Positions 1-64,000 of a DNA stretch of 64,000 bases are shown here, one piece after another. Each line of letters starts with the position of its first letter. Positions within the stretch are counted from its first letter, which is position 1. The notes below the pieces were generated by a model. That model was given only the letters and a program-made list of their open reading frames with translations, did not search any database and was not told where the DNA came from. The stretch covers positions 62,001 through 126,000 of the forward strand of contig JAKLKO010000012.1 of NCBI GenBank assembly GCA_023150615.1, given 5' to 3'. A program made the position numbers and the translations under genes. The DNA comes from Phycisphaerae bacterium. GTDB lineage: Bacteria; Planctomycetota; Phycisphaerae; UBA1845; UTPLA1.

Positions 1-2
1 CG

Positions 3-734
3 CTGGACGAGGCAGCCCGCGACACCGGACTGTCCGCGTCCGACGTCATCGCACTCGACGAGGCCATCGACGAACCGCGCAAGAGCAAGGGCGACACCGC
101 CATCGGCAACCTCGGCATCCAGGTCTTCGACGACGCCGACCTCCAGATTGAATCCGATCCGATGGCCAAGACGCACATCACCGCGCCGGCCGATCAGGAG
201 ATGGCGCTCGAGTCGATCGGCAGCGGTAGCGGCCTGCTCGACCTGACGCGCGAGAGTGACGATACGAGCCTCGGCGCCGAACTCCTCGACGTCATCTCAC
301 CGTCCGAGGCATCGGAGACCGAGACGCAGGCCGAGACGATCGAGAGCGACACCGGAACGCTCGAGGCCGAGGCCGTCGAGACCGGGACCGAATCGTACTA
401 CGACTCCAGTTCGGTGCAGACGGCCGAAGAGGTCGACGCCGAGCCGGCGATGGCCATGGCCGGAGCGGAGTCGCTGGTGGCTGATCCTTCCGCGCCGGCG
501 TTCACGGGCGTGGCGTTCGTGGCGACGCTCACGTTGCTCGTGACGGCCCTGGCCGCCATCAGCCAGGTGCAGGGCATCTGGCCCGACCTGCTGAGCGTGG
601 TCGACGCGGGGATGAACCTTTACATCTTCGCCGGGGGATTGCTTGGTTTGGTCGGCATCGCGTGGCTGATCGGCTGGATGGTCGGCCGCTCCGGTGCGAA
701 AAAGACCGCGGCGATCAAGCGGGCCGAGACGTAA
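3..734 (+). CDS. Partial membrane protein with acidic linker, 5' end outside window
   Basis: The reading frame is open from the first bases of the window to a TAA at 732-734, so the gene begins upstream; an ATG at 162 is internal. The 243 visible residues start with an alpha-helical stretch (LDEAARDTGLSASDVIALDE) that looks like the end of a small helix-turn-helix or excisionase-like domain, but this is only a guess. A long acidic, low-complexity Ser/Thr/Glu-rich linker follows, then two hydrophobic segments (visible residues about 167-189 and 203-226) and a short basic tail. The layout suggests a cytoplasmic or DNA-facing N-terminus tethered to the inner membrane. Similar HTH-plus-acidic-linker proteins occur in planctomycetes. 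Function unknown. Confidence 0.6.
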   Translation: MDEAARDTGLSASDVIALDEAIDEPRKSKGDTAIGNLGIQVFDDADLQIESDPMAKTHITAPADQEMALESIGSGSGLLDLTRESDDTSLGAELLDVISPSEASETETQAETIESDTGTLEAEAVETGTESYYDSSSVQTAEEVDAEPAMAMAGAESLVADPSAPAFTGVAFVATLTLLVTALAAISQVQGIWPDLLSVVDAGMNLYIFAGGLLGLVGIAWLIGWMVGRSGAKKTAAIKRAET

Positions 735-797
735 GCCGGCGGCCGGACATCCACACGCCGGCGGTTCGCTCGAACGAACCCTCTCAATGTGTTTCGC

Positions 798-1511
798 TCA
801 ATCCCGGCGACCACCGAGCAGGCCGGAGCGATAAAGGTAGTACACAAGCTGCATGACGGCCGTCAGCGTTGCCGCGACGTACGTGAGCGCCGCCGCGTTG
901 AGCACGCGGGCGACCGGCTCCAGTTCCTGCTCGCTGACGATGCCGCAATCGACCAGCACGGCCCGGGCGCGACGGCTGGCATCGAATTCGACCGGCAGGT
1001 TGACGACCTGAAAAACGACCACGGTGGCGAAAAGCGCGATCCCGATGTAGAGCACGTACACGCCCAGCGCTCCGAACGCGTACATGCCGATGATCCCGAG
1101 CGTGATGAACAGCACCGACAGCCGGCTGCCGGTCGCCGCAAGCGGTACCAGACCCGTCCGCAGCTTCAGCGCGGCGTAGCCCTGCGCCTTCTGCAACGCG
1201 TGGCCGACTTCGTGCGCCGCAATGCCGACCGCCGCCAGCGAACGCCCGTGATAGACGCCCTGGCTGAGATGCACGACCTCGTTCGCCGGATCGTAATGGT
1301 CGCTCAGGACGCCTTCGGCCATGTCCACACCGACATGATCCAGCCCGTTCGCCGCGAGGATCCGCCGCGCGGCCTCCGCGCCGGTCAGGCCGCGGCGCGT
1401 CGTGTACCGGTCCGCCTCGGCGTAGGTGGACTTGACGCGGAACTGCGCCCAAAGCGCCAGGAGGATCGCCGGCGCGACGAACACGAAGTAGACGGGATCA
1501 AAGTAGAGCAT
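798..1511 (-). CDS. Zinc metallopeptidase, YugP/Zn_peptidase_2 family
   Basis: A 237-residue membrane-embedded peptidase. The zinc-binding HEVGH signature is at residues 100-104 (H100, E101, H104). An N-terminal hydrophobic segment (about 6-22) and further hydrophobic segments around 128-170 and 205-230 frame the catalytic part, as expected for the family of neutral zinc peptidases that includes Bacillus YugP. The conserved N-terminal block with NGL and the DHYDP stretch just ahead of HLS are also present. The natural substrate of this family is not established. The ATG at 1511 is the first in frame. The gene is convergent with the upstream membrane protein and stands alone. Confidence 0.88.
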   Translation of the reverse strand: MLYFDPVYFVFVAPAILLALWAQFRVKSTYAEADRYTTRRGLTGAEAARRILAANGLDHVGVDMAEGVLSDHYDPANEVVHLSQGVYHGRSLAAVGIAAHEVGHALQKAQGYAALKLRTGLVPLAATGSRLSVLFITLGIIGMYAFGALGVYVLYIGIALFATVVVFQVVNLPVEFDASRRARAVLVDCGIVSEQELEPVARVLNAAALTYVAATLTAVMQLVYYLYRSGLLGGRRD

Positions 1512-1645
1512 GATGCGATCAACTCCTCATAAACCAGGCCATTCATCATCGCGATGCGCCGCGCTCAGTCATGCCCCGAGCGGGCTTCGCGCGATCGCAC
1601 CGAGATCATAGTCTGCCGACCGCCCTCCCGCGGACGGCCGCCGGC

Positions 1646-2083
1646 TCAGAGCCGCAGGTAGTCCTGCTTCAGCTCCAGCACATGACCCGACGGATCGTTG
1701 ACGTACAACCGCGTCTCGGTGCGACTCAGTCCGTTCACGCGCTGCACCGCACGTCCGGCCCGACGAAAACGCACCTCGGCCTGCTCAAGATCATCGACCG
1801 CCAGTACGCACCGCCGATAGTGAGGGTGAACCTGCGGCGCATCGCACGCACACAGATCGAGCCGCAGTCTCGGGCGCCCGAACGAGAGCCGCTCCGGGTC
1901 GCGACCATCGTCGAGCCGCCGCATCCCGAGCAGGGTCCCGTAGAACTCGACCAGCTCGTTCGTCAGTCCTCGCCGGACGTCGATCGTCACGTGCTCGACG
2001 GCCTGAAGCTCGCCCGGTGAACTCGGCGCCGGCGGTGCGGCTCGGCGACGATCGCGGCGACGGCTTCGGTAACGACGCGGCAT
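1646..2083 (-). CDS. VOC (glyoxalase/bleomycin-resistance fold) protein
   Basis: Residues 28-145 look like a single vicinal-oxygen-chelate domain: an opening beta strand (AVEHVTIDV), the helix with FYGTLLGMRRL, and the closing strand YVNDPSGHVLELKQ, where the final Glu is the usual metal ligand. The reading frame continues upstream into the preceding gene, but ATG 2083 fits best: it lies 39 bases after that gene's stop and follows a GGGGTGG stretch. The basic N-terminal 25 residues may be untranslated if a downstream GTG is used. It is the last gene of the ABC-transporter operon but has no obvious link to it. Substrate unknown; lyase, dioxygenase and resistance roles are all possible. Confidence 0.75.
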   Translation of the reverse strand: MPRRYRSRRRDRRRAAPPAPSSPGELQAVEHVTIDVRRGLTNELVEFYGTLLGMRRLDDGRDPERLSFGRPRLRLDLCACDAPQVHPHYRRCVLAVDDLEQAEVRFRRAGRAVQRVNGLSRTETRLYVNDPSGHVLELKQDYLRL

Positions 2084-2121
2084 CGGCCACCCCGCGGCGC
2101 ATCGACGCGGCGACCGGCGGA

Positions 2122-4455
2122 TCAGGACGGACGCTGAAACGCCTGAATCTCCTGATCGAACTTCGCGGCGTCGTCCTTCGAGATCAGGAATACGGAGCCG
2201 CTGCCGGCCAGGGCGGCGTAGCGCTTGCCGGTCGAATCCTCCGGCGGTCCAGCGGCGGCGATCAGCAGCTCGTGCTCGCCGCTTTCGCCGCGGACCTTCA
2301 CGCGCAGCACAGGCTGGTCGAGACCGAATCGCTTCAGGTCCGTCGGTTGATAATGCACGAAGCGATCCAGCCGCAGCGCGCACATCGCGCCGACCACCTC
2401 GTTGATCTTCGACGCATCGCACGGGAAGGTCGTTTCTCCGACCAGCTTCCATTGCTCGCCGGATTTCTCAAAGGTGAACGGCGCGCCGGAGCCGCGTGTG
2501 AGCGACAGCGCCGTCACCTGCGTTTGTTCCATCGGCACGACGCGCCGGTCCAGCAGTTCGGCGCTCAGGTTGTCGAAGACCCGCGCATCGACTTCGCCGA
2601 TCGTCTGCGATCCCTCGACGTGCACGTAAACCTTGTCATCCTTCCGCGCTGCGCGGATCGCGTAGTGCTCGGGCTTTCCGGTCGGAGGCGGCGGCTCCTC
2701 GACCACCGGCTGCGTCGCCGGCGCGGTCGTGGGCTGCGTGGTCGGCGCCGGCTTGGGCGGCGGCGGCGGTGGATCAACGGTGATCGACGCGACAACCGCG
2801 GCGCGATCGAGTCCGAACTCCGCGAGCTGATCGGCCGATCCGACGATGCGCCGCGCGCGGAGCGTGCAGAGATCGGTCAGCAGGTTGCCGATCGCCGACG
2901 CGTCCGCGCTCCGCTTCAGCGGCTCGGCGCACGTCCACTGACCGGCCGCGGACGTCAGTTTCACGCGGCCGGAGTCCCGCTGCAGCTCGACGACCGACGC
3001 GCGGCCGCGATCGAACCGCAGCATGTCCCGGTTGGCGAAGTTGAGCGGCCCCACCAACAGCGCCGCGAGGTCCTCCTTCTTCACGACTGCGACGAATCCC
3101 TCGCCCTCGTTGCGCACGTACGTCCCGGTCGCGCTCGGCGTCTCCTTGCCGACGACCAGCTCCGTCTTCGCACCGTCGACGGTGACGCTGATCCGCGCCC
3201 GCGGCGGCGAGAAGCCGAAGTCCCGCAGCGGATCGTCCGATGACTCGAAGCCGGTCGCCTTCAGGTCCCGGACGGCCTTCAACAGGTCATCGACGGCCGC
3301 AAGCTCCGCCACATTGGATCCGAGCTTCGCCAGCGCTGGGCTGGAAATCTCCCACGCGGCGCCCTTGCGGACCAGCGCATACTCGCCGCCCACGCCGGAC
3401 ATCTGCACGCGATCGGCCCGCGTCGCATCGCCCGAGACGATCCGCTTGTCGCGCAGCGTCAGCAACTCCGGCACGATGCGGGCCACGCTCGCGTCGGGGA
3501 CCTGAAACACCCACGGCCGGTCCGATTCCGCCATCCGGCCGAACCGCTTGTCGCCCGTCTTCGCGCCGAACACGACCGAAACCGTGTACGGCTTCGTCTC
3601 GATCTCGGGGGCGACGGGCTGAGTGGTCTGGGTCGCCGGAGCGGGCTTCGGCACTTTCTTTTCGCAGTGCACGGTCACCGTCGCGGACGGGCGGTCAAGG
3701 CCGTAGATGGCCATGTTCTTCGGCTGATCATCGACGAAGGTCGTGATCGAGAGCGTCGACAGTTCACGGAGCAGGTTCTCGACTGCCTGCTTGTCGGCGC
3801 GGCCCGAGGCGGGCTCGTCGAATTTCCACTGGTCCTTGTCGAGCTTGAGCCGGTACCGCTGCTCGCCCGAGACCTCGACCGCGACGGCCTCGGTCGTCAC
3901 GAGGTCGGCGACGCGCCGATCGCGGTAGTCGTTGAGCGGCTTCTCCAGCTCGCGGCGCAGGTCGGTATCCACTACGTAGATCGTCGGGCCCTCTTCCTTC
4001 TGAACGTACGTCTGGCGCGCGGCCGGGACGCTGCCGCCGACGCGCAGCACGTAGGCCTTGCCCGCCGCGTCGGTGAGCTTGACGCGGACCGGCTGGTCGA
4101 GCCCGGTCAGCTCGTTTCCGGGCCGATCGGCGTCGTTCGCGCCAATCTCACTGACGTACTTCAGATCGCGCAGCCGCGACACGGCGCTCTCGATCGTCGC
4201 CGCGGAGCCGGGCGCCTGGATCGGCGCGGTGATGGTCCACTTCCCGTCGGCCTTCGCGAAGGCGATTGCCGGCCGGCCTTGCGGGGCGATCTCCATCGCA
4301 GTGATCTCGCCCGGGGCCGGATCGATGAGCGGCCGCGGCGCTCCCGGACGCAGCTCATCGGGCTTCACGGCGGGTGGCGCCGGCCGCAGCGCCCAGACGG
4401 CGACGGCCGCGAGCAGGACAGCGACGAGGATGAGGTAGGTCGAGCGTTGATTCAT
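2122..4455 (-). CDS. DUF4340 membrane-anchored protein with five repeats
   Basis: A 777-residue protein with one N-terminal membrane anchor (about 6-24) and a large presumably periplasmic part. The frame also has an upstream TTG, but ATG 4455 is preceded by AAGG at 9 bases and is preferred. The body contains five repeats of a helix (such as ENLLRELSTL) followed by an F/YGLDxP strand motif, typical of DUF4340. Two proline- and threonine-rich linkers with PATQT/PTTQPTTAP sequences separate the units. DUF4340 genes commonly sit beside GldG-like ABC auxiliary genes, as here. Role: probably an envelope component of the same ABC system; biochemical activity unknown. Confidence 0.85.
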   Translation of the reverse strand: MNQRSTYLILVAVLLAAVAVWALRPAPPAVKPDELRPGAPRPLIDPAPGEITAMEIAPQGRPAIAFAKADGKWTITAPIQAPGSAATIESAVSRLRDLKYVSEIGANDADRPGNELTGLDQPVRVKLTDAAGKAYVLRVGGSVPAARQTYVQKEEGPTIYVVDTDLRRELEKPLNDYRDRRVADLVTTEAVAVEVSGEQRYRLKLDKDQWKFDEPASGRADKQAVENLLRELSTLSITTFVDDQPKNMAIYGLDRPSATVTVHCEKKVPKPAPATQTTQPVAPEIETKPYTVSVVFGAKTGDKRFGRMAESDRPWVFQVPDASVARIVPELLTLRDKRIVSGDATRADRVQMSGVGGEYALVRKGAAWEISSPALAKLGSNVAELAAVDDLLKAVRDLKATGFESSDDPLRDFGFSPPRARISVTVDGAKTELVVGKETPSATGTYVRNEGEGFVAVVKKEDLAALLVGPLNFANRDMLRFDRGRASVVELQRDSGRVKLTSAAGQWTCAEPLKRSADASAIGNLLTDLCTLRARRIVGSADQLAEFGLDRAAVVASITVDPPPPPPKPAPTTQPTTAPATQPVVEEPPPPTGKPEHYAIRAARKDDKVYVHVEGSQTIGEVDARVFDNLSAELLDRRVVPMEQTQVTALSLTRGSGAPFTFEKSGEQWKLVGETTFPCDASKINEVVGAMCALRLDRFVHYQPTDLKRFGLDQPVLRVKVRGESGEHELLIAAAGPPEDSTGKRYAALAGSGSVFLISKDDAAKFDQEIQAFQRPS

Positions 4456-4505
4456 GGCAATCAACCTTGATTCACAGCGGTGACCGACGGACCCGGATTA
4501 CGCCA

Positions 4506-7184
4506 TCAGCGACGGCGCGCGAGCCAGATGAACAGGCCGGGCGCGAACACGAGCGCCGGCCAGATGCCGTAGGTGACCACGCGCAGCAGCGTCAGGTGAT
4601 CGGACGCGATCGGACGAATCGATGGAGCGCTCGGTGGCCCCGCGCCGATCCACTGGTCCTGACCGTTCAGCCAGTACAGCGCATTCATCAGCAGATCGGC
4701 GTTGGACAGCGGCGGCGGCTCGGGAACGAGGCGGCCGTCGGGCATCTGCCGCAGCAGCGAGCGATCGATGACCGCGTCGATCAGGCTCTTCGCGAAACTG
4801 CACACGACGATCTTGCCGGCCTTCTCCTTCGACGCCGCGGCCATGACGACGTACGGCGGTCGACCCGAGCCGACACGCTCGACGAATCCGCTCATGGCCG
4901 GATTATTCACGGCGTTGATGATCGAGATGATCTCGCCGACGTCCGCGGAGATGTATTCCTCGGTCGGAGGGACCTCGAGGACTTTCTGAACCGTGACGCC
5001 GGCGGGCGGCGCATCGGAGATCTTCATGGGGCAGACATCGACCAGCCGGACCGAACTGGTCTGGAACGGCTTGCCGATCGGGTGGTCGGTGAAGTAGTTG
5101 ACCGGCATCGACTGGAATCGATCGCCGCTGACCCCGATGCGGTTGGGCTGCCGATTGTCCGGGATCACCCACGTGATGCGGTACTCCGGCTCGACGGTGA
5201 TGCCCCACTCATCGCGGAGCATGTCGCGCAGCTCGTACGGCGGCGCGGCGAAGCCGCCCCCGAACGGACCCATCGGCCGCACGTCCCAGGTCGCCAGGAA
5301 GATCGCGCGGCCGTCGGCGGCGAGCACGTCGCGGATTCGCTTCCGCTCGGCGTCGCCGAACGGCTTGCCGGGCGGCGGTCCGCCGAACGGACTCGGGGGC
5401 GACGGCGGCGACGGCGGAAGCACGACGTAGATCGGCTCCGTGCCTTCCTCGGCCTTCGGCGGCGGCTGGTCGCTCGTCAGGTCCCACTCGACGACCTTGA
5501 AGTTCGCGCCTTCCAGTCGCCGGCGCAGCGCCGAGAGCTCCTCGACCGGCAGGATCGGCGGCGGCGGACGCATGAAGCGCTGCATCTGCGGGTTCTGCTT
5601 CTGCTCGAAGTGCGTCAGCACCACCGTCGCGAACGGCTTGTCCTTCGTCAGCGCCAGTAGCGCGCTCGAGATCGCCGTGTCGCCGTTGAACGCACGCTGC
5701 GGCTCTTCGCCGACCGCGCCGGGATCGCTGATCAACTGCCGGACGGGCCAGATCTCGTCGAACTTCAGCACCCGCGCCTTGTTGCTCGCCTCAACGACGA
5801 CGACGTTGTCCTCCTTGATGTCCTCGCCGATGGTGCCGAGCTTCAGCTCGGGCAGTGCGTTCAGCTCGGTCACGAGCTTTTCGATCGCGTCCGTGCCCGC
5901 CTTGAGGAATGACTTGTCGCGCGAGGCGTCGAGGATCGCCTTCGAGCCGGGATCGATCCGCGTCAGCCGCGTCGCGAGCTCGGCCAGCGAGTCGCCGGCG
6001 GTCTTCATGCTCTCGTCCATCTGCCGCACGAACTCGCGCAGCTTCTTCACCGCGCTCTGCATCAGGGCCGGATCGTTCTTGTCGATCACGCCGAGGATCT
6101 GCAGCCGCAGATCGGCGAACTGCTTGCCCGTCTCCGACAGCAGCCGCGTCATCGGCAGCCGGATCGCCAGGCCGCCGCCGATCGACGTCTGGATCGACCA
6201 GAGCACGTGATCGGTCACGACGCGATGCTGCCGCGCGAGCGTCTCCACCGCGCGGACCGCGGCCTGAATCTCCGAGTCGGCCTTGACGCCGCGGTCGGCA
6301 AACGCCTTCAGCGCATCCTTGAGATCGCCCGGCATCGGCGCGCCGGGCTCGCCGACGGCGCTGCGCAGGTCCTTCACGAGCGGCGCGAGTGTCTGACCGA
6401 TGTCGCGCAGCGGCTGGAGCAGCGGCGCATCGGCCTGGGCCGCCGCGTCCGCCAGACGGCTCAGCTCGCCCATCCGCCCCGCGACCTCGCTGAAGGTCGT
6501 CTTGATCGCGCCCAGATCCGTCTTGATCGTCTCAATCGCGCTGGCGTAGTTCGGCACGCCCGTCGCGTCGGTCAGCTCCTGCACGCGCTGCACGGTGCCG
6601 TTGAGCTTCTCGCTGTCCTCGCGGAGCAGGGTGAGAATCTCCGCGTAGACCGGGAAGTCGTTCAGCCACGCCTCGCCCGCCTGGAGCTGCGTCCCCGCGT
6701 CGATCTGCTGCGTCAGGGCGCGGGCGATCTCGGCGCTGACGTTGTTAAAGTTCGCGATCGCCGCCTTGTGCTTGTCCGCTTCCGCGCCGAGCGAGGACGT
6801 CAGACGCGCGACCAGCTTGGCCCGCGCCGCGTGCGTCTGCACGTTTTCGACCGTCAGATCGTGCGACGCCCGCTGAAGCTCGTCGCAGTAGTCAAGCAGT
6901 CGATCGATGTACCGCGTCGGGTCCTTCGACGACTCGTCCGGCGAATAGAGGATCGATATCTGGATCGGTCCGCGCGCGGACGCCAGGATCTGCTTCGTGC
7001 GGTCGGACAGGCCGTATCCGCCGTACACTGACACGTCGCGCCGCACGTAGCGCATCGACGCCAACACGTTCAGGAGCACGGTCAGCAGCAGCGCGCCGAC
7101 GACGGCGATCACGACGTTCGTCGTGATCTGCATGCGACGCTGGGCGCTGAAGCTCGCAATCGCCGTCGCAGAATTCATCGCCAT
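4506..7184 (-). CDS. GldG-like ABC transporter auxiliary protein
   Basis: An 892-residue protein with a membrane anchor near the N-terminus (about residues 16-41) and a C-terminal membrane helix just before the terminal RRR. Between them lie the ABC_transp_aux-type parts: IQISILYSPDE near the start and, later, the SALLALTKDKPFATVVLTHFEQ-type strand with a following ALRRRLEGANFKVVEWDL helix-strand. A long helical, probably coiled-coil section fills the middle. A proline-rich loop (PPSPPSPPSPFGGPPPGKPFG area, about 620-640) is an oddity. ATG 7184 follows GGAG at 8 bases; ATG 7178 would overlap the permease stop as ATGA. Family: GldG of the Bacteroidetes gliding ABC system and relatives; here probably not proof of gliding. 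Confidence 0.85.
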   Translation of the reverse strand: MAMNSATAIASFSAQRRMQITTNVVIAVVGALLLTVLLNVLASMRYVRRDVSVYGGYGLSDRTKQILASARGPIQISILYSPDESSKDPTRYIDRLLDYCDELQRASHDLTVENVQTHAARAKLVARLTSSLGAEADKHKAAIANFNNVSAEIARALTQQIDAGTQLQAGEAWLNDFPVYAEILTLLREDSEKLNGTVQRVQELTDATGVPNYASAIETIKTDLGAIKTTFSEVAGRMGELSRLADAAAQADAPLLQPLRDIGQTLAPLVKDLRSAVGEPGAPMPGDLKDALKAFADRGVKADSEIQAAVRAVETLARQHRVVTDHVLWSIQTSIGGGLAIRLPMTRLLSETGKQFADLRLQILGVIDKNDPALMQSAVKKLREFVRQMDESMKTAGDSLAELATRLTRIDPGSKAILDASRDKSFLKAGTDAIEKLVTELNALPELKLGTIGEDIKEDNVVVVEASNKARVLKFDEIWPVRQLISDPGAVGEEPQRAFNGDTAISSALLALTKDKPFATVVLTHFEQKQNPQMQRFMRPPPPILPVEELSALRRRLEGANFKVVEWDLTSDQPPPKAEEGTEPIYVVLPPSPPSPPSPFGGPPPGKPFGDAERKRIRDVLAADGRAIFLATWDVRPMGPFGGGFAAPPYELRDMLRDEWGITVEPEYRITWVIPDNRQPNRIGVSGDRFQSMPVNYFTDHPIGKPFQTSSVRLVDVCPMKISDAPPAGVTVQKVLEVPPTEEYISADVGEIISIINAVNNPAMSGFVERVGSGRPPYVVMAAASKEKAGKIVVCSFAKSLIDAVIDRSLLRQMPDGRLVPEPPPLSNADLLMNALYWLNGQDQWIGAGPPSAPSIRPIASDHLTLLRVVTYGIWPALVFAPGLFIWLARRR

Positions 7185-7891
7185 CGGTGAGACTCCAGAC
7201 TCTTGACGGCCAGGAACAGGAAGAACAGCGTGCCGGTGATGAAGAAGACGATCGCGCTCGAGTCGAACAACCCTTTGCTGAAGTCCTCGAATTGCCCGAG
7301 GACGTTGACGTAGCTCAGGACCGTGCGCCACGCGCCGCCGCGCCAGCGCCCGAGCTGGTCCACGACGAACGTCAGAATACTGAGGATCCCCATGCCGAGC
7401 AGCGCGGCCAGCAACTGGTAGCGCGTCACCGAACTGGAAAAAACGCCGACCGCAACGAACAGCGCGCCGAGCAGGAGCATGCCGGCGTAGGCGAGCAGGA
7501 TCGCCGGAAAATCGCCGCCGCCGAAGTAGATCAGCAGCCCGACGTGGATCAGCGTCGTCAGCAGCAGGGAGGCATAGAACAGCAGCACGCCGAGGAACTT
7601 GCTCGTGACGACCTCGATGTCGGAGACCGGCGCGGTCATGAGCGTCTCGATCGTCCCGGTCGAGAACTCCTCCGACAGCACGCGCATCGTCAGCAGCGGG
7701 ATCGCGAAGACCAGGATCTGCGCCATGCTGTCGAACATCGGCCGCAGCGACGCCTCGCGACCGGGCACGAGCGTGTCGGCGAGGAAGAAATGACCCGACG
7801 CCACCAGGAACGCCAGGGCCACGATGTACGCAACCGGCGACAGGAAATTCGCCGCCAGTTCGCGCTGAGTCAGAGCGACGACGTTTCGCAT
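7175..7891 (-). CDS. ABC-2 type permease, GldF-like
   Basis: A 238-residue integral membrane protein with six predicted hydrophobic segments, beginning MRNVVALTQRELAANFLSPVAYI. This opening (a helix with RELxxxFxSPxAYI) is characteristic of GldF/NosY-type ABC-2 permeases. The ELLS-like cytoplasmic segment EEFSTGTIETLMTAPVSD is also conserved. The ATG directly follows the TAG of the ATPase gene with no gap, and its stop overlaps the next gene, so the three are surely co-transcribed. Substrate unknown. Confidence 0.9.
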   Translation of the reverse strand: MRNVVALTQRELAANFLSPVAYIVALAFLVASGHFFLADTLVPGREASLRPMFDSMAQILVFAIPLLTMRVLSEEFSTGTIETLMTAPVSDIEVVTSKFLGVLLFYASLLLTTLIHVGLLIYFGGGDFPAILLAYAGMLLLGALFVAVGVFSSSVTRYQLLAALLGMGILSILTFVVDQLGRWRGGAWRTVLSYVNVLGQFEDFSKGLFDSSAIVFFITGTLFFLFLAVKSLESHRWR

Positions 7892-8863
7892 CTATGCGAC
7901 CTCCCGGCCGCGGCCGGCCGCGCGCTGGCCCGTGGCCTGCTGCGCCGTGATCTGAATGAAGAACTCCTCCAGGCTTGCGACTTCGGGGCGCAACTCGCGG
8001 AGCGTCCAGTTGCGATTCGCAGCGACGCGGAAGATATCCTCGCGCGGGTCGCGCTCCCGCGTTGTCTCGACGATCAGCCGGTTCCAGCCGTTCGACGACG
8101 TGGCCTGCACGTTCTTGACGCCCGTGATCGATTCGATCGCCGACGTAACTTCGGGCGCCGGCCCGGTCATCTCGACGATCAGGCGCGAACCCCCGCGGAT
8201 GCGCTCCTTCAGCTCATCCGGCGAACCCGACGCGGCGATCCGACCGCCGGCGATGATGATCGTCCGCTGGCACGTCGCCTCCACCTCCGGAAGAATATGG
8301 CTGCTGAGCATGACGGTATGGCGCTTCGCAAGCTCCTTGATGAGATTGCGCGTCTCGCGGATCTGCGTCGGGTCGAGACCGACCGTCGGTTCGTCGAGGA
8401 TCAGCACCTTCGGATCGTGCAGCAGGGCATCGGCCAGCCCGACGCGCTGCCGCATGCCCTTGCTCAACTGGTAGATCGGGCGGTCGATGAAGTCCCCGAG
8501 CCAGCAGAGTTCGGCGACACGCCGGATCGCCGCCTGCCGCGCGGAGCGATCCAGCCCGTGAAGCTTCCCGCGGAAATGCAGGTACTCCCGCACGCGCATC
8601 TGCGGATAGATCGGGACATTCTCCGGGAGGTAACCGATGATCCGGCGGACGGCCATCGACTCCGTGAAGACGTCGTGCCCTCCGACCGTTGCCGTGCCGC
8701 TCGTCGCCGGCATGTAGCACGTGAGAATCCGGATCGTCGTGGTCTTGCCGGCCCCGTTCGGACCGAGGAACCCGACGATCTCGCCCTCGCTGATGTGAAA
8801 CGAAATGCCGTCGATGGCCCGACGATCCCCGTAGTCTTTGGTCAGGTTTTGAACGTGGATCAT
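7892..8863 (-). CDS. ABC transporter ATP-binding protein, GldA-like
   Basis: A 323-residue ATPase. Walker A is GPNGAGKTT near residue 36; the signature LSKGMRQRVGLADALLHDP precedes Walker B LILDEP; the switch His is in SSHILPEV. A C-terminal extension of about 100 residues (from LKERIRGGSRLIVEM) is typical of the CcmA/NatA-like exporters that drive ABC-2 permeases. It is the first gene of a five-gene operon (ATPase, permease, GldG-like, DUF4340, VOC). No clear promoter hexamers are seen in the 313 bases upstream. Confidence 0.93.
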   Translation of the reverse strand: MIHVQNLTKDYGDRRAIDGISFHISEGEIVGFLGPNGAGKTTTIRILTCYMPATSGTATVGGHDVFTESMAVRRIIGYLPENVPIYPQMRVREYLHFRGKLHGLDRSARQAAIRRVAELCWLGDFIDRPIYQLSKGMRQRVGLADALLHDPKVLILDEPTVGLDPTQIRETRNLIKELAKRHTVMLSSHILPEVEATCQRTIIIAGGRIAASGSPDELKERIRGGSRLIVEMTGPAPEVTSAIESITGVKNVQATSSNGWNRLIVETTRERDPREDIFRVAANRNWTLRELRPEVASLEEFFIQITAQQATGQRAAGRGREVA

Positions 8864-9176
8864 GTTGGGCTTGTCCTTGCCGGCCGCCCGAGTCGGAAGC
8901 CGTCGATCCCGCCGGGGTGCCGTTCCGCGCTAACTCTCTGTCATTCAAATGGCTGCGGGCCCCGGACGCCGCGCCGACCGTCCCGATGTGCCCGCACGTC
9001 CGCGCGACCGTGCCGTCGCGGGGCGGGATTTCGTAGCCGACGACCCGACACAGTGTCAAGTCGTGCGCGGTCGCACCCCCGTCGGGCCGGCGAAATCAAG
9101 CGCGCACCATCCACAGGCGTACTCTCCCGAGACCGCTGACTCCATAGACGACAAGACCTCGCAGTCGGTTTCAGTT
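8864..9176. other. Intergenic, no gene seen
   Basis: This gap lies between the stop of the Wzy-like gene and the start of the ABC ATPase gene, both on the minus strand. The open frames across it have no family-like features. It must hold the end of one transcript and the promoter of the ABC operon, but I could not find a convincing hairpin with a T tract or a paired -35/-10. Confidence 0.5.
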
Positions 9177-12035
9177 TCAACGCGACGGCTGATCGACGGT
9201 CGCCGTTGGAAACCGGGCACGAATCCGTGCCACCTCGCGGTGTGCATAATCACTGTCAGGACACCGAGTTACGAAACTGTCCAACGCCGCCGCGGCGGCC
9301 TTCGCGTCTCCGATCGCCGCTGCGGCCTCGCCAAGCGCGAGCTGAACGATCCACTCGTCCGGCGCTAGCGCCGCCGCCCGACGTGCCCATGCAACGACAC
9401 GCTCCGCGTCGATCCGGTCCGGCCGCCCCACGAACTGTCGCGCGAGCGCCGCGTAGCGCTCCCCCAGACGGAGTGCGACCTGCTCCTCCGGAACCCCGGC
9501 CCTCGCCATGAACGCACGCGCATCGCCCTCTCGGTCCAGCGCCAGCAGGCACGACAGCCGAATCGCCGCCGTCGGTCCCGTCCAGCGCTGCGCATCGGTC
9601 GCCGCACCGCGCAGCTCGTCGGCGCGATCAAGGTCCGCGAGCGCCTCGTCCGCCGCATCGGGCGACAGATCGAGCCGGTAGATCGCGAGTTCGAACCACG
9701 CAGCGCTCTGCGCGGCGATAAGCCGTCGGTTCGCCGCGGCGTAGAGCGCTTCGGCACGGCGGACCAGCTCGGCCGCGCGGTGCGGCGCGCCATCGACGTA
9801 CTCCATGCGCGCCGCGAGCCGGAACGTCTCCGGCGTCAGCGGATCGCGCCAGCGTTCGCGCGGACGCTCGGCGTCCTGCGTCGCCACGTGCAGCAGATCG
9901 GCCAGCACCGCGCGCCATTCCGGCCGGGCCCGCACGCCGTGAAGCAACTGCTGCCACGTCTCATCGACGTATCCGGCGCGCATGACGCCGCGCAAGAGCT
10001 GCATCCAGTCCAGCGCTTTCGCGTCCGGCGCGATCCGCAGGTACGTCCGCACGGCGTCGATGTCGAACGGCTCGTCGCGGCACTCCTGCTCGAAGGCCGC
10101 ACGCGCGAGCTGGCGGAAGCTGAGTACTTCGGCCGGACGACCGAGCCGCGCATACGCATCGACCAGCGCGCGGCACACGTCGGCCTCGGTCCTGGCCAGC
10201 ATCAGGAATCGCGGCGCGATGTCTTTAAGCTTCGCAAGGATCGCGAGCGCTTCGTGTCCCACGCGCAGCGTCGCGTCGTCGGGCGGGCCGGGGTCATCGG
10301 CAAGCCCGCGCAGGAGCGTCTCGCTCCGCGCCCGCGCGGCGGTGAGTTGCGCGACGACCTGCCGGAACGGATCCAGCTTGTATCGCACCGCGAAATCGGC
10401 CGGCGCGATCGCCTCGACGGGACGACCGGCCGCCAGCAGCGTCTCCGCATCGAACAGTCGCCGCGCCGCGCGCCAGTCCATCGCACCCAGCCAGCCCAGT
10501 CCCGCCCCGGCCGCGACGAGGACGATCCCGATCGACGCTGCACGGGTCGGCCGCGCGGACGTCATGTATCGCAGCGCATCATCGTTCGGATCATCGCGCG
10601 GACGCACGAGGGCCCAGAGCATCGCCCAGACCGCCAGGTAGATCGGCGGCTCACCCGGATTGCGCATCCCGACGCCGAAGAAATGCTCGGCGCTGGCGCC
10701 TGCCAGCGCCGCCGCGAGCGCCACGACGAGCACGCGATGCGCCGCAGCCGGTCTCTCGACGTAGCGCAGCGCCCGCAGAAACGTCACCACCAGCGCCGCG
10801 ACAAACGACACGCACCCCACGCCCCCCGTCTCGACGGCGATCTCGAGATACTCGTTGTGGGCGTGCGTCGGCCACACGCGGTGGTTGATGGCCGTGATGG
10901 CCGGCTCGGAGAACTGCTCCGCACGCGCCAGCGGCCCGACGCGGAGCGGGTAGGCGCCCTCGCCGTGCCCAACGATCGGCTTCTGCCCGACGAGGCGATA
11001 CGCGTACGGCCACTCGTGCTCGATTCGGCTGCGGATCGACTCGCTGCGGAGCGGCAGCGATTCGAGCATCGCCGGACGGCCGACGGCCCAGAGCCCCGCG
11101 AGCACGCCGAGCAGCACGACCACGGTCATGAACGTGCGGATTCGCCGATCGCCGAGCATGGCGATGGTCGCCAGCGCTGCTACGACGATGCCGACGTACG
11201 CAGAGCGCGTCCCGGTCCGCAGCAGCGCCAGGCCGAGGGCGCCCGCGACGACGGCGGCGCCTAGTCCCAGCGCCCGGCGCTTCGAGGTCCCGCCGATCGC
11301 CAGCCCGATCGCACCGATCAGCGCAACAACGAACGCCGGAAGCAGACACGCCGCCATCCAACCCTCGTTGCCGAACGGATAGCCGAGTCGGCCGGCCGGA
11401 TCGATCGCGCGAACCGCCTGGTACCACAGGCCGAGGATCGCCGCGAGCAGCAGCCCACCGACCAGCGCGACCGCCAGCGACGCGATGTGGAGCGGTCGCA
11501 GCAGCAGGATGAGCCCGAACCACCAGGCCGTCCACATCGCCCGCACCGCGACCTGTCCGAACGCCACGCGCGGCGCATCGGCGAACGCGCTCGAAAGCAC
11601 ACCGGCGATCACCCAGAGCATCCACCACGCGACGGGCGACCGCGCCAGCTCGTCCAGGTCGATCGCGTCGGACCACGCCAGCGAACGGCGTCGCCGGCGA
11701 GCGATGAGATCCAGCCCGGCGATGACGACAATCGCCGCCGCCCCGAGCGCGAAGACGAGGTCGCGGATCTCGACGCCGCGCATCGTCGGATACCGCGCGT
11801 GCAGGCCGAGCGCCTCGACAAGGGGCTTGAGCAGGCTTCCCTCGGGCCACGGCCGCGGATCGAATCGCGGCGGGGATGTCAGCACGCAGTTGGCGAGCAG
11901 CGCCATCGCCGCGACGACGACGGCGACCTTCGACGCCGCCTCCTCGCGACCCGTGTGCGCCTCGAACGACGGACCGGGTGATGCTTCGCCCGATGGGGCG
12001 GTCGATTCCAGCGGATCGGGCGGACGATCGGCCAT
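9177..12035 (-). CDS. Wzy/O-antigen ligase-like membrane protein with helical-repeat tail
   Basis: A 952-residue protein. Residues about 35-500 contain some 11-12 hydrophobic segments, with a large loop carrying GHGEGAYPLRVG and, further on, the HAHNEYLEIAVETGGVG motif (the HNE block typical of the Wzy_C/O-antigen ligase family). The remaining 400 residues are soluble, Ala/Arg-rich paired helices resembling TPR repeats. Known members polymerise or ligate undecaprenyl-linked glycans at the periplasmic face. ATG 12035 begins one base after the radA stop, which implies translational coupling. The C-terminal repeat region may bind partner proteins. The substrate glycan cannot be told. Confidence 0.8.
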   Translation of the reverse strand: MADRPPDPLESTAPSGEASPGPSFEAHTGREEAASKVAVVVAAMALLANCVLTSPPRFDPRPWPEGSLLKPLVEALGLHARYPTMRGVEIRDLVFALGAAAIVVIAGLDLIARRRRRSLAWSDAIDLDELARSPVAWWMLWVIAGVLSSAFADAPRVAFGQVAVRAMWTAWWFGLILLLRPLHIASLAVALVGGLLLAAILGLWYQAVRAIDPAGRLGYPFGNEGWMAACLLPAFVVALIGAIGLAIGGTSKRRALGLGAAVVAGALGLALLRTGTRSAYVGIVVAALATIAMLGDRRIRTFMTVVVLLGVLAGLWAVGRPAMLESLPLRSESIRSRIEHEWPYAYRLVGQKPIVGHGEGAYPLRVGPLARAEQFSEPAITAINHRVWPTHAHNEYLEIAVETGGVGCVSFVAALVVTFLRALRYVERPAAAHRVLVVALAAALAGASAEHFFGVGMRNPGEPPIYLAVWAMLWALVRPRDDPNDDALRYMTSARPTRAASIGIVLVAAGAGLGWLGAMDWRAARRLFDAETLLAAGRPVEAIAPADFAVRYKLDPFRQVVAQLTAARARSETLLRGLADDPGPPDDATLRVGHEALAILAKLKDIAPRFLMLARTEADVCRALVDAYARLGRPAEVLSFRQLARAAFEQECRDEPFDIDAVRTYLRIAPDAKALDWMQLLRGVMRAGYVDETWQQLLHGVRARPEWRAVLADLLHVATQDAERPRERWRDPLTPETFRLAARMEYVDGAPHRAAELVRRAEALYAAANRRLIAAQSAAWFELAIYRLDLSPDAADEALADLDRADELRGAATDAQRWTGPTAAIRLSCLLALDREGDARAFMARAGVPEEQVALRLGERYAALARQFVGRPDRIDAERVVAWARRAAALAPDEWIVQLALGEAAAAIGDAKAAAAALDSFVTRCPDSDYAHREVARIRARFPTATVDQPSR

Positions 12036-12036
12036 C

Positions 12037-13404
12037 TCACAGATCCCGAAGCTGCGCGATCGCCTCGCCCAGATGGCCGCAGCGCACCAGCGATGACTCG
12101 CTGCCCGAGTCGAGCGCCGTCCGCGCGGGCAGGACGATCCGAGTCAGTCCCACCCGCTGCGCCTCGGCGATCCGCTGACGCGACTGGCTCACCGCCCGTA
12201 CCTCGCCGCCGAGACCCAGCTCGCCGAAGATCGCGCAGCCGGCCGGCAGCGCGCGGCGCTGCATCGCGCCGACCACGGCGAGCGCGATGGCGAGGTCCGC
12301 GGCCGGCTCGGCGACGCGAACGCCGCCGACGATGTTCACGAAAACGTCCTGGTCGCCGAGCACGACGCGGGCGTGCTTCTCGACAACCGCAAGGATCATC
12401 GCCACGCGGGCCGCATCGACGCCGGTCGTCTTGCGCTTCGCCGCGCCGAAGACGCTCTGCACGCACAGCGCCTGCACCTCGACCAGCAGCACGCGCGTGC
12501 CCTCGGCCGCGGCGAGGATTGCGCTGCCCGGCTGCCGGCGCGGGGCCGCGCCGTCGAGGAACAGCGTCGCCGGATCGCGGACGGGCTGAAGGCCCGCGTC
12601 GGTCATCTCGAAGATGCCGAGCTCCTCGGTCGAGCCGTAGCGGTTCTTGACCGCGCGGACGATGCGATGCGTCTGGTAGCGATCGCCCTCGAAATACGCG
12701 ACGCAATCGACGACGTGCTCCAGGATCTTCGGACCGGCGATCGCGCCCTCCTTGGTGACGTGCCCGACCAGCAGCAGCGCGAAGCCCATCTGCTTGGCCA
12801 GCCAGACCAGCCGCGTCCCCGCGTCGCGAAGCTGCGTCGCCGACCCGGGCGCCGATGGCAGGTCGGGCCGATAGACCATCTGAATCGAATCGACGATGAC
12901 GACGTCCGGGTTCCGCTTGCGAACCTGGTTCATGATCACGTCGAGGTTGGCCTGCGCCATGACGACGACGTCGCTCTGATCCGCGCGGAGCCGCGTCGCG
13001 CGCATCCGCGTCTGGCCGAGAGACTCCTCGCTCGTGACATAGACGACGCTCCGCCCGGCCGACGCGAGCGCGTGGCCGACCTGAAGCAGCAGCGTCGATT
13101 TTCCGATCCCCGGATCGCCGCCGAGCAGCACCGCCGATCCCGGGACGATCCCGCCGCCGAGGACGCGGTCGAACTCCGACAGTCCGGTGTTCCATCGCGC
13201 CGTCGTGTCGAGTTGAATCTCGCGCAGCGGGACCGGCGCGGCATCCTCGATCGGCGGCGCCGGCCGGTGCAGGTCGGGCGCGGAGTTCTCGACCACCTGC
13301 TCCACGAGCGAGTTCCACTCGCCGCAGTCCGGACACTTCCCCATCCAGCGCGGCTGGACCGCGCCGCATGACTCGCAGACAAATTGCTGATGCGCCCTCG
13401 CCAT
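12037..13404 (-). CDS. radA: DNA repair protein RadA (Sms)
   Basis: At 455 residues this matches the usual RadA length. It has the N-terminal four-cysteine zinc finger (C10, C13, C24, C27), Walker A GGDPGIGKST, the RadA-specific KNRYGSTEELGIFEM block, and a C-terminal Lon-like domain with GLGGEVRAV. RadA is a hexameric helicase that extends strand invasion and branch migration during recombination. The frame stays open far upstream into the opposite-strand serA gene, but MARAHQQFVCESCG at 13404 is the clear family start. It is divergent from serA; a TATGAT hexamer on the minus strand at 13441-13446 may be its -10. Confidence 0.96.
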   Translation of the reverse strand: MARAHQQFVCESCGAVQPRWMGKCPDCGEWNSLVEQVVENSAPDLHRPAPPIEDAAPVPLREIQLDTTARWNTGLSEFDRVLGGGIVPGSAVLLGGDPGIGKSTLLLQVGHALASAGRSVVYVTSEESLGQTRMRATRLRADQSDVVVMAQANLDVIMNQVRKRNPDVVIVDSIQMVYRPDLPSAPGSATQLRDAGTRLVWLAKQMGFALLLVGHVTKEGAIAGPKILEHVVDCVAYFEGDRYQTHRIVRAVKNRYGSTEELGIFEMTDAGLQPVRDPATLFLDGAAPRRQPGSAILAAAEGTRVLLVEVQALCVQSVFGAAKRKTTGVDAARVAMILAVVEKHARVVLGDQDVFVNIVGGVRVAEPAADLAIALAVVGAMQRRALPAGCAIFGELGLGGEVRAVSQSRQRIAEAQRVGLTRIVLPARTALDSGSESSLVRCGHLGEAIAQLRDL

Positions 13405-13503
13405 TCGTGATCGCTTACCCGCACGCCGCGCCGGGCGGATATCATACCGGGCGCCGGCCGCTTCGCATGAATGCCGGCGACCCGTCGCAAGGAGCGTTGA
13501 CGG

Positions 13504-15111
13504 ATGCTTCGAATCCTGGTCGCGGATAAGCTCGCTGAGGAAGGACTGGAACGGCTGCGCCGCGTCGACAACGTGACCTTCGATGTGCGGATCGGACTGC
13601 CGCCGAACGAGCTGGCGGCGTGCATCGGCAAGTACGACGGGCTGATCGTGCGTTCGGGCGTCAAGGTCACGGCCGACGTGTTGGCGCAGCCGGGACGCCT
13701 TCAGGCCATCGCCCGCGCGGGCGTCGGCGTCGACAACGTCGACCTGGCCGCAGCGACGCGGGCTGGCGTGCTCGTAATGAACACGCCCGACGCGAACACA
13801 ATTTCCACCGCTGAGCACACGATCGCGATGATCCTGGCGCTGGCTCGTCACATCCCGGCCGCGTGCGCCGAGCTGAAGTCGGGCCAGTGGAACCGCGCCA
13901 AGTTCGAAGGGTCGCAGCTTGCCGGGAAAACGCTCGGACTCGTCGGCCTGGGGCGCGTCGGGCGCGCCGTCGCCGCGCGGGCGCTGGCGCTGGAAATGAG
14001 CGTCATTGCGTACGATCCGTTCGTGCAGGCCGACCCTTCGCTCGAGGGCCGCGTCCGTATCGCGAAGTCGCTTGACGTGCTGCTCGACGCGGCGGACTAC
14101 CTTAGCGTACATGCCGTGCTGACCGACGCCACGCGCGGGATGATCGGCGCGGCCGAGTTCGCGCGGATGAAACCGGGCGTTCGGATCATCAATTGCGCCC
14201 GCGGCGGGATCATCGACGAAGCAGCGCTCGTTGAGGCGATCCGCGCGGGGCGCGTGGCGGGCGCGGCGCTCGATGTCTTCGCCTCCGAACCGCCGCCGGA
14301 GGATTCGGCGCTGCTGGCCCTGCCGCAGGTCGTCTGCACGCCGCACCTGGGCGCGTCGACGATCGAGGCGCAGGCCGCCGTGGCCGTGGAGGCGGTCGAC
14401 GCGCTGCTCGACTTCCTGCTTCGGGAGCAGATCCGCGGCGCGTGCAACGTGGTCGGACTGCCGCGTTGGTTGTCGCCGCCGGATCGGGCCTACATCGATC
14501 TCGCGTCGCGTATGGGCGCCCTGCTCGCGTCCCTGTGCGATCAGGGAATCCGCGAGGTGACGCTGACCACCCACGGATCGTCGCTCGCGGTGCTGGCGCC
14601 CGCGCTGGCGCGATTCGCCTCGGCCGCGCTGCTCGCACCCTACTGCAACGAGCGGCTGAACGTAATCAACGTCGAGGAGTTCGCACGCTCGCGCGGCATT
14701 GTCCTCCGACATGTCGGCGAACCGAACGCGCCCGGCCCGACTGACCGCGTCTCGCTGGCGGTTGAGGGCGGCGAGCAACACACGATCCACGGAACCGTCT
14801 TCGCCGACCTGCTGCCACGAATCCTCTCGATCGACGACTATCCGATGAACCTCGTGCCCGCCGGCACGATGCTGCTGATCTTCAACGACGACCGGCCGGG
14901 GGTCATCGGCTTCGTCGGGACGACGCTGGGCAATCTCGGCGTCAACATCGCCGACATGGCGCTGTCGCGGCACGCCGATCGCGCGCTGATGGTCCTGCGC
15001 CTCGATGCGCCGCCACCCCGCGAGGCCGTGCAGGCCCTGCAATCCGGGCCCTCGATCCTGAGCCTGCGCTTCGCCGCGCTGCCGCCGAACGTCTCCGGCG
15101 CCGAGCCATAG
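13504..15111 (+). CDS. serA: D-3-phosphoglycerate dehydrogenase
   Basis: A 535-residue long-form SerA catalysing the NAD-dependent oxidation of 3-phosphoglycerate, the first step of serine synthesis. The NAD-binding GLGRVGRAVAARA motif is near residue 148. The catalytic Arg (NCARGG), Glu and His (TPHLGAST) stretch follows. From about residue 320 there is an allosteric-substrate-binding domain and a C-terminal ACT domain (IFNDDRPGVIGFVGTTLG), the usual site of serine feedback. AAGGAG lies 9 bases before ATG 13504. It is divergent from radA. Confidence 0.96.
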   Translation: MLRILVADKLAEEGLERLRRVDNVTFDVRIGLPPNELAACIGKYDGLIVRSGVKVTADVLAQPGRLQAIARAGVGVDNVDLAAATRAGVLVMNTPDANTISTAEHTIAMILALARHIPAACAELKSGQWNRAKFEGSQLAGKTLGLVGLGRVGRAVAARALALEMSVIAYDPFVQADPSLEGRVRIAKSLDVLLDAADYLSVHAVLTDATRGMIGAAEFARMKPGVRIINCARGGIIDEAALVEAIRAGRVAGAALDVFASEPPPEDSALLALPQVVCTPHLGASTIEAQAAVAVEAVDALLDFLLREQIRGACNVVGLPRWLSPPDRAYIDLASRMGALLASLCDQGIREVTLTTHGSSLAVLAPALARFASAALLAPYCNERLNVINVEEFARSRGIVLRHVGEPNAPGPTDRVSLAVEGGEQHTIHGTVFADLLPRILSIDDYPMNLVPAGTMLLIFNDDRPGVIGFVGTTLGNLGVNIADMALSRHADRALMVLRLDAPPPREAVQALQSGPSILSLRFAALPPNVSGAEP

Positions 15112-15187
15112 AAATCCCGAAATGAACGGATTGTCGATTGCCCCGACGTGTCCCAGGGTCCTGGGAGGATGGGTCGCCGCGCCGCCG

Positions 15188-15325
15188 TCAGACCGGAATC
15201 AGCGCACAGATCGCCGAGAACGTGGGCACGGGCAGACCGATCTGCCCGAAGAGGGGCGTGAGGATCGTCAGGAGGAGGTCCAGCAGACCGAGTAACTGTT
15301 CGCAGAGGAGTTGGACACCGAGCAT
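15188..15325 (-). CDS. Possible 45-residue hydrophobic peptide
   Basis: A short minus-strand frame in the serA-galE gap. ATG 15325 is preceded by GGGAG at 7 bases. The predicted peptide is strongly hydrophobic and leucine-rich (LLGLLDLLLTILTPLFGQIG in the middle) with two cysteines, so it could form one or two membrane helices. There is no family match I know. It may equally be a chance frame; the good ribosome site and the uninterrupted hydrophobic composition are the only support. Confidence 0.35.
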   Translation of the reverse strand: MLGVQLLCEQLLGLLDLLLTILTPLFGQIGLPVPTFSAICALIPV

Positions 15326-15377
15326 GACGCATCTCCCGGCCGACGACCGCGACGATGCAGGATCGCGCGCGGGCCAG

Positions 15378-15383
15378 TATAAC
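15378..15383 (+). promoter_or_regulatory. TATAAC -10-like hexamer upstream of galE
   Basis: TATAAC stands out in otherwise GC-rich DNA about 50 bases before the galE start. No -35 of good quality lies 16-18 bases upstream, so this is a weak call. Confidence 0.3.
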
Positions 15384-15432
15384 GCCGATCGGTGATTCGG
15401 CGACCGACGCGTCGCCGGGCGCGGGAATTGCG

Positions 15433-16476
15433 ATGCGTGTGCTGGTCACGGGCGGCGCGGGGTACGTCGGGAGTCACACCGTCCGCGCGCTCTGCACCGC
15501 CGGCCACGACGTGATCGTCTACGACGATCTCTCGGGCGGTCACGCCGCGGCCGTGCTTCCGCCCGCGCGGCTGATCATCGGCGACGTGGCAGACCGCATC
15601 CACCTTCGCGCCGTGATGGAGCAGCACGCCTTCGACGCCGTCGTGCACTTCGCCGCGGCAATCGAGGTCGGCGAGTCGGTCCGCGAGCCGATCAAGTACT
15701 ACGACCACAACCTCGTCAACACGATCGGACTGCTTCACGTCATGCGCGAGACGGGACTGCGGAGACTCGTCTTCAGCTCCACCTGCGCGACCTACGGCGT
15801 GCCCGACCGCATGCCGATCACCGAAGACATGCCCCAGGAGCCGGCCAGCCCCTATGCGCGGGCCAAGCTCGCCGCGGAGTGGGCGATGCGCGACTCGGCC
15901 GAGGCTTGGGGCCTGGCGACGATCGCGCTGCGCTACTTCAACGCCGCCGGCGCTTCGCCCGATGCACGAATCGGCGAGGACCACGAGCCCGAGTCGCACC
16001 TCATCCCCAACGTCCTGAAGGTCGCGCTCGGCCAGTCGCCGGCCGTGCGCGTCTTCGGAAGCGACTACGACACGCCCGACGGAACGTGCATCCGCGACTA
16101 CGTGCACGTCGACGATCTCGCGTCCGCGCACGTCGCGGCCATCCATGCGGCGAAGTCGGGCACGTTTCAGGCCTTCAACTGCGGCACCGGACGCGGCGCG
16201 TCGGTCCGGGAGGTGATCGAGGCCGCGCGGCGCATCACCGGGCACCCGATCCCCATTGCGATCGAGCCTCGCCGACCGGGCGACGTGCCCGTCCTGACCG
16301 CCGACGCGACGCGGATCCGCCGCGAGTTATGCTGGACGCCGCGCTACGCGGACCTTGACGAAATCCTCCGGACCGCCTGGACGTGGCACCGCACGCATCC
16401 CCGCGGGTTCGACGACCGGAGACAAGACGCCTCGGAAACCACGCTTCTTGCGGCAAACCGGCCGAATGAGGTATAA
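15433..16476 (+). CDS. galE: UDP-glucose 4-epimerase
   Basis: A 347-residue short-chain dehydrogenase/reductase of the GalE type. It opens with the NAD-binding VTGGAGYVGSH motif, and has the catalytic Ser in FSSTCATYG and the YARAK Tyr/Lys pair, followed by the ALRYFNAAGA stretch. GalE interconverts UDP-glucose and UDP-galactose, supplying precursors for surface glycans. The frame begins earlier with a TTG/ATG at 15355, but the family start MRVLVTGG is the ATG at 15433. The last bases contain the probable promoter of the next gene. Confidence 0.93.
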   Translation: MRVLVTGGAGYVGSHTVRALCTAGHDVIVYDDLSGGHAAAVLPPARLIIGDVADRIHLRAVMEQHAFDAVVHFAAAIEVGESVREPIKYYDHNLVNTIGLLHVMRETGLRRLVFSSTCATYGVPDRMPITEDMPQEPASPYARAKLAAEWAMRDSAEAWGLATIALRYFNAAGASPDARIGEDHEPESHLIPNVLKVALGQSPAVRVFGSDYDTPDGTCIRDYVHVDDLASAHVAAIHAAKSGTFQAFNCGTGRGASVREVIEAARRITGHPIPIAIEPRRPGDVPVLTADATRIRRELCWTPRYADLDEILRTAWTWHRTHPRGFDDRRQDASETTLLAANRPNEV

Positions 16477-16477
16477 G
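16448..16477 (+). promoter_or_regulatory. Sigma-70-like promoter for the 16533 gene
   Basis: TTGCGG (16448-16453) and TATAAG (16472-16477) are 18 bases apart, ending at the galE stop. This would start transcription near 16484, about 50 bases before the next start codon. Confidence 0.45.
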
Positions 16478-16532
16478 ATTCCTTGAGCGTCTCGCGAGCC
16501 GAACGCGGACCACACGCCCCAGGAGTTTTCCC

Positions 16533-17381
16533 ATGTTGACGTGGACGATGCGAAAGCACGCCTTCGTGCTGCTAGCCGCCGCAATCTGCCTCGGACTGTC
16601 GTCCGGGCCCGTGCTCGCGCAGTTCGGCGGCATGGGCAAGGGCAGCGACCGCGGTAGCGATCCGAAGTCCCCGACATCGCCCGGCGATCGCAAGGGCAGC
16701 GGGACTCAGGGCGACAGCGGAAGCAGCAAGGCCACCATCGTGAAATTCGATGCCGCCAAGGAGGAAGAGAAGGACGAGCACCTCGGCACGCTCACGGCCC
16801 GACCGGACGAGGGCAAGTCGCTCCGCCTCGACGTACGGCCCGACGTTCAGGTTCAGTTCGGCGCGAAGACCGTCGCCGCCGAAGACCTGCACCGCGTCCT
16901 GGTTCCCGGCATTCGCGCCACGCTGGAATGGCGGTCGGACAAGGTCGGACAGCGCAAGGTCAAGATCCTCTCGCGCGTCTCGTTCGAGTCCGTGGTCATC
17001 GAAGGACAGCTTGGCCCGCCCGATCAATCCAAGCCCGATCTCATGAAGATCCGCGGCAAACCCACGACCGGAGACTGGCCCGAGCAGCCTTCGCGCACCG
17101 GCGCCAAGAAGCCCGGCACGGGCGCGAGGTCCGGGTCCGGGAGCGAGAAGACCGTCCGCGCCAAGACGCTCCGCGTCCGCTACCTGGAGAACCTGTCCAC
17201 GATTACCGACGACGCGAATCAAAACGTCGAGTTCGTGAGCCTTCAGGCGGACCAGCGCGTGCAAGTAGACATCATCTTCGGAAAGCAGTACTGCCTGCTC
17301 GTCAACGCCAAGGTGACGTCGACGGGCGATGACTCGGGCAAGGAGCCGGACAAGAGCGCGGATGCGCGCGGCGCGGGCTAG
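16533..17381 (+). CDS. Exported protein of unknown function
   Basis: 282 residues with a clear Sec signal peptide (hydrophobic core about 9-26, likely cleavage after SGPVLA). The mature part starts with a Gly/Ser/Lys/Asp-rich low-complexity stretch to about residue 68, then two beta-rich segments (about 75-160 and 200-260) joined by another Gly/Ser/Lys-rich linker. AGGAG lies 7 bases before ATG 16533. It is followed by a hairpin terminator, so it is monocistronic. I recognise no domain; the beta-rich parts may bind a ligand or the cell wall. Confidence 0.7.
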   Translation: MLTWTMRKHAFVLLAAAICLGLSSGPVLAQFGGMGKGSDRGSDPKSPTSPGDRKGSGTQGDSGSSKATIVKFDAAKEEEKDEHLGTLTARPDEGKSLRLDVRPDVQVQFGAKTVAAEDLHRVLVPGIRATLEWRSDKVGQRKVKILSRVSFESVVIEGQLGPPDQSKPDLMKIRGKPTTGDWPEQPSRTGAKKPGTGARSGSGSEKTVRAKTLRVRYLENLSTITDDANQNVEFVSLQADQRVQVDIIFGKQYCLLVNAKVTSTGDDSGKEPDKSADARGAG

Positions 17382-17421
17382 TTCGGATCGCCTCCCGGGG
17401 TGATTCAATCACGCGAGGTAC

Positions 17422-17449
17422 AACGCCCTCACGTTCGTGGGCGGGCGTT
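17422..17449 (+). terminator. Hairpin terminator after the 16533 gene
   Basis: AACGCCC (17422-17428) pairs with GGGCGTT (17443-17449), with an inner CACG/CGTG stem and a TT loop, followed by the T-rich CTTCTTG. It lies between convergent genes. Confidence 0.65.
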
Positions 17450-17463
17450 CTTCTTGCGCCGAC

Positions 17464-18354
17464 CTAATCCTCGTCGATCATCTCGGCCTTGGCTGGGTCG
17501 AGCAGTCCGCCCGTCGCCTGGATGATGCTCGCGTCGTGGACGATCATGACGAACGCGGCGACGCCGAGCCGATCTCGGTTCCAGCTCGCCTCGATCGGCG
17601 CCTCGACGCCGAAGTGCATCAGGTCATCGCTCGGGTTCATGGGCCGCTCGGGCGCCAGCGCCCGCACCACATTCACGTGCTCGAGCGTCTTGCCTTTGTT
17701 CTCACCGCTGCTCACCATCGACGACAGGCCGGTCTCGAACACGACGACCTGAACGATCGACGGGTCGCGATTCGGACCGGGGATCTTGCTGCGGTCCACA
17801 AGCCCGATCACCTCGACGCGCCGGCCGTTTTGGCGGAGCGTGACGCGAAGCGAAAGGTGGATCGGCGGCGGCCGCCGCCCGATGTCCTGGAGCGTCATGT
17901 ACAGCGTATTGCCGCGGTCGCTGGTCTCCTGCCCGTTCAGGAACATCTGCGGCGCGGTCGGACCGGGAAGTTCATTGGCCTCGACGAAAAACTGCTGGCG
18001 CTTCTTGAATTCCTCCGTCGCGAATCGGTCGGTCCAGCCGAGATGCGCCCAGTGGCTGACGTGATACGAAATCGGAACCACCTTGTCGAAGCCGAACCCG
18101 TCGCGCGGCAGATTCGCAAGTAGACGCTCGACCGGCGGACTGCTCGCGCTCTCCTCCGACGTGTACAGCTCGATCAACGGTACCTGGTACTTCGTCGATG
18201 CGAAGCGCCACGCGGGGATCTTCGGCACGGCCCTGGACGCCACCGGCGGCTTCTGATCGTCGGCAGGACGCGACTCCGGACCCGCGCCTGCGGCCATCGG
18301 ACTCCACCACGCCAGCGTCGCGACGATCGAAGCGAGTGAGCAACGTCGGATCAT
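17464..18354 (-). CDS. DUF1223 family exported protein lacking the usual Cys pair
   Basis: 296 residues with a signal peptide (cleavage near residue 24). The body follows the DUF1223 thioredoxin-like pattern: IELYTSE strand, PISYHVSHWAHLGWTDRF, the KKRQQFF helix and APQMFLNGQ. Known members have GCSSC after the first strand; here the matching stretch is ESASS, with Ser69 and Ser72 at the two Cys positions, so disulfide chemistry is not possible there. ATG 18354 has GGAG at about 9 bases; an upstream extension of the frame into the intergenic region is unlikely. A TATAAT hexamer on the minus strand (18413-18418) is a plausible -10. Function of DUF1223 is unknown. Confidence 0.8.
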   Translation of the reverse strand: MIRRCSLASIVATLAWWSPMAAGAGPESRPADDQKPPVASRAVPKIPAWRFASTKYQVPLIELYTSEESASSPPVERLLANLPRDGFGFDKVVPISYHVSHWAHLGWTDRFATEEFKKRQQFFVEANELPGPTAPQMFLNGQETSDRGNTLYMTLQDIGRRPPPIHLSLRVTLRQNGRRVEVIGLVDRSKIPGPNRDPSIVQVVVFETGLSSMVSSGENKGKTLEHVNVVRALAPERPMNPSDDLMHFGVEAPIEASWNRDRLGVAAFVMIVHDASIIQATGGLLDPAKAEMIDED

Positions 18355-18412
18355 CAGGCCATCTCCCGTTCCGCGCAGCGACAATCCGTCGCCCGTCGGA
18401 ATCGAACCCGGC

Positions 18413-18418
18413 ATTATA
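18413..18418 (-). promoter_or_regulatory. TATAAT -10 for the DUF1223 gene
   Basis: A perfect TATAAT on the minus strand about 60 bases before ATG 18354. No good -35 is seen at the normal distance. Confidence 0.4.
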
Positions 18419-18664
18419 CGAGCCCGCGTCGCGATCGCGCGAACCGGGCCCGAAACCGCCTTCACAGTGCTGAGAACCGCAATTCCACACCCCCGGCCGC
18501 CCAGCGCGACCGACGCATTGGACGGTTCGCTCGCGCGCCGGTTCCGCAACTCCCGTGCCGATTCCGGCGAAACACGAGGTCGAGTTGGCTGCACGGAGCA
18601 CCTCGAAACGCACAGCTCTCAACCTGGCGACACCGTCCGAAGGTACCTTTCACTGCTGGTATCC

Positions 18665-18696
18665 GGTCGACGACCGCATTCACGTGAACCGATAAT
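18665..18696. promoter_or_regulatory. Two adjacent palindromes, possible operator
   Basis: GGTCGACGACC (18665-18675, symmetric around one central base) is followed three bases later by the perfect 10-base palindrome TTCACGTGAA (18679-18688) and then GATAAT (18691-18696). The cluster lies in a divergent promoter region, about 180 bases before the barrel gene, so a dimeric regulator site is possible. Confidence 0.3.
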
Positions 18697-18872
18697 CACC
18701 GTATGCGCGGCGTCGCCGCGTCGGTTGCCGTGCGTCCGACGCGCCTTGCGTCCCGCGCGCCGTGCGAGTATCTCCGTCCCGGTTGGGGCGTTGGCGCGGA
18801 ACGCACGGCAGCCGCTCGGAACCCACTGGCACTGCCGAAACGGTGGCTTACCGCGAATGAGGGACGCGACGC

Positions 18873-20306
18873 GTGCAGCCTAACGGTCGGCATCGTGCAC
18901 GAGCGGTCGTCTGGGCCGCCCCGACCTGGCTCACGCTGGCCGCGACCGCCGCCGCCCAGGTCGGCACCACCAGCGACGCCTTCCTGCAGCGCCAACGGGC
19001 CATTGAAGAACGCAACCGGCAGATGATGGACCGCGCCCTGCCGACGTCCCAGCGGTTCCTCTTCGACTGGGGCGGCTGGTTCGACTGGTACCTCTTCCTC
19101 TTCGACGACGGCGATAACAGCAGCCGCACCCAGCGGACGTACGACTTGCGCCTCTGGGCCGGCGTGACGGCCGACGAGGGTGTGCACGAGGCGTACTTCC
19201 GCACGCGGATGAGCTGGCGCGACTGGAACTACGGCGACTCGTTCAATGGGAACGAAGACGACTTCGAAGGTCCGAACCTCGATCGCGGCTACTACCAGTT
19301 CGACTTGACCAAGGCCCTGCGCCGCTACAACGACATCGACCTGCCGCTCTCGCTGCGGGCCAAGGTCGGTCGCGACTTCGTCGTGGCCGGCAGCGGCTAC
19401 GCCGTGTCGCTCCCGCTCGATCATGTCAGCGTCCAAATGGAATACCTCGATTTCCAGACGACGTTCATCCTCGGACGCACGCCGTCCAGCACGCCCAACA
19501 TCGATCGCAGTGAGCCGGTGTCTGACAACAGCATCCGGAACTTCTGGATCATCGAGGAGCGATGGAAGGGCTCGCCGCGCCATGAGCCGTTCGTCTACAT
19601 CGCGCAAAACTCCGACCACTCCCGCGAGGACCCGCTCGACCTGCTCCAGAACTACCGCTACGACTCGACCTATATCGGATTCGGCTCGACGGGCGAGCTG
19701 GTCCGAAACCTGCGCTACACGACCGAATGGGTCATCGAGCGCGGCACCAGCTACGGCGACCAGCGCTTCCTCCACAAGGACAAGATCAAGGCGTGGGCCT
19801 TCGATCAGGAGCTGGAGTATCTCTTCTCGCACAAGACCGAGCCGCGCCTGTCGCTCGAATACATGTTCGCCAGCGGCGACGTTGATCGACTCGATAGCCC
19901 GACCAACGCCGTCGGCGGAAACCGCAACGACCACACCGATCGCGGATTCGTCGGCTTCGGCTTCCGCGATACGGGCGTCTCGTTCGCCCCGCGATTGTCG
20001 AACATCCATATCTGGCGCGCCGGCGCCTCCTTCCGGCCGCTCCCCGAGGTCGAACTGGCCCGCAATCTCGAGCTGGGCACGAACTGGTTCCTGTATCACA
20101 AGCACCGCACGGCGGCCGCGGTCAGCGACTCGCTCGCCGACGAGCAAGCGGGCTACCTCGGCTGGGAGATGGACTACTTCGCGAACTACCGCCTGACGAA
20201 CGACCTCTCGCTGACGGTGCGGTTCGGTTCGTTCTTTCCGGGCGACGCGTTTTCCGATCGGACGTCGCGGACGTTTCTGCTGACAGGTGTGACGTGGTCC
20301 TTCTAG
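18873..20306 (+). CDS. Outer-membrane beta-barrel, alginate-export-like
   Basis: 477 residues with a signal peptide ending near TAAAQ and a mature part of alternating amphipathic strands, rich in Tyr/Trp/Phe and ending in the terminal Phe typical of barrels inserted by BamA. Charged turns such as FDDGDNSS and NGNEDDFEG separate strands. The pattern (DLRLWAGV, YYQFDLTKAL, RVGRDFVV-like and LSLEYMFASGD) resembles the alginate_exp barrel family. Known members export polysaccharide, but the name is used widely for related barrels of unknown substrate. The start is GTG 18873, with GAGGG 9 bases upstream. It overlaps or directly precedes a lipoprotein gene. Confidence 0.75.
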   Translation: MQPNGRHRARAVVWAAPTWLTLAATAAAQVGTTSDAFLQRQRAIEERNRQMMDRALPTSQRFLFDWGGWFDWYLFLFDDGDNSSRTQRTYDLRLWAGVTADEGVHEAYFRTRMSWRDWNYGDSFNGNEDDFEGPNLDRGYYQFDLTKALRRYNDIDLPLSLRAKVGRDFVVAGSGYAVSLPLDHVSVQMEYLDFQTTFILGRTPSSTPNIDRSEPVSDNSIRNFWIIEERWKGSPRHEPFVYIAQNSDHSREDPLDLLQNYRYDSTYIGFGSTGELVRNLRYTTEWVIERGTSYGDQRFLHKDKIKAWAFDQELEYLFSHKTEPRLSLEYMFASGDVDRLDSPTNAVGGNRNDHTDRGFVGFGFRDTGVSFAPRLSNIHIWRAGASFRPLPEVELARNLELGTNWFLYHKHRTAAAVSDSLADEQAGYLGWEMDYFANYRLTNDLSLTVRFGSFFPGDAFSDRTSRTFLLTGVTWSF

Positions 20307-20329
20307 AGAACGCCGGACTTCGACGCTGC

Positions 20330-20902
20330 ATGGGCCGGGACGCCGGATGCTGCCTCGCGCTCGGGGCGATGCTGCTGCTCGGCTGCGGAGCGCCGCGGAA
20401 CATCGAGATGGAGGTCGATCCCGATCAGCTCACCGATATGGAGTTCCAGGCCTACCTGGCGACGGCGCCGATGGTGACTGTGGCGGAAGCGTATCGCGCG
20501 ATGCTCATGCTCGCCGACGGCGAGGACACCTGCAAATCGTTCGACGAGCGGCGCGAGAAGCTCGCCGCGCGCGGCATCATCCGGCCGCAATGGAACCTCC
20601 GGCCGGACCACGTCCTCGATCAGGGGTCGCTCGCCTACATGGTGATGCGGATCTGCCGCATGCCGGGCGGCGTGAACATGCTCGCGCTCGGCTCGTTCGG
20701 CATCGGCGACCGGCGCTACGCGCTGCGCGAGATGATCTATCGCGGCATGATGGAAGATGCCGTGGCCTACCAGTTCGTCTCCGGCGGCCAGCTCGTCGCC
20801 CTCATGGCGCGGGCCGACGTGTACATGGAAAAGCACGCGCTGTACGAGGCCCCACCCATCGAGTTGCCGCCCGAGCCCAAGCCGGGCGAGAAAGCGTACT
20901 GA
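20330..20902 (+). CDS. Lipoprotein of unknown function
   Basis: 190 residues from ATG 20330, with a short signal ending in the lipobox LLGC. The frame also opens at GTG 20294 inside the barrel gene, after an AGG; that start would lengthen the signal by 12 residues and couple the two genes, so it is a real alternative. The mature protein is helical, with many Met and Ala residues, and ends in Pro-rich PPIELPPEPKPG. The close placement after the barrel gene suggests they act together in the outer membrane. No family recognised. Confidence 0.7.
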   Translation: MGRDAGCCLALGAMLLLGCGAPRNIEMEVDPDQLTDMEFQAYLATAPMVTVAEAYRAMLMLADGEDTCKSFDERREKLAARGIIRPQWNLRPDHVLDQGSLAYMVMRICRMPGGVNMLALGSFGIGDRRYALREMIYRGMMEDAVAYQFVSGGQLVALMARADVYMEKHALYEAPPIELPPEPKPGEKAY

Positions 20903-21145
20903 CACGCTCGCCTTTCAGGCTCCCTGAACTCCTCGCCGCCACCGGAATCGGTGACAGAGTGTGACACCCGGCCGCGCCGCCGCCGCAATGGGCCGTCGCT
21001 TTACTACTCCGAGAGGCCGCCTGAGAATACCCGTCGCGGGCACACTCCGCCGTCGGGCGGCCCGGACGCAAGTGCGCGGGCGAGCGGCTACGCGGCCGAG
21101 CGAACGTCCGGCATCACATTGGAAACAACTTGAAGGAGAGTTGCG

Positions 21146-22453
21146 ATGACCCTTTCCTTTTCGTCGTCGCGCACACGAACTCGACGATCCCCCACGCGCA
21201 CGGGCGACACCAGCCGGGCGACCCGGACTTTCGCGAATGCGGCCGCGCGCTGCCTGGCGATGTTATGCCTCGGCGCGCTCGCCGCCGTGAGTTGCACGTC
21301 AAACGCCGCAACCGATGAAGTCCCGCGCGAACCGCCGAAGCCCGGCGATCGCGCCCCGGGATTCGGCGTCCGCACGCTGAACGCCGGCGCCGGCCCCGAA
21401 GAACGGAATCTCGCCGACTACCACGGCCGGCCATTGCTGCTGGCGTTCTGGACCACGTGGTCGGCGGATTCGGTGCAGGCGCACGCCCACCTCGCGGAGT
21501 TGCGAAAGGCCGCCGATGCCAAGGCGCTGGCCATCGTGGCCGTCAGCAATGAGAGTCGGGACACGGTCGCCCAATGCCCGGCAATTGCGAACGCCTCATA
21601 CGAAATCGCCATCGACCCGTCGAGTGAGATGGTGCGCAATTACGGCGTGCGCGGATTCCCCGCGGCAATCCTCGTCAGCGCCGAAGGCGTCATCGTCTGG
21701 CGCGGCAAGCCGCAGGACCTCAGCCGCAAAATGCTGAATCGCTTCCTCGCCGAAGGTGTCGCGCCGGCGACGATCGAGGATCCCGCAAAAGACGCCGGTC
21801 GGTCCCCACGATCACTCCTCACCAACATTCGCCCGAGCGCGCCGAACACAACGCTCAACATCGAAACCTCCGGCGCTGAGGACTGGTTCCGCGTCATGGC
21901 GCGCGGCGCGCGGATCGACCAGATCGTTCAGGCGCTCCTGCGCGTGCCGCCGACGCGAATCCGAGTCGCCGAGGAACTGATCTCGCAGAAGTACGATGTC
22001 GACGTGAAGTACCGGCCCGAAACGCCGAGTCCGGACGGGCCGGAACTCGCCCTGCGAACGCTGCTCGCCGCAGCCGGACTGGAGATGCAACTCACAAACG
22101 TCGAAAGCGAAGTCCTGGTCATGACGCATTCCGGCCGAAAGCCGCCGCGCGGTGCCGGCGGCCCGCAAGTCCTGCAATTCGAGGGCGCGATTCAGATTCA
22201 GAACCATACGATGGCAGAGATCGCCTCGATCCTCGAGGAACTCACGCGGCAGCCCATCGTCGACCAGACGCGACTGCGGCGGCGATATCAGATTCAGTTT
22301 CCGGCCGACCTGAACGCCAAACAGCTCTTCAAGCACTTGGAGAAGGAGTACGGACTGTCGTTCAAACGAAAGACGCTGACGATCGAGGTCTATCACGTCC
22401 GAAAGCGGAGCACGCCCGCGACCGAATCAGAGTCGAATCAAGTTAGGACGTAA
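21146..22453 (+). CDS. Lipoprotein: thioredoxin-fold domain without Cys pair, plus DUF3738-like domain
   Basis: 435 residues. A basic N-terminus is followed by a signal and possible lipobox AVSC (Cys50). Residues about 66-200 look like a TlpA/AhpC-type thioredoxin fold (PGDRAPGFGV, RPLLLAFWTTW, VRGFPAAILVSAEGVIVWRG), but the active-site WCxxC is WSADS (Ser106, Ser109). Residues about 240-420 resemble the DUF3738 domain, with ALRTLLAAAGLEMQL, PIVDQTRLRRRYQIQF and a final EVYHV strand. AAGGAGAG precedes ATG 21146. The combination occurs in acidobacterial and planctomycete exported proteins. It cannot act as a dithiol oxidoreductase; binding or structural roles are more likely. Confidence 0.75.
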   Translation: MTLSFSSSRTRTRRSPTRTGDTSRATRTFANAAARCLAMLCLGALAAVSCTSNAATDEVPREPPKPGDRAPGFGVRTLNAGAGPEERNLADYHGRPLLLAFWTTWSADSVQAHAHLAELRKAADAKALAIVAVSNESRDTVAQCPAIANASYEIAIDPSSEMVRNYGVRGFPAAILVSAEGVIVWRGKPQDLSRKMLNRFLAEGVAPATIEDPAKDAGRSPRSLLTNIRPSAPNTTLNIETSGAEDWFRVMARGARIDQIVQALLRVPPTRIRVAEELISQKYDVDVKYRPETPSPDGPELALRTLLAAAGLEMQLTNVESEVLVMTHSGRKPPRGAGGPQVLQFEGAIQIQNHTMAEIASILEELTRQPIVDQTRLRRRYQIQFPADLNAKQLFKHLEKEYGLSFKRKTLTIEVYHVRKRSTPATESESNQVRT

Positions 22454-22484
22454 CGCCCCGAATCGCGATCTCCGCGGACGACGC

Positions 22485-23273
22485 TCACGCATCCGCGTGC
22501 CGCGCGGATGTCGCCTGCATCCGCCGCGCCCGGGCGACGTAGAGATGAAACACGCCCGGGCCGAACGCGCAGAGCATCACCGCCACCCCGGCGCAGATGG
22601 CGATGAACGTCACGATCGGCGCCGAACAATCGCCGCGCTGCCGGACCCAGATGTGACAACTGACGGCCACCAGCAGTTCAATGATGCTGCCGCGGACGAG
22701 CGACTGCTGCGTTTGCGAGACCACCTCGTCCGCGCCCGCGCGACGGATCCGGGCGAACGCGATCCACCACCCGATCCACGTCCCGATGAACACCGCGCTC
22801 ATCAGCAGCCAGACCCAATCGGAGAGGCCGTCCCGGAACAGCACGAGCACCCAGGAGAAGAGCATCCCGACCGCCAGCAACGCGAACAACGTGCACGTCG
22901 TCACGATCGGCACGAGCAAATGCCGCGGCTTGATCTCGTAGTCCCACGATGCCCGGACGGGCACCAGAAGCATCAACGCCTGCGCAGCGAGCAGGATGGC
23001 GATGATCAACCAGAACGGCCACGCCGCAAACGAATTGATCACGTCGTCCCACGGAAACGGACTCATCGGTGACCAGAAACAGATGATCAGCAGTGGAACG
23101 TACAGAACCAACAGGGCGACCAGGTACGTCAGCAGCGTGACGATCGCCCAGCGCCGCAGCCGTGGCCGCTCCGCACGCGGGTCGGCCGCGCTCTGCCGCA
23201 ACCGCTCGAACCGCCCGACCCGCGGCCGGGCATACTCCAACGTCACCGGTCCGTCCGACGGTGATTCGGCCAT
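22485..23273 (-). CDS. Multi-spanning membrane protein, unknown
   Basis: 262 residues with a charged N-terminus (to about residue 40) and six hydrophobic segments, paired with short loops. The loop after the second segment carries SPMSPFPWDD and the fourth loop a GADEVVSQTQQSLVRG stretch. It has some resemblance to YIP1-like proteins but no signature I can name. It is convergent with the redoxin-like gene and divergent from the PepSY-like gene. Confidence 0.65.
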   Translation of the reverse strand: MAESPSDGPVTLEYARPRVGRFERLRQSAADPRAERPRLRRWAIVTLLTYLVALLVLYVPLLIICFWSPMSPFPWDDVINSFAAWPFWLIIAILLAAQALMLLVPVRASWDYEIKPRHLLVPIVTTCTLFALLAVGMLFSWVLVLFRDGLSDWVWLLMSAVFIGTWIGWWIAFARIRRAGADEVVSQTQQSLVRGSIIELLVAVSCHIWVRQRGDCSAPIVTFIAICAGVAVMLCAFGPGVFHLYVARARRMQATSARHADA

Positions 23274-23452
23274 GGCCCCGCATCATCCCGGCCGGAACCA
23301 CGCTTTGCTATCGCGGAGTTGGAGGACCCGCCCCCCAACAAATCCGCCGTCGCGCCCCGCCGCCGCGCGGTATGCTGTTGTCGGCTCGCGTTGCATGGCG
23401 GTCCGACGGGCGCGACCCGACGTCGAGCGGATCCTGCTGGGAGGTGGTGATC

Positions 23453-23956
23453 ATGAGACGAAACACCGTGTGCATGACCGTGGTCGTGGCGCTGGCGATC
23501 CCGATCCTCGGCTACGCGGCGTGGAAAGGCGATGCCGGCGAGAGCGAGCGCCGCGTCAAGGAAGCCGAAGTTCCACCGGCCGCGCTCCAGGCGCTGAAAA
23601 AACTGGCCGCGGGCGCCAAGATTACCGAGTTCACCGAGGAGATCGAGCACGGTCATACGTACTACGAAGCGAGCTGGACCGGCGAGCACGGCAAGGTCGA
23701 TGGCCTCGTGACGGCCGCTGGCGACGCCGTCGAGATCGAGGAGCAGATCTCCGAACAGGCCGTCCCGCGAGCGGTGATTGACAAGGCGCGGCAGATGGCC
23801 GGCAAGGACGTGAGCCTCTACTGCGAGAAGAAGACCGTGTTCTTGTACGAGGTGAAGTTCAGGAAGGGCGATCACCGCCACGAGATCGTGTTCTCGCCCG
23901 ACGGCCGAGAGCACGAACACGACGAGGAGACCGGCAAGGAAGAAGGCGACGAATGA
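23453..23956 (+). CDS. Exported PepSY-like protein
   Basis: 167 residues with an N-terminal signal or anchor (about 5-22) and two copies of a small alpha-beta unit: AALQALKKLAAGAKITEFTEEIEHGHTYYE and AVIDKARQMAGKDVSLYCEKK..FLYEVKF. This helix-then-strands arrangement resembles the PepSY/BLIP-like fold seen in secreted inhibitors and sensors. The C-terminus is very acidic with His residues (HRHEIVF..EHEHDEETG), perhaps metal-binding. A strong GGGAGG lies 8 bases before ATG 23453. A possible -10 (TATGCT) is at 23371-23376. Confidence 0.75.
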   Translation: MRRNTVCMTVVVALAIPILGYAAWKGDAGESERRVKEAEVPPAALQALKKLAAGAKITEFTEEIEHGHTYYEASWTGEHGKVDGLVTAAGDAVEIEEQISEQAVPRAVIDKARQMAGKDVSLYCEKKTVFLYEVKFRKGDHRHEIVFSPDGREHEHDEETGKEEGDE

Positions 23957-24006
23957 CGGCTCCGGGGTCGTGCGACTTCGATGCGGTCCGTGGGTAAGAA
24001 TGGGGG

Positions 24007-24034
24007 TTGATTCGTGTCGCGGGGTGGGTAGAAT
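24007..24034 (+). promoter_or_regulatory. Sigma-70-like promoter for the FecR-domain gene
   Basis: TTGATT (24007-24012) and TAGAAT (24029-24034) with a 16-base spacer. The resulting leader before ATG 24194 would be about 150 bases. Confidence 0.5.
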
Positions 24035-24193
24035 CCCACGCGCGATCCGTTTTGGGACGCCGCGAGGCGGACCGGTGCCTCGGGATCGCATCTCTCGCAA
24101 CCATCGGGACTCATGGCACGGAAGTTGCCGATGACTATGCTGTCGCACTGCAGGCCCGGAGTCTGCATGCGAGGCGTGTATAAGGGGCTCGCC

Positions 24194-25216
24194 ATGAAAC
24201 GGGCAGAGTGGGTCAGACGGCGGATTGCGGTCGCGGTCGGGTTCCTTGGTTTTTGCGTCGCGGGCATCGTCTTCGCCGCCGATCCGGCGCCGAAGCCGGC
24301 GGCAGGCAAGGTCGAGGGCCTGCGCTTCCGCGTCCTGGAAGTTCGCGGCATCGCGAAGTGGGGCGCACTCGACCTCGATCCGAAGTCGCCGGTCGGCTGG
24401 AAAAGGGTCCAGGTCGGTGACGAATACGGCGCGGGAATCCAGATCGCCACCAACGTTCGGTCGAAGGTGAAGCTGGTCATGGAACCGGCGACGCCGCCGA
24501 CGATCGTCATGATCGAGTCGATGGCGCTCGCGAGCATCGACGAGCTGGCCAAGCGCGACGAGATGGCGCTGACCCGGCTCGGGCTGGCGTACGGCGCGAT
24601 CCGCGCGGGCGTGGCCGAGAGCGAGGTCCGCAGTGACCTCGAAATCCGTTCACCCGTCGCGACGCTGTCGAAGCGCGGCACGTGGGACTTCCGACTGTTC
24701 GTCGAAAGCGGCACCGGGAAATTCCAGATGTCGCTCGCCGAGCGTGGGTTGCTCGAGGCGATCCACAACGCAACCGGGAAGCGCCGCTACGTGCTGCCCG
24801 GCCAGCAGATCAACCAGCTCATGAGCCGCTGGGTCGAGACCGCGAGTTTCCTGCGGCCGATCACGGTACAGGACCTCTTCGGCCTGAAGGGCACAGAGAA
24901 GATCTTCCTGCAGTACTTCGGCGATGGACTCGGCGTCATCACGCCGGACGGCGATCCGGCGGGCGTGCTGAATCGCTCCGGAACGACTGCCGACAAACTC
25001 GGCGGGCTGGGCGACCTGCTCAACTCGCTCCAGAACTCAAACCAGTCATCGCAGCAGCTTCAACTGAGCCAGGCGCTTCAGAATCGGCTCGGCTCCGGCC
25101 CGGGAGTGATCTCGCGGCCGGACGGCAACTTCGGCGTCGGCTTCGGCAACGTGCCGGTCTACTCTTCGCGGATGAAGACCGTGCAGAAGATCATGAAATC
25201 CATGCGGAATCGCTGA
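24194..25216 (+). CDS. Exported FecR-domain protein
   Basis: 340 residues from ATG 24194, which has AAGGGG at 6 bases; an earlier ATG at 24113 is less likely. The signal peptide ends near VFAA. Residues about 40-165 follow the FecR pattern (GDEYGAGIQIATNVRSKVKLVM, and SDLEIRSPVATLSKRGTWDFR). FecR domains usually relay a signal to an ECF sigma factor, but no sigma gene or membrane helix is present here, so this is probably a stand-alone envelope protein. The C-terminal 100 residues are Asn/Gln/Ser/Gly-rich. A strong terminator follows. Confidence 0.75.
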   Translation: MKRAEWVRRRIAVAVGFLGFCVAGIVFAADPAPKPAAGKVEGLRFRVLEVRGIAKWGALDLDPKSPVGWKRVQVGDEYGAGIQIATNVRSKVKLVMEPATPPTIVMIESMALASIDELAKRDEMALTRLGLAYGAIRAGVAESEVRSDLEIRSPVATLSKRGTWDFRLFVESGTGKFQMSLAERGLLEAIHNATGKRRYVLPGQQINQLMSRWVETASFLRPITVQDLFGLKGTEKIFLQYFGDGLGVITPDGDPAGVLNRSGTTADKLGGLGDLLNSLQNSNQSSQQLQLSQALQNRLGSGPGVISRPDGNFGVGFGNVPVYSSRMKTVQKIMKSMRNR

Positions 25217-25264
25217 GACCCGGATTCGGCCGACGACGGGCGCATCCGCCGGCCACGAATTCCC

Positions 25265-25301
25265 GCGGGGCCGGTCCGAGCGAGGCTCGGACCGGCCCCG
25301 C
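25265..25301. terminator. Perfect 17-bp hairpin between convergent genes
   Basis: GCGGGGCCGGTCCGAGC (25265-25281) and its exact complement (25285-25301) enclose a GAG loop, followed by CGCTTTCAT. It can serve both the FecR gene (plus) and the GreA-like gene (minus). Confidence 0.75.
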
Positions 25302-25306
25302 CGCTT

Positions 25307-27532
25307 TCATGACGCGGCCGGCGCCGGGACCTGATGCGCGATCGCGCACTCGATTCCGTCGATGCGGTACGTCCGCTCGCGCTCACCGATCGTCAGCGTC
25401 ACGATCTCGCCGCGCGCCCGACCGAGCAGCTTCTTCGCGAACGGCGTCTGGTACGAGTAGATGTTGCGGCTCAAGTCCGACTCCCACGGACCGAGCAGCG
25501 TCACGACGATCGGTTCCGACCGATCCTCCGGCGTCAGGTGCACGGCGTGACCGATGCTCACGTGGTCGTCCGGTACGTCCTCCGGCTCAAGCACGCGGGC
25601 CAGCGACATCTCGAAGTTGATCTGCGCCAGCCGGGCCCGGAGCAGGTCGCGCTCCTCAAGCGCGAACTTGTACTCCGAGTTCTCGCTCAGATCCCCGTGC
25701 TCGGCCGCCGCGCCGATCGCCTTGGCGTTCTCGCGCATCTTCACGTTGACCAGCTCGTCCAGCTCCGCCTCCTTGTCCCGCAGGCCGCGCGCCGTCACGT
25801 AAATGACCCCCTCCTCTTCCCACGGTCGCAGCCGCGCCTTCACGTAGAGCATCGGGAACCGCTCCCGAACGATGTCCAACATCTCGCCCTGCACGACCGG
25901 CCCGAGCCCCTCGGCCCGCTCGATCTGCCGCCGGGTCGCCGCCGCCATCGAATCATCAAACGCCTCAAGCATCTCCCGGAATGCCGAATAGTCCCGGTAC
26001 GAAAGCCCGGCCCGGACCTTGGCCCGCAGCGCCGTCACGTCGCGGCCTTCGGCGCCGGCCCGCTCGCGCGCCGGTCCCACCAGTGCAAGGACCTTCGCGA
26101 AATGCTCGGTCCGCGGCGGCAACGTCAGCCGAACCTTCGCGCCCGCGCCGCGCCAGGCCCACATCAGCACGTCCACCGCGGACCACGGATCGGCCAGTGC
26201 CCGATCGACCACCGGCTGGATCAGCTCCGACCGGCCGGTCTCAACCAGGGCCGAGGCGAGCGCATCGACCTGTGTGCCGGGCGCATCGACCAGCAACTCG
26301 GCGAAGACCTCCGGCCAACGATCCGGCAGCGCCTGTCGCACGGCGGGCAATGCCACGGCCCACAGCCCTGCATCCGGAAGCTCCGCCACGAGCCGGGCCG
26401 GGGCGGACGACGATTGCAGCATCGACAGCGCCAGCCCGTGCGCTTCGGGATGAACCGGCAGACCTTCGCCGGCCAGCCGCTCAATGACGAGCGCCGTCGC
26501 GAAGGCGGTGGAGGGATCGTGCTTCGCGGCCTTGGTCGCGTGCGCGACCAGCGCCCGCTGAATGCGTTCGAGGAACGCCGGATCGGCCGTGGCCTTCTGC
26601 TCGCGGACGCCGCGCAGGTACGCCTCGACCGTCTCGAGCCACTCGCGCGGAGTGCGGGCCTTTTCGAACGACTCCCACGTCTCCTCTTCGAGCGACATGC
26701 CGCCGGCGTCGTAGAGGATCATCATCGGCGAGCGCCCTTCGATGCGCAGGTGTCGCGAGCGCTTGATCGCGTTGCGGGCCCGGTTCCACCAGGAATTCCA
26801 CTGCTCGGCCGTCAGGTAGCGCGGCACGAGCAGCCGCTTCAACTCGTCGCGGTCAATCCGGCCGTTGTGGCTGCGGGCGATCCCGATCAACAGCGCCTGC
26901 GGATCGTTCTCGATCAGGTCGGCGATCGCGTCCGGGCGCAGCTCGCGAAGGACGCGGAAGTCGGTCGGGTCGGCGATGTCGAACGTCTCGATGAGCTGTT
27001 CGACGGTCAGCGTCAGCGTTCGCTTGGAGGTGCGGACCGTGAACACATTGGCTGCCAGGTCCGCCTCGGTCAGCTCGCCAGCGACGTCCTCGCTGCGGTG
27101 CAACAGGAACGCCTCGGGCTTCAGTTGCAGTCCGATGTCGAGGAATCGCAGGGCGCGGCGGACCGACTTGCCCGAGGTCAGTCCCGACAGTTCGATCCAG
27201 CGCTCGAGCCCAGGCGTCTCCGCGTGAGTCTGCCGATACAGCGCCAGGACTTCCTCGCGGAGCTGGTCTCCGCTCGGCAATCGCAGCAGCAGCGCCCGCG
27301 CCAGTTCGAGCGTCTCCAGCGGCGCCGATCGCTGCTTGACCTCGGTCAGCCACGCCCACGCCATCGTCTCGGCCAGCGCGGCCTGGCCGCCCTGCACCGT
27401 CAGCTCGATCGCCGGCAGGAAATCCGCGATCTCGACGTCGCCGGCCGTGTCCTCAATCGCGGCCAGCCACTGCTGTTCGAGGTCGCTCCAGCGTTTACTT
27501 CGGGCGAGGGCCGCCAGTTCTTCGTGTCTCAT
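25307..27532 (-). CDS. Large GreA/GreB-type transcript cleavage factor with N-terminal helical domain
   Basis: 741 residues. The last 165 form a GreA module: a coiled coil with the acidic tip DLSENSEY (Asp614) needed to stimulate RNA polymerase cleavage, then the FKBP-like C-terminal domain with GPWESDL..YSYQTPFAKKLLG and EIVTL. The first 570 residues are all-helical, with repeat-like Trp/Leu-rich pairs. Chlamydial GreA proteins have a similar large N-terminal extension, so this is a shared feature of the PVC group rather than a recent fusion. The extension may contact RNA polymerase or other partners. The gene is flanked by terminators and an upstream gap of 90 bases. Confidence 0.88.
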   Translation of the reverse strand: MRHEELAALARSKRWSDLEQQWLAAIEDTAGDVEIADFLPAIELTVQGGQAALAETMAWAWLTEVKQRSAPLETLELARALLLRLPSGDQLREEVLALYRQTHAETPGLERWIELSGLTSGKSVRRALRFLDIGLQLKPEAFLLHRSEDVAGELTEADLAANVFTVRTSKRTLTLTVEQLIETFDIADPTDFRVLRELRPDAIADLIENDPQALLIGIARSHNGRIDRDELKRLLVPRYLTAEQWNSWWNRARNAIKRSRHLRIEGRSPMMILYDAGGMSLEEETWESFEKARTPREWLETVEAYLRGVREQKATADPAFLERIQRALVAHATKAAKHDPSTAFATALVIERLAGEGLPVHPEAHGLALSMLQSSSAPARLVAELPDAGLWAVALPAVRQALPDRWPEVFAELLVDAPGTQVDALASALVETGRSELIQPVVDRALADPWSAVDVLMWAWRGAGAKVRLTLPPRTEHFAKVLALVGPARERAGAEGRDVTALRAKVRAGLSYRDYSAFREMLEAFDDSMAAATRRQIERAEGLGPVVQGEMLDIVRERFPMLYVKARLRPWEEEGVIYVTARGLRDKEAELDELVNVKMRENAKAIGAAAEHGDLSENSEYKFALEERDLLRARLAQINFEMSLARVLEPEDVPDDHVSIGHAVHLTPEDRSEPIVVTLLGPWESDLSRNIYSYQTPFAKKLLGRARGEIVTLTIGERERTYRIDGIECAIAHQVPAPAAS

Positions 27533-27622
27533 CCTGTCCGCACCGTCCGCGTGGGTGAAAGACCCGCTATTGTGCGCGGCGGGCGCGGAAAAGTCGAGCC
27601 GGCGGGACCGTGTGATCGATGG

Positions 27623-28627
27623 CTAGGGCTGTTTCTTCTGCCGGGCGGTCAGAAGGTCGTCCAGCCGCGTGCGGAGTTCGTCGAACATCTTGTCGATCGG
27701 CGCATCCAGCTCGCGGATCCGCGCATCACGCTTGCGCAGCGGCAGCTTCTCGGCCTCCAGGTAGGCGTCGCGCTTCGACAGGCGATAGGCGCGCTCGCGC
27801 TCCAGCATCTGCTTGACGATCGACTCGACCGCCGCGCGCCGCTCGGTGGAGAGATCGTGCTTCTCCGCGAACTCCTCCGCGTACACGCGCCACGGATGCG
27901 TCGGCACGACGGGGCGCTTCGCGCTGTCGGACTCGGCGGACGCCGGCGCCGGCGTGGATGTCGGCGGCTCGCCGCCCAGCTCGGACGCCTGCCGCTGCAA
28001 TCGACGCGCGCGACGCTCCTCACGACGCGCGATCCGCTCCTCGCGACGCTGAATCCGCTCCTCCTCGCGCATCCGAAGCGCGTCCTCGCGGAACGCCTCC
28101 TGACGCTTGTGACCCGCCCCGACCTGCTCCGGCGGCAGCAGTCCCTCGATTCGCCTGACCGCCGCCTGCATGTCGAACGGATGATCGCGCCGGATCTCGC
28201 CCAGCCGCTGTCGAATGCGGCGCAACTCCGGATCGCGCTGCGCCTCGCGCCGCGCTTCGCGCGAATCCTGCGGGTGCTTCCGCCAGTAGTCGGCCAGATC
28301 ATTCATGAGCGTCTGGTATTCTCCCGACAGGTCACCCAGCGATTTCTCGTACTCGGCCTGGATCTTCTCGATCTCGCGGCGGACCTGTTCCGTCTGCTCG
28401 TCGCTCAACTCATAGATGCGGTCCATCCGCTCGACGAATCGCCGGACGCGAAGCTCGCGCCGCTCCTCCGGCGATGCCTCCAGGTACGCGCGACGCGCCT
28501 CGCGCGCCCGCTCCCGACGATCCTCCGGTGACGGAGCCGACGTCGCGCCGGCGGCACCCGATCCGCCCGCGGCGACCTGTCCCAGGACCAACGCCCCCAG
28601 ATACAACCACGACACGCCCGCCCACAT
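27623..28627 (-). CDS. Exported charged coiled-coil protein
   Basis: 334 residues from ATG 28627 (AGAGG just upstream); a GTG at 28660 would add 11 residues. The signal peptide is followed by highly charged helices dominated by Arg and Glu, with LSDEQTEQVRREIEKIQ, a run of REERIARREERRARRLQR type, a Pro/Ala/Thr-rich hinge at about 220-240, and a second helical part. The (L/M)(S/T)xxQ pattern recalls Spy/CpxP-like periplasmic chaperones and also the two tandem proteins at 44.8-46.2 kb. Function unknown. Confidence 0.7.
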   Translation of the reverse strand: MWAGVSWLYLGALVLGQVAAGGSGAAGATSAPSPEDRRERAREARRAYLEASPEERRELRVRRFVERMDRIYELSDEQTEQVRREIEKIQAEYEKSLGDLSGEYQTLMNDLADYWRKHPQDSREARREAQRDPELRRIRQRLGEIRRDHPFDMQAAVRRIEGLLPPEQVGAGHKRQEAFREDALRMREEERIQRREERIARREERRARRLQRQASELGGEPPTSTPAPASAESDSAKRPVVPTHPWRVYAEEFAEKHDLSTERRAAVESIVKQMLERERAYRLSKRDAYLEAEKLPLRKRDARIRELDAPIDKMFDELRTRLDDLLTARQKKQP

Positions 28628-28793
28628 GATTCCTCTCGCTTCCCGGGCCGTTTCGCCCACGTAGAGTGTACAGACCCGCTCGCGTTTTCAAAGTTGGTGC
28701 GATCCGCCCCCGATGGGAGTCGGCCGCGACGTCATTGTGCAGAACGAAGCCCGACGTAACCTATTGCCGGCCCGCCCAGCCGGGCGCCCGCGT

Positions 28794-28822
28794 TTGGGAC
28801 TTTGCACGCCGCTGCGTAGAAT
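28794..28822 (+). promoter_or_regulatory. Sigma-70-like promoter for the 28832 lipoprotein gene
   Basis: TTGGGA (28794-28799) and TAGAAT (28817-28822) with a 17-base spacer. Transcription would start at about 28829, only a few bases before GTG 28832, which implies a very short leader. Confidence 0.5.
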
Positions 28823-28831
28823 CGCCCCGCC

Positions 28832-29416
28832 GTGAAGCAGCCCGTACCGACATGCCGCGCCGTAACGTCTCGCCGCCTGCAGGCCGGCGCCGCGCTCTGC
28901 CTGCTGATCTCGGGATGCGGCGCGGCGGCGCGCGTCTCGCTCGAACAACCGTTCCTTGCCGGGCCCGAGCAACGACTCCATCTGACGTCCGAGTCTGTTC
29001 GCTTTGCCTCCGGCGGTGGAACAGATCGCGTTCTCGTCGAGTTCCCCCTGCCCGGCGCTTGGTCCGGCCGACACTACCTGCTCTACGTGCGCGTACCGTC
29101 GAAGACGGGATCGTACGAAATCGCGCAGCCGTTCGGCGGCGAGCGCGTCGGCGGGTTCTTCATCCAGCTCTTCGGTGACCACCGCGGCCTGACGGGGTTT
29201 GCCTCCGGCCGCGTGGATGTCCGCGGTGTCCTGGCGGCGCCGTCGAAGCGGCGTTGCGAACTGGACGTGAAATGCACGGACGGTTCGCTGATCCGCGGTA
29301 CGCTGGTCGCGCAACGCGACGAACTCGGACTGAGGGAATTCGAGGAACGAACCAACCGCGGCGACGTGCAGGCGCTGCTCCGCGCCGCCTCGCCGACGGC
29401 GGACGGCGCGCCGTGA
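28832..29416 (+). CDS. Small lipoprotein, unknown
   Basis: 194 residues starting at GTG 28832. The signal ends with lipobox LISGC. The mature part is beta-rich (RVLVEFPLPG, HYLLYVRVPSK, GFFIQLFGD, CELDVKCTDGSLIRGTLVA), probably a single beta-sandwich, with a helical tail. It is convergent with sppA. No family recognised. Confidence 0.7.
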   Translation: MKQPVPTCRAVTSRRLQAGAALCLLISGCGAAARVSLEQPFLAGPEQRLHLTSESVRFASGGGTDRVLVEFPLPGAWSGRHYLLYVRVPSKTGSYEIAQPFGGERVGGFFIQLFGDHRGLTGFASGRVDVRGVLAAPSKRRCELDVKCTDGSLIRGTLVAQRDELGLREFEERTNRGDVQALLRAASPTADGAP

Positions 29417-29493
29417 TCGCGTCCTGACGAGAACGGACCCCCGTCGGTGCGAGTGGGCCGGTCCATCCCGCCTGGTAAACGTCGTTTCGCCGT

Positions 29494-31440
29494 CTATCGC
29501 GTTGGCGCGACCGGCACGGGCCTCGCCGACGGCAGCAGTTCGCTCAGGTTCAGCACCGGCGACATCGACTCCGCCGGCCGGACCAGCTCGACCAGTCCCG
29601 GCACAGCCATCCAGCACAACGGCTTGGGCTGCCGCGCGAAGAACCGAAGCTGGCTGTCGAACGAGACGTAGCCCGCCGGCGTCTGCGACTGCCGGTACAC
29701 GTCCATCGCCGCCGACATGCCCATGAAGCCCTCGATGAACTCACCGAGCGAGCTGGGCCGCGGATAGTGCACGATCTTGATTTCGGCGCTGGCCGGGATG
29801 TTCGCCATTTCGCGCACGGCGGCAATGGCATCCTTCAGCCCGCCGAGGCGATCGACCAGCCCAATCTTCATGGCGTCGCGGCCGGTGTAGATGCGCCCCT
29901 CGGCGATCTTTCGGACCTCGTTCTTAGGCATCTTCCGCGTCGCGGCGACGCGATCGAGGAAGATCTCGTAGAAATCGAGGATGTAGCGCTGGATCAGGTC
30001 GCGGTCCTCGGGCGCCATGTCCCGGTGCCCGGCGCCGAGCAGCGCCCGCTTGCCGCGCTTCATCTCGGCGAGATTTACGTCGATCCGGTTCAGCATCGAC
30101 GCCTGGTTCGGCAGGATGGCCAGCACGCCGATCGAGCCGGTGATCGTCGTCGGCTCGGCGAAGATCAGCCGGCCCGGACACGCGATGTAGTACCCGCCGG
30201 ACCCGGCAACCGTGCCCATGCTGACGACGAGCGGCTTCTCCTCGTCGAGTTCGCGGAGCTTGCGCCAGATCACGTCCGACGCATAGCCCGATCCACCGGG
30301 ACTGTCGATCCGCAGCACGACGGCCTGGATCGTCTTGTTCTTGCGGATCTCCTCCACGGTCTTCACGAACTCGTCGCGCATAATCAGCATCGACGAAAGC
30401 CCGGGGCCGAGGTTGTCGTCGATGATCGGACCGCGGGCGTGCAGCACCGCGATCTTCGGACCGACGGCCTTGTAGCTCTCCTGCGCTTCCTTCATCTGCT
30501 TGCTGACGGCCGAGAGCAGGTCCTGGAGCGAGGTGATGTTCGCGAGGTCGGACGCGCCTTCCTCGCTCTTCTTGAACTTCTCGCGCCGCAGGACTCGATC
30601 GCGGAACTCGTCGAAATAGGCGATCGTGTCGACCAGTCCGCGGTTCTTCGCTTCCTGCGCATCGAACAGCGCTGCATCGATCGCCGCGCGGACCTTCGGC
30701 TCCGGCATCTTTCGGCCCGTCGCGATGATCTTGACGTAGTCGCCGTACCAGCTGTCCAGGATCTCCGTGAACTCCTCCTGGAAGTAGCGATTCGGCTCGC
30801 GCGCGTTCATGAAACCCGGATACTTGAAGCGACCGGCCGTGATCACGTCGAACTCCAGGCCCTGCATCTGGTAGTAGCCGCGCATGAACGGGAACAGCCG
30901 ACCGATGCCGGGGATGATCAGGCTGCCGGTCGGCGCGATCGCGATCTCGTCGGCCTCGCACGCCAGCAAGTAGCCCATCGGATCGCCGGAATTGAGAAAG
31001 GCGAAGACCCGCTTGCCGGTCTTGCGGAATTCGCTCATGCCCGCGCGCAGCTCCTCGATGTCCGGGATCGCCAGCGCCACGCCGTCGAGATTGAGCAGCA
31101 CCGCGCCGACGTCCTCGTCCTTGCCCCACTTCTCGAAGCGCCCGAGCACGTCGCGCAGTTCCTTGGTCCGTCCGGGAAGGGCGATGTTGAACGTCCGCGC
31201 CGGCACGAGGAACGGATCGAGCGTCAGCTCGACGAGCTTCTTGATCGGATCGGGCTTCTTCTCGTCCTTGGACTTGGACTTCTCCTTGTCCCCCGACTTC
31301 TTCGCGTCCTTGTCCTCGGTCTGCGGCTTCGACTTGGACGACTCCTCCGCCTTGTCCTTCGGCTCATCGTCCGCCCGCGCGGTCGGGACCGTCGCCGCCG
31401 CCAGCCATCCGCACAACATGATCACCCAGAGACGTCGCAT
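29494..31440 (-). CDS. sppA: Signal peptide peptidase SppA, 67K-type
   Basis: 648 residues: a signal peptide (cleavage near TARA), a Lys/Glu/Asp/Ser-rich linker (about 24-66), then two tandem ClpP-like S49 domains. The general-base Lys is K206 (AGRFKYPG) in the first domain and the nucleophile is S414 (AGSGGYY) in the second; TITGSIGV follows. SppA degrades cleaved signal peptides in the membrane. AGGAG lies 7 bases before ATG 31440; the frame's upstream extension is arginine-rich and spurious. The long charged linker after the signal is unusual. Confidence 0.93.
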   Translation of the reverse strand: MRRLWVIMLCGWLAAATVPTARADDEPKDKAEESSKSKPQTEDKDAKKSGDKEKSKSKDEKKPDPIKKLVELTLDPFLVPARTFNIALPGRTKELRDVLGRFEKWGKDEDVGAVLLNLDGVALAIPDIEELRAGMSEFRKTGKRVFAFLNSGDPMGYLLACEADEIAIAPTGSLIIPGIGRLFPFMRGYYQMQGLEFDVITAGRFKYPGFMNAREPNRYFQEEFTEILDSWYGDYVKIIATGRKMPEPKVRAAIDAALFDAQEAKNRGLVDTIAYFDEFRDRVLRREKFKKSEEGASDLANITSLQDLLSAVSKQMKEAQESYKAVGPKIAVLHARGPIIDDNLGPGLSSMLIMRDEFVKTVEEIRKNKTIQAVVLRIDSPGGSGYASDVIWRKLRELDEEKPLVVSMGTVAGSGGYYIACPGRLIFAEPTTITGSIGVLAILPNQASMLNRIDVNLAEMKRGKRALLGAGHRDMAPEDRDLIQRYILDFYEIFLDRVAATRKMPKNEVRKIAEGRIYTGRDAMKIGLVDRLGGLKDAIAAVREMANIPASAEIKIVHYPRPSSLGEFIEGFMGMSAAMDVYRQSQTPAGYVSFDSQLRFFARQPKPLCWMAVPGLVELVRPAESMSPVLNLSELLPSARPVPVAPTR

Positions 31441-31564
31441 GATTTCGCTCCTGACCGCCGCGCCCGAACGAACGCGACGATGTTCCGAACTCTCAAATCC
31501 CTCGTTCTCGCCGGCCCGCCGAACGGCCGCACAACGATCGCCGCCGCGGGCATCGCCGCGTCGC

Positions 31565-33613
31565 CTACGACTTCGCCGAAGCGACCGGGCCCTTCGACGA
31601 CCCGTCCGACCGCTTCGGCACGCGCTCAATCTCACCTTTCTCATCGATCGCGATCGTCTCGAGCGACTTGAACTGTCCCCCCTTGAACTTCAGCCGCCAC
31701 CGATCGCGCGACCATTCGATCTCGTACAGCGTGTCGTCCCACTCGCCCTCGTCGTCCATCACGCGCGGCTCCGCCGGACTCCCGACCGCCAGCCCCAGTA
31801 CACCCGCCAGAATCCCCTTCGACGCCGGCTGAAGCGACAGCAGCTCCGGATGCGATCGAAAATCGACGTAGCCGTCGAGTTCCGCGACCGTCGCCGGCCA
31901 GCGGCCGTAGTCCTTCTTGAACAGCTTCGCGTGGTGGTGCAGCACGCGGAGCTTGCGGATCGCTGTCTGCTCGCGGGCGGCCTCGGACGATGGATCCGCC
32001 GCAGACGAAAGCGCCATGACCGCCACGCCGGGCACGTAGGCCGCCCCGGCCGGGATCGGGCCGGTGTGCACGATGGACAGACCCGAAAACGCGATCCGCA
32101 CCTCGATGTGCGACTCGCGCAGCGCGCCGCGCAGCTCATCGACCGACGGCGGCAGCGATGACTCGCCGTCGAACGACGCGAGAATCGCCAGGTACGGCTG
32201 TGCCGTCTCGTAGAGCCTCCGCCAGTTGATGCGGCCTTCCCAATGCGGCCGTTCGGACGAAGGCATGGTCACCAGCGCATCGCGCGCGCGGTAATCCGAC
32301 CAGCGCCCGACCGCGTCATCGGCCCACTGCGACGTCTCGGCGATGATGAGGTACTCCTGTGCGGCGTCGCCGTCGCCGATCGAGTCCGCGAAGATCACGG
32401 TCCGGTAGGCCACTGGCGCGAGGCCGTAAGCCTCCTCAGCCCCCGGATCGCGCCAGAACACCTCGCGACCGTCGATCGACTCCTCGCGCCAGGCGGGCGG
32501 ACGATCGTCCTCGGCGCGCGTCTTCGTGTCTTCCGCAATCGCCTTGCGGATCGATTCCAGCATCGCGCTGCGCTGCTTGAGCCGGAAGACGTAATAGATG
32601 TCCGGGAACGGCAGGAAGCCGCGCCCGGGAACGACCGCCAGCGCGAACTCGCTGCCCGCGCGTCCGCCGATTGTCGCGGGCGGCAGGCCCGAGACGGTGT
32701 CCGCCATCGCGCCGCCCATCACCACGTGCAGACCCGCCGTCAAATATCCGTCGTTTGGACACGGAATCGGCTTTCGCAGCCGTCGGCACGCCGACTTGAT
32801 GCCCGCGCCCAACAGCGGATTCCACCGCACGCTGAACTGCTCGCGCCAGCAACGGTCCGCACCCAGCCGGCCAATGTAGCGGATGTCGTTGAACGACTGC
32901 AGGAACGACGCGCTGGATTCGCCGTCCTCGCCACGGGCGGCCAGATTCAACCGGCAGTACACGAGGCTCTTGGGCGACCTCGACTCGTCCGACCCGCCTT
33001 GCGACCGGCCGAACAGTTTTTCCGGAAGCTCGACGTCCTTCGCCGACGTGATCAGCGAACCGGACCCGTGGGCGCGAAGCATCGCGAGCTTCGTATCCGG
33101 CAGCTCGATGACGAAGTCCTTGCCCTCCGCGCGGACGGCGACGTTCTCAAGGACCTTTTTCGCCGCCTCGTTCGTCAACAGCGACTCGACGCGCCCGCGC
33201 AGATCGGCGAGCGGCCAGTCGACCCGCGCACACCAGCGCGGCCGACCCTCCCGGTCCTGCGTGTAGATCGCGGCCGCGAGCGACGTGTCCGGCCACGAGG
33301 CCACGTCGCCAAGCAGCTTGAGCACCGCCTGGATGTCGAACCCTTCGTCAGTTTCATTCTCCGGCAGCGCCATCAATGAGCGCAGGCCGGCGAAGATCTC
33401 GGCCGTCCGCGACCGCTGTGCGGCATCCGAAAGCGCCGTAAACGACGGGATGTAAAGCTCGACCTGTGGTTCCGGACCGGTCGGCGCAGACGTCGGCGGC
33501 GGCTTGCGCGGAACGATCGCCGCGGTCGATAGCGCGTACGAGAGCACGATCGCGGCCGCTACCCAAACTGTGACGTGCCGCCGATCGCGAATGAAACTCG
33601 CGTTTGGGGTCAC
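31565..33613 (-). CDS. Large exported or anchored protein, unknown
   Basis: 682 residues. GTG 33613 follows a strong AGGAGG at 5 bases and is preferred to the ATG at 33679. One hydrophobic anchor (about 15-35) is followed by alternating alpha-beta segments with no strong signature (ELYIPSFTALSDAAQ, SLITSAKDVELPEKL, AGSEFALAVVPGRGFL). The C-terminal part has HHHAKLFKKDYGRWPATVAELDGYVDF, similar to the helix-GRWPxxxxEL segment of pseudopilin-like proteins. Planctomycete DUF3352-like proteins have a similar general plan, but I am not sure of this. An extended -10 lies upstream. Confidence 0.6.
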   Translation of the reverse strand: MTPNASFIRDRRHVTVWVAAAIVLSYALSTAAIVPRKPPPTSAPTGPEPQVELYIPSFTALSDAAQRSRTAEIFAGLRSLMALPENETDEGFDIQAVLKLLGDVASWPDTSLAAAIYTQDREGRPRWCARVDWPLADLRGRVESLLTNEAAKKVLENVAVRAEGKDFVIELPDTKLAMLRAHGSGSLITSAKDVELPEKLFGRSQGGSDESRSPKSLVYCRLNLAARGEDGESSASFLQSFNDIRYIGRLGADRCWREQFSVRWNPLLGAGIKSACRRLRKPIPCPNDGYLTAGLHVVMGGAMADTVSGLPPATIGGRAGSEFALAVVPGRGFLPFPDIYYVFRLKQRSAMLESIRKAIAEDTKTRAEDDRPPAWREESIDGREVFWRDPGAEEAYGLAPVAYRTVIFADSIGDGDAAQEYLIIAETSQWADDAVGRWSDYRARDALVTMPSSERPHWEGRINWRRLYETAQPYLAILASFDGESSLPPSVDELRGALRESHIEVRIAFSGLSIVHTGPIPAGAAYVPGVAVMALSSAADPSSEAAREQTAIRKLRVLHHHAKLFKKDYGRWPATVAELDGYVDFRSHPELLSLQPASKGILAGVLGLAVGSPAEPRVMDDEGEWDDTLYEIEWSRDRWRLKFKGGQFKSLETIAIDEKGEIERVPKRSDGSSKGPVASAKS

Positions 33614-33962
33614 CGTTCCCTCCTGCCGGCGACGAACGCTCGACTGCCCGATGGACCAGTGTGGACGGATCAATGCCATTATAGCACTCTGGCGTCCGAG
33701 AAATCAGTGGTTCGCGGCCTGATGACACGACCTTGCCGGCCGGCGCGATCCCTCAACTTCACGGTTCTCTTCGATCGATCCCGGCGGCAACTGAAGATAC
33801 GGACCGTCCGGTTTCCACGCGGTGATCGGACCCCCAGACAAAACGTCAGTGACGGACGAGTTTCACGGACGTGGGCGGGAATCCGACCCCGGACTTCCGT
33901 CGGACCGTGCCTACGCTAGACTTCAGCGCGCCACAGCGACCGCGCGACGAACGGGAGGCGTC
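33614..33962. other. Divergent intergenic region
   Basis: This 349-base gap lies between the 33613 gene (minus) and the methyltransferase gene (plus). It contains the minus-strand extended -10 described separately. The plus-strand open frames in it have no recognisable features. Nothing else seen. Confidence 0.5.
33678..33686 (-). promoter_or_regulatory. Extended -10 (TGCTATAAT) for the 33613 gene
   Basis: On the minus strand TG-C-TATAAT forms a perfect extended -10, 65 bases before GTG 33613. The -35 region is poor, as is usual for extended -10 promoters. Confidence 0.55.
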
Positions 33963-34526
33963 ATGCCCGCGCCGACGAACCCCGGCCGAATGCCCGATGA
34001 CCTGCCCGCACTGCTGGCGGCCATCGATGCCGCGCGGTCCGAACTGCCGCCCGCCTACCGCGACGCCGGTTCGCCGCTCAGTGCGGCCGATCCGCACGTC
34101 GTCTGGGCCGAACTGCGGAAGTTCGACAGACAGGATCGCGTGTTTCTCGAGTGGGGCAGCGGGATCGGCACCATGACGCTGCTCGCCGACCGCTTCGGCT
34201 ACCGGGCCGCCGGCATCGAGATCGACCCGCTGCTCGTCCGGACCGCGCGACGTATCGCCACCGAGCGCTACAGCAACGCCCGCTTCGTCGAGGGCGACTA
34301 CCGGCCGTCGGTCCACGGCGGCGCGTCGTACCGCGAACTGGGACTCACCCTCGACGCGGTCGACATCGTGTACGTCTTCCCGTGGCCGGATGAGATCGAT
34401 GCGTGCCGCGACCTGTTCGCGGCGCACGCGCGGATCGGCGCACGGCTGTGGGTCTATTCCGAAGTAGCGGGAATACTCGAATCGGTCCGAACCGAGTCCG
34501 GCTGCACGCCGCTCATGCCGGCGTAG
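33963..34526 (+). CDS. Class I SAM-dependent methyltransferase-like protein
   Basis: 187 residues from ATG 33963, with GGGAGG at 4 bases. Motif I is FLEWGSGIGTMTLLA, motif II the GIEIDPLLVRTARR acidic stretch and motif IV DIVYVFPWPDEI. The protein is short and resembles class I Rossmann methyltransferases that act on nucleic acid or protein, but the substrate is unknown. It could also be a SAM-binding pseudoenzyme. It is convergent with the HEAT-repeat gene. Confidence 0.75.
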   Translation: MPAPTNPGRMPDDLPALLAAIDAARSELPPAYRDAGSPLSAADPHVVWAELRKFDRQDRVFLEWGSGIGTMTLLADRFGYRAAGIEIDPLLVRTARRIATERYSNARFVEGDYRPSVHGGASYRELGLTLDAVDIVYVFPWPDEIDACRDLFAAHARIGARLWVYSEVAGILESVRTESGCTPLMPA

Positions 34527-34560
34527 CGGGGGGGTGATCGGGCGCAGCGTGCGGTGCGGA

Positions 34561-37056
34561 CTATCCGCGGGACTGCGCGCGGACGATCTCACTGGCGCGG
34601 TTTGTGGTCAGGTTGAGCGCGCCGAGCGCCTGCGAGCACGCGGTGCGGATCGCGAGATTCTCCTCGTCCTTCGCGATCGCCACGATCTGCTGCACGAGTT
34701 CATCGGAGAGCTGCGAACCGAACGTCCGCGCGCTCTCCGCCAGGCAGCGGAACAGCGCGATGCGCTCCGACTCGCCGCGCTTGGTCTCGATCGCCGCGCG
34801 GGCCAGCGCGGTCTGCGACGACCCGGTGCCGACCAGCGCCAGCGCCGCGGCGGCGCGGACGTGCAACGCCTCGTTGCCGAGATCCATCGCCCGCACCAGC
34901 GCGCCTTCCGCCTTCGATACGTCGTACACGTTCGTTCGACTGACCGCGATCATCCGCAGCACCTCGGCCGCCTCCATCGCCATCGCTGCGGCCGTCTTCT
35001 CATCCAGCGGTTTCGCGCCCATCGCCCTGCCGGCCGACGAGATACGATCGCCGATCATCTTCGCAATCCGCTCCGCGTCGCCCAGCTCGAACACGTCGGC
35101 CGCGATGCTCTCCACGCCGACGTAACTCCGTGTCACGCGCGTTGTCGACGCGATGTCCTTTTCCTTGATGATGACCAAAATGGGCACGGCGGACGTGACG
35201 AAGTGGTCGCGCAGTCCGCGAACGGCCGCGTCCAGCCCCGGGCTCTTCAGATCGCTCGCGATCACGATCGCGTCGAAGCCGGGGACCTTTTTGTCCGTCG
35301 CCTCCTGCCGCGCGCGGTGATATTCCGCGTCGGCGATTACCTCGTAACCGAGGCCGCGCAGCACGGCCTGCATCTGATTTCGCGTCTGCCCGTCCGGATC
35401 GACCACCAGCGCGATCTGGCGCCCGGACTCGCTCAGGGCCTCGCCGAGCACGTGGATCACGTCGGGCGCTCCCCGGAAATCCGTCTGCGGCAGTGCCCGC
35501 CCCAGCGCCAGCGCCGCCTTGATCCGCACCAGACGGTTCGGAAACGCGAGCGATTCCACCAGCGCCTGCTGATAGTCCGCGTCGCCGATGAGACTGGCCG
35601 GACCCGCCGTTGATGCCAATGCGGCGATCGCCCCGAGCGCAACGCCGGCGTCCCGGTCACGCACCGCCCGGCCCAGTGCGAAGTGGCAGTAGATCGGACC
35701 GGCGGCCCGTGCAAAGTAGATCGAGCGCGGATAGTCGGGCGGCCGCGTACCGTCGCGCGCCGCCAACTCGTTCGGCGCCTCGGACTCGACGTCCATGCCG
35801 AGCTTCGCCTCGCGGCGGATGTTCGCCGCGATCCAGAGCGCCGTGGTCTCGACGTCCACCGGCCGCAGCTTGAGCGACGCCTCCGCGCAGCGCATCGCCA
35901 TCACGTCGTTGAAGATCGCCCGCGGTACGGCGATGTAGTCGACGTTTTGCTTCTGCTCGTCGAAGTACCAGACGTTCGCGTTGGTGAAGCGCTCGTCGGC
36001 GCGGAGTGACTCCTGGTTGTTGTAGTAATCCTCCGCGAGCTTCTGGAATAACGCGGCCGGATCGCCGCGGTCGGTCGCCCCGATGGCGCGCATCGCCTCC
36101 CGCGCCGCGGTCCGCACGTTGTTCGACTCGTGCTCCCCGCTCCGTGCCAGCCGCGCCAGGTACGGCAGCGCCTGCGCGTACCCGATCTCGCCCAGCGCCC
36201 GCACCAGGACCAGCTTCGTCACCGGGTCCTTCATCTCCAGCGCCACGACCATCGGGTTCAGGCCCGCGCGGCCGAGCATGGGCAGTAGCCCGACGATCGC
36301 TGGGTGCAGATCGCGCTGCTTCGGATCGCGCAGCGCCGCGATCAGGTGCGGCACGGCGTACTCGCCCGACGCCTTCAGATTGTTCGACGCGTGGTAGACC
36401 ACGCGCGGCGGACCACCGAGCCGCTCAATGTTGACGTTGATCTCGTACGGATCGGTCCGAAGCTTCTGCTCGCCCTCCTGGAGCTTCTTCAGAACGAGCT
36501 GCGCCGACGGACCGACCTCCGCGTTCGCGACGAGCTTGATCAGCGTCGTCGTACGCACCGGGTTGTAGCGCGAGAACTCCAGCAGCGCAACCGGGTCCGG
36601 CGCCGAGTCGATCAGCGCCTTGAAATTCGCATCCGCGTAATTGAACCGCCCGATCGCCGCGAAATGCCAACCGTCCTCCGCGAGGCGCCGCTGTCGCCGG
36701 CCGACGGTGATTTGTTCGAGCAGCGCCTTGGCCGCCTCGCCCAGTTCGTTCGACGCCACGCCCTGTTCCAGCCGCAGCGTGCCCGTCCGGTCGGCCATCA
36801 GCGCGAGGCGCAACGGCGAGAGGTTCATCTTCGCCACCTGCTCCAGGCCCTGCTGGGCGTCCGCCTTCTTGTCGCGATCGAGCGCCCGCATCGCCTCCGA
36901 CCAGATACCCCAAGCCCGCTGGTTCTGGCCCACCATGTCGTCCGTGATCTCCTGCGCGCGGCTCGGCGCAAGAATCGCGACGATGGTCGCAAGGCCCAAC
37001 ACGAACGCGATGCGCCGCGTGCGGCGAACGCCTTGACCAAGAACGCTGCTTGCCAT
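34561..37056 (-). CDS. Exported HEAT-repeat protein with internal receiver domain
   Basis: 831 residues from ATG 37056 (GAGGG at 7 bases). The N-terminus is a signal peptide (hydrophobic about 17-31, cleavage near PSRA). Residues 35-540 and 660-831 consist of HEAT-type helical repeats (for example LVLVRALGEIGYAQALPYLARL and RAAAALALVGTGSSQTALARA). Residues about 546-660 look like a response-regulator receiver: VVDPDG (Asp553, Asp555), the phospho-acceptor candidate Asp602 in IVIASDLKSPG, and Lys631 after PILVII. Receiver domains are normally cytoplasmic, so their presence behind a signal peptide is odd. If the signal acts as an uncleaved anchor facing the cytoplasm, it could still be phosphorylated. 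No partner kinase is nearby. Confidence 0.8.
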   Translation of the reverse strand: MASSVLGQGVRRTRRIAFVLGLATIVAILAPSRAQEITDDMVGQNQRAWGIWSEAMRALDRDKKADAQQGLEQVAKMNLSPLRLALMADRTGTLRLEQGVASNELGEAAKALLEQITVGRRQRRLAEDGWHFAAIGRFNYADANFKALIDSAPDPVALLEFSRYNPVRTTTLIKLVANAEVGPSAQLVLKKLQEGEQKLRTDPYEINVNIERLGGPPRVVYHASNNLKASGEYAVPHLIAALRDPKQRDLHPAIVGLLPMLGRAGLNPMVVALEMKDPVTKLVLVRALGEIGYAQALPYLARLARSGEHESNNVRTAAREAMRAIGATDRGDPAALFQKLAEDYYNNQESLRADERFTNANVWYFDEQKQNVDYIAVPRAIFNDVMAMRCAEASLKLRPVDVETTALWIAANIRREAKLGMDVESEAPNELAARDGTRPPDYPRSIYFARAAGPIYCHFALGRAVRDRDAGVALGAIAALASTAGPASLIGDADYQQALVESLAFPNRLVRIKAALALGRALPQTDFRGAPDVIHVLGEALSESGRQIALVVDPDGQTRNQMQAVLRGLGYEVIADAEYHRARQEATDKKVPGFDAIVIASDLKSPGLDAAVRGLRDHFVTSAVPILVIIKEKDIASTTRVTRSYVGVESIAADVFELGDAERIAKMIGDRISSAGRAMGAKPLDEKTAAAMAMEAAEVLRMIAVSRTNVYDVSKAEGALVRAMDLGNEALHVRAAAALALVGTGSSQTALARAAIETKRGESERIALFRCLAESARTFGSQLSDELVQQIVAIAKDEENLAIRTACSQALGALNLTTNRASEIVRAQSRG

Positions 37057-37421
37057 CGCGAAACCCTCAGTGCGTTCGAAACAGCCCTGTGCTCGATCGC
37101 GCCAAGCTCGGCCCCAGGAGCCATTCTCACGGGTGGGAGGCCGTCGCCGGTCATTTGACGGCGACGCCCGGTATGATTCCAACCGTCGTATTGTACGGGA
37201 TTTACGTCCGCCGTCAAGTCTACTTCGACCACGCCGCGACGCGGCTTGAGTCGCGTCCCGACCGGCCACTCCCGCCGAACCGCGCGGCCCGTCGTCGTTG
37301 ACGTGCCCCCCGGCGGTTAATCCTTCGCCGCAGAACTACTTGCGCCCGGCTCCGCCGCGACGCGCGGCTTCGGCCCCCTCGGGCGATCCATCGCCGCGGC
37401 GATTACCATGCCGAACCGTCC
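37057..37421. other. Divergent intergenic region
   Basis: This 365-base gap lies between the HEAT gene (minus) and glcD (plus). It holds the minus-strand promoter described separately. No clear promoter for glcD and no gene is seen. Confidence 0.5.
37190..37217 (-). promoter_or_regulatory. Sigma-70-like promoter for the HEAT/receiver gene
   Basis: On the minus strand TTGACG (37212-37217) and TACAAT (37190-37195) are 16 bases apart, the best promoter match in the window. It gives a leader of about 125 bases before ATG 37056. Confidence 0.6.
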
Positions 37422-38855
37422 GTGCGCCAGATCAACCCGCAATATCTCGATGAACTTCGCCGCGTCGTCGGACCGCAGCACGTCGCCGTCGATCCCGGCG
37501 AACGCCACACCTTCGAAAGCGACGCGTTCACGCTCGTCCGCGGCCGGCCGGACGCCGTCGTCTTCCCGGCGAGCACGGAGGAAGTCGCGGGCGTTGCGCG
37601 CATCACCGCGAAGCACGGCCTGCCGATCATCCCGCGCGGCGCGGGCACGAGCCTGGCCGGCGGCACCATTGCGATCGACGGCGGCGTCTGCGTCAGCCTG
37701 ACGCGGATGCGGCAAATCCTCGATATCAACCTCCGCGATCGCTGCGCGCGGGTGCAGGCCGGCGTCGTGAACCTCCACGTCTCGCAGGCCGTCACCGCGC
37801 AGGGCTGGCACTACGCGCCGGATCCTTCCAGCCAGATGGTGTCCACCGTCGGCGGCAACTTCGCCACGAACGCCGGCGGGCCGCACACCCTTCGCTACGG
37901 CGTCACGGCGCAGCACGTCCTCGGCGCAACGATCGTGCTGGCGGACGGCTCGATCGTCGCGCTTGGCGGGACCTATGACGATGCGCCCGGCGGCGACGTG
38001 CTTTCGCTGCTCGTCGGCAGCGAAGGCACGCTCGGCATCGCGACTGAAATCACCGTCCGGCTGACGCGCACGCCCGCCGCGATCCGCACGCAGCTCGCCA
38101 TCTTCGATTCCATTGACGATGCATCGCACGCGATCAGCGGGATCATCGCCGCGGGAATCGTCCCCGCCGCGCTCGAGATGATGGACCAGGCCACGCTCAC
38201 CGCAGTCGAACAATGGCTCCGGCTCCGATTCCCGCTCGACGCCGGCGCGGTCCTCATCATCGAAATCGACGGGCTCGAACCGGGCCTCGATCGACAGACC
38301 GATCGCATCGCCGGGCTGTGTCGTCGCCACGGCGCCCGCGACGTCCGACTCGCGCGAGACGACGCGGAGCGCGCGCAACTCTGGATGGCCCGCAAGAAGT
38401 CGTTCGGCGCGCTCGGTCGTTACGGGCTGAGCTACTGCACGCAGGACGGCGTCGTGCCGCCGAGCCGCATCCCCGAGCTCATGCGTTTCATCGCCGACGT
38501 GGGAGCGCGGCACCGACTGCGGGTCGCGACCGTCATGCACGCCGGCGATGGCAACATCCATCCCGTCCTCATGTACGACGAGAACGACCCGGCGCAGGTC
38601 CGCGCCGTCGTGGCCGCGGGGTACGAGATCCTCGACCGGTGCGTCGCGCTCGGCGGCAGTGTGACCGGCGAGCACGGAATCGGCATCGAGAAGGTCCGTC
38701 ACCTCGAGCGGATGTACGACCCGGATACGCTCGCGATGTTCGAGCGCGTCCGCCGCGCGTTCGATCCGGACCGGCGCCTCAATCCGCGCAAGGTCCTCGC
38801 CGGAGGCGCGCCGTGCGTCGAGCTGCTGCGGCCACCGAAGGGCATCCCGGCATGA
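37422..38855 (+). CDS. glcD: Glycolate oxidase subunit GlcD (FAD-binding)
   Basis: 477 residues, the usual GlcD length. The PCMH FAD-binding domain has PRGAGTSLAGG, the VGGNFATNAGG stretch and GTYDDAPGGDVLSLLVGSEGTLGIATEITV; the C-terminal domain has MHAGDGNIHP and SVTGEHGIGIEK, which hold the catalytic histidines. GlcD oxidises glycolate (or D-lactate) to the keto acid, passing electrons via GlcF. The start is GTG 37422, since the nearby ATG is out of frame. The stop overlaps glcE as ATGA. Confidence 0.93.
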   Translation: MRQINPQYLDELRRVVGPQHVAVDPGERHTFESDAFTLVRGRPDAVVFPASTEEVAGVARITAKHGLPIIPRGAGTSLAGGTIAIDGGVCVSLTRMRQILDINLRDRCARVQAGVVNLHVSQAVTAQGWHYAPDPSSQMVSTVGGNFATNAGGPHTLRYGVTAQHVLGATIVLADGSIVALGGTYDDAPGGDVLSLLVGSEGTLGIATEITVRLTRTPAAIRTQLAIFDSIDDASHAISGIIAAGIVPAALEMMDQATLTAVEQWLRLRFPLDAGAVLIIEIDGLEPGLDRQTDRIAGLCRRHGARDVRLARDDAERAQLWMARKKSFGALGRYGLSYCTQDGVVPPSRIPELMRFIADVGARHRLRVATVMHAGDGNIHPVLMYDENDPAQVRAVVAAGYEILDRCVALGGSVTGEHGIGIEKVRHLERMYDPDTLAMFERVRRAFDPDRRLNPRKVLAGGAPCVELLRPPKGIPA

Positions 38856-39931
38856 TCGAACCTCGCACGATCGATGAACTGCGGAAGGCGATTAGATCCG
38901 CCGCAGCCGACACCGCCGATCGCTCTGGCGGCGCGCCGCTCGTCATCGGCGCCGGAACGAAGTGTCGCTCGTCAGACGCGCGGCGCGCCGCGATCACGAC
39001 GCGTTCACTGACCGACATCGTCGAATACTCGCCCCCCGACCTGACGATTACCGTCCAGGCCGGCATGACCCTCGACGCGTTGCAGGCACGGCTCGCGGCG
39101 GATCACCTTCGATGGCCCGTCGATGCGCCCGGCTACGACGGACGTGCGACGGTCGGCGGCGTGTTGGCGATGAATGACTCCGGTCCGCTGCGACTCCGGA
39201 ACGGCTCACCGCGCGACAACGTCATCGGGATGTCGATCCTCCTTGCCGACGGACAGATCGTCCGCACCGGCGGCCGCGTAATGAAGAACGTCGCCGGGTA
39301 TGCGCTGCATCGCCTGCTCGTCGGCAGCCGCGGTCGGCTTGGCGTCATCGCGACGGCCTCGCTCCGGCTGCGACCGCTCGACGAGACGTTGCGACTCGCA
39401 ATCCTCCCGGCGGGCGATGCGACAATGGCCGAGCGCTGGACCGCCGCATTGATCAGCGGCCCGGTCCGCCCCGCGATGCTCGATTGGCTCCGCCCCGCGG
39501 ACGAACTGGGCGAGCGCGGCCTCGCGCTCGTCGTCGGCTTCGAGGACTGCGTCGAGGCCGTGGAGGCACAACTCGCGTTCGTTGGCACGCACGTTCCGGG
39601 CGCGCGAATCTTGAGGGACGACGAGTCCCGAGCGGTGTACCAACGCCTCCGCGAGTGGGGAACGACTCCGGATATCCGGCTCGCACTTCCCGGCTCGAAG
39701 CTCGCCGAGTTCTTCGATGCCGCGGAGCCGCTCGCCCGGCCGATGCTCGCGCACGCCGGCGGCGCGACAGTCCTCGTGCGCGACGCGACATCGGACCACG
39801 CCGGCCGCCTCGCCACGATCTCGCGCAGACTCGGCGGGGCGATCATCTGGCCGCCCGAGCCGGAGACCCCGGCCATCGCCACACTGCGCGATCGCCTCTC
39901 CCGCGCATTCGCCGGAGGCGATGTCGCATGA
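38852..39931 (+). CDS. glcE: Glycolate oxidase subunit GlcE
   Basis: 359 residues with a PCMH FAD-binding half (PLVIGAGTKCR, ATVGGVLAMNDSGPLRLRNGSPRDNVIGM, KNVAGYALHRLLVGSRGRLGVI) and a shorter C-terminal half than GlcD. Together with GlcD and GlcF it forms the membrane-linked glycolate dehydrogenase complex. ATG 38852 overlaps the glcD stop by ATGA, and the same overlap links it to glcF. Confidence 0.9.
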   Translation: MIEPRTIDELRKAIRSAAADTADRSGGAPLVIGAGTKCRSSDARRAAITTRSLTDIVEYSPPDLTITVQAGMTLDALQARLAADHLRWPVDAPGYDGRATVGGVLAMNDSGPLRLRNGSPRDNVIGMSILLADGQIVRTGGRVMKNVAGYALHRLLVGSRGRLGVIATASLRLRPLDETLRLAILPAGDATMAERWTAALISGPVRPAMLDWLRPADELGERGLALVVGFEDCVEAVEAQLAFVGTHVPGARILRDDESRAVYQRLREWGTTPDIRLALPGSKLAEFFDAAEPLARPMLAHAGGATVLVRDATSDHAGRLATISRRLGGAIIWPPEPETPAIATLRDRLSRAFAGGDVA

Positions 39932-41229
39932 CCGCGGTGCATGACCTCGACGCGCGCCTCCGTACGTGCATCCACTGCGGGCTGTGCCTCGAACACTGTC
40001 CGACGTACGTCGATCTGTGCACCGAGATGGACTCGCCGCGCGGACGCATCGTCCTGATGCGCGGATTACACGAGCGCCGCATCGAGCCGACGCCGGCCGT
40101 CGCGCAGCATCTCAACCGCTGCCTCGGATGCCGCGGTTGCGAAACGGCCTGTCCGTCCGGTGTCCGTTACGGCGAACTGCTCGAGCACTTCCGCTCCCAA
40201 TCCGGCCTGCCGGCCGAATCAACCGTCATGCCGCGGTTGATGGCCTTCGCGAACTTCTACCTCTTCCCGTACCGCCGGCGGATGCGCGCCGCGGTCGCGA
40301 TGGCCCGCGCCGTGCGCTGGCTCGGCGCATCGCACCTCGTCCGCGCGACGCCGCTCGCGCGATGGATCCCGGATTGGATGCTGCGACTCGATGCGATGCT
40401 CCCAACGACGATCGACGCCGCCGAGCCGCTGCGCCGCGAGTACCGCGCCGGTCCGCGCGATGCGCAACGCGCCCGGCTGTTCATCGGGTGCGTCGCCGAG
40501 GTCCTCCGACCGCGGACCCACCGCGCGACGATCCGCGTCCTCAATCGACACGGCTGCGACGTCGAATGCCCGCCCGCGCAGGGCTGCTGCGGCGCACTCC
40601 ACCTTCACGCCGGCCGACGCGGGGAGGCCTGCGCGCTGGCCCGCGCCAACATCGACGCGCTGCACGGCGACGCGCCCGTCATCACCAACGTCGCCGGCTG
40701 CGGCGCGATGCTTAAGCAGTACGGCGACCTCCTGGCCGACGATCCCGCCTACGCCGCCCCGGCCGCCGAGTTTGCGCGGCGTGTCCGCGACGTGTCGGAA
40801 TTCGTCGCGACGCTCGAGCCCGTGCCGCCGACGCGCGCCATGCCGATTCGCGCCGTCTACCACGACCCCTGCCACCTCGGCCACGCGCAGTCGGTCCGCA
40901 GCGCCCCCCGCGAACTGCTCCGCCGGATCCCCGGCCTGCAACTCGTCGAGCTGAACGATGGCGAGCTCTGCTGCGGCGCGGCCGGCATCTATAACCTGAC
41001 GCATCCGGACATCGCCGATCGCCTGGCCGAGGCGAAGCTCCGGCGAATCCGCGACACCCGCGCCGAACTCGTCATCACCGGCAACATCGGCTGCATGTTG
41101 CACCTCGGCGCCCGTGCCCGCCGGGACAACGCGCCGATCCGGATCGTCCACACGATGGAATTGCTCGACGAGGCGTGCGACCCGCGAACCGCGCCGCCGC
41201 CGTACAATCCGGATTCCGAGGCCCCATGA
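39928..41229 (+). CDS. glcF: Glycolate oxidase iron-sulfur subunit GlcF
   Basis: 433 residues. The N-terminus has two four-cysteine 4Fe-4S motifs, CIHCGLCLEHCP and CLGCRGCETACP. The C-terminal half has two CCG domains (CCGALHLHAG and CCGAAGIYNL), which in related proteins hold an additional cluster. It carries electrons from the flavin subunits to the quinone pool. ATG 39928 overlaps glcE, and its own stop overlaps the next gene as ATGA, so the operon is tightly coupled. Confidence 0.93.
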   Translation: MTAVHDLDARLRTCIHCGLCLEHCPTYVDLCTEMDSPRGRIVLMRGLHERRIEPTPAVAQHLNRCLGCRGCETACPSGVRYGELLEHFRSQSGLPAESTVMPRLMAFANFYLFPYRRRMRAAVAMARAVRWLGASHLVRATPLARWIPDWMLRLDAMLPTTIDAAEPLRREYRAGPRDAQRARLFIGCVAEVLRPRTHRATIRVLNRHGCDVECPPAQGCCGALHLHAGRRGEACALARANIDALHGDAPVITNVAGCGAMLKQYGDLLADDPAYAAPAAEFARRVRDVSEFVATLEPVPPTRAMPIRAVYHDPCHLGHAQSVRSAPRELLRRIPGLQLVELNDGELCCGAAGIYNLTHPDIADRLAEAKLRRIRDTRAELVITGNIGCMLHLGARARRDNAPIRIVHTMELLDEACDPRTAPPPYNPDSEAP

Positions 41230-42422
41230 CGCCCAAACATGCCCTCATCATCGCCGCCGGCGCCGCGGACGACCCGCTCGACGCCCTCGACGGCCGGACT
41301 CCGATCGAGGCCGCCGTCACGCCGACCCTCGACGAGATCGCGACAATCGGCCGGCAAGGCACCGTGCGATCGATCCCCGGCGGCTTCATTCCTGCCCGCG
41401 ACGTGGCGACGCTGACCTTGCTCGGCTGCGACGTGCGCGCGCACTATTGCGGCTTCGCGGGACTCGAAGTCGCCGCGCGCCGCCTCACGCTCGCCGAGGA
41501 CGAAGTCGCCTTCCGCTGCAACCTCGCCACCGTTCGCGAAGGTCTGCTCGTCGACCACGCCGCCGGTCACATCGGCCAGCCGGAGGCCGAGCGCCTCTTC
41601 AGCGACCTCGATCGCCACTTCGCGCCCGCCGGGCTGCGCTTCTATCCCGGACTGTCCTACCGCGGCCTCATGGTGACGCGGCACCCGTGGGCGACCGGCG
41701 TCACCTGCTCGCCGGCGCACGACGTCCTCGGCATGCGCGCCGACCGGCACCTGCCGAGCGGCCGCGGTTCGCGCGAGCTTCGGCAGATCATGGCGCGGGC
41801 CGCCGAACTCCTCGCCGATCATGAGGTCAACCGCGTCCGCGAAGATCTCAACGAAAACCCCGCAAACACGATTTGGCCGTGGGGCCAGGGCGTCCTGCCG
41901 CGCGTGCGCCGATTCCGCGAGCGCTTCGGCCTGCGCGGAGCGCTGGTCGGCGCAGCGCCGCTCATTCGCGGGATCGCCGTGCTCTACGGCTGGCCCGTCG
42001 TTCCCGTCCCGGGCGCGACGGGCGCGGCGAAAACGGACTTCGAAGCCAAGGGCCGCGCGGCCGTCGATGCGCTCGAATCCCATGACCTGGTCGTCGTGCA
42101 CGTCGAAGCGCCGGACGACGCCTCGCTGTCCGGCGACCTCGGGGCCAAGCTCCGTGCGATCGAGCAGATCGACCGGCACATCGTCGCGCCCTTGTTTCAG
42201 CGACTGCGGCGACGGGAGCGCTGGAGTTTGCTGTTTGTGCCTGACGTCGCCACGCACCTGCTGCGCCGCGCGCACACGGCTGAGCCGGTTCCGTTCGCCA
42301 TCGCCGGATCGGCGCCGCTCCGCGCCTCGGACGCGGCGCCCTTCGGCGAATCCGCGGCCCGACGCAGCGACCTGCACGTCGAACACGGGCACGATCTGCT
42401 GGAGTATTTCCTGCGGACATGA
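41226..42422 (+). CDS. Phosphoglycerate-mutase-like (ApgM family) protein, catalytic residues lost
   Basis: 398 residues with the overall archaeal-type 2,3-bisphosphoglycerate-independent mutase pattern (GRTPIEAAVTPTLDEIA, FRCNLATV, AGHIGQPEAERLF, VPGATG, HVEAPDDAS, AHTAEPVPFAIA). Several active-site positions differ from family members: the metal Asp of the opening DG is Ala11, the nucleophile Ser of GSDVA is Arg58 (ARDVA), the His of DEASH is Leu301, and the His of PDHPTP is Val341. It is therefore probably not a working mutase. ATG 41226 overlaps the glcF stop by ATGA. A non-catalytic or altered role linked to glycolate or glycerate metabolism is inferred. Confidence 0.82.
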   Translation: MTPKHALIIAAGAADDPLDALDGRTPIEAAVTPTLDEIATIGRQGTVRSIPGGFIPARDVATLTLLGCDVRAHYCGFAGLEVAARRLTLAEDEVAFRCNLATVREGLLVDHAAGHIGQPEAERLFSDLDRHFAPAGLRFYPGLSYRGLMVTRHPWATGVTCSPAHDVLGMRADRHLPSGRGSRELRQIMARAAELLADHEVNRVREDLNENPANTIWPWGQGVLPRVRRFRERFGLRGALVGAAPLIRGIAVLYGWPVVPVPGATGAAKTDFEAKGRAAVDALESHDLVVVHVEAPDDASLSGDLGAKLRAIEQIDRHIVAPLFQRLRRRERWSLLFVPDVATHLLRRAHTAEPVPFAIAGSAPLRASDAAPFGESAARRSDLHVEHGHDLLEYFLRT

Positions 42423-42470
42423 CCCGGCCCGGCCCGTACCATGTGCCGCGGACCTGCACCGGAGCAGCGC

Positions 42471-43919
42471 GTGATTCGCACCAAGATCATCGCCACCGTC
42501 GGACCCGCCTCAGCCGATCCCGCCGTCCTGCGGCGTCTGATCGACGCGGGCGTCGACGTCTTCCGGCTCAACTTCTCCCACGGGTCGCGAGACGCGCACG
42601 CCCGCGCCGTGCGTCTCATCCACGAGGCCGGCGTCGACTGCGGTCGACACATCGCGATCATGGGCGACCTCTGCGGGCCGAAAATCCGTCTGAACGCCGT
42701 GGCCGGCGGACGCGCGCGATTGAACGATGGCGCGGTCGTTCGGATCGTCCGCGGAAACGCCGACGCCACGGCCGACTGCCTGACCTCTAACTACGACGCC
42801 CTGATTGACGAGATGCTGCCCGGCCAGCGCCTGCTCATCGACGACGGAAGCGTCCGACTTCGCGTCGTCGAGAAAAACGACGCCGCGCTCGTCTGTGCCG
42901 TTGACGTCGGCGGCCACATCGCCGATCGCAAGGGCATTAACCTGCCCGACACGCAGATCCGCCGGCCGGCCCTGACCGATAAGGACCGCGATGACCTGGC
43001 CTGGGCCATCGAGCAGCGACTCGACTACGTCGCGCTGTCATTCGTGCGCCGCGGCGAGGACGTCGCCGAGGTCCGACGCATCATCGCCGCAGCCGGCGGC
43101 GACGTGCACGTCGTCGCCAAGATCGAAAAACCGCAGGCCATCGACTCGCTCGACGCCATCATCGAGGAATCCGACGTCGTGCTGGTCGCCCGCGGAGACC
43201 TCGGCGTCGAGATGGAAGTCGAACGCGTCCCGATCCTCCAGAAGACCATCGCTCGGCAATGCCGCTACGGCGCCAAGCCCATCATCGTCGCGACCCAGAT
43301 GCTTCAGAGCATGGTCCACTCGCCCGTGCCGACCCGCGCCGAGGTCAGCGACGTCGCCAACGCCATCCTCGATCACGCCGACGTCCTGATGCTCTCGGCC
43401 GAGACAGCCGTCGGGGAGTATCCGGTGGAGGCGGTCCGTATCCTGCGGCGCGTCGCCGAACAGACCGAGCGCCACCTCGAGCGCATCGCGCCCCACCTCG
43501 AAAAAGACGTCCTCGCCGCGGCGCTGCGGCTCAGTTCCGCCGTCGCGCGCGGCGCCAGCCTCGTCGCCCGCGACCTCGACGCGCAACTCGTCGCCGTCTG
43601 GTCCGACACCGGCAGCACGGTCCGGCTGCTGAGCAAGCACCGGATGGGCCAGACGATCGTCGGACTCTGTCCGACCGAGCACGTCGCGCGGCGGATGGCG
43701 ATGTACTTCGGCGTCGTCCCGCTGCTCCTGAATCGACCCGAGGCGACCGACGAGATGTTCCGCCGACTCGACGCGGAGTTGATCGCTCGGCGTCTGGCCG
43801 AACCCGGAGACCTGACCGTCGTTGTCGCCGGGACGAAGCTGAACCGACCCGGCAGCACCAACATGCTGCTGATCCACCTCGTCGGCGAATCGGACTCCGC
43901 CGCGTCGCAAACCCCGTGA
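42471..43919 (+). CDS. pyk: Pyruvate kinase
   Basis: 482 residues. It has RLNFSHG, MGDLCGPKIRL, the VARGDLGVEM metal-binding loop, ATQMLQSM and PTRAEVSDVANAI, then the allosteric C-terminal domain ending in TVVVAGTKLNRPGSTNMLLIHLV. It transfers phosphate from phosphoenolpyruvate to ADP. GTG 42471 is chosen because GGAG lies 6 bases upstream and the sequence VIRTKIIATVGPAS fits family N-termini; ATG 42441 has no ribosome site. It follows the mutase-like gene by 48 bases and is probably part of the same transcript. Confidence 0.95.
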   Translation: MIRTKIIATVGPASADPAVLRRLIDAGVDVFRLNFSHGSRDAHARAVRLIHEAGVDCGRHIAIMGDLCGPKIRLNAVAGGRARLNDGAVVRIVRGNADATADCLTSNYDALIDEMLPGQRLLIDDGSVRLRVVEKNDAALVCAVDVGGHIADRKGINLPDTQIRRPALTDKDRDDLAWAIEQRLDYVALSFVRRGEDVAEVRRIIAAAGGDVHVVAKIEKPQAIDSLDAIIEESDVVLVARGDLGVEMEVERVPILQKTIARQCRYGAKPIIVATQMLQSMVHSPVPTRAEVSDVANAILDHADVLMLSAETAVGEYPVEAVRILRRVAEQTERHLERIAPHLEKDVLAAALRLSSAVARGASLVARDLDAQLVAVWSDTGSTVRLLSKHRMGQTIVGLCPTEHVARRMAMYFGVVPLLLNRPEATDEMFRRLDAELIARRLAEPGDLTVVVAGTKLNRPGSTNMLLIHLVGESDSAASQTP

Positions 43920-44133
43920 TTCACCCGCGAAGCGCTTCGGTGTGACCCGGTGCTGAGACGCGCGCCTATAACTGGTTGACATCAAAACACTTGCGCGCTG
44001 ACACCGGCTCGGTGTGGCGCGCCCGACTCTGACCAGTACCGCGCGTTCGGGCCGCGTTCGAAATCCGCGGCCCCGCAATGCGTTATGCTATTAGCGCAGC
44101 GAGCCGAGTCTGCGATCTACGAGGTGCGGACGA

Positions 44134-44724
44134 GTGAAATCACAGATCAACCGACGCCGGGGGTTCACCCTCATCGAAATCCTCGTCGTCATCTCCATCA
44201 TCACGATCCTGCTCGGGATCCTGCTTCCGTCGCTCAGTGCGGCGCGCGTCCGGGCCACGCAGACCGCATGCGCCAACAGTCTCCGGCAGACCGGCCTGGC
44301 GATCCGCTCTTATCTCGACTCGAGCAATGACGTCTTTCCGTACGCCTCGTTCATGCCTTCGGTCGACCCCTTCCCCCTGACCGATCAGGCGATCTACATC
44401 GCGGAAGTGCTCCTGCCGCACGCGGCCGGCGATCCCTCCGTGTTCGAGTGTCCCGCCGACCGCGGCGACATCGCGCGGCCGGCACCGAACGAGGGAAAAA
44501 GTTACTTCGCCTCCGAAAAGTCCAGTTACGAGTATCGCTTCCGCCTCGGCGGCGAAACGCTGGAGGAAGTCCTCAAGCGATTCCAGTCGTTCACCGGCGT
44601 GCGCATGGCGGAAAACACGTTCTGGCTGATGCGCGACTACGACAACTTCCACGGCATCGGCGGCAGACCCGGCGCACGGCGATACGTCTACAATGACGGC
44701 CACGTCAGCGACTTTGAAAACTAG
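44134..44724 (+). CDS. Prepilin-type protein
   Basis: 196 residues starting at GTG 44134 (GAGGTG upstream). The N-terminus RRRGFTLIEILVVISIITILLGILLPSL is a class III prepilin signal with cleavage before Phe and the hydrophobic helix that forms the pilin core. The globular domain has two Cys residues and ends with NDGHVSDF, a DGH motif like that of planctomycete prepilin-processing-associated proteins. It may be a type II secretion or type IV pilus pseudopilin. No assembly genes are nearby. Confidence 0.85.
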   Translation: MKSQINRRRGFTLIEILVVISIITILLGILLPSLSAARVRATQTACANSLRQTGLAIRSYLDSSNDVFPYASFMPSVDPFPLTDQAIYIAEVLLPHAAGDPSVFECPADRGDIARPAPNEGKSYFASEKSSYEYRFRLGGETLEEVLKRFQSFTGVRMAENTFWLMRDYDNFHGIGGRPGARRYVYNDGHVSDFEN

Positions 44725-44763
44725 GGCGCGCAACGCGCGGACACGAACATGACAGGAGGCGAC

Positions 44764-45414
44764 TTGGCCACCATCACCACTTCGAGCTTCGGGAGGATCC
44801 TGATCGCCATCGCCGCCGTGCCGGGCATCATCGCATCGCAGGCCGGCTGCAACTCCGCCCCGCCGGAACCCGCGCCCGCCGCGAAGAAGCCCGTCGACCT
44901 GTCGCTTGATGACATGAAGACCCTCGCGAAGGAGGACCCGATCAAGCTGATGCAGGTTGCGCGCGAGGCGGTCATGGACGAGCAAATGACCGAGGCGCAG
45001 CGCGAGAAGCTGATGGAGAACATGCGTCGTGTTTGGGAGGACGAACTCGACCGGCGCGTGGGCGAGTACCAGGCGGCGGCAGAGGCTGAGCGCGAAGCCG
45101 TGCTCAACCGGCACGTCGACGAGATTCAGGATTTCCAGAGGCGGGCCGAGGCCTGGCGCAAGGAGCTGGAGGAAAAGGCGGGCGGCGAGAAGCAGATCGA
45201 AAAGGAGCGCGAACGCTGGCGGACGATGTTCGCGAACCGTTCGCGCGAGCAGCGTAAGGCCGACTCCGAAACCCGTGACCCCAACAGGTTCGCGCAGCGC
45301 ATGGCGTACTTCGCCGCGCTCGGACGACAGATGAGCAAGCGCGGCATCGACATGTCGCGGATGCGATTCGGCGGCGGGAATCGACCCGCCGGAGGCGGAT
45401 CGCGCGGATCGTGA
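44764..45414 (+). CDS. Charged helical lipoprotein, first of a tandem paralogous pair
   Basis: 216 residues from TTG 44764, which has a strong AGGAGG 4-5 bases before it; the upstream ATG at 44749 lacks one. The signal ends with the lipobox-like SQAGC. The mature part is almost wholly charged helix: LSLDDMKTLAKEDPIKLM, EAQREKLMENMRRVWEDEL, then a C-terminal block SETRDPNRFAQRMAYF and KRGI, and a Gly/Arg-rich tail. Its neighbour at 45478 shares this plan along its length. Function unknown. Confidence 0.75.
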   Translation: MATITTSSFGRILIAIAAVPGIIASQAGCNSAPPEPAPAAKKPVDLSLDDMKTLAKEDPIKLMQVAREAVMDEQMTEAQREKLMENMRRVWEDELDRRVGEYQAAAEAEREAVLNRHVDEIQDFQRRAEAWRKELEEKAGGEKQIEKERERWRTMFANRSREQRKADSETRDPNRFAQRMAYFAALGRQMSKRGIDMSRMRFGGGNRPAGGGSRGS

Positions 45415-45415
45415 C

Positions 45416-45432
45416 CGGTCCGGTGCGGACCG
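45416..45432. terminator. Hairpin right after the first tandem gene
   Basis: CGGTCCG and CGGACCG pair perfectly around a GTG loop, beginning two bases after the stop codon. There is no T tract, so it may be an mRNA-stabilising or partially terminating hairpin. Confidence 0.4.
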
Positions 45433-45477
45433 TTCGTCGACAATTCACGCAGCTTTACGTCACTCGAGGACACGACC

Positions 45478-46164
45478 ATGAACAGAACGACCTCCAGACC
45501 CAATCCGAAGCCGCGATCGAAGATGGCCCTGTCGCTGGCCGCCCTGGGCATCCTGCTGGCCATCGGTGCCGGCGTCTGGGGCGTCTCGACGTTCCAGTCC
45601 GCCCCCGCGGACGATCCCGATGAAGGTCTGCCGGCCGACCTGACCTACGAGCAACTGAAGCAGGCGGCGGCCGAGAACCCCGCGCAGGGATTCGAGCAGT
45701 TCCGCGCCGTCATGGAGCGGACCGACCTGACGGACGAGCAGCGCGAAAAGGCGATGGACAACCTGCGCCGCATCCGCGAGGAAGAAGAAGATGCACGGCT
45801 GGCGGAGTACTACAACGCGGCAGAGTCGGAGCGCCAGGCGATCCTCGACAAGCACATTGACGAGTGGCAGAAGCGCTTCGAGGAGAATCAGCGCCGCCGC
45901 GAGCAGGAGGAAGCGCAGCAGCCCGAGAACGAAGCCGAGCGCGAGAAGGAGCGCCAGGAGCGCCGCGATCGCTGGCGGAGCCGCTGGGCCGAACGGTCAC
46001 GCGAGGAACGCAAGGTGCGCTCCGAGACGCGCGACCCCAACAAGATGGCGCAGCGAATGGCCTACTTCAACGCCATGCGGCAGCGCATGACGCAGCGCGG
46101 AATCCAGCCGCCCGATCGCGGTCCATTCGGCCGGCGCGGTGGCGGCGGCCCTCGCGGCGGCTGA
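45478..46164 (+). CDS. Charged helical membrane-anchored protein, second of the pair
   Basis: 228 residues. An N-terminal anchor (about 17-38) replaces the lipoprotein signal of its neighbour. The rest is charged helix with the same ordered motifs: LTYEQLKQAAAENP, TDEQREKAMDNLRRI, ESERQAILDKHIDEWQ, SETRDPNKMAQRMAYF and QRGI, and a Gly-rich end. GAGGA lies 7 bases before ATG 45478. The two proteins are clear tandem duplicates in different membrane formats. Function unknown. Confidence 0.78.
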   Translation: MNRTTSRPNPKPRSKMALSLAALGILLAIGAGVWGVSTFQSAPADDPDEGLPADLTYEQLKQAAAENPAQGFEQFRAVMERTDLTDEQREKAMDNLRRIREEEEDARLAEYYNAAESERQAILDKHIDEWQKRFEENQRRREQEEAQQPENEAEREKERQERRDRWRSRWAERSREERKVRSETRDPNKMAQRMAYFNAMRQRMTQRGIQPPDRGPFGRRGGGGPRGG

Positions 46165-46209
46165 TCGCAGCCATCATTCGATCAGGCCCTCTGTAAGCAC
46201 GCCAATCCT

Positions 46210-46233
46210 GGCGCGCGGTGTGTATCGCGCGCC
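46210..46233. terminator. Perfect 8-bp hairpin between convergent genes
   Basis: GGCGCGCG (46210-46217) and CGCGCGCC (46226-46233) around an 8-base loop, in the 96-base gap between the second paralogue (plus) and the small membrane protein (minus). No T tract. Confidence 0.45.
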
Positions 46234-46260
46234 GCCCGATTCGCGAGCTGCCGCGCGCCG

Positions 46261-46470
46261 TCAGTGGATGTTCGCGCGGTCCAGCTTCCGCACGAGCCAG
46301 AAGGCGTAGCCGATCAGCGCGAACCCGCCGGCGAGCGTCACCGCACCGAGGACGAAGGTCACCGGATCATGCGTCGTCGTGTACCGGCGCAGCGCCCAAA
46401 CGCCGAACCCGTCCGCCGCGATGATCGCCACCAGCAGGAAGAAGATGTGAAAGGAACGCAGCGACCACAT
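46261..46470 (-). CDS. Small membrane protein, 69 residues
   Basis: Two hydrophobic helices (about 8-27 and 36-60) joined by a short loop with RRYTTTHDP, and a basic C-terminus. A strong GGGAGG lies 6 bases before ATG 46470, so it is very probably translated. It is divergent from elbB. No family recognised. Confidence 0.65.
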   Translation of the reverse strand: MWSLRSFHIFFLLVAIIAADGFGVWALRRYTTTHDPVTFVLGAVTLAGGFALIGYAFWLVRKLDRANIH

Positions 46471-46652
46471 GACGCACCTCCCGCCGCGACCATCCCGATC
46501 CGCGGCGAACAAACCCCCGCGAGCTGCCCATCGCGCGAGCGACGGCGCCGCCGGAAATGCGGACCCCGAACGCTCGACATTCTCACTCAATTCTAGCCCC
46601 AATCGCCCGCGACGCCGAACGCGCGCGTCGATTTCCGCACCGCCGACCTGTC

Positions 46653-46658
46653 GATATA
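46653..46658 (+). promoter_or_regulatory. TATAAT -10 upstream of elbB
   Basis: A perfect TATAAT in GC-rich DNA, with transcription expected near 46665 and a leader of about 30 bases that contains the AGGAGG ribosome site of elbB. The -35 (TTTCCG) is weak. Confidence 0.45.
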
Positions 46659-46695
46659 ATCGCCCCCGCCCCGAACCCACGCAGGAGGTGTTGCC

Positions 46696-47367
46696 ATGAA
46701 GACCATCGGCGTTTGTCTCTCCGGATGCGGCGTCTTTGACGGCTCCGAGATTCACGAGGCCGTCTGCACGCTGCTCGCCATCGACCAGGCCGGCGCGAAG
46801 GCCCTCTGCTGCGCGCCGAACACGCCCCAAGTCGAAGTCATTGACCACGTCAAGAAGCAGCCCGCCGGCGGACCGGCGCGGAATGTCCTCGTCGAATCCG
46901 CGCGGATCGCGCGCGGCGAGATCGCCGACCTCTCGACCGTCAAGGCGTCGCAGATCGACGCCCTCATCTTCCCCGGCGGATTCGGCGCGGCCAAGAACCT
47001 CTGCGACTTCGCCTCGAAAGGCGCGGCCTGCACGGTCCATCCCGATGTCGAACGCCTGACGGGCGAGTTGCTCAAGGCCCGCAAGCCCGTCGGCGCGATC
47101 TGCATCGCCCCCGCAATGCTGGCGCGGATCGTCGGCAAGCTCGATCTGCACCCCAAGCTCACGATCGGCTCCGACCGGCAGACCGCCGACGCAATCAACA
47201 AGATGGGCGGTCAGCATTGCGACTGCCCCGTCCGGGAGATCATCGTCGATGAACGGCACAAGATCGTCTCAACCCCCGCGTACATGCTCGGCCGCGGACC
47301 GGCCGAGGTCTTCGAGGGCATCGGCAAGCTCGTAGCCGAGGTGATCCGACTGGCCGATGCAACGTAG
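46696..47367 (+). CDS. elbB: ElbB-like glyoxalase, DJ-1/PfpI superfamily
   Basis: 223 residues. The DJ-1-like core has KTIGVCLSGCGVFDGSEIHEAV, SQIDALIFPGGFGAAKNL, and the catalytic Cys in KPVGAICIAPAMLARI. E. coli ElbB has weak glyoxalase III activity and is linked to isoprenoid metabolism. AGGAGG precedes ATG 46696. The gene overlaps the frame of the next amidohydrolase but probably not its start. Confidence 0.92.
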   Translation: MKTIGVCLSGCGVFDGSEIHEAVCTLLAIDQAGAKALCCAPNTPQVEVIDHVKKQPAGGPARNVLVESARIARGEIADLSTVKASQIDALIFPGGFGAAKNLCDFASKGAACTVHPDVERLTGELLKARKPVGAICIAPAMLARIVGKLDLHPKLTIGSDRQTADAINKMGGQHCDCPVREIIVDERHKIVSTPAYMLGRGPAEVFEGIGKLVAEVIRLADAT

Positions 47368-47410
47368 TCGCGCGGGCGGCGGCGGCCGTCACGACCGGCG
47401 GGAGCAGATT

Positions 47411-48595
47411 GTGAGAGACATCCGCGCGCTGATCGACGATGTCGTGCCGCAGATCACGACGCTGCGTCATGAGCTGCATGCACATCCGGAACTCGCCTAC
47501 GAGGAGGTCGAGACCTCGCGTCGCGTCCGCGAAGCGCTGGAGCGCATCCCGCGGCTGGCCATCCGAACCGGACTGGCCGGCACCGGCATCGTCGCGACGC
47601 TCAACGCCGACAAGCCCGGCCGCTGCGTCGCGCTGCGGGCCGACATGGACGCCCTGCCGATCACCGAAGAGACCGGTCTGTTCTACGCGTCGAAGTACGC
47701 CGGGCGCATGCACGCCTGCGGGCACGATGGCCACACGGCCTGTCTCGTCGGCGCGGCGATCGTGCTGGCACGGATCGCCGACGAACTGCCCGGACGGGTG
47801 AAGTTCATCTTTCAGCCCGCCGAGGAGAGCGGCGGCGGCGGCGAGCGAATGTGCAGGGAAGGCGCGCTCGATGATCCGAAAGTCGACGCCGTCTTCGCGC
47901 TGCACGGCTGGCCGACGTTGCCCATCGGACGCGTCGGCGTCCGTCGCGGGCCGGTGCTCGCCGCAACGAATCCGTGGAAGCTGACGGTTCACGGCCGCGG
48001 CACGCACGCCGCATATCCGCACCGCGGCATCGACCCGATCGTCGTCGCGTGCCAGATCGTCGGCGCATGGCAAACGATCGTCTCGCGCCGCACCAGCCCG
48101 ACCGACTCCGTCGTCGTCACCGTCGGACAGTTCCACGCCGGCACGGCCGACAACATCATCCCGCCGGCCGCGACGCTCTCCGGCACGATCCGCTCGCTGA
48201 CGCCCGAGACGCGCGCGGCAGCCGTCGCGCAGGTCCGCGAGATCGCCGAGCACGTCGCGCAGGCCCACGGCGCGCGGGCTGAGATCGAAATCCGCGAGGG
48301 CTACCCGGCACTGATCAACGATGACCGCGCTGCCGAGCACGTCGAGCAGACGGCCCGCGCGGTGCTCGGGCCGGAGCAGCTCGAATGCTCGGAGCCGCCG
48401 AGCCTCGGCGGCGAGGATTTCGCGTATTATGCACAGCGCGTTCCGGCCGCGTTCTGGCGGCTGGGCGTGCGCGACCCGGCGTCACCGGAAATGCCGGGCC
48501 TGCATCACCCAAAGTACGACTTTGCCGACCGGGCGCTGCCGATCGGGATCCGCATGCACTGCGAGATCGCGCGGCGCTTTCTGGCCGGCGGATAG
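47411..48595 (+). CDS. M20 family amidohydrolase (N-acyl amino acid/hippurate hydrolase type)
   Basis: 394 residues from GTG 47411, which has GGGAG at 6 bases; ATG 47357 inside elbB lacks one. It has the M20D metal-binding motifs: LRHELHAHPELAYEE, RADMDALPI, HACGHDGHTA, and QPAEESGGGGERM. A dimerisation domain with HGRGTHAAYPHRGIDPI follows. Members remove acyl groups from amino acids; substrate not certain. It lies close to a rhodanese gene and is probably co-transcribed with elbB. Confidence 0.9.
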   Translation: MRDIRALIDDVVPQITTLRHELHAHPELAYEEVETSRRVREALERIPRLAIRTGLAGTGIVATLNADKPGRCVALRADMDALPITEETGLFYASKYAGRMHACGHDGHTACLVGAAIVLARIADELPGRVKFIFQPAEESGGGGERMCREGALDDPKVDAVFALHGWPTLPIGRVGVRRGPVLAATNPWKLTVHGRGTHAAYPHRGIDPIVVACQIVGAWQTIVSRRTSPTDSVVVTVGQFHAGTADNIIPPAATLSGTIRSLTPETRAAAVAQVREIAEHVAQAHGARAEIEIREGYPALINDDRAAEHVEQTARAVLGPEQLECSEPPSLGGEDFAYYAQRVPAAFWRLGVRDPASPEMPGLHHPKYDFADRALPIGIRMHCEIARRFLAGG

Positions 48596-48606
48596 GAACA
48601 ACCGCC

Positions 48607-48951
48607 ATGCCCGTCCGCGACTCGGAGTGGGAGATTTCGGTTCACGAAGTCAAGCGTCGGCTCGATGCGAGCGATGGGCTGTTGCTGATCGACGTCCGCG
48701 AGCCCAAGGAGCACGCGATCGGCCGGATCGAGGGTGCGACGTTGATCCCGCTGGGCCAGCTCGCGTCGCGGCTGGAGGAAGTCCGGCGGTTGGCGGCGGG
48801 CAAGACGATCGTGGCGCATTGCCACCACGGCGGGCGGAGCCTGTCGGCGGCGGCGATCCTGCGGGAAGGCGGCTTTCCGGGGGCGAAGAGCATGGCGGGC
48901 GGGATCGACGAGTGGTCGGTCCTGATCGATCCGAGCGTTCCACGGTACTGA
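48607..48951 (+). CDS. Rhodanese-like domain protein
   Basis: 114 residues forming one rhodanese domain, with LLLIDVREPKEHAIGRIEGA and the active-site loop HCHHGGRS (Cys72). Such single-domain proteins move sulfane sulfur between partners. ATG 48607 is 11 bases after the M20 stop, so both are likely translated from one mRNA. It is convergent with the GT87-like gene, with 17 bases between stops. Confidence 0.9.
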   Translation: MPVRDSEWEISVHEVKRRLDASDGLLLIDVREPKEHAIGRIEGATLIPLGQLASRLEEVRRLAAGKTIVAHCHHGGRSLSAAAILREGGFPGAKSMAGGIDEWSVLIDPSVPRY

Positions 48952-48968
48952 GCGGCGTTGTCACGAGA

Positions 48969-50348
48969 CTAAGGCCCCCGCGTCTTCGAAGCCCGCCACG
49001 TAACGCACACCAGCAGCACGGCCGTCTGGATGTAGCAGAGAGCAAGTCCCACGAAGATGACGCCGCGGTCGAGCAGGTCGTCGGCAAGCTCCTCGCCCAC
49101 TACCCCCTCGCTGCTGGCCGTCAGCAGCAGCCATTGCGCCGCCAGCCCGCCGACGAATCCGGCGCGGAAAGCCCTCGACCACGGCTCGCACGCCAGCACC
49201 GACCACACCACAAGATAGACCAGCACGATCGTCACGAGGTGGTGCTTCCACGTCCGTTCGCTCAGCAGCAGCATCGTCAACAGCATCAGCGCGAACTCCA
49301 GGCCGAGCCGCGGATCGCGCCGGTCCGCCACACGCCGCCGGCACAGCCACGTCGTCGCGCCCAGCAGCATCAACCCGCCGGCCGTCAGCACCGCGCGGCC
49401 GACCCACTCCACCGGCCGCGCCATGTCCTCCATGCCGAAGGCAAGGCTGTGCTGCACGCCGAGATGCTCAAGCGTGATCCAGCCGGCGGCGGCCATCCAG
49501 CGCATGAGCACGCCGGGCATAGATTGATTGATGAAGTCGCTCGTAATGTAGCCGTGCAGCAGGTGCGGCGCGATCAGCATGTCGAACCACGTGCGCGACA
49601 GGGCCATCGTGCGGCCGAAGCCGAGCACGAGATCGGGCAGCAACAGTCCGAACACAAGCAGCCCGACGCATCCGCCGATGACGACGCGCCACTCGCGCTT
49701 CAGCGCGAAATAGGGAAGCAGCAATGCCGGCGTCACCTTCGTCGTGATCGCCAGGCCAATCAGCAGGCCGGCCGACAGACTTCGACCGCGCACGAACGCG
49801 TACCACGCCGCGGCCAGCTCGACGAGCACGATCAGGTTGATGTTGCCGTGCTGGATGTCCTGCACGATCGGCCGGAACGAGAACGCGCATGCCGCGACGA
49901 GCACGCCGAGCGGCGCGACCGTCCGCCCGCCGACGCAAATGGACTTTGCCATGAGCTGGATCCCGCCGACCGTCGCGGCCACTTTGACCACGGCCCAGAT
50001 CAGGCCCGTGACGACCAGCGGCAGGTGCGTCAGCGGCACAAGCACCAGCAGCACGAGCGGTGGATTGGGGAACCAGTGGCCGGGGCCGTATGGGTCTTCG
50101 CCGGCCGACAGCGCCGCGGCGTCCTCCAGCCAGCGACCAAGGGCCGACCGCGCCATCTCGCCGCGGAAGGGCGACTCCGTCACTTCGAACAGCTTGTCGA
50201 TGAACTGGATCGACGGCGTGATCAGCGCGACCGCGGCCAGCGCAATCAGGACGATGCGAGCCTCGCGGCGCGACAGCCAACGCGCATCGAAGCGTCCGAG
50301 CAGCGTCCGGCCGTATTCATCGAGTGCGTTGCTCGGGCCCATGGACAC
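48969..50348 (-). CDS. GT87/DUF2029-like membrane glycosyltransferase
   Basis: 459 residues with about 10-11 hydrophobic segments. Marks of the GT87 family (mannosyl/arabinosyl-phosphopolyprenol-dependent transferases) are DPYGPGHWFPNPPLVLLVL near the start, the QDIQHGNINLIVL block, and KVTPALLLPYF. Three in-frame starts lie close together (GTG 50354, GTG 50348, ATG 50342); GAGG fits 50348 best. It follows the beta-CASP gene on the same strand and may add to a lipid-linked glycan. Confidence 0.82.
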   Translation of the reverse strand: MSMGPSNALDEYGRTLLGRFDARWLSRREARIVLIALAAVALITPSIQFIDKLFEVTESPFRGEMARSALGRWLEDAAALSAGEDPYGPGHWFPNPPLVLLVLVPLTHLPLVVTGLIWAVVKVAATVGGIQLMAKSICVGGRTVAPLGVLVAACAFSFRPIVQDIQHGNINLIVLVELAAAWYAFVRGRSLSAGLLIGLAITTKVTPALLLPYFALKREWRVVIGGCVGLLVFGLLLPDLVLGFGRTMALSRTWFDMLIAPHLLHGYITSDFINQSMPGVLMRWMAAAGWITLEHLGVQHSLAFGMEDMARPVEWVGRAVLTAGGLMLLGATTWLCRRRVADRRDPRLGLEFALMLLTMLLLSERTWKHHLVTIVLVYLVVWSVLACEPWSRAFRAGFVGGLAAQWLLLTASSEGVVGEELADDLLDRGVIFVGLALCYIQTAVLLVCVTWRASKTRGP

Positions 50349-50398
50349 GATCACGACCTCGCGGATCGACGTCGGCGGCGTTCGTCATGCCGCGCGTT

Positions 50399-51826
50399 CT
50401 ACCGCATCAGCGCGATACCGTTCAACGGAAACTCGGCGCCCCGCTCCGGCATCTCGACGCGGGCGAATGACTGCGTGCGGAGCGTCTCGGCGAAGCGCGT
50501 CATCTGTTCCGGCTCGCCGTGCACCAGAAACGCAGCGCGGCAGCGTCCCGCCAGCGGCCGCACGAGCCGCAGCAACTCATCGCGGTCGGCGTGCGCGCTG
50601 AAGCCGTTGAGCACCTCGACGTGCGCCCGCAGGCGCAGCTTCTTGTGCAGGATGTTCAGTTGCGGCTCGCGCTCGACGATCCGCCGGCCGAGCGTGTGCG
50701 CCGCCTGGTAGCCGACGATGACGATCGTGTTGCGCGGGCTTTGGATGTTGTTCTTCAGGTGATGCAGGATGCGGCCGTTTTCGCACATGCCGCTGGCGGA
50801 GATGATGACGCACGGCGCGCGCCGGCGATGCAGGGCCTTGCTCTGCTCGACCGACCGCACATAGGTGCAGCACGAGTTGCCGAGCATGTCGCCCGTCTCG
50901 CGCTGAAACTCGCGCGCGTCGGCGTCGTAGCACTCCGGGTGCATGCGAAAGACCTCCGTCGCGTTGACCGCAAGCGGGCTGTCGATGTAGACCGGCAGTC
51001 GATCCGTCCGGCCTTCGTGCATGAGCTGATGCAGGTAATACACGACGGTCTGCGTCCGCCCGACCGAGAATGCCGGAATGATGACCTTTCCGCCGCGCGC
51101 GACCGTGTCACGGATGATCCGCTCCAGCTCGGCCTTCAGATCCTGCGCCGACGGCGTCGTGCGGGCGCCGTACGTGCTCTCGCAGATCAGATAGTCGCAG
51201 GCCGGCAGCGGCGCCGGATCTCGCAGGATCGGGAGATTGAAGCGCCCGAGATCGCCCGAAAAGACGAGCGTCACCGGCGGACGGTCCGGCTCGCGGATCG
51301 TCAGCTCGACGCCGGCCGAGCCGAGCATGTGGCCGGTCTCAAAGAACCGTGCCTGCACGCAGCGGGTGACCCAGAACGGCGCGCCGTGCGAGACGGAGTG
51401 AAATCGCCGCGTCGCATCGAGCGCGTCGGACTCGGTGTAGAGCGGATCAAGCGGCGCGCGGCCGGTTCGATTCCGTTTCCGGTTCAGGTACTCGACGTCT
51501 TCCTGCTGGATGTAGGCCGAGTCGGCGAGCATGATCGCGCAGAGGTCGCGGGTGGCGGGCGTGGCGTAGATGCGACCCTCGAAGCCGCGCTTGACGAGCA
51601 GCGGCAGTCGGCCGCAGTGGTCGATGTGGGCGTGCGAGAGCACGACGGCGTGCAGCGACGACGGCTCGACGGGGAAGGCGAGGTTTTTCTGCGCGGCCTC
51701 GGCGCGGCGACCCTGGAAAAGGCCGCAATCGAGCGCGATGAGTCGGCCGTCGGCCTCGAGCACGTGCATCGAGCCGGTGACTTCGCGCGCGGCGCCGTGG
51801 AAGATCAGTCGCGCCATCGTCGTCAT
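50399..51826 (-). CDS. Beta-CASP metallo-beta-lactamase RNA nuclease
   Basis: 475 residues. The metallo-beta-lactamase HxHxDH motif is at 65-70 (LSHAHIDHCG), followed by ETGHMLGSAGVEL, FSGDLGRFNLPIL, the beta-CASP domain with PAFSVGRTQTVVYYLHQL and SASGMCENGRILHHL, and NGFSAHADRDEL. These proteins act as RNA endo- or exonucleases (YSH1/CPSF-like). ATG 51826 overlaps the preceding stop as ATGA; ATG 51817 fits the GGGAG spacing better. The family match is clear, the actual RNA target unknown. Confidence 0.9.
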   Translation of the reverse strand: MTTMARLIFHGAAREVTGSMHVLEADGRLIALDCGLFQGRRAEAAQKNLAFPVEPSSLHAVVLSHAHIDHCGRLPLLVKRGFEGRIYATPATRDLCAIMLADSAYIQQEDVEYLNRKRNRTGRAPLDPLYTESDALDATRRFHSVSHGAPFWVTRCVQARFFETGHMLGSAGVELTIREPDRPPVTLVFSGDLGRFNLPILRDPAPLPACDYLICESTYGARTTPSAQDLKAELERIIRDTVARGGKVIIPAFSVGRTQTVVYYLHQLMHEGRTDRLPVYIDSPLAVNATEVFRMHPECYDADAREFQRETGDMLGNSCCTYVRSVEQSKALHRRRAPCVIISASGMCENGRILHHLKNNIQSPRNTIVIVGYQAAHTLGRRIVEREPQLNILHKKLRLRAHVEVLNGFSAHADRDELLRLVRPLAGRCRAAFLVHGEPEQMTRFAETLRTQSFARVEMPERGAEFPLNGIALMR

Positions 51827-54459
51827 TCTCCCTTTGACGGTGACTCCTCACCCGCCAACGACTCGAGCGCGCGGAACGTCGCGGGCCGCTGACCCGGCGG
51901 CAATTCGCGCATCGCGCGGACGAGTTCCGCCGCGAGTTCGCGCCGCAGGCGATCGACACCCTCCGGCGTGCGCCCCTCCGCCGGCAGCGCCGACACGAGC
52001 CGCATCTCAAGGCCGCGCTCCTCACCCGCCGCCATTCGGAACCTGGCCGACGCGCGCCACAACGGACGCAGGCGCTCGGGCAGCTCCACCGGAACGACCT
52101 TGTCGCCGACGAACTCGCCGCCGGGTTCGACGCGGCGCAGGTACTCGTGCCGGATGCCGAGCACTGCGTAGCGCTCGGCCTTGCGGACCATCTCCAGCGC
52201 TGACGACGGGGCATTCGGCCGATCGCGGAAGGCGTACTCGGCCGCGCGGAGCCACGCATCGCACTCGGCCTCGGCCGGTCGCCGGACGGGCGCGTTGCCG
52301 CGTTCGAGCAACTCGTAGGCCTGCGCCGCGATGAACTGCATCCGCGCGGCGCCGTGGATGCGATCCATCCGCGCGCGGCGCCAGGCCTCGATCCGCAGGA
52401 GTTCGGGCGCGAGCGAGTCGCGCCAGCGCCGGACGTCCGGCGATTGCAGCTCCGCCGAGGCCCGACTGACCTGGTAGTCCCAATCCGCGTCCGCTTCGAG
52501 CGGGACGTTGAGGGCAAGCATCGCCGCGATCTGTGAACCGAGTGCGGACGAGCGAAGGGCGTGCTGCATGGCGCGGATGCGCCCGGCGGTGTCCCACGCG
52601 ACATGTCGCGCGTAGAGCACGTTCGCGACCGGATCGTACGGGTCGATCGCGCGGAGGTAGTGCATCAGCGCATCCTTGACGCGCTCCGCGTCCTTCGCGC
52701 GCACGTACATCTCGGCCAGACGGACCTCGGCCTGCGGATAGCCGGGACACATCCGAACGAGAGATTCCCAGACTGCAATCGCGCGGCGAACAGGGGACTC
52801 GTCGGCGCGGTCACCGGTCGTCGACTCCGCGCCGGCGGATGCCCGCGCGAGATTGCTCCAGGCGATGCCCAGCTCCTCCCGCGCCTTGAGCGACGCAGCG
52901 CAGCCCATCCGGTCAACCCCCAGTTCGAGCAGCGCGATCGCGGCGCGATCGTCCCGCCCGAGCTGCTCGCGACCGCGGGCGTGCGCAGCGCTGGAGACGG
53001 CATCGTTGAACACCGCGAGCACAATGGCCATGCCGGCCCCGACCGCCGCGAGCCGGCGAATTCCAGGCCCGATGTACGCGCGAGCCGCCGATGCGGGCCG
53101 CACGGACCGTTCCGCGCCGGCGATCACGCCGATCAGCGTCCAGTACCACGCGGTCAGGATCGGGTAGCGCAGGTTGATGCTCGACGCCTCCGCAACGACG
53201 ACCGCCGCCAGCGCGACGCACGCCGCGCCGAGCACAAGTCGCTGCGATGTATCGATGAGATGGCCGATGCGCAGCGCGGCGAGCACCGCTGCGAGCGGAA
53301 TCATCGAGTAGATCAGGCCGCCGGTCACACCCAGCTCATACGCTGCCTGCAACCACTCGTTGTGCGCCGAAGGCTCGAGCGCCCCGTGCAGCTCGTGCGG
53401 ACGCACGGCCCGCGCCAGCGCAAGGTCGGTCGCGTTGCCGCAGAGAAACTGGTCGGGACCGCGGCCGAGAATAGGGCGATCGACGATGCTTCGCGCGGCG
53501 TAACGCCACAGCTCGAACCGCAGCGCGAGCGAGCCGCTTTGTTCGCGCGCCGTGCTGCGCGACTGCCCGACGACCCACTGCGTCGCACCGGCGATGCCGA
53601 AGGCCGCGATGACGGAGATCGCCAGCCAGCCTCGCCAACCCGCACGCCGACAGCGAAGCATCCAGACTGCCGCGGTCAGCAGACCCGCCGCCACGCCGAG
53701 GTACGCACTGCGTCGGCCGGACACGATCAGCATCGCCGTCGCAACAAGCGTCGCGACGATGGCGAGGCCCAGCATCGCGCGCGACACGCCGCGCCGTGCA
53801 TCGCGATGCAACGACGACCACCCGATCAGCACCGTCAGCGCCGCCAAGCCGACGAGCATACCGAGGGCAGAGACGATCGTGATCGGCCCGATCGGCCAGA
53901 CCGGGTAACGAAAGCCGAGAACCTCACGGTGCCAGAACGTCGCCGCCGCAGACAGGATCGCTGTGATGAACAGGCCCGAAAGGATGCGCGATGGCGGAAC
54001 GAACGGCGCGCAGTGCGCAAGCGCGAGCGACCAGCCCGCTCCGCAGGCAAACTGAAACAACCAACCGCGCGACGGCGGCCAGGTCTGATTCACCGTGGCC
54101 GACGCCATACCCGCAAGGAGCACGAGGATCGCCATCGCCGCCAGCCAGTGTCGCGACAGGATCGCCTCAACGCGATGCGGATCCGCGGGCGGAATCGCCG
54201 CCGGGCCGGAGCCCGGGGCTGCCGCACGCCGAATGGCGAAGAGCATCAGCAGCCCGGCCAGTCCGATCGGCAGCGCGTACGCGCGGACGTCGGCCGAGTC
54301 GGTCAATACGAGCGGCAGCGTGATGCAGCGAGCGAGATACGAGAGCGGCGGCCGGGTTTCAGCGCCATTCTGCGCGGAACGCGTGTTATTCAGCGCGACC
54401 GTTGCGCCAAGCAACACGACGGTCGTCCAGACCGGAATGACCCACGCACGACCCGTCAC
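51823..54459 (-). CDS. Second Wzy/O-antigen ligase-like protein with helical-repeat tail
   Basis: 878 residues starting at GTG 54459. About a dozen hydrophobic segments fill the first 480 residues, with ILGRGPDQFL and the HNE motif SAHNEWLQAAYELGVTGG. The C-terminal 390 residues are charged paired helices of the TPR kind (EVRLAEMYVRAKD, VANVLYARHVAWDTAGR). The plan matches the protein at 9177-12035, but identity is low. It overlaps the nuclease gene downstream by four bases. It probably polymerises or ligates a surface glycan. Confidence 0.8.
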   Translation of the reverse strand: MTGRAWVIPVWTTVVLLGATVALNNTRSAQNGAETRPPLSYLARCITLPLVLTDSADVRAYALPIGLAGLLMLFAIRRAAAPGSGPAAIPPADPHRVEAILSRHWLAAMAILVLLAGMASATVNQTWPPSRGWLFQFACGAGWSLALAHCAPFVPPSRILSGLFITAILSAAATFWHREVLGFRYPVWPIGPITIVSALGMLVGLAALTVLIGWSSLHRDARRGVSRAMLGLAIVATLVATAMLIVSGRRSAYLGVAAGLLTAAVWMLRCRRAGWRGWLAISVIAAFGIAGATQWVVGQSRSTAREQSGSLALRFELWRYAARSIVDRPILGRGPDQFLCGNATDLALARAVRPHELHGALEPSAHNEWLQAAYELGVTGGLIYSMIPLAAVLAALRIGHLIDTSQRLVLGAACVALAAVVVAEASSINLRYPILTAWYWTLIGVIAGAERSVRPASAARAYIGPGIRRLAAVGAGMAIVLAVFNDAVSSAAHARGREQLGRDDRAAIALLELGVDRMGCAASLKAREELGIAWSNLARASAGAESTTGDRADESPVRRAIAVWESLVRMCPGYPQAEVRLAEMYVRAKDAERVKDALMHYLRAIDPYDPVANVLYARHVAWDTAGRIRAMQHALRSSALGSQIAAMLALNVPLEADADWDYQVSRASAELQSPDVRRWRDSLAPELLRIEAWRRARMDRIHGAARMQFIAAQAYELLERGNAPVRRPAEAECDAWLRAAEYAFRDRPNAPSSALEMVRKAERYAVLGIRHEYLRRVEPGGEFVGDKVVPVELPERLRPLWRASARFRMAAGEERGLEMRLVSALPAEGRTPEGVDRLRRELAAELVRAMRELPPGQRPATFRALESLAGEESPSKGE

Positions 54460-54533
54460 GTCCCTGACAGCGTCGCCGCGGGCGGCTCGCGACGCAAGCT
54501 CGTTGTGACGCGGAAGCGTTCATCACGCGACCG

Positions 54534-54947
54534 TCACGGGCACGGATCGCCCTGGAAGCACTCCTGGATCGGCTCGTCGGGGAAGCAATCGAAGCGCCAC
54601 CCCGGACCGCGCGGCATCCAGGGTTTGTAGGGCCACAACGATGCCGAAAAGTCGCCCTGAGTGTCAAACAAACTGTCGCGGTCGCGAATCCGAAGCCGCT
54701 GCACGTGACCGTCGCCCATGACGGCGTTGAACTCGCCGATCCGCGAGTGTTAGCCGGGGACGCTGATCGGAGTGATGGCCCAGCCGAAGTCCCGGCCGCC
54801 CAGTCCGATCCAGTTCGTCAGGCCGGAGCGCGACTGCGGGCACATGATGCCGCGCGGGTCCTGCAACTGATGATTCCCGCCGTGCCGGCCCAGCACCGTC
54901 AGGTTGGACAGACACTCGATGCGCAGCGATTCCTGCCGCGCGGCGTC
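54534..54947 (-). pseudogene. Decayed, internally deleted copy of the neighbouring prepilin gene
   Basis: The minus-strand translation matches the intact gene at 55525-56451 in two blocks: AARQESLRIECLSNL through [12 protein letters not shown] (upstream) and WAITPISVPG through the C-terminus ending PDEPIQECFQGDPCP. The part in between, about 137 residues of the parent, is missing, and the prepilin signal is also gone. The two blocks stay in one frame but are split by TAA at 54750-54752, where the parent has TGG. The junction sequence GCCGAAGTCC (54783-54792) matches repeats at both ends of the lost segment in the parent. An open frame continues upstream to 55049 but has no homology. Confidence 0.88.
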
Positions 54948-55045
54948 AGGCGCGCAAGCGACCGGTGCGTAACTCCCGATGGGGCGTAAAACGACTTCGA
55001 CGCCGGCGTCCGCGGCGAGTGAATTCGTCAGGGTGGTCCAACGCG

Positions 55046-55426
55046 TCAACTTCCGCCGGACGGAGCGAGGCCCATGCCCTGCGGCTTCGGCTTCTTGCGC
55101 TGCTCTTCGACGGCCTTCTCCACGTCTTCGTCCGTCGGCTCAGCAGCGCCGGCATCGGCTGTCTGAGGCGTCTCGGTCGGACCAGCGTCCGGCAGATCGA
55201 CCGTTCCGGATTCATCCTCCGGGTTCGGTTCGTTCTGCTGCTCAGGCGCTGGTACGACGCCCGTGGCCTGCGCCTGCTCCAGGTACTCCTCTTCGGGGCT
55301 GGGCGCCGCCATCGTGAAATAGACGATGACGCCCGCGACGACGAGCAGGCCGCCCGCGACGATCATCAGGATCTTGTTTTTCTGACCGGAATCGGATCCC
55401 ACGCGTGATGCTCCTGTCATGGCCAT
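55046..55426 (-). CDS. Single-span membrane protein with acidic tail
   Basis: 126 residues. One hydrophobic helix (about 18-38) is followed by an acidic Pro/Glu/Asp/Thr-rich part, presumably outside the membrane, ending with a helical Lys/Glu segment and PSGGS. ATG 55426 and 55420 are both possible. It lies between the intact prepilin gene and its decayed copy, all on the same strand. No family recognised. Confidence 0.6.
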   Translation of the reverse strand: MAMTGASRVGSDSGQKNKILMIVAGGLLVVAGVIVYFTMAAPSPEEEYLEQAQATGVVPAPEQQNEPNPEDESGTVDLPDAGPTETPQTADAGAAEPTDEDVEKAVEEQRKKPKPQGMGLAPSGGS

Positions 55427-55440
55427 GATGGCACCCGCTC

Positions 55441-55488
55441 AAAAAAAAGAAAGCGGTGCCGAGAGACGGTCGAGTCCGACGGCACCGC
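55441..55488 (-). terminator. Rho-independent terminator after the prepilin gene
   Basis: On the minus strand GCGGTGCCG and CGGCACCGC form a 9-bp stem with an 18-base loop, followed by TTTCTTTTTTTT. It ends the transcript of the 55525-56451 gene. Confidence 0.85.
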
Positions 55489-55524
55489 AATCTCGACGTT
55501 GACGACTATACCGACCGGTCGATG

Positions 55525-56451
55525 CTACGGGCAAGGATTGCCCTGGAAGCACTCCTGAACCGGCTCGTCGGGCATGCAGTCAAAGCGCCAGCCCGGACCG
55601 CGGGCCATCCACGCCTTGTAGGGGTACTGGCTGGCCGGGAACGAGCCCTGAATGTCGAACATCGTTCCGCGTTCCAGGATCCGGATGCGTTGACCATGGC
55701 CGTCGGCCATGACCGAGTTGAACTCGCCCAGTTTCGCATGCCAGCCGGGCACGCTGATCGGGGTGACCGACCAGCCGAGGTCCTGCATCTCTTCCGTGCT
55801 CAGGATCGCCTGCATCATCCGCGTCTCGTAGAAGAGCAGGGTTTCGGCCGTGCTCGGGAAGCGGCTGTGCGGCCGCATGAACGAACCGAGGCGGAGCCGT
55901 CGGTTGCCCGCGCCGATCTGCAGCGGGTAGTCGCCGAGGTAGCTGCTGCCGGTAGCCTTGGCCATCTGCTGGCGGTACGCGTCGAGGTCCTCGGCGATGC
56001 CGTCGCTCGGCTGCCAGTTGTTGCTGAGCACTTCGCCGCTGTCCGTCGGGCAGATGTACTCCTTGAAGACCGAATCTCTGGTGAGGCTCTGGCCGACCGA
56101 GGCGATGTTGAACGGCCGCGTGGCGCATCCGAGCGATTCACCGCCGAACGACTCGTTGAAGTACTTGTCGGATCCCTCGTTCCCGCCGAAGTCCCAGCCG
56201 CCCAGACCGATCCAGTTCGTCTCACCGGAACGCGACTGCGGATGGATGACGCCCTTGAGGTCCTGCGACAGGTAGTTGCCGCCGTGCTCGCCGAGCGTCT
56301 TCAGGTTCGCCAGACATTTCACGCGGATTCCCTCCTGTCGAGCCGCGGTGAGCGACGGAAGGAGGATCGAGATCAAGAGTGCGATGATCGAAATCACGAC
56401 GAGCAGTTCGATCAACGTGAAAGCGCGCGAATGCGGTTTCCTACGATTCAT
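55525..56451 (-). CDS. Prepilin-type protein with DGH motif
   Basis: 308 residues from ATG 56451, with AAGGAG at 9 bases; the open frame runs further upstream but is not translated by homology. [26 protein letters not shown] is a class III prepilin signal. The body contains [27 protein letters not shown] and [19 protein letters not shown], ending with CFQGNPCP. Such prepilins with DGH ends are expanded in planctomycetes and may be processed by a common peptidase. It is followed by its own terminator, then the 126-residue protein and the decayed copy. Confidence 0.87.
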
Positions 56452-57031
56452 TTCTGCTAACTCCTTGCTCCATGACCGGCCAAATCCGTAGTTCTGATTC
56501 AGCCCGCCGTTGACGTTCTCCTGCGCGGAGACGCCACCCGGCGCGGTGGGTGGAAACTCGGGTCCGCAGCCCGGGGCGACTCCGGGACCCCTGCCGCGAC
56601 TCCATATCATACCTTTCTCACAACCAGGCCGCTACCCGGATTCTTCCGGGTTTTTTCGCGGAACCATCGCGCAGGCTTCGCCCGGAGTTCGGTCGGTGGC
56701 GGTTTTGAGGTGACACGGCCACGTCGCTGAAATCAGCAACCTATTGATTCACCGATGGTTATCATTGGTTGCACCGATCAGCGCGATCCCGCCTTGAAAG
56801 CACCCGCCTCGTACCGTCGTCCGCGCGGCGCCCGCAATGGACCGTCCCCCACGCCTCCACGGGCGCGGTCCGCCCGATCGCGCCGAACGCGTCCCAGACG
56901 TCGGCCAGAACGACAAGTCCGACGCGATGCAACCAGCGCCGCGACCATCCGATCACCTCGCGCTCCCGGCAGCTCGACCATCGCGCTGCGCGCTATCCGC
57001 CGCGCTCGCTCCGGGCTACACTGCCAACCGA
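56452..57031. other. 580-base intergenic region between divergent genes
   Basis: The prepilin gene (minus) and the PH-like gene (plus) are divergent here. The minus leader has a TATGAT hexamer (56606-56611) as a possible -10. On the plus strand is a hairpin-plus-T-tract (separate entry) with no gene before it. An AT-rich island at about 56735-56780 contains ACCGATGGTTATCATTGGT, an imperfect palindrome. The plus-strand open frames of up to 143 codons here are arginine-rich and look like chance frames. Confidence 0.5.
56634..56656 (+). terminator. Hairpin with T tract, plus strand, no gene upstream
   Basis: ACCCGG (56634-56639) pairs with CCGGGT (56646-56651) around ATTCTT, followed by six T. 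It has all the parts of a factor-independent terminator. Since no plus-strand protein gene precedes it, it could end a small RNA or antisense transcript of the prepilin gene. Confidence 0.5.
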
Positions 57032-57793
57032 ATGGTCACGACGCCCACAGGCAACGGCTCTGCGAACATCGAGTGCGGAACCACCGGCGAGCGCCGGACA
57101 CGCATCACCATCCTCGTCGTCGCGCTGCTCGCGAGCAGCCTCTGGTTCGCCTACGACGGGTGGATCGGCTGGCCGGCTCAGAATGAGCGCGAATACCGGG
57201 AGCAGCTCCCGCCCGACGCCCGCGGAGCCGACTTGCGGATCCTGCCCGACGTGACCGAAGCGAAGGCGAAGACGCTCGCAACCGCCAGGACGCTCGAGGA
57301 GATCGAAACGGTCCTCGGCGGACCACCGGGCGCGAAGACCGCGTTCGACGTCCGCTGGTACGGCCCCGGCGGGTCCGTGGTCGTCGAACTGAAGGATGGC
57401 AGGCCGTCCGGCCCGGTGACCTTTCGCCCGGCACGGCGGACCGAGACGAGCCTGCTCTGGCAAAAGATCATCGCGGTGGGGTTGTTCCTCGGGTTCCTCG
57501 CCGCATTGCGGCGCTTCATCCGTGTCCGCGGCGAGCGCTACCGCCTGGATGACTCGGGCGTGACGATCCGCAATACGGGTCCGATCCACTGGGAGAGCAT
57601 GCAGCGACTGGAGAGCGATCGCTACGTCGAGAAGGGCTGGGTCGATCTGCATTACACCCAGAACGGCTCGCCGAAGACGATCCGCCTCGATTCGTACGAG
57701 ATCGCCGACTTCGACGACTTCATCGACGAAATCTGCCGCCGACGCGGCTTCGAGAACCCGCTTCCCGTCGGCGCGACGACCGACACGCACTGA
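57032..57793 (+). CDS. Membrane protein with PH-like C-terminal domain
   Basis: 253 residues from ATG 57032. Two hydrophobic helices (about 26-43 and 145-162) enclose a roughly 100-residue loop with a helix-rich first half (TEAKAKTLATARTLEEIETVLG). The C-terminal 90 residues are beta-rich (RGERYRLDDSGVTIRNTGPIHWESMQRL, KTIRLDSYEIADFDDFIDEI), like a bacterial PH domain. It is followed after 72 bases by the transglutaminase-like gene on the same strand. Function unknown. Confidence 0.65.
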   Translation: MVTTPTGNGSANIECGTTGERRTRITILVVALLASSLWFAYDGWIGWPAQNEREYREQLPPDARGADLRILPDVTEAKAKTLATARTLEEIETVLGGPPGAKTAFDVRWYGPGGSVVVELKDGRPSGPVTFRPARRTETSLLWQKIIAVGLFLGFLAALRRFIRVRGERYRLDDSGVTIRNTGPIHWESMQRLESDRYVEKGWVDLHYTQNGSPKTIRLDSYEIADFDDFIDEICRRRGFENPLPVGATTDTH

Positions 57794-57865
57794 TCCGCCC
57801 GCACGTCCGTCGCGCGCTTGTCGGAACGCACGGCCGGAATCTCACGCTCGACGAGACGCACGCGC

Positions 57866-58777
57866 ATGGTCGACGCGCGCTTCGCACAACGCAACGCACG
57901 CCCCGGCTGGCCGTGGCACGTCCGGATTCCGATCAAATGGGCGATCTTCGCGCTGGTGGTGCTGCTCGTCTGCTATCCCGATCCGCGGCTGCTCGTCAGA
58001 AACCTCGACCGCGTCCGCGATTTCAACGCTCTTGTCGAACCACAGCATCCTGACATCGCCGCCATGGCCGCGCGGTTCCGCGACCGGTTTGCCAGGTCCG
58101 CCGCGCCGCCCGCGACGCCCGCCGAGATTCAGCGCGCCGTCGAACGCTTCGTCCTCGATGAGGTCGCCTACGCGTGGGACTGGGACCAGTGGGGCGCAGC
58201 CGACTACGCGCCGACGCTGGACGAGATCCGTGCCGCGGCAGCGCAGCGCTCGCCGCGGCGATGGATGGAGGACTGCGATGGCCGCGCCGTCGTCTGCGCC
58301 TCGCTCCTCCGCGCGATGGGATTCGATGCGCGGATCGTCACCGATCTCAAGCACGTCTGGGTCGAGACCCCCGAGGCGCGGCTGATGGGTCCGGGCGCCA
58401 CCCGCGCCGTCGTCTCCGACGCCACCGGCACGCACATCGACTACGCATCCGCGCTCGCCAGCATCCCGCGCTCGCTCTCGTATGGCATCGCCGTCTTTCC
58501 CTTCGCGCGGGAGGCGGTCGTCTGGCTCGCGCTTGTCCTGCTCTCGCTGCATCCGGCCATGCCGCGTTCGGCCATCGTCGCCGGCGCACTGCTGACGCTT
58601 CAAGGCTGGCTCTTCATCCGCTGCGGCGTTATCACGACGCCGGACCAGCGCTGGCTCGACCAGTCCTGGCCGGGCATTGTCGGAATGCTGCACGTCGTCG
58701 CCGGTCTGGGAATCCTCTGGTATTCCTCCGCGCGCGCCCGGCGGCGACTGTCCCGAAGCGCACGGGACCGCGTATGA
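57866..58777 (+). CDS. Transglutaminase-like membrane protein
   Basis: 303 residues from ATG 57866. After one N-terminal helix (about 22-39) comes a transglutaminase-like domain: catalytic Cys137 in WMEDCDGRAVV, a helix ASLLRAMGFDARIVTD, and His163 in LKHVWVE, with a later Asp in GTHIDYAS. Three further hydrophobic segments follow from about residue 220. Bacterial members are usually cysteine proteases or crosslinkers in the periplasm. An upstream TTG (57818) is less likely. Pairing with the PH-like protein suggests a common envelope role. Confidence 0.78.
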   Translation: MVDARFAQRNARPGWPWHVRIPIKWAIFALVVLLVCYPDPRLLVRNLDRVRDFNALVEPQHPDIAAMAARFRDRFARSAAPPATPAEIQRAVERFVLDEVAYAWDWDQWGAADYAPTLDEIRAAAAQRSPRRWMEDCDGRAVVCASLLRAMGFDARIVTDLKHVWVETPEARLMGPGATRAVVSDATGTHIDYASALASIPRSLSYGIAVFPFAREAVVWLALVLLSLHPAMPRSAIVAGALLTLQGWLFIRCGVITTPDQRWLDQSWPGIVGMLHVVAGLGILWYSSARARRRLSRSARDRV

Positions 58778-58848
58778 TCGAACGGGTCCGGCCGATCGGG
58801 TCGACGGCCGGACGCCGGCGTCGATAGCCGGAGTCTTCGGAGCGCTCG

Positions 58849-59493
58849 ATGAACCAGCGGATCGGTCACAACGTGCACGTCTCGCGGCATCCGCTCATTC
58901 AGCAGAAGCTGACCCGCGCCCGCGACCGGACGACGCCGCGCGACGAGTTCCGCCAGCTCCTTGCCGAGATCGCCGCGCTGATGGTCTTCGAGCTGACGCG
59001 CGAGTTCGAGACGGCCCGCGTCCCGGTCGAAACGCCGCTCGAGCCGACAACCGGCGACACGCTCGCGGCCGACATCACGGTCGTGCCGATCCTCCGCGCT
59101 GGACTCGGCATGGCCGACGGCATCCTGCACCTGATCCCGCAGGCCCACGTCGGCCATCTCGGCATTTACCGCGACGAGCAAACGCTCCAGCCCGTGACCT
59201 ATTTTAAGAAGCTCCCGCACGACATCCGCAACAGCAGCGTGATCGTCGTCGATCCGATGCTCGCCACGGGCGGCTCGGCGTCGCACGGCCTGGCCGTCAT
59301 CAAACAGGCCGGCGCGCGGCGCATCCAGTTTCTCTGCCTCGTCGCATGTCCCGAAGGCATCGCCCGGCTCGCAGCCGATCATCCAGACGTGCCGATCTAC
59401 ACGGCGGCCATCGACCGCTGCCTCAACGACCAGGGCTATATCCTGCCCGGCCTTGGCGACGCGGGCGATCGGCTGTACGGAACCGGACCGTGA
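58849..59493 (+). CDS. upp: Uracil phosphoribosyltransferase
   Basis: 214 residues, standard length. It has ITVVPILRAGLGMADG, YRDEQTLQPVTYFKKLP and the PRPP-binding VDPMLATGGSA, then the uracil-binding C-terminus with YILPGLGDAGDRLYGT. It makes UMP from uracil and PRPP. GGAG lies 6 bases before ATG 58849. Its TGA overlaps the GTG of the glycerate kinase gene. Confidence 0.97.
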   Translation: MNQRIGHNVHVSRHPLIQQKLTRARDRTTPRDEFRQLLAEIAALMVFELTREFETARVPVETPLEPTTGDTLAADITVVPILRAGLGMADGILHLIPQAHVGHLGIYRDEQTLQPVTYFKKLPHDIRNSSVIVVDPMLATGGSASHGLAVIKQAGARRIQFLCLVACPEGIARLAADHPDVPIYTAAIDRCLNDQGYILPGLGDAGDRLYGTGP

Positions 59494-60617
59494 CGCGCGT
59501 CGTCGTCGCGCCCGACAGCTTCAAGGGATCGCTCACCGCGTCCGAAGTCGCCGACGCCCTCACCGAAGGACTGGTCGCCGCGCGACCGCACATCCGAGTC
59601 GATCGCTGCCCCATGGCCGACGGTGGCGAGGGCACGCTCGACGTGCTCCTGACCGCGCGCCACGGTCGTCGGCGCCGCGCGATCGCCCACACGCCGACCG
59701 GCGACCTGCACGAGGCCGACCTCGGCCTGATCGATCAGGCCTCGACCGCCATCGTCGAGCTGGCGACCATCGCCGGCCTGCCGCTCGTGCCGCCGGCGCA
59801 ACGCCGGCCGCTGGAATTGACGACCTTCGGCGTCGGCGAACTGATCCACGCGGCGATCGAATCGCAGGTCGAACGCATGATCCTCGCGCTCGGCGGATCG
59901 GCGACGATCGACGGGGGTTGCGGACTGGCCCAGGCGCTCGGGTTGAAGCTGCTCGATCGCTCCGGCCGGATGCTCCCGTCGCCACTGCCCCCCGCGCGAC
60001 TCGGCGATGTCGCGCGGATCGACGCGAATGAACTGATCGCGCGGACGGAGTCGGTCGAGTTCACGGTGGCGGTCGATGTGCTCAATACGCTGCTGGGAGA
60101 AAACGGCGCCGCACGGGTCTTCGGTCCGCAAAAAGGCGCCGACGCCGAGGCCACGGCGCTCCTGGAGACAAACCTGGCGCACTGGGCCGATGTCCTCGAG
60201 CACGCCGGCGGCAGACCGCTGCGCAGCGAACCGGGCACGGGTGCGGCCGGCGGTGCGGCGATGCCGCTGCTCGCGTTCGCGCCGGCGAGCATCGTCCCGG
60301 GCGTCGATCTCGTCATCGACGCGGTAAGACTCGCTGATCGCATCGTCGGCGCCGATCTCGTCATCACGGGCGAAGGGAAGCTCGACCGGCAATCGATGAT
60401 GGGCAAAGTCGTCGGCGCCGTCGCACGACTCGGCCGCGCGGCGGGCGTTCGCTGCGTCGCCGTCGTCGGGACCCTCGGCGACGACTGCGACGCGTCGGCG
60501 GCGGGTCTGGACGCGGTGCATGTGCTGGCCCGCGCGGGCGAAGACCTCGCCGCGACCATCCGTCAGACGCCGACACGTCTGCGCGAGATCGCATCGACGA
60601 TCCTCGCGCGCATCTGA
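59490..60617 (+). CDS. Glycerate kinase (GarK/GlxK family)
   Basis: 375 residues. Family marks are APDSFKGSLTASEVADAL at the start, PMADGGEGTLDVL, LALGGSATIDGGCGLAQALG, GPQKGAD and ITGEGKLDRQS. Enzymes of this family phosphorylate glycerate to 2-phosphoglycerate, feeding enolase and pyruvate kinase. GTG 59490 overlaps the upp stop as GTGA. Together with glcDEF elsewhere in the window it suits glycolate and glyoxylate use, although the loci are 20 kb apart. Confidence 0.93.
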   Translation: MTRVVVAPDSFKGSLTASEVADALTEGLVAARPHIRVDRCPMADGGEGTLDVLLTARHGRRRRAIAHTPTGDLHEADLGLIDQASTAIVELATIAGLPLVPPAQRRPLELTTFGVGELIHAAIESQVERMILALGGSATIDGGCGLAQALGLKLLDRSGRMLPSPLPPARLGDVARIDANELIARTESVEFTVAVDVLNTLLGENGAARVFGPQKGADAEATALLETNLAHWADVLEHAGGRPLRSEPGTGAAGGAAMPLLAFAPASIVPGVDLVIDAVRLADRIVGADLVITGEGKLDRQSMMGKVVGAVARLGRAAGVRCVAVVGTLGDDCDASAAGLDAVHVLARAGEDLAATIRQTPTRLREIASTILARI

Positions 60618-60650
60618 TCACCGCAAGCCGTAGCGCATGTGTTGCGGCGA

Positions 60651-60656
60651 TATAAT
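60651..60656 (+). promoter_or_regulatory. Perfect TATAAT directly before the PhoD-like gene
   Basis: TATAAT ends six bases before ATG 60663, so transcription would start at or next to the A of the start codon. No -35 is seen at the usual spacing. Confidence 0.45.
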
Positions 60657-60662
60657 GCGGCC

Positions 60663-62309
60663 ATGCTCTCCGCCACCGCATTGCTCATCCCGCCGTTCTT
60701 GACGCTGCTGGCCTCCGGTCTTGCCCACTTCCCGCAGGGCGTCGCCAGCGGCGACGTCACGGCCGAATCGGCCATCGTCTGGACGCGCGCCGACGCGATC
60801 GGCGACTACCGCCTCGAACTCTCGCGCGATTCCGGATTCGGCACGCTCGACCAGAGCGTCATGCTCACCGCGACCGATGACAGTGACCGGACGCTCCAGC
60901 ATGACCTGACCGGCCTCGATTCAGCCACTCGCTACTTCTTCCGCTTTATCGATTTGGGCGACATGCAATCATCGCCGATCGGCACGTTCCAGACGGCGCC
61001 GACGCCGGACGATCTCCGCGCGTTCCGCTTCGTCTATTCCGGCGACTCGAATGCCGCGCACCGCCCGTTCCGATTGCTGGACTTCGCACGAGAGGAAGCG
61101 CCGGACTTCTGGGTCTGGGCCGGCGACACGATCTACAGCGACGGCGTCGCGGACGGACTCCCGGTCGCGACCGATCTGGCCGGCTACCGCGCCAAGCATC
61201 GACAGAACCGCGACGACCCCTTCTTGCAGGACCTGCTCGCCGCCGCGCCGGTGATCGCGCAATGGGACGACCACGAGGTTGCGAACGACTACGACGGCGG
61301 CGAACTGGAACCGACGATCACCGAATCGCGCCGCGAAGCCGCCTACCGCGCGTTCTTCGAGTACATGCCCGTCCGCGCACAAGGCATCCCCGCTGATCCG
61401 CACCGGCTCTACCGGTCGTTTCGCCACGGTGCGCTGGCCGAGTTCTTCGTCCTCGACTGCCGGCAGTACCGCTCGGCCGATCTCGGCCGGTCCGGCGGCG
61501 GACTCGACCCGTACGGCTACTTCCTGCCGACTCTCGACCTCGCGTCGATCTGCCGCATGCGCGATCCGGGCCGTACGATGCTCGGCCGAGAGCAGCTTGA
61601 GTGGCTGCGCGACGGGCTGCGAAAATCCGAGGCGACCTGGAAGTTCGTCCTCAGCTCCGTGCCGTTCACGTCGCTGCTCGTCTATCCGTTCGATCGCTGG
61701 GACGGCTACGACGCCGAGCGCTACGAACTCTTCCGCTTCATCGCCGAACAAAGGGTCACCGGCGTCGTGCTGCTCTCCGCCGACATCCACGGCAACGCGC
61801 ACAACCCGGACGTGACGCACTACCTTCGAACGTCGCTGCTTGAGCCGCTGCCCCCGTGCCCGCCGATCCGCGAATTCGTCGCCGGACCGATCGCCACCGA
61901 GACGACCGTGCAGGAAATCACCGCCGTCGCCGGAATGCTGCTGGGACTGAGTCCGGACGAGGCCGCCGGCGCGCTGCCGATCGCGCTCGGCCTGAACCTG
62001 CTCACGTCGCAAGTCGCGCTGCGCAACGGACTGCGCTTCCTCGACGCGAACCACTACGCCTACCTGGTCGTCGACGTGTCGCCGAACGCGATCGAGCTGT
62101 CCTACCGCGGCATCGAACCCGATCCGACGATTGCCGCGCCGACGCTCCGCACGCTCTACTCCACGCGCATCGATTCCCATCTGTGCGGCGTCGGACTGGC
62201 ACTGCTACCGCTCGCCGGAACGACGGCCATCGCATCCATGAGGCGGATGTTCCGCCAGCCCCCGCGGCGCCAGCGCCACCAGAGCGTTACGCCGATCAGG
62301 ATCACATAG
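60663..62309 (+). CDS. PhoD-like alkaline phosphatase/phosphodiesterase
   Basis: 548 residues from ATG 60663. A signal-like N-terminus leads into an Fn3-like domain (FPQGVASGDVTAESAIVWTRAD, about 30-115), then the PhoD metallophosphatase core: FVYSGDSN, WVWAGDTIYSDG, AQWDDHEVANDYDG, LDCRQYRS, and VLLSADIHGNAH. PhoD enzymes are exported and bind Fe and Ca. The C-terminal 45 residues (from about LCGVGLALLPLAG) overlap the MATE gene on the other strand by 154 bases. Confidence 0.88.
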   Translation: MLSATALLIPPFLTLLASGLAHFPQGVASGDVTAESAIVWTRADAIGDYRLELSRDSGFGTLDQSVMLTATDDSDRTLQHDLTGLDSATRYFFRFIDLGDMQSSPIGTFQTAPTPDDLRAFRFVYSGDSNAAHRPFRLLDFAREEAPDFWVWAGDTIYSDGVADGLPVATDLAGYRAKHRQNRDDPFLQDLLAAAPVIAQWDDHEVANDYDGGELEPTITESRREAAYRAFFEYMPVRAQGIPADPHRLYRSFRHGALAEFFVLDCRQYRSADLGRSGGGLDPYGYFLPTLDLASICRMRDPGRTMLGREQLEWLRDGLRKSEATWKFVLSSVPFTSLLVYPFDRWDGYDAERYELFRFIAEQRVTGVVLLSADIHGNAHNPDVTHYLRTSLLEPLPPCPPIREFVAGPIATETTVQEITAVAGMLLGLSPDEAAGALPIALGLNLLTSQVALRNGLRFLDANHYAYLVVDVSPNAIELSYRGIEPDPTIAAPTLRTLYSTRIDSHLCGVGLALLPLAGTTAIASMRRMFRQPPRRQRHQSVTPIRIT

Positions 62310-63622
62310 AGCGTGCACATCAGCCACGGCGCCTGAAGCCCCAGACCCGGCAGCATCCGGCCGAGCACGACGCCGCCGCCGATGAAGATCACCCACGCGT
62401 ACGTCACCACGATGAACGCCGGCCAGCGCGTATCGCCCGCGCCGCGCAGCGCGCTCGAATACGTAATGCCCACGGCATCGAACACTTGAAACACCGCCGA
62501 CCAGATCAGCACGATGCACCCGGCCTGGATCACCGCGGGATCGCTCGACAGCAGTTGCGTCAATTGGCTTCGCGCCAGCCAGAAGATCAGTCCGACCGAA
62601 CCCATGTAGGCCGTGCACATGAGTGTCGCGGCCCGCGCGCGAACCAGCGCCCGCTCCGGCCGCCCTTCACCGATCGCGTGGCCGACGAGGCTCGTCAACG
62701 CCATGCCGATTCCGACCGCCGGCATGAACGAGACGTGCATGTACTGCACGCCGAGGTTCGTGGCGGCCATCGCGGGCGTCCCGTACGCGGCGATGATGAA
62801 CGTCATGAAGACCACCCACGCCGCGAGGTCCAGCAGCCATTGCAGCGACGTCGGAAGCCCGATTGCGATCAACTGAATCAGTCGGCGCAGGCTCGGCCGC
62901 CAGCCCGTTCGCGTCGCGAACGACTCGTGAAACTTCGGCGACAGAAAGAAGACGAAAAGGTACGCGCCGCGCACGCACCAGCCGATCACGGTCGCCAACG
63001 CCGCGCCCGCAACGCCCATGCGCGGACAGCCCCAGTGGCCGAAGATCAGTGCGTAGTTGAGCAGCGCGTTCGAGATCAATCCAATGATCGCGGCGGCGAG
63101 GCTGACGCCGGCGCGCTGCACGCCATTGAAGAAGCCGTCCAGCCCGAAGACGAGGATCGACGGCGCAATGCTCCACAGCGCGATCCGCGTGTAGTCGATC
63201 TCGGCGTCGCGCACCGCCGCCGGATGCCCGACCCAGCCATAGAACGCCGGCACGAAGACGATCAGCGGCGTGAGGACCGCGCCGAGAACGGCCGCGAGGT
63301 AGACCGCCTGCCACGCGAATCGCGCCGCCTCCGGCCGTTCGCCGCGCCCCAGCGCCTGCGCCGCGAACGTCGTCACGCAGTAGGCCGCGCCGCTGCCGAT
63401 GCAGCCGGCCATGAACACAAGGAAGCTCGCCGGGCTGATGGCCGCCTGCGCATCGGTGCCGAGCCACGACACCATGGCGAAGTCGATGAAGCCCATGAGA
63501 ACGCGCGTGACAGTCGTACCGATGTTCGGCAGAGCGAGCCGCAGGATGCGGCGACCTTCGGCGCGCAGCGAGATCGTCGCGTGGCTCGCGGAGTCCGGCC
63601 GTGTCATCGATGCGGCGTCCAT
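62156..63622 (-). CDS. MATE family efflux transporter
   Basis: 488 residues with twelve hydrophobic segments and the internal two-fold repeat of MATE exporters: LALPNIGTTVTRVLMGFIDFAMVSWLG at the start and IGLPTSLQWLLDLAAWVVFMTFI at the middle. They use sodium or proton gradients to export drugs or metabolites. ATG 63622 lacks a good ribosome site, and ATG 63607 is an alternative. The C-terminal tail after RNIRLMD is short and lies in the 154-base tail-to-tail overlap with the phosphatase gene. Confidence 0.9.
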   Translation of the reverse strand: MDAASMTRPDSASHATISLRAEGRRILRLALPNIGTTVTRVLMGFIDFAMVSWLGTDAQAAISPASFLVFMAGCIGSGAAYCVTTFAAQALGRGERPEAARFAWQAVYLAAVLGAVLTPLIVFVPAFYGWVGHPAAVRDAEIDYTRIALWSIAPSILVFGLDGFFNGVQRAGVSLAAAIIGLISNALLNYALIFGHWGCPRMGVAGAALATVIGWCVRGAYLFVFFLSPKFHESFATRTGWRPSLRRLIQLIAIGLPTSLQWLLDLAAWVVFMTFIIAAYGTPAMAATNLGVQYMHVSFMPAVGIGMALTSLVGHAIGEGRPERALVRARAATLMCTAYMGSVGLIFWLARSQLTQLLSSDPAVIQAGCIVLIWSAVFQVFDAVGITYSSALRGAGDTRWPAFIVVTYAWVIFIGGGVVLGRMLPGLGLQAPWLMCTLYVILIGVTLWWRWRRGGWRNIRLMDAMAVVPASGSSASPTPHRWESMRVE

Positions 63623-63640
63623 CGCCGTTTCGCCCGTAAC

Positions 63641-63671
63641 AAAAAAAAACCGAGCGCCATCGCGGCGCCCG
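63641..63671 (-). terminator. Rho-independent terminator of the NifU-like gene
   Basis: On the minus strand CGGGCGCC and GGCGCTCG form an 8-bp stem (one G-U pair) with a 5-base loop, followed by G and nine T. It lies 86 bases after the NifU-like stop and just before the MATE start. Confidence 0.85.
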
Positions 63672-63756
63672 GGGCCGAAGGTTCAAGACCCGTCAACGCG
63701 CGCCTAGGGATCGTGCGGAACGCTCCGCGCCGCCGTTTTTCCAGAATCCGCAGACA

Positions 63757-64000
63757 TCAGACGCAAACGACCTCGCGCACTTCCGGCACGTGCTCCCGCA
63801 AATTGCGCTCAATGCCCATCTTCAGCGTCATCGCCGCCGACGGGCACCCGACGCACGCGCCGTGCAACCGCACCGAGACCACCCCATCCGCGGTCACGTC
63901 GACCAGCTCGAGATCCCCGCCGTCGCTCTGCACCGCGGGCCGGATGACCGAAATCACCTCCGCCACGCGCTGCCGCAGCGCATCGGCGGCCCCGGTACCG
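63757..64000 (-). CDS. NifU-like iron-sulfur scaffold domain, cut by window edge
   Basis: The 80 visible residues form a NifU C-terminal (Nfu) domain: VAEVISVIRPAVQSDGGDLELVDV and the cluster-binding CVGC motif in GACVGCPSAAMTLKMGIE, ending VREVVCV. Such proteins carry a 4Fe-4S cluster to target enzymes. The frame is open to the window edge (ALRQRVAEV matches the family), so the true start is probably outside; a GTG at 63966 is the only in-window candidate. Confidence 0.88.
   Translation of the reverse strand, partial: GTGAADALRQRVAEVISVIRPAVQSDGGDLELVDVTADGVVSVRLHGACVGCPSAAMTLKMGIERNLREHVPEVREVVCV

Follow-up and report, generated by a model that had tools for sequence, protein, structure and literature searches.

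Proteins of the family TIGR02535 (PRK04200) were named ThrB2 through comparative genomics (PMC9026213). Mutants in the Bacteroides thetaiotaomicron member, BT2402, require threonine, and an E. coli thrB mutant is not rescued by BT2402 (PMC7311316). A homoserine-kinase function is proposed for the family, its intact members included, and the genomes considered here offer a natural test of TIGR02535 as the missing homoserine kinase. The same fold is found in the archaeal ApgM proteins (TIGR00306), represented by the structures 2zkt of P. horikoshii and 3idd and 3kd8 of T. acidophilum.

The gene described here lies in a window of 64,000 nucleotides (positions 62,001 to 126,000 of contig JAKLKO010000012.1, assembly GCA_023150615.1) from a Phycisphaerae bacterium, referred to below as G000, the genome of which has an estimated completeness of 99.6%. 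An initial annotation had presented its product as a phosphoglycerate-mutase-like protein without catalytic residues, encoded in the glycolate oxidase operon.

Gene Neighbourhood and Family Assignment

The gene stands in a tightly packed run, glcD-glcE-glcF-pseudo-ThrB2-pyk (Table 1), in which its ATG overlaps the stop of glcF as ATGA and pyk follows downstream, both as originally described, and a promoter scan of positions 37200-44200 returned nothing above chance. Two starts are candidates for pyk, of which the GTG at 42471 yields the usual pyruvate kinase N-terminus. Elsewhere in the window, the sole tRNA called is a tRNA-Ala(CGC) at 13943-14036, which at 94 bases is long for an alanine tRNA.

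Table 1. Coordinates of the genes and replaced codons in the window, and of three related loci in other genomes.
Feature	Position	Strand	Basis
glcD (FAD-oxidase), opens the tightly packed run	37422..38855	+	domain match
glcE (FAD_binding_4), ATGA overlap with glcD	38852..39931	+	start taken from ORF list
glcF (Fer4 and two CCG domains), ATGA overlap at either side	39928..41229	+	domain match
Degenerate TIGR02535/ApgM-fold protein (pseudo-ThrB2), 398 aa	41226..42422	+	profile matches, structure matches, alignment
Codon 11: Ala replacing metal Asp (Asp in 75/75 intact relatives)	41256..41258	+	alignment
Codon 58: Arg replacing Ser/Thr nucleophile (S/T in 75/75 intact)	41397..41399	+	alignment
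Codon 301: Leu replacing metal His (His in 75/75 intact)	42126..42128	+	alignment
Codon 341: Val replacing metal His (75/75 intact); preceding Asp340 kept	42246..42248	+	alignment
pyk	42441..43919	+	domain match; GTG start at ~42471 possible too
PglD_N-pseudo-ThrB2-VgrG locus (G073)	L132:3189-8856		
PglD_N-pseudo-ThrB2-VgrG locus (G070)	L127:2066-6959		
PglD_N-pseudo-ThrB2-VgrG locus (G038)	L060:9988-15395		

The ApgM-type fold first proposed for the protein is borne out by its domains (PF10143 and PF01676), by a full-length match of 380.1 bits to TIGR00306, above the cut-off of 320 for that subfamily, and by matches to the three archaeal structures, the best of them by sequence and by model being 2zkt and 3idd. 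Foldseek with the AlphaFold model (five sequences; pLDDT 66, pTM 0.71; low confidence near the active site, at 14-60 and 341-357) confirmed this fold and gave nothing further. The reading as a member of the phosphoglycerate mutase family, on the other hand, needs correction: going by the profile matches, the best curated match of the protein is TIGR02535 (409.1 bits, full length), the proposed alternative homoserine kinase, and not the glycolytic ApgM, the catalytic metal site of which it has lost, and the mutase role in G000 belongs to a GpmI on contig C22 (588.6 bits; cut-off 330.65).

The window protein, which is the sole PF10143 protein in its genome, is about 43-51% identical over its full length to most of 75 intact ThrB2 proteins and has the same domain architecture, and its closest intact relatives adjoin hom or pyk. 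It differs from TIGR02535 in remaining under the family cut-off of 446.3 bits, in lacking the nucleophile and three metal ligands, and in having no hom or thr neighbours in G000. ThrB2 is followed by pyk in 8 of the 13 intact members from the same family (G013, G002, G001, G005, G007, G011, G012 and G015), which indicates that the pyk adjacency is ancestral in the family and that the window gene occupies the ancestral place. Identity, pyk synteny and the trees described below all show that the protein shares descent with intact ThrB2.

Loss of the Catalytic Residues

Of the 90 homologs aligned from the same order, 75 are intact and present D-S/T-D-H-D-H-H at the seven catalytic positions, where the window protein presents A-R-D-L-D-V-H, so that Asp297, Asp340 and His350 are retained. 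The four losses reported by the initial annotation are real, given that this alignment and the one with the PDB sequences agree on the placing of D11A, S58R, H301L and H341V, and alignment error or chance is excluded as their cause. The losses fall on the active site, with 4 of the 7 catalytic positions changed versus 18 of 99 other near-invariant positions (Fisher p=0.03), in keeping with the earlier reading of a protein that is non-catalytic by its sequence while the rest of the fold is conserved.

With the metal sites assigned as in iPGM, the residues lost are the nucleophile, every further ligand of its metal but Asp340, and a single ligand at the other metal. Since Asp11, residue 58 (the nucleophile) and His341 of the second metal site are gone, along with His301 of the first, the phosphoenzyme chemistry of the superfamily should be impossible, and we strongly infer that the window protein is catalytically dead. 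Among the intact ThrB2, the nucleophile is Thr and not Ser in 26 of 75, many of them from genomes without detectable hom, and this difference may mark a functional split.

A Second Genus with the Same Losses

A homolog that is 55% identical to the window protein was found in another genus of the same family (G010; L053:9409-10605), and it carries the same Ala11, Arg58 and Leu301, together with Leu341, Tyr297 and Gln350. It has thus lost two further ligands, and 6 of its 7 catalytic positions are changed versus 21 of 99 other near-invariant positions (Fisher p=0.001). The two proteins form a sister pair in trees with a support of 99-100, from which we infer that the loss of the active site occurred once, in the common ancestor of G000 and G010, convergent loss being unlikely. 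A class-wide search added two more near homologs, both with intact sites. The motif WPWGQG (Pro218) was considered as a shared derived mark of the pair and was ruled out, as it is also present in the intact L073.

The two degenerate carriers have no gene neighbourhood in common. The G010 gene lies between genes for a methyltransferase and an HtrA-type protease, with no pyk nearby, in a genome that has the canonical hom-thrB-thrC, and the adjacency to glcDEF is seen only in the genome of the window. The look into related genomes that had been suggested at the outset therefore recovers the same substitutions (Ala11, Arg58 and Leu301 in G010) and fails to recover the glc linkage. Given this, the proposed role in glycolate or three-carbon metabolism is rejected as the main reading, since it rests on a co-location private to G000, with different neighbours in G010 and a pyk that is simply inherited.

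Neither frame is interrupted by a stop or a frameshift, and gaps are restricted to the N-terminus and two single residues, which rules out a fresh pseudogene. Since their split, the two branches have changed by some 0.5 and 0.9 substitutions per site, and when 0.5 substitutions per site were simulated under neutrality the frame was still open in 0.3% of the runs. The two genes differ by 0.37, 0.26 and 0.47 at codon positions 1, 2 and 3, and the proteins are 74% identical at family-invariant positions versus 48% elsewhere. An open frame and the better preservation of the family-invariant positions point to continued selection on the protein, weaker than that on the intact members, of which 0-6 near-invariant positions are lost, compared with 21 in the window protein and 26 in that of G010. 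As the window protein changes faster than the intact members, relaxed selection forms a part of the explanation. The suggestion that selection has acted against decay gains from the fact that the second genus keeps the degenerate protein open and full length, and the mark of a pseudoenzyme, catalytic residues lost and the ORF nevertheless conserved across lineages, is found in G000 and G010.

The Threonine Pathway in G000 and across the Order

No canonical thrB and no Homoserine_dh domain were found in searches of the G000 genome, and NAD_binding_3 (PF03447) gives a weak match of 28.6 bits, compared with 69-85 in hom-bearing genomes. The type II homoserine kinase TIGR00938 (thrB_alt), considered as a replacement in G000, was ruled out by a best match of 38.6 bits against a cut-off of 255.9. 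The 480-aa type of threonine synthase that accompanies intact ThrB2 in the family is absent from among the matches listed for G000, where another threonine-synthase-like protein stands above the thrC cut-off. A stand-in for ThrB would be expected in a genome with hom and thrC and no ThrB; G000 has no thrB, but it has no hom either. With GpmI present and both thrB and hom absent, neither a mutase nor a threonine role relies on the window protein.

Across the order, 114 genomes were counted, of which three with fragments only were set aside. Among the 111 judged, 76 carry an intact ThrB2 without a canonical thrB, 11 carry canonical thrB (two of these matches being slightly below the model cut-off, yet near thrC or hom) without an intact ThrB2, and the remaining 24 lack both. 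Canonical thrB therefore occurs in 0 of 76 genomes with intact ThrB2 versus 11 of 35 others (Fisher 9e-7, for genomes that are not phylogenetically independent), and in 20 genomes the gene directly upstream of an intact ThrB2 is hom. These data fit a threonine role for ThrB2, a link that is not universal, since 35 of the 76 intact-ThrB2 genomes (G016, G031, G032, G049, G050 and G053 among them) have no detectable hom; in such genomes either another hom is present or ThrB2 has a different job. The genomes in which a ThrB2 has decayed catalytically either have thrB (3 of the 11, namely G010, G038 and G062) or have neither hom nor thrB, and in two cases, G070 and G099, the decayed protein occurs beside an intact copy.

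Proposed Origin and Retention of the Degenerate Protein

With a probability of roughly 0.6, we read the window protein, from its sequence and those of its relatives, as a ThrB2-derived pseudoenzyme that was made in place and retained afterwards in a non-catalytic role. An intact ThrB2 gene directly upstream of pyk would have decayed catalytically where it stood. In G000, this loss would accompany that of the threonine branch, comprising hom, the kinase and the type of synthase that accompanies intact ThrB2, while in G010 it would accompany the canonical hom-thrB-thrC cluster. The protein would since have been retained as a non-catalytic binder, scaffold or regulator, and it is probably a binding or regulatory role for which it was kept, a conclusion weaker than that of dead catalysis. 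A salt bridge between Arg58 and Asp340, residues kept in both genera, could be a structural replacement for the lost metal.

The gene may instead be a functionless relic under relaxed selection, which survived the loss of the threonine pathway because it precedes pyk in an operon with coupled translation. The accelerated change of the protein, the tight spacing to pyk, the absence of hom and thrB from G000, and the relative G003, which likewise has neither gene and has lost this one entirely, would all be expected of such a relic. We nevertheless consider it rather unlikely, given that the same degenerate protein is also full length in G010, where no pyk is nearby, that the many substitutions since the shared loss have brought no stop or frameshift, and that the invariant core positions are preferentially retained. 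It is improbable, too, that the proteins descend from one old non-catalytic ThrB2 paralog lineage extending across families f1 and f4, and not from decay in place. An outgroup-rooted tree does group seven of eight degenerate sequences outside the intact clade, four of them remain together in a reduced tree (support 90), and G070 has an intact copy alongside the degenerate one, but long branches and a far outgroup pull such rows together. A tree constrained to place the G000/G010 pair with intact f1 members has a likelihood above that of the free search (p-AU 0.69), and the pyk neighbour matches that of the intact f1 gene.

An active enzyme with altered chemistry, in line with the initial annotation's suggestion of an ApgM relative with another chemistry, is disfavoured, and very improbable in the form of a residual site (Asp297, His350, Asp340, His165 and Asp166) working with one metal or none. 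Although two of the three ligands at the first site are still present in G000, as are several residues of the pocket, this site is gone in G010 (Tyr297, Leu301 and Gln350), so that a function common to both cannot require it, and further family-invariant residues are changed, namely Arg77 in both genomes and Asp245 and Asp269 in G000. A sequencing, assembly or binning artefact might be suspected in an assembly of 70 contigs, but it is effectively refuted by the intact frame and codon structure, by the 134-kb length of the contig, and by the same replacements in the independent genome of another genus. With the pseudoenzyme favoured here, annotation pipelines would give the name of a phosphoglycerate mutase or a kinase to a protein that is dead.

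Other Degenerate ThrB2 Proteins in the Order

The case points to a set of retained pseudoenzymes. The 90-sequence alignment contains further degenerate members from G038, G062, G065 and G073, and in G070 and G099 the degenerate protein is a second copy. In G073, G070 and G038, the order of a PglD_N/hexapeptide gene, the degenerate ThrB2 and a VgrG-type spike protein is conserved (Table 1). These f4 proteins are likewise full length with catalytic residues lost, whereas their conserved neighbourhood differs from that of the window gene, and their origin is probably separate. It is conceivable, although we put it forward tentatively and short of even odds, that ThrB2-type proteins in this one planctomycete order have repeatedly lost the catalytic site and been kept as non-catalytic proteins with new roles, in the G000/G010 form and in the VgrG-cluster form of a second family.

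A PG_binding_1 protein follows the VgrG-type gene in G073 and G038, with a PAAR protein further downstream in G038, and a PglD-like gene is also found near the degenerate copy of G065 (L134). In G099 (L133:1373-4233), which has its intact copy elsewhere, a Mur ligase gene directly follows the degenerate ThrB2, and in G062 (L135:2992-6212) a strongly degenerate ThrB2 follows genes for an ABC transporter ATPase and an FtsX/MacB permease on the same strand.
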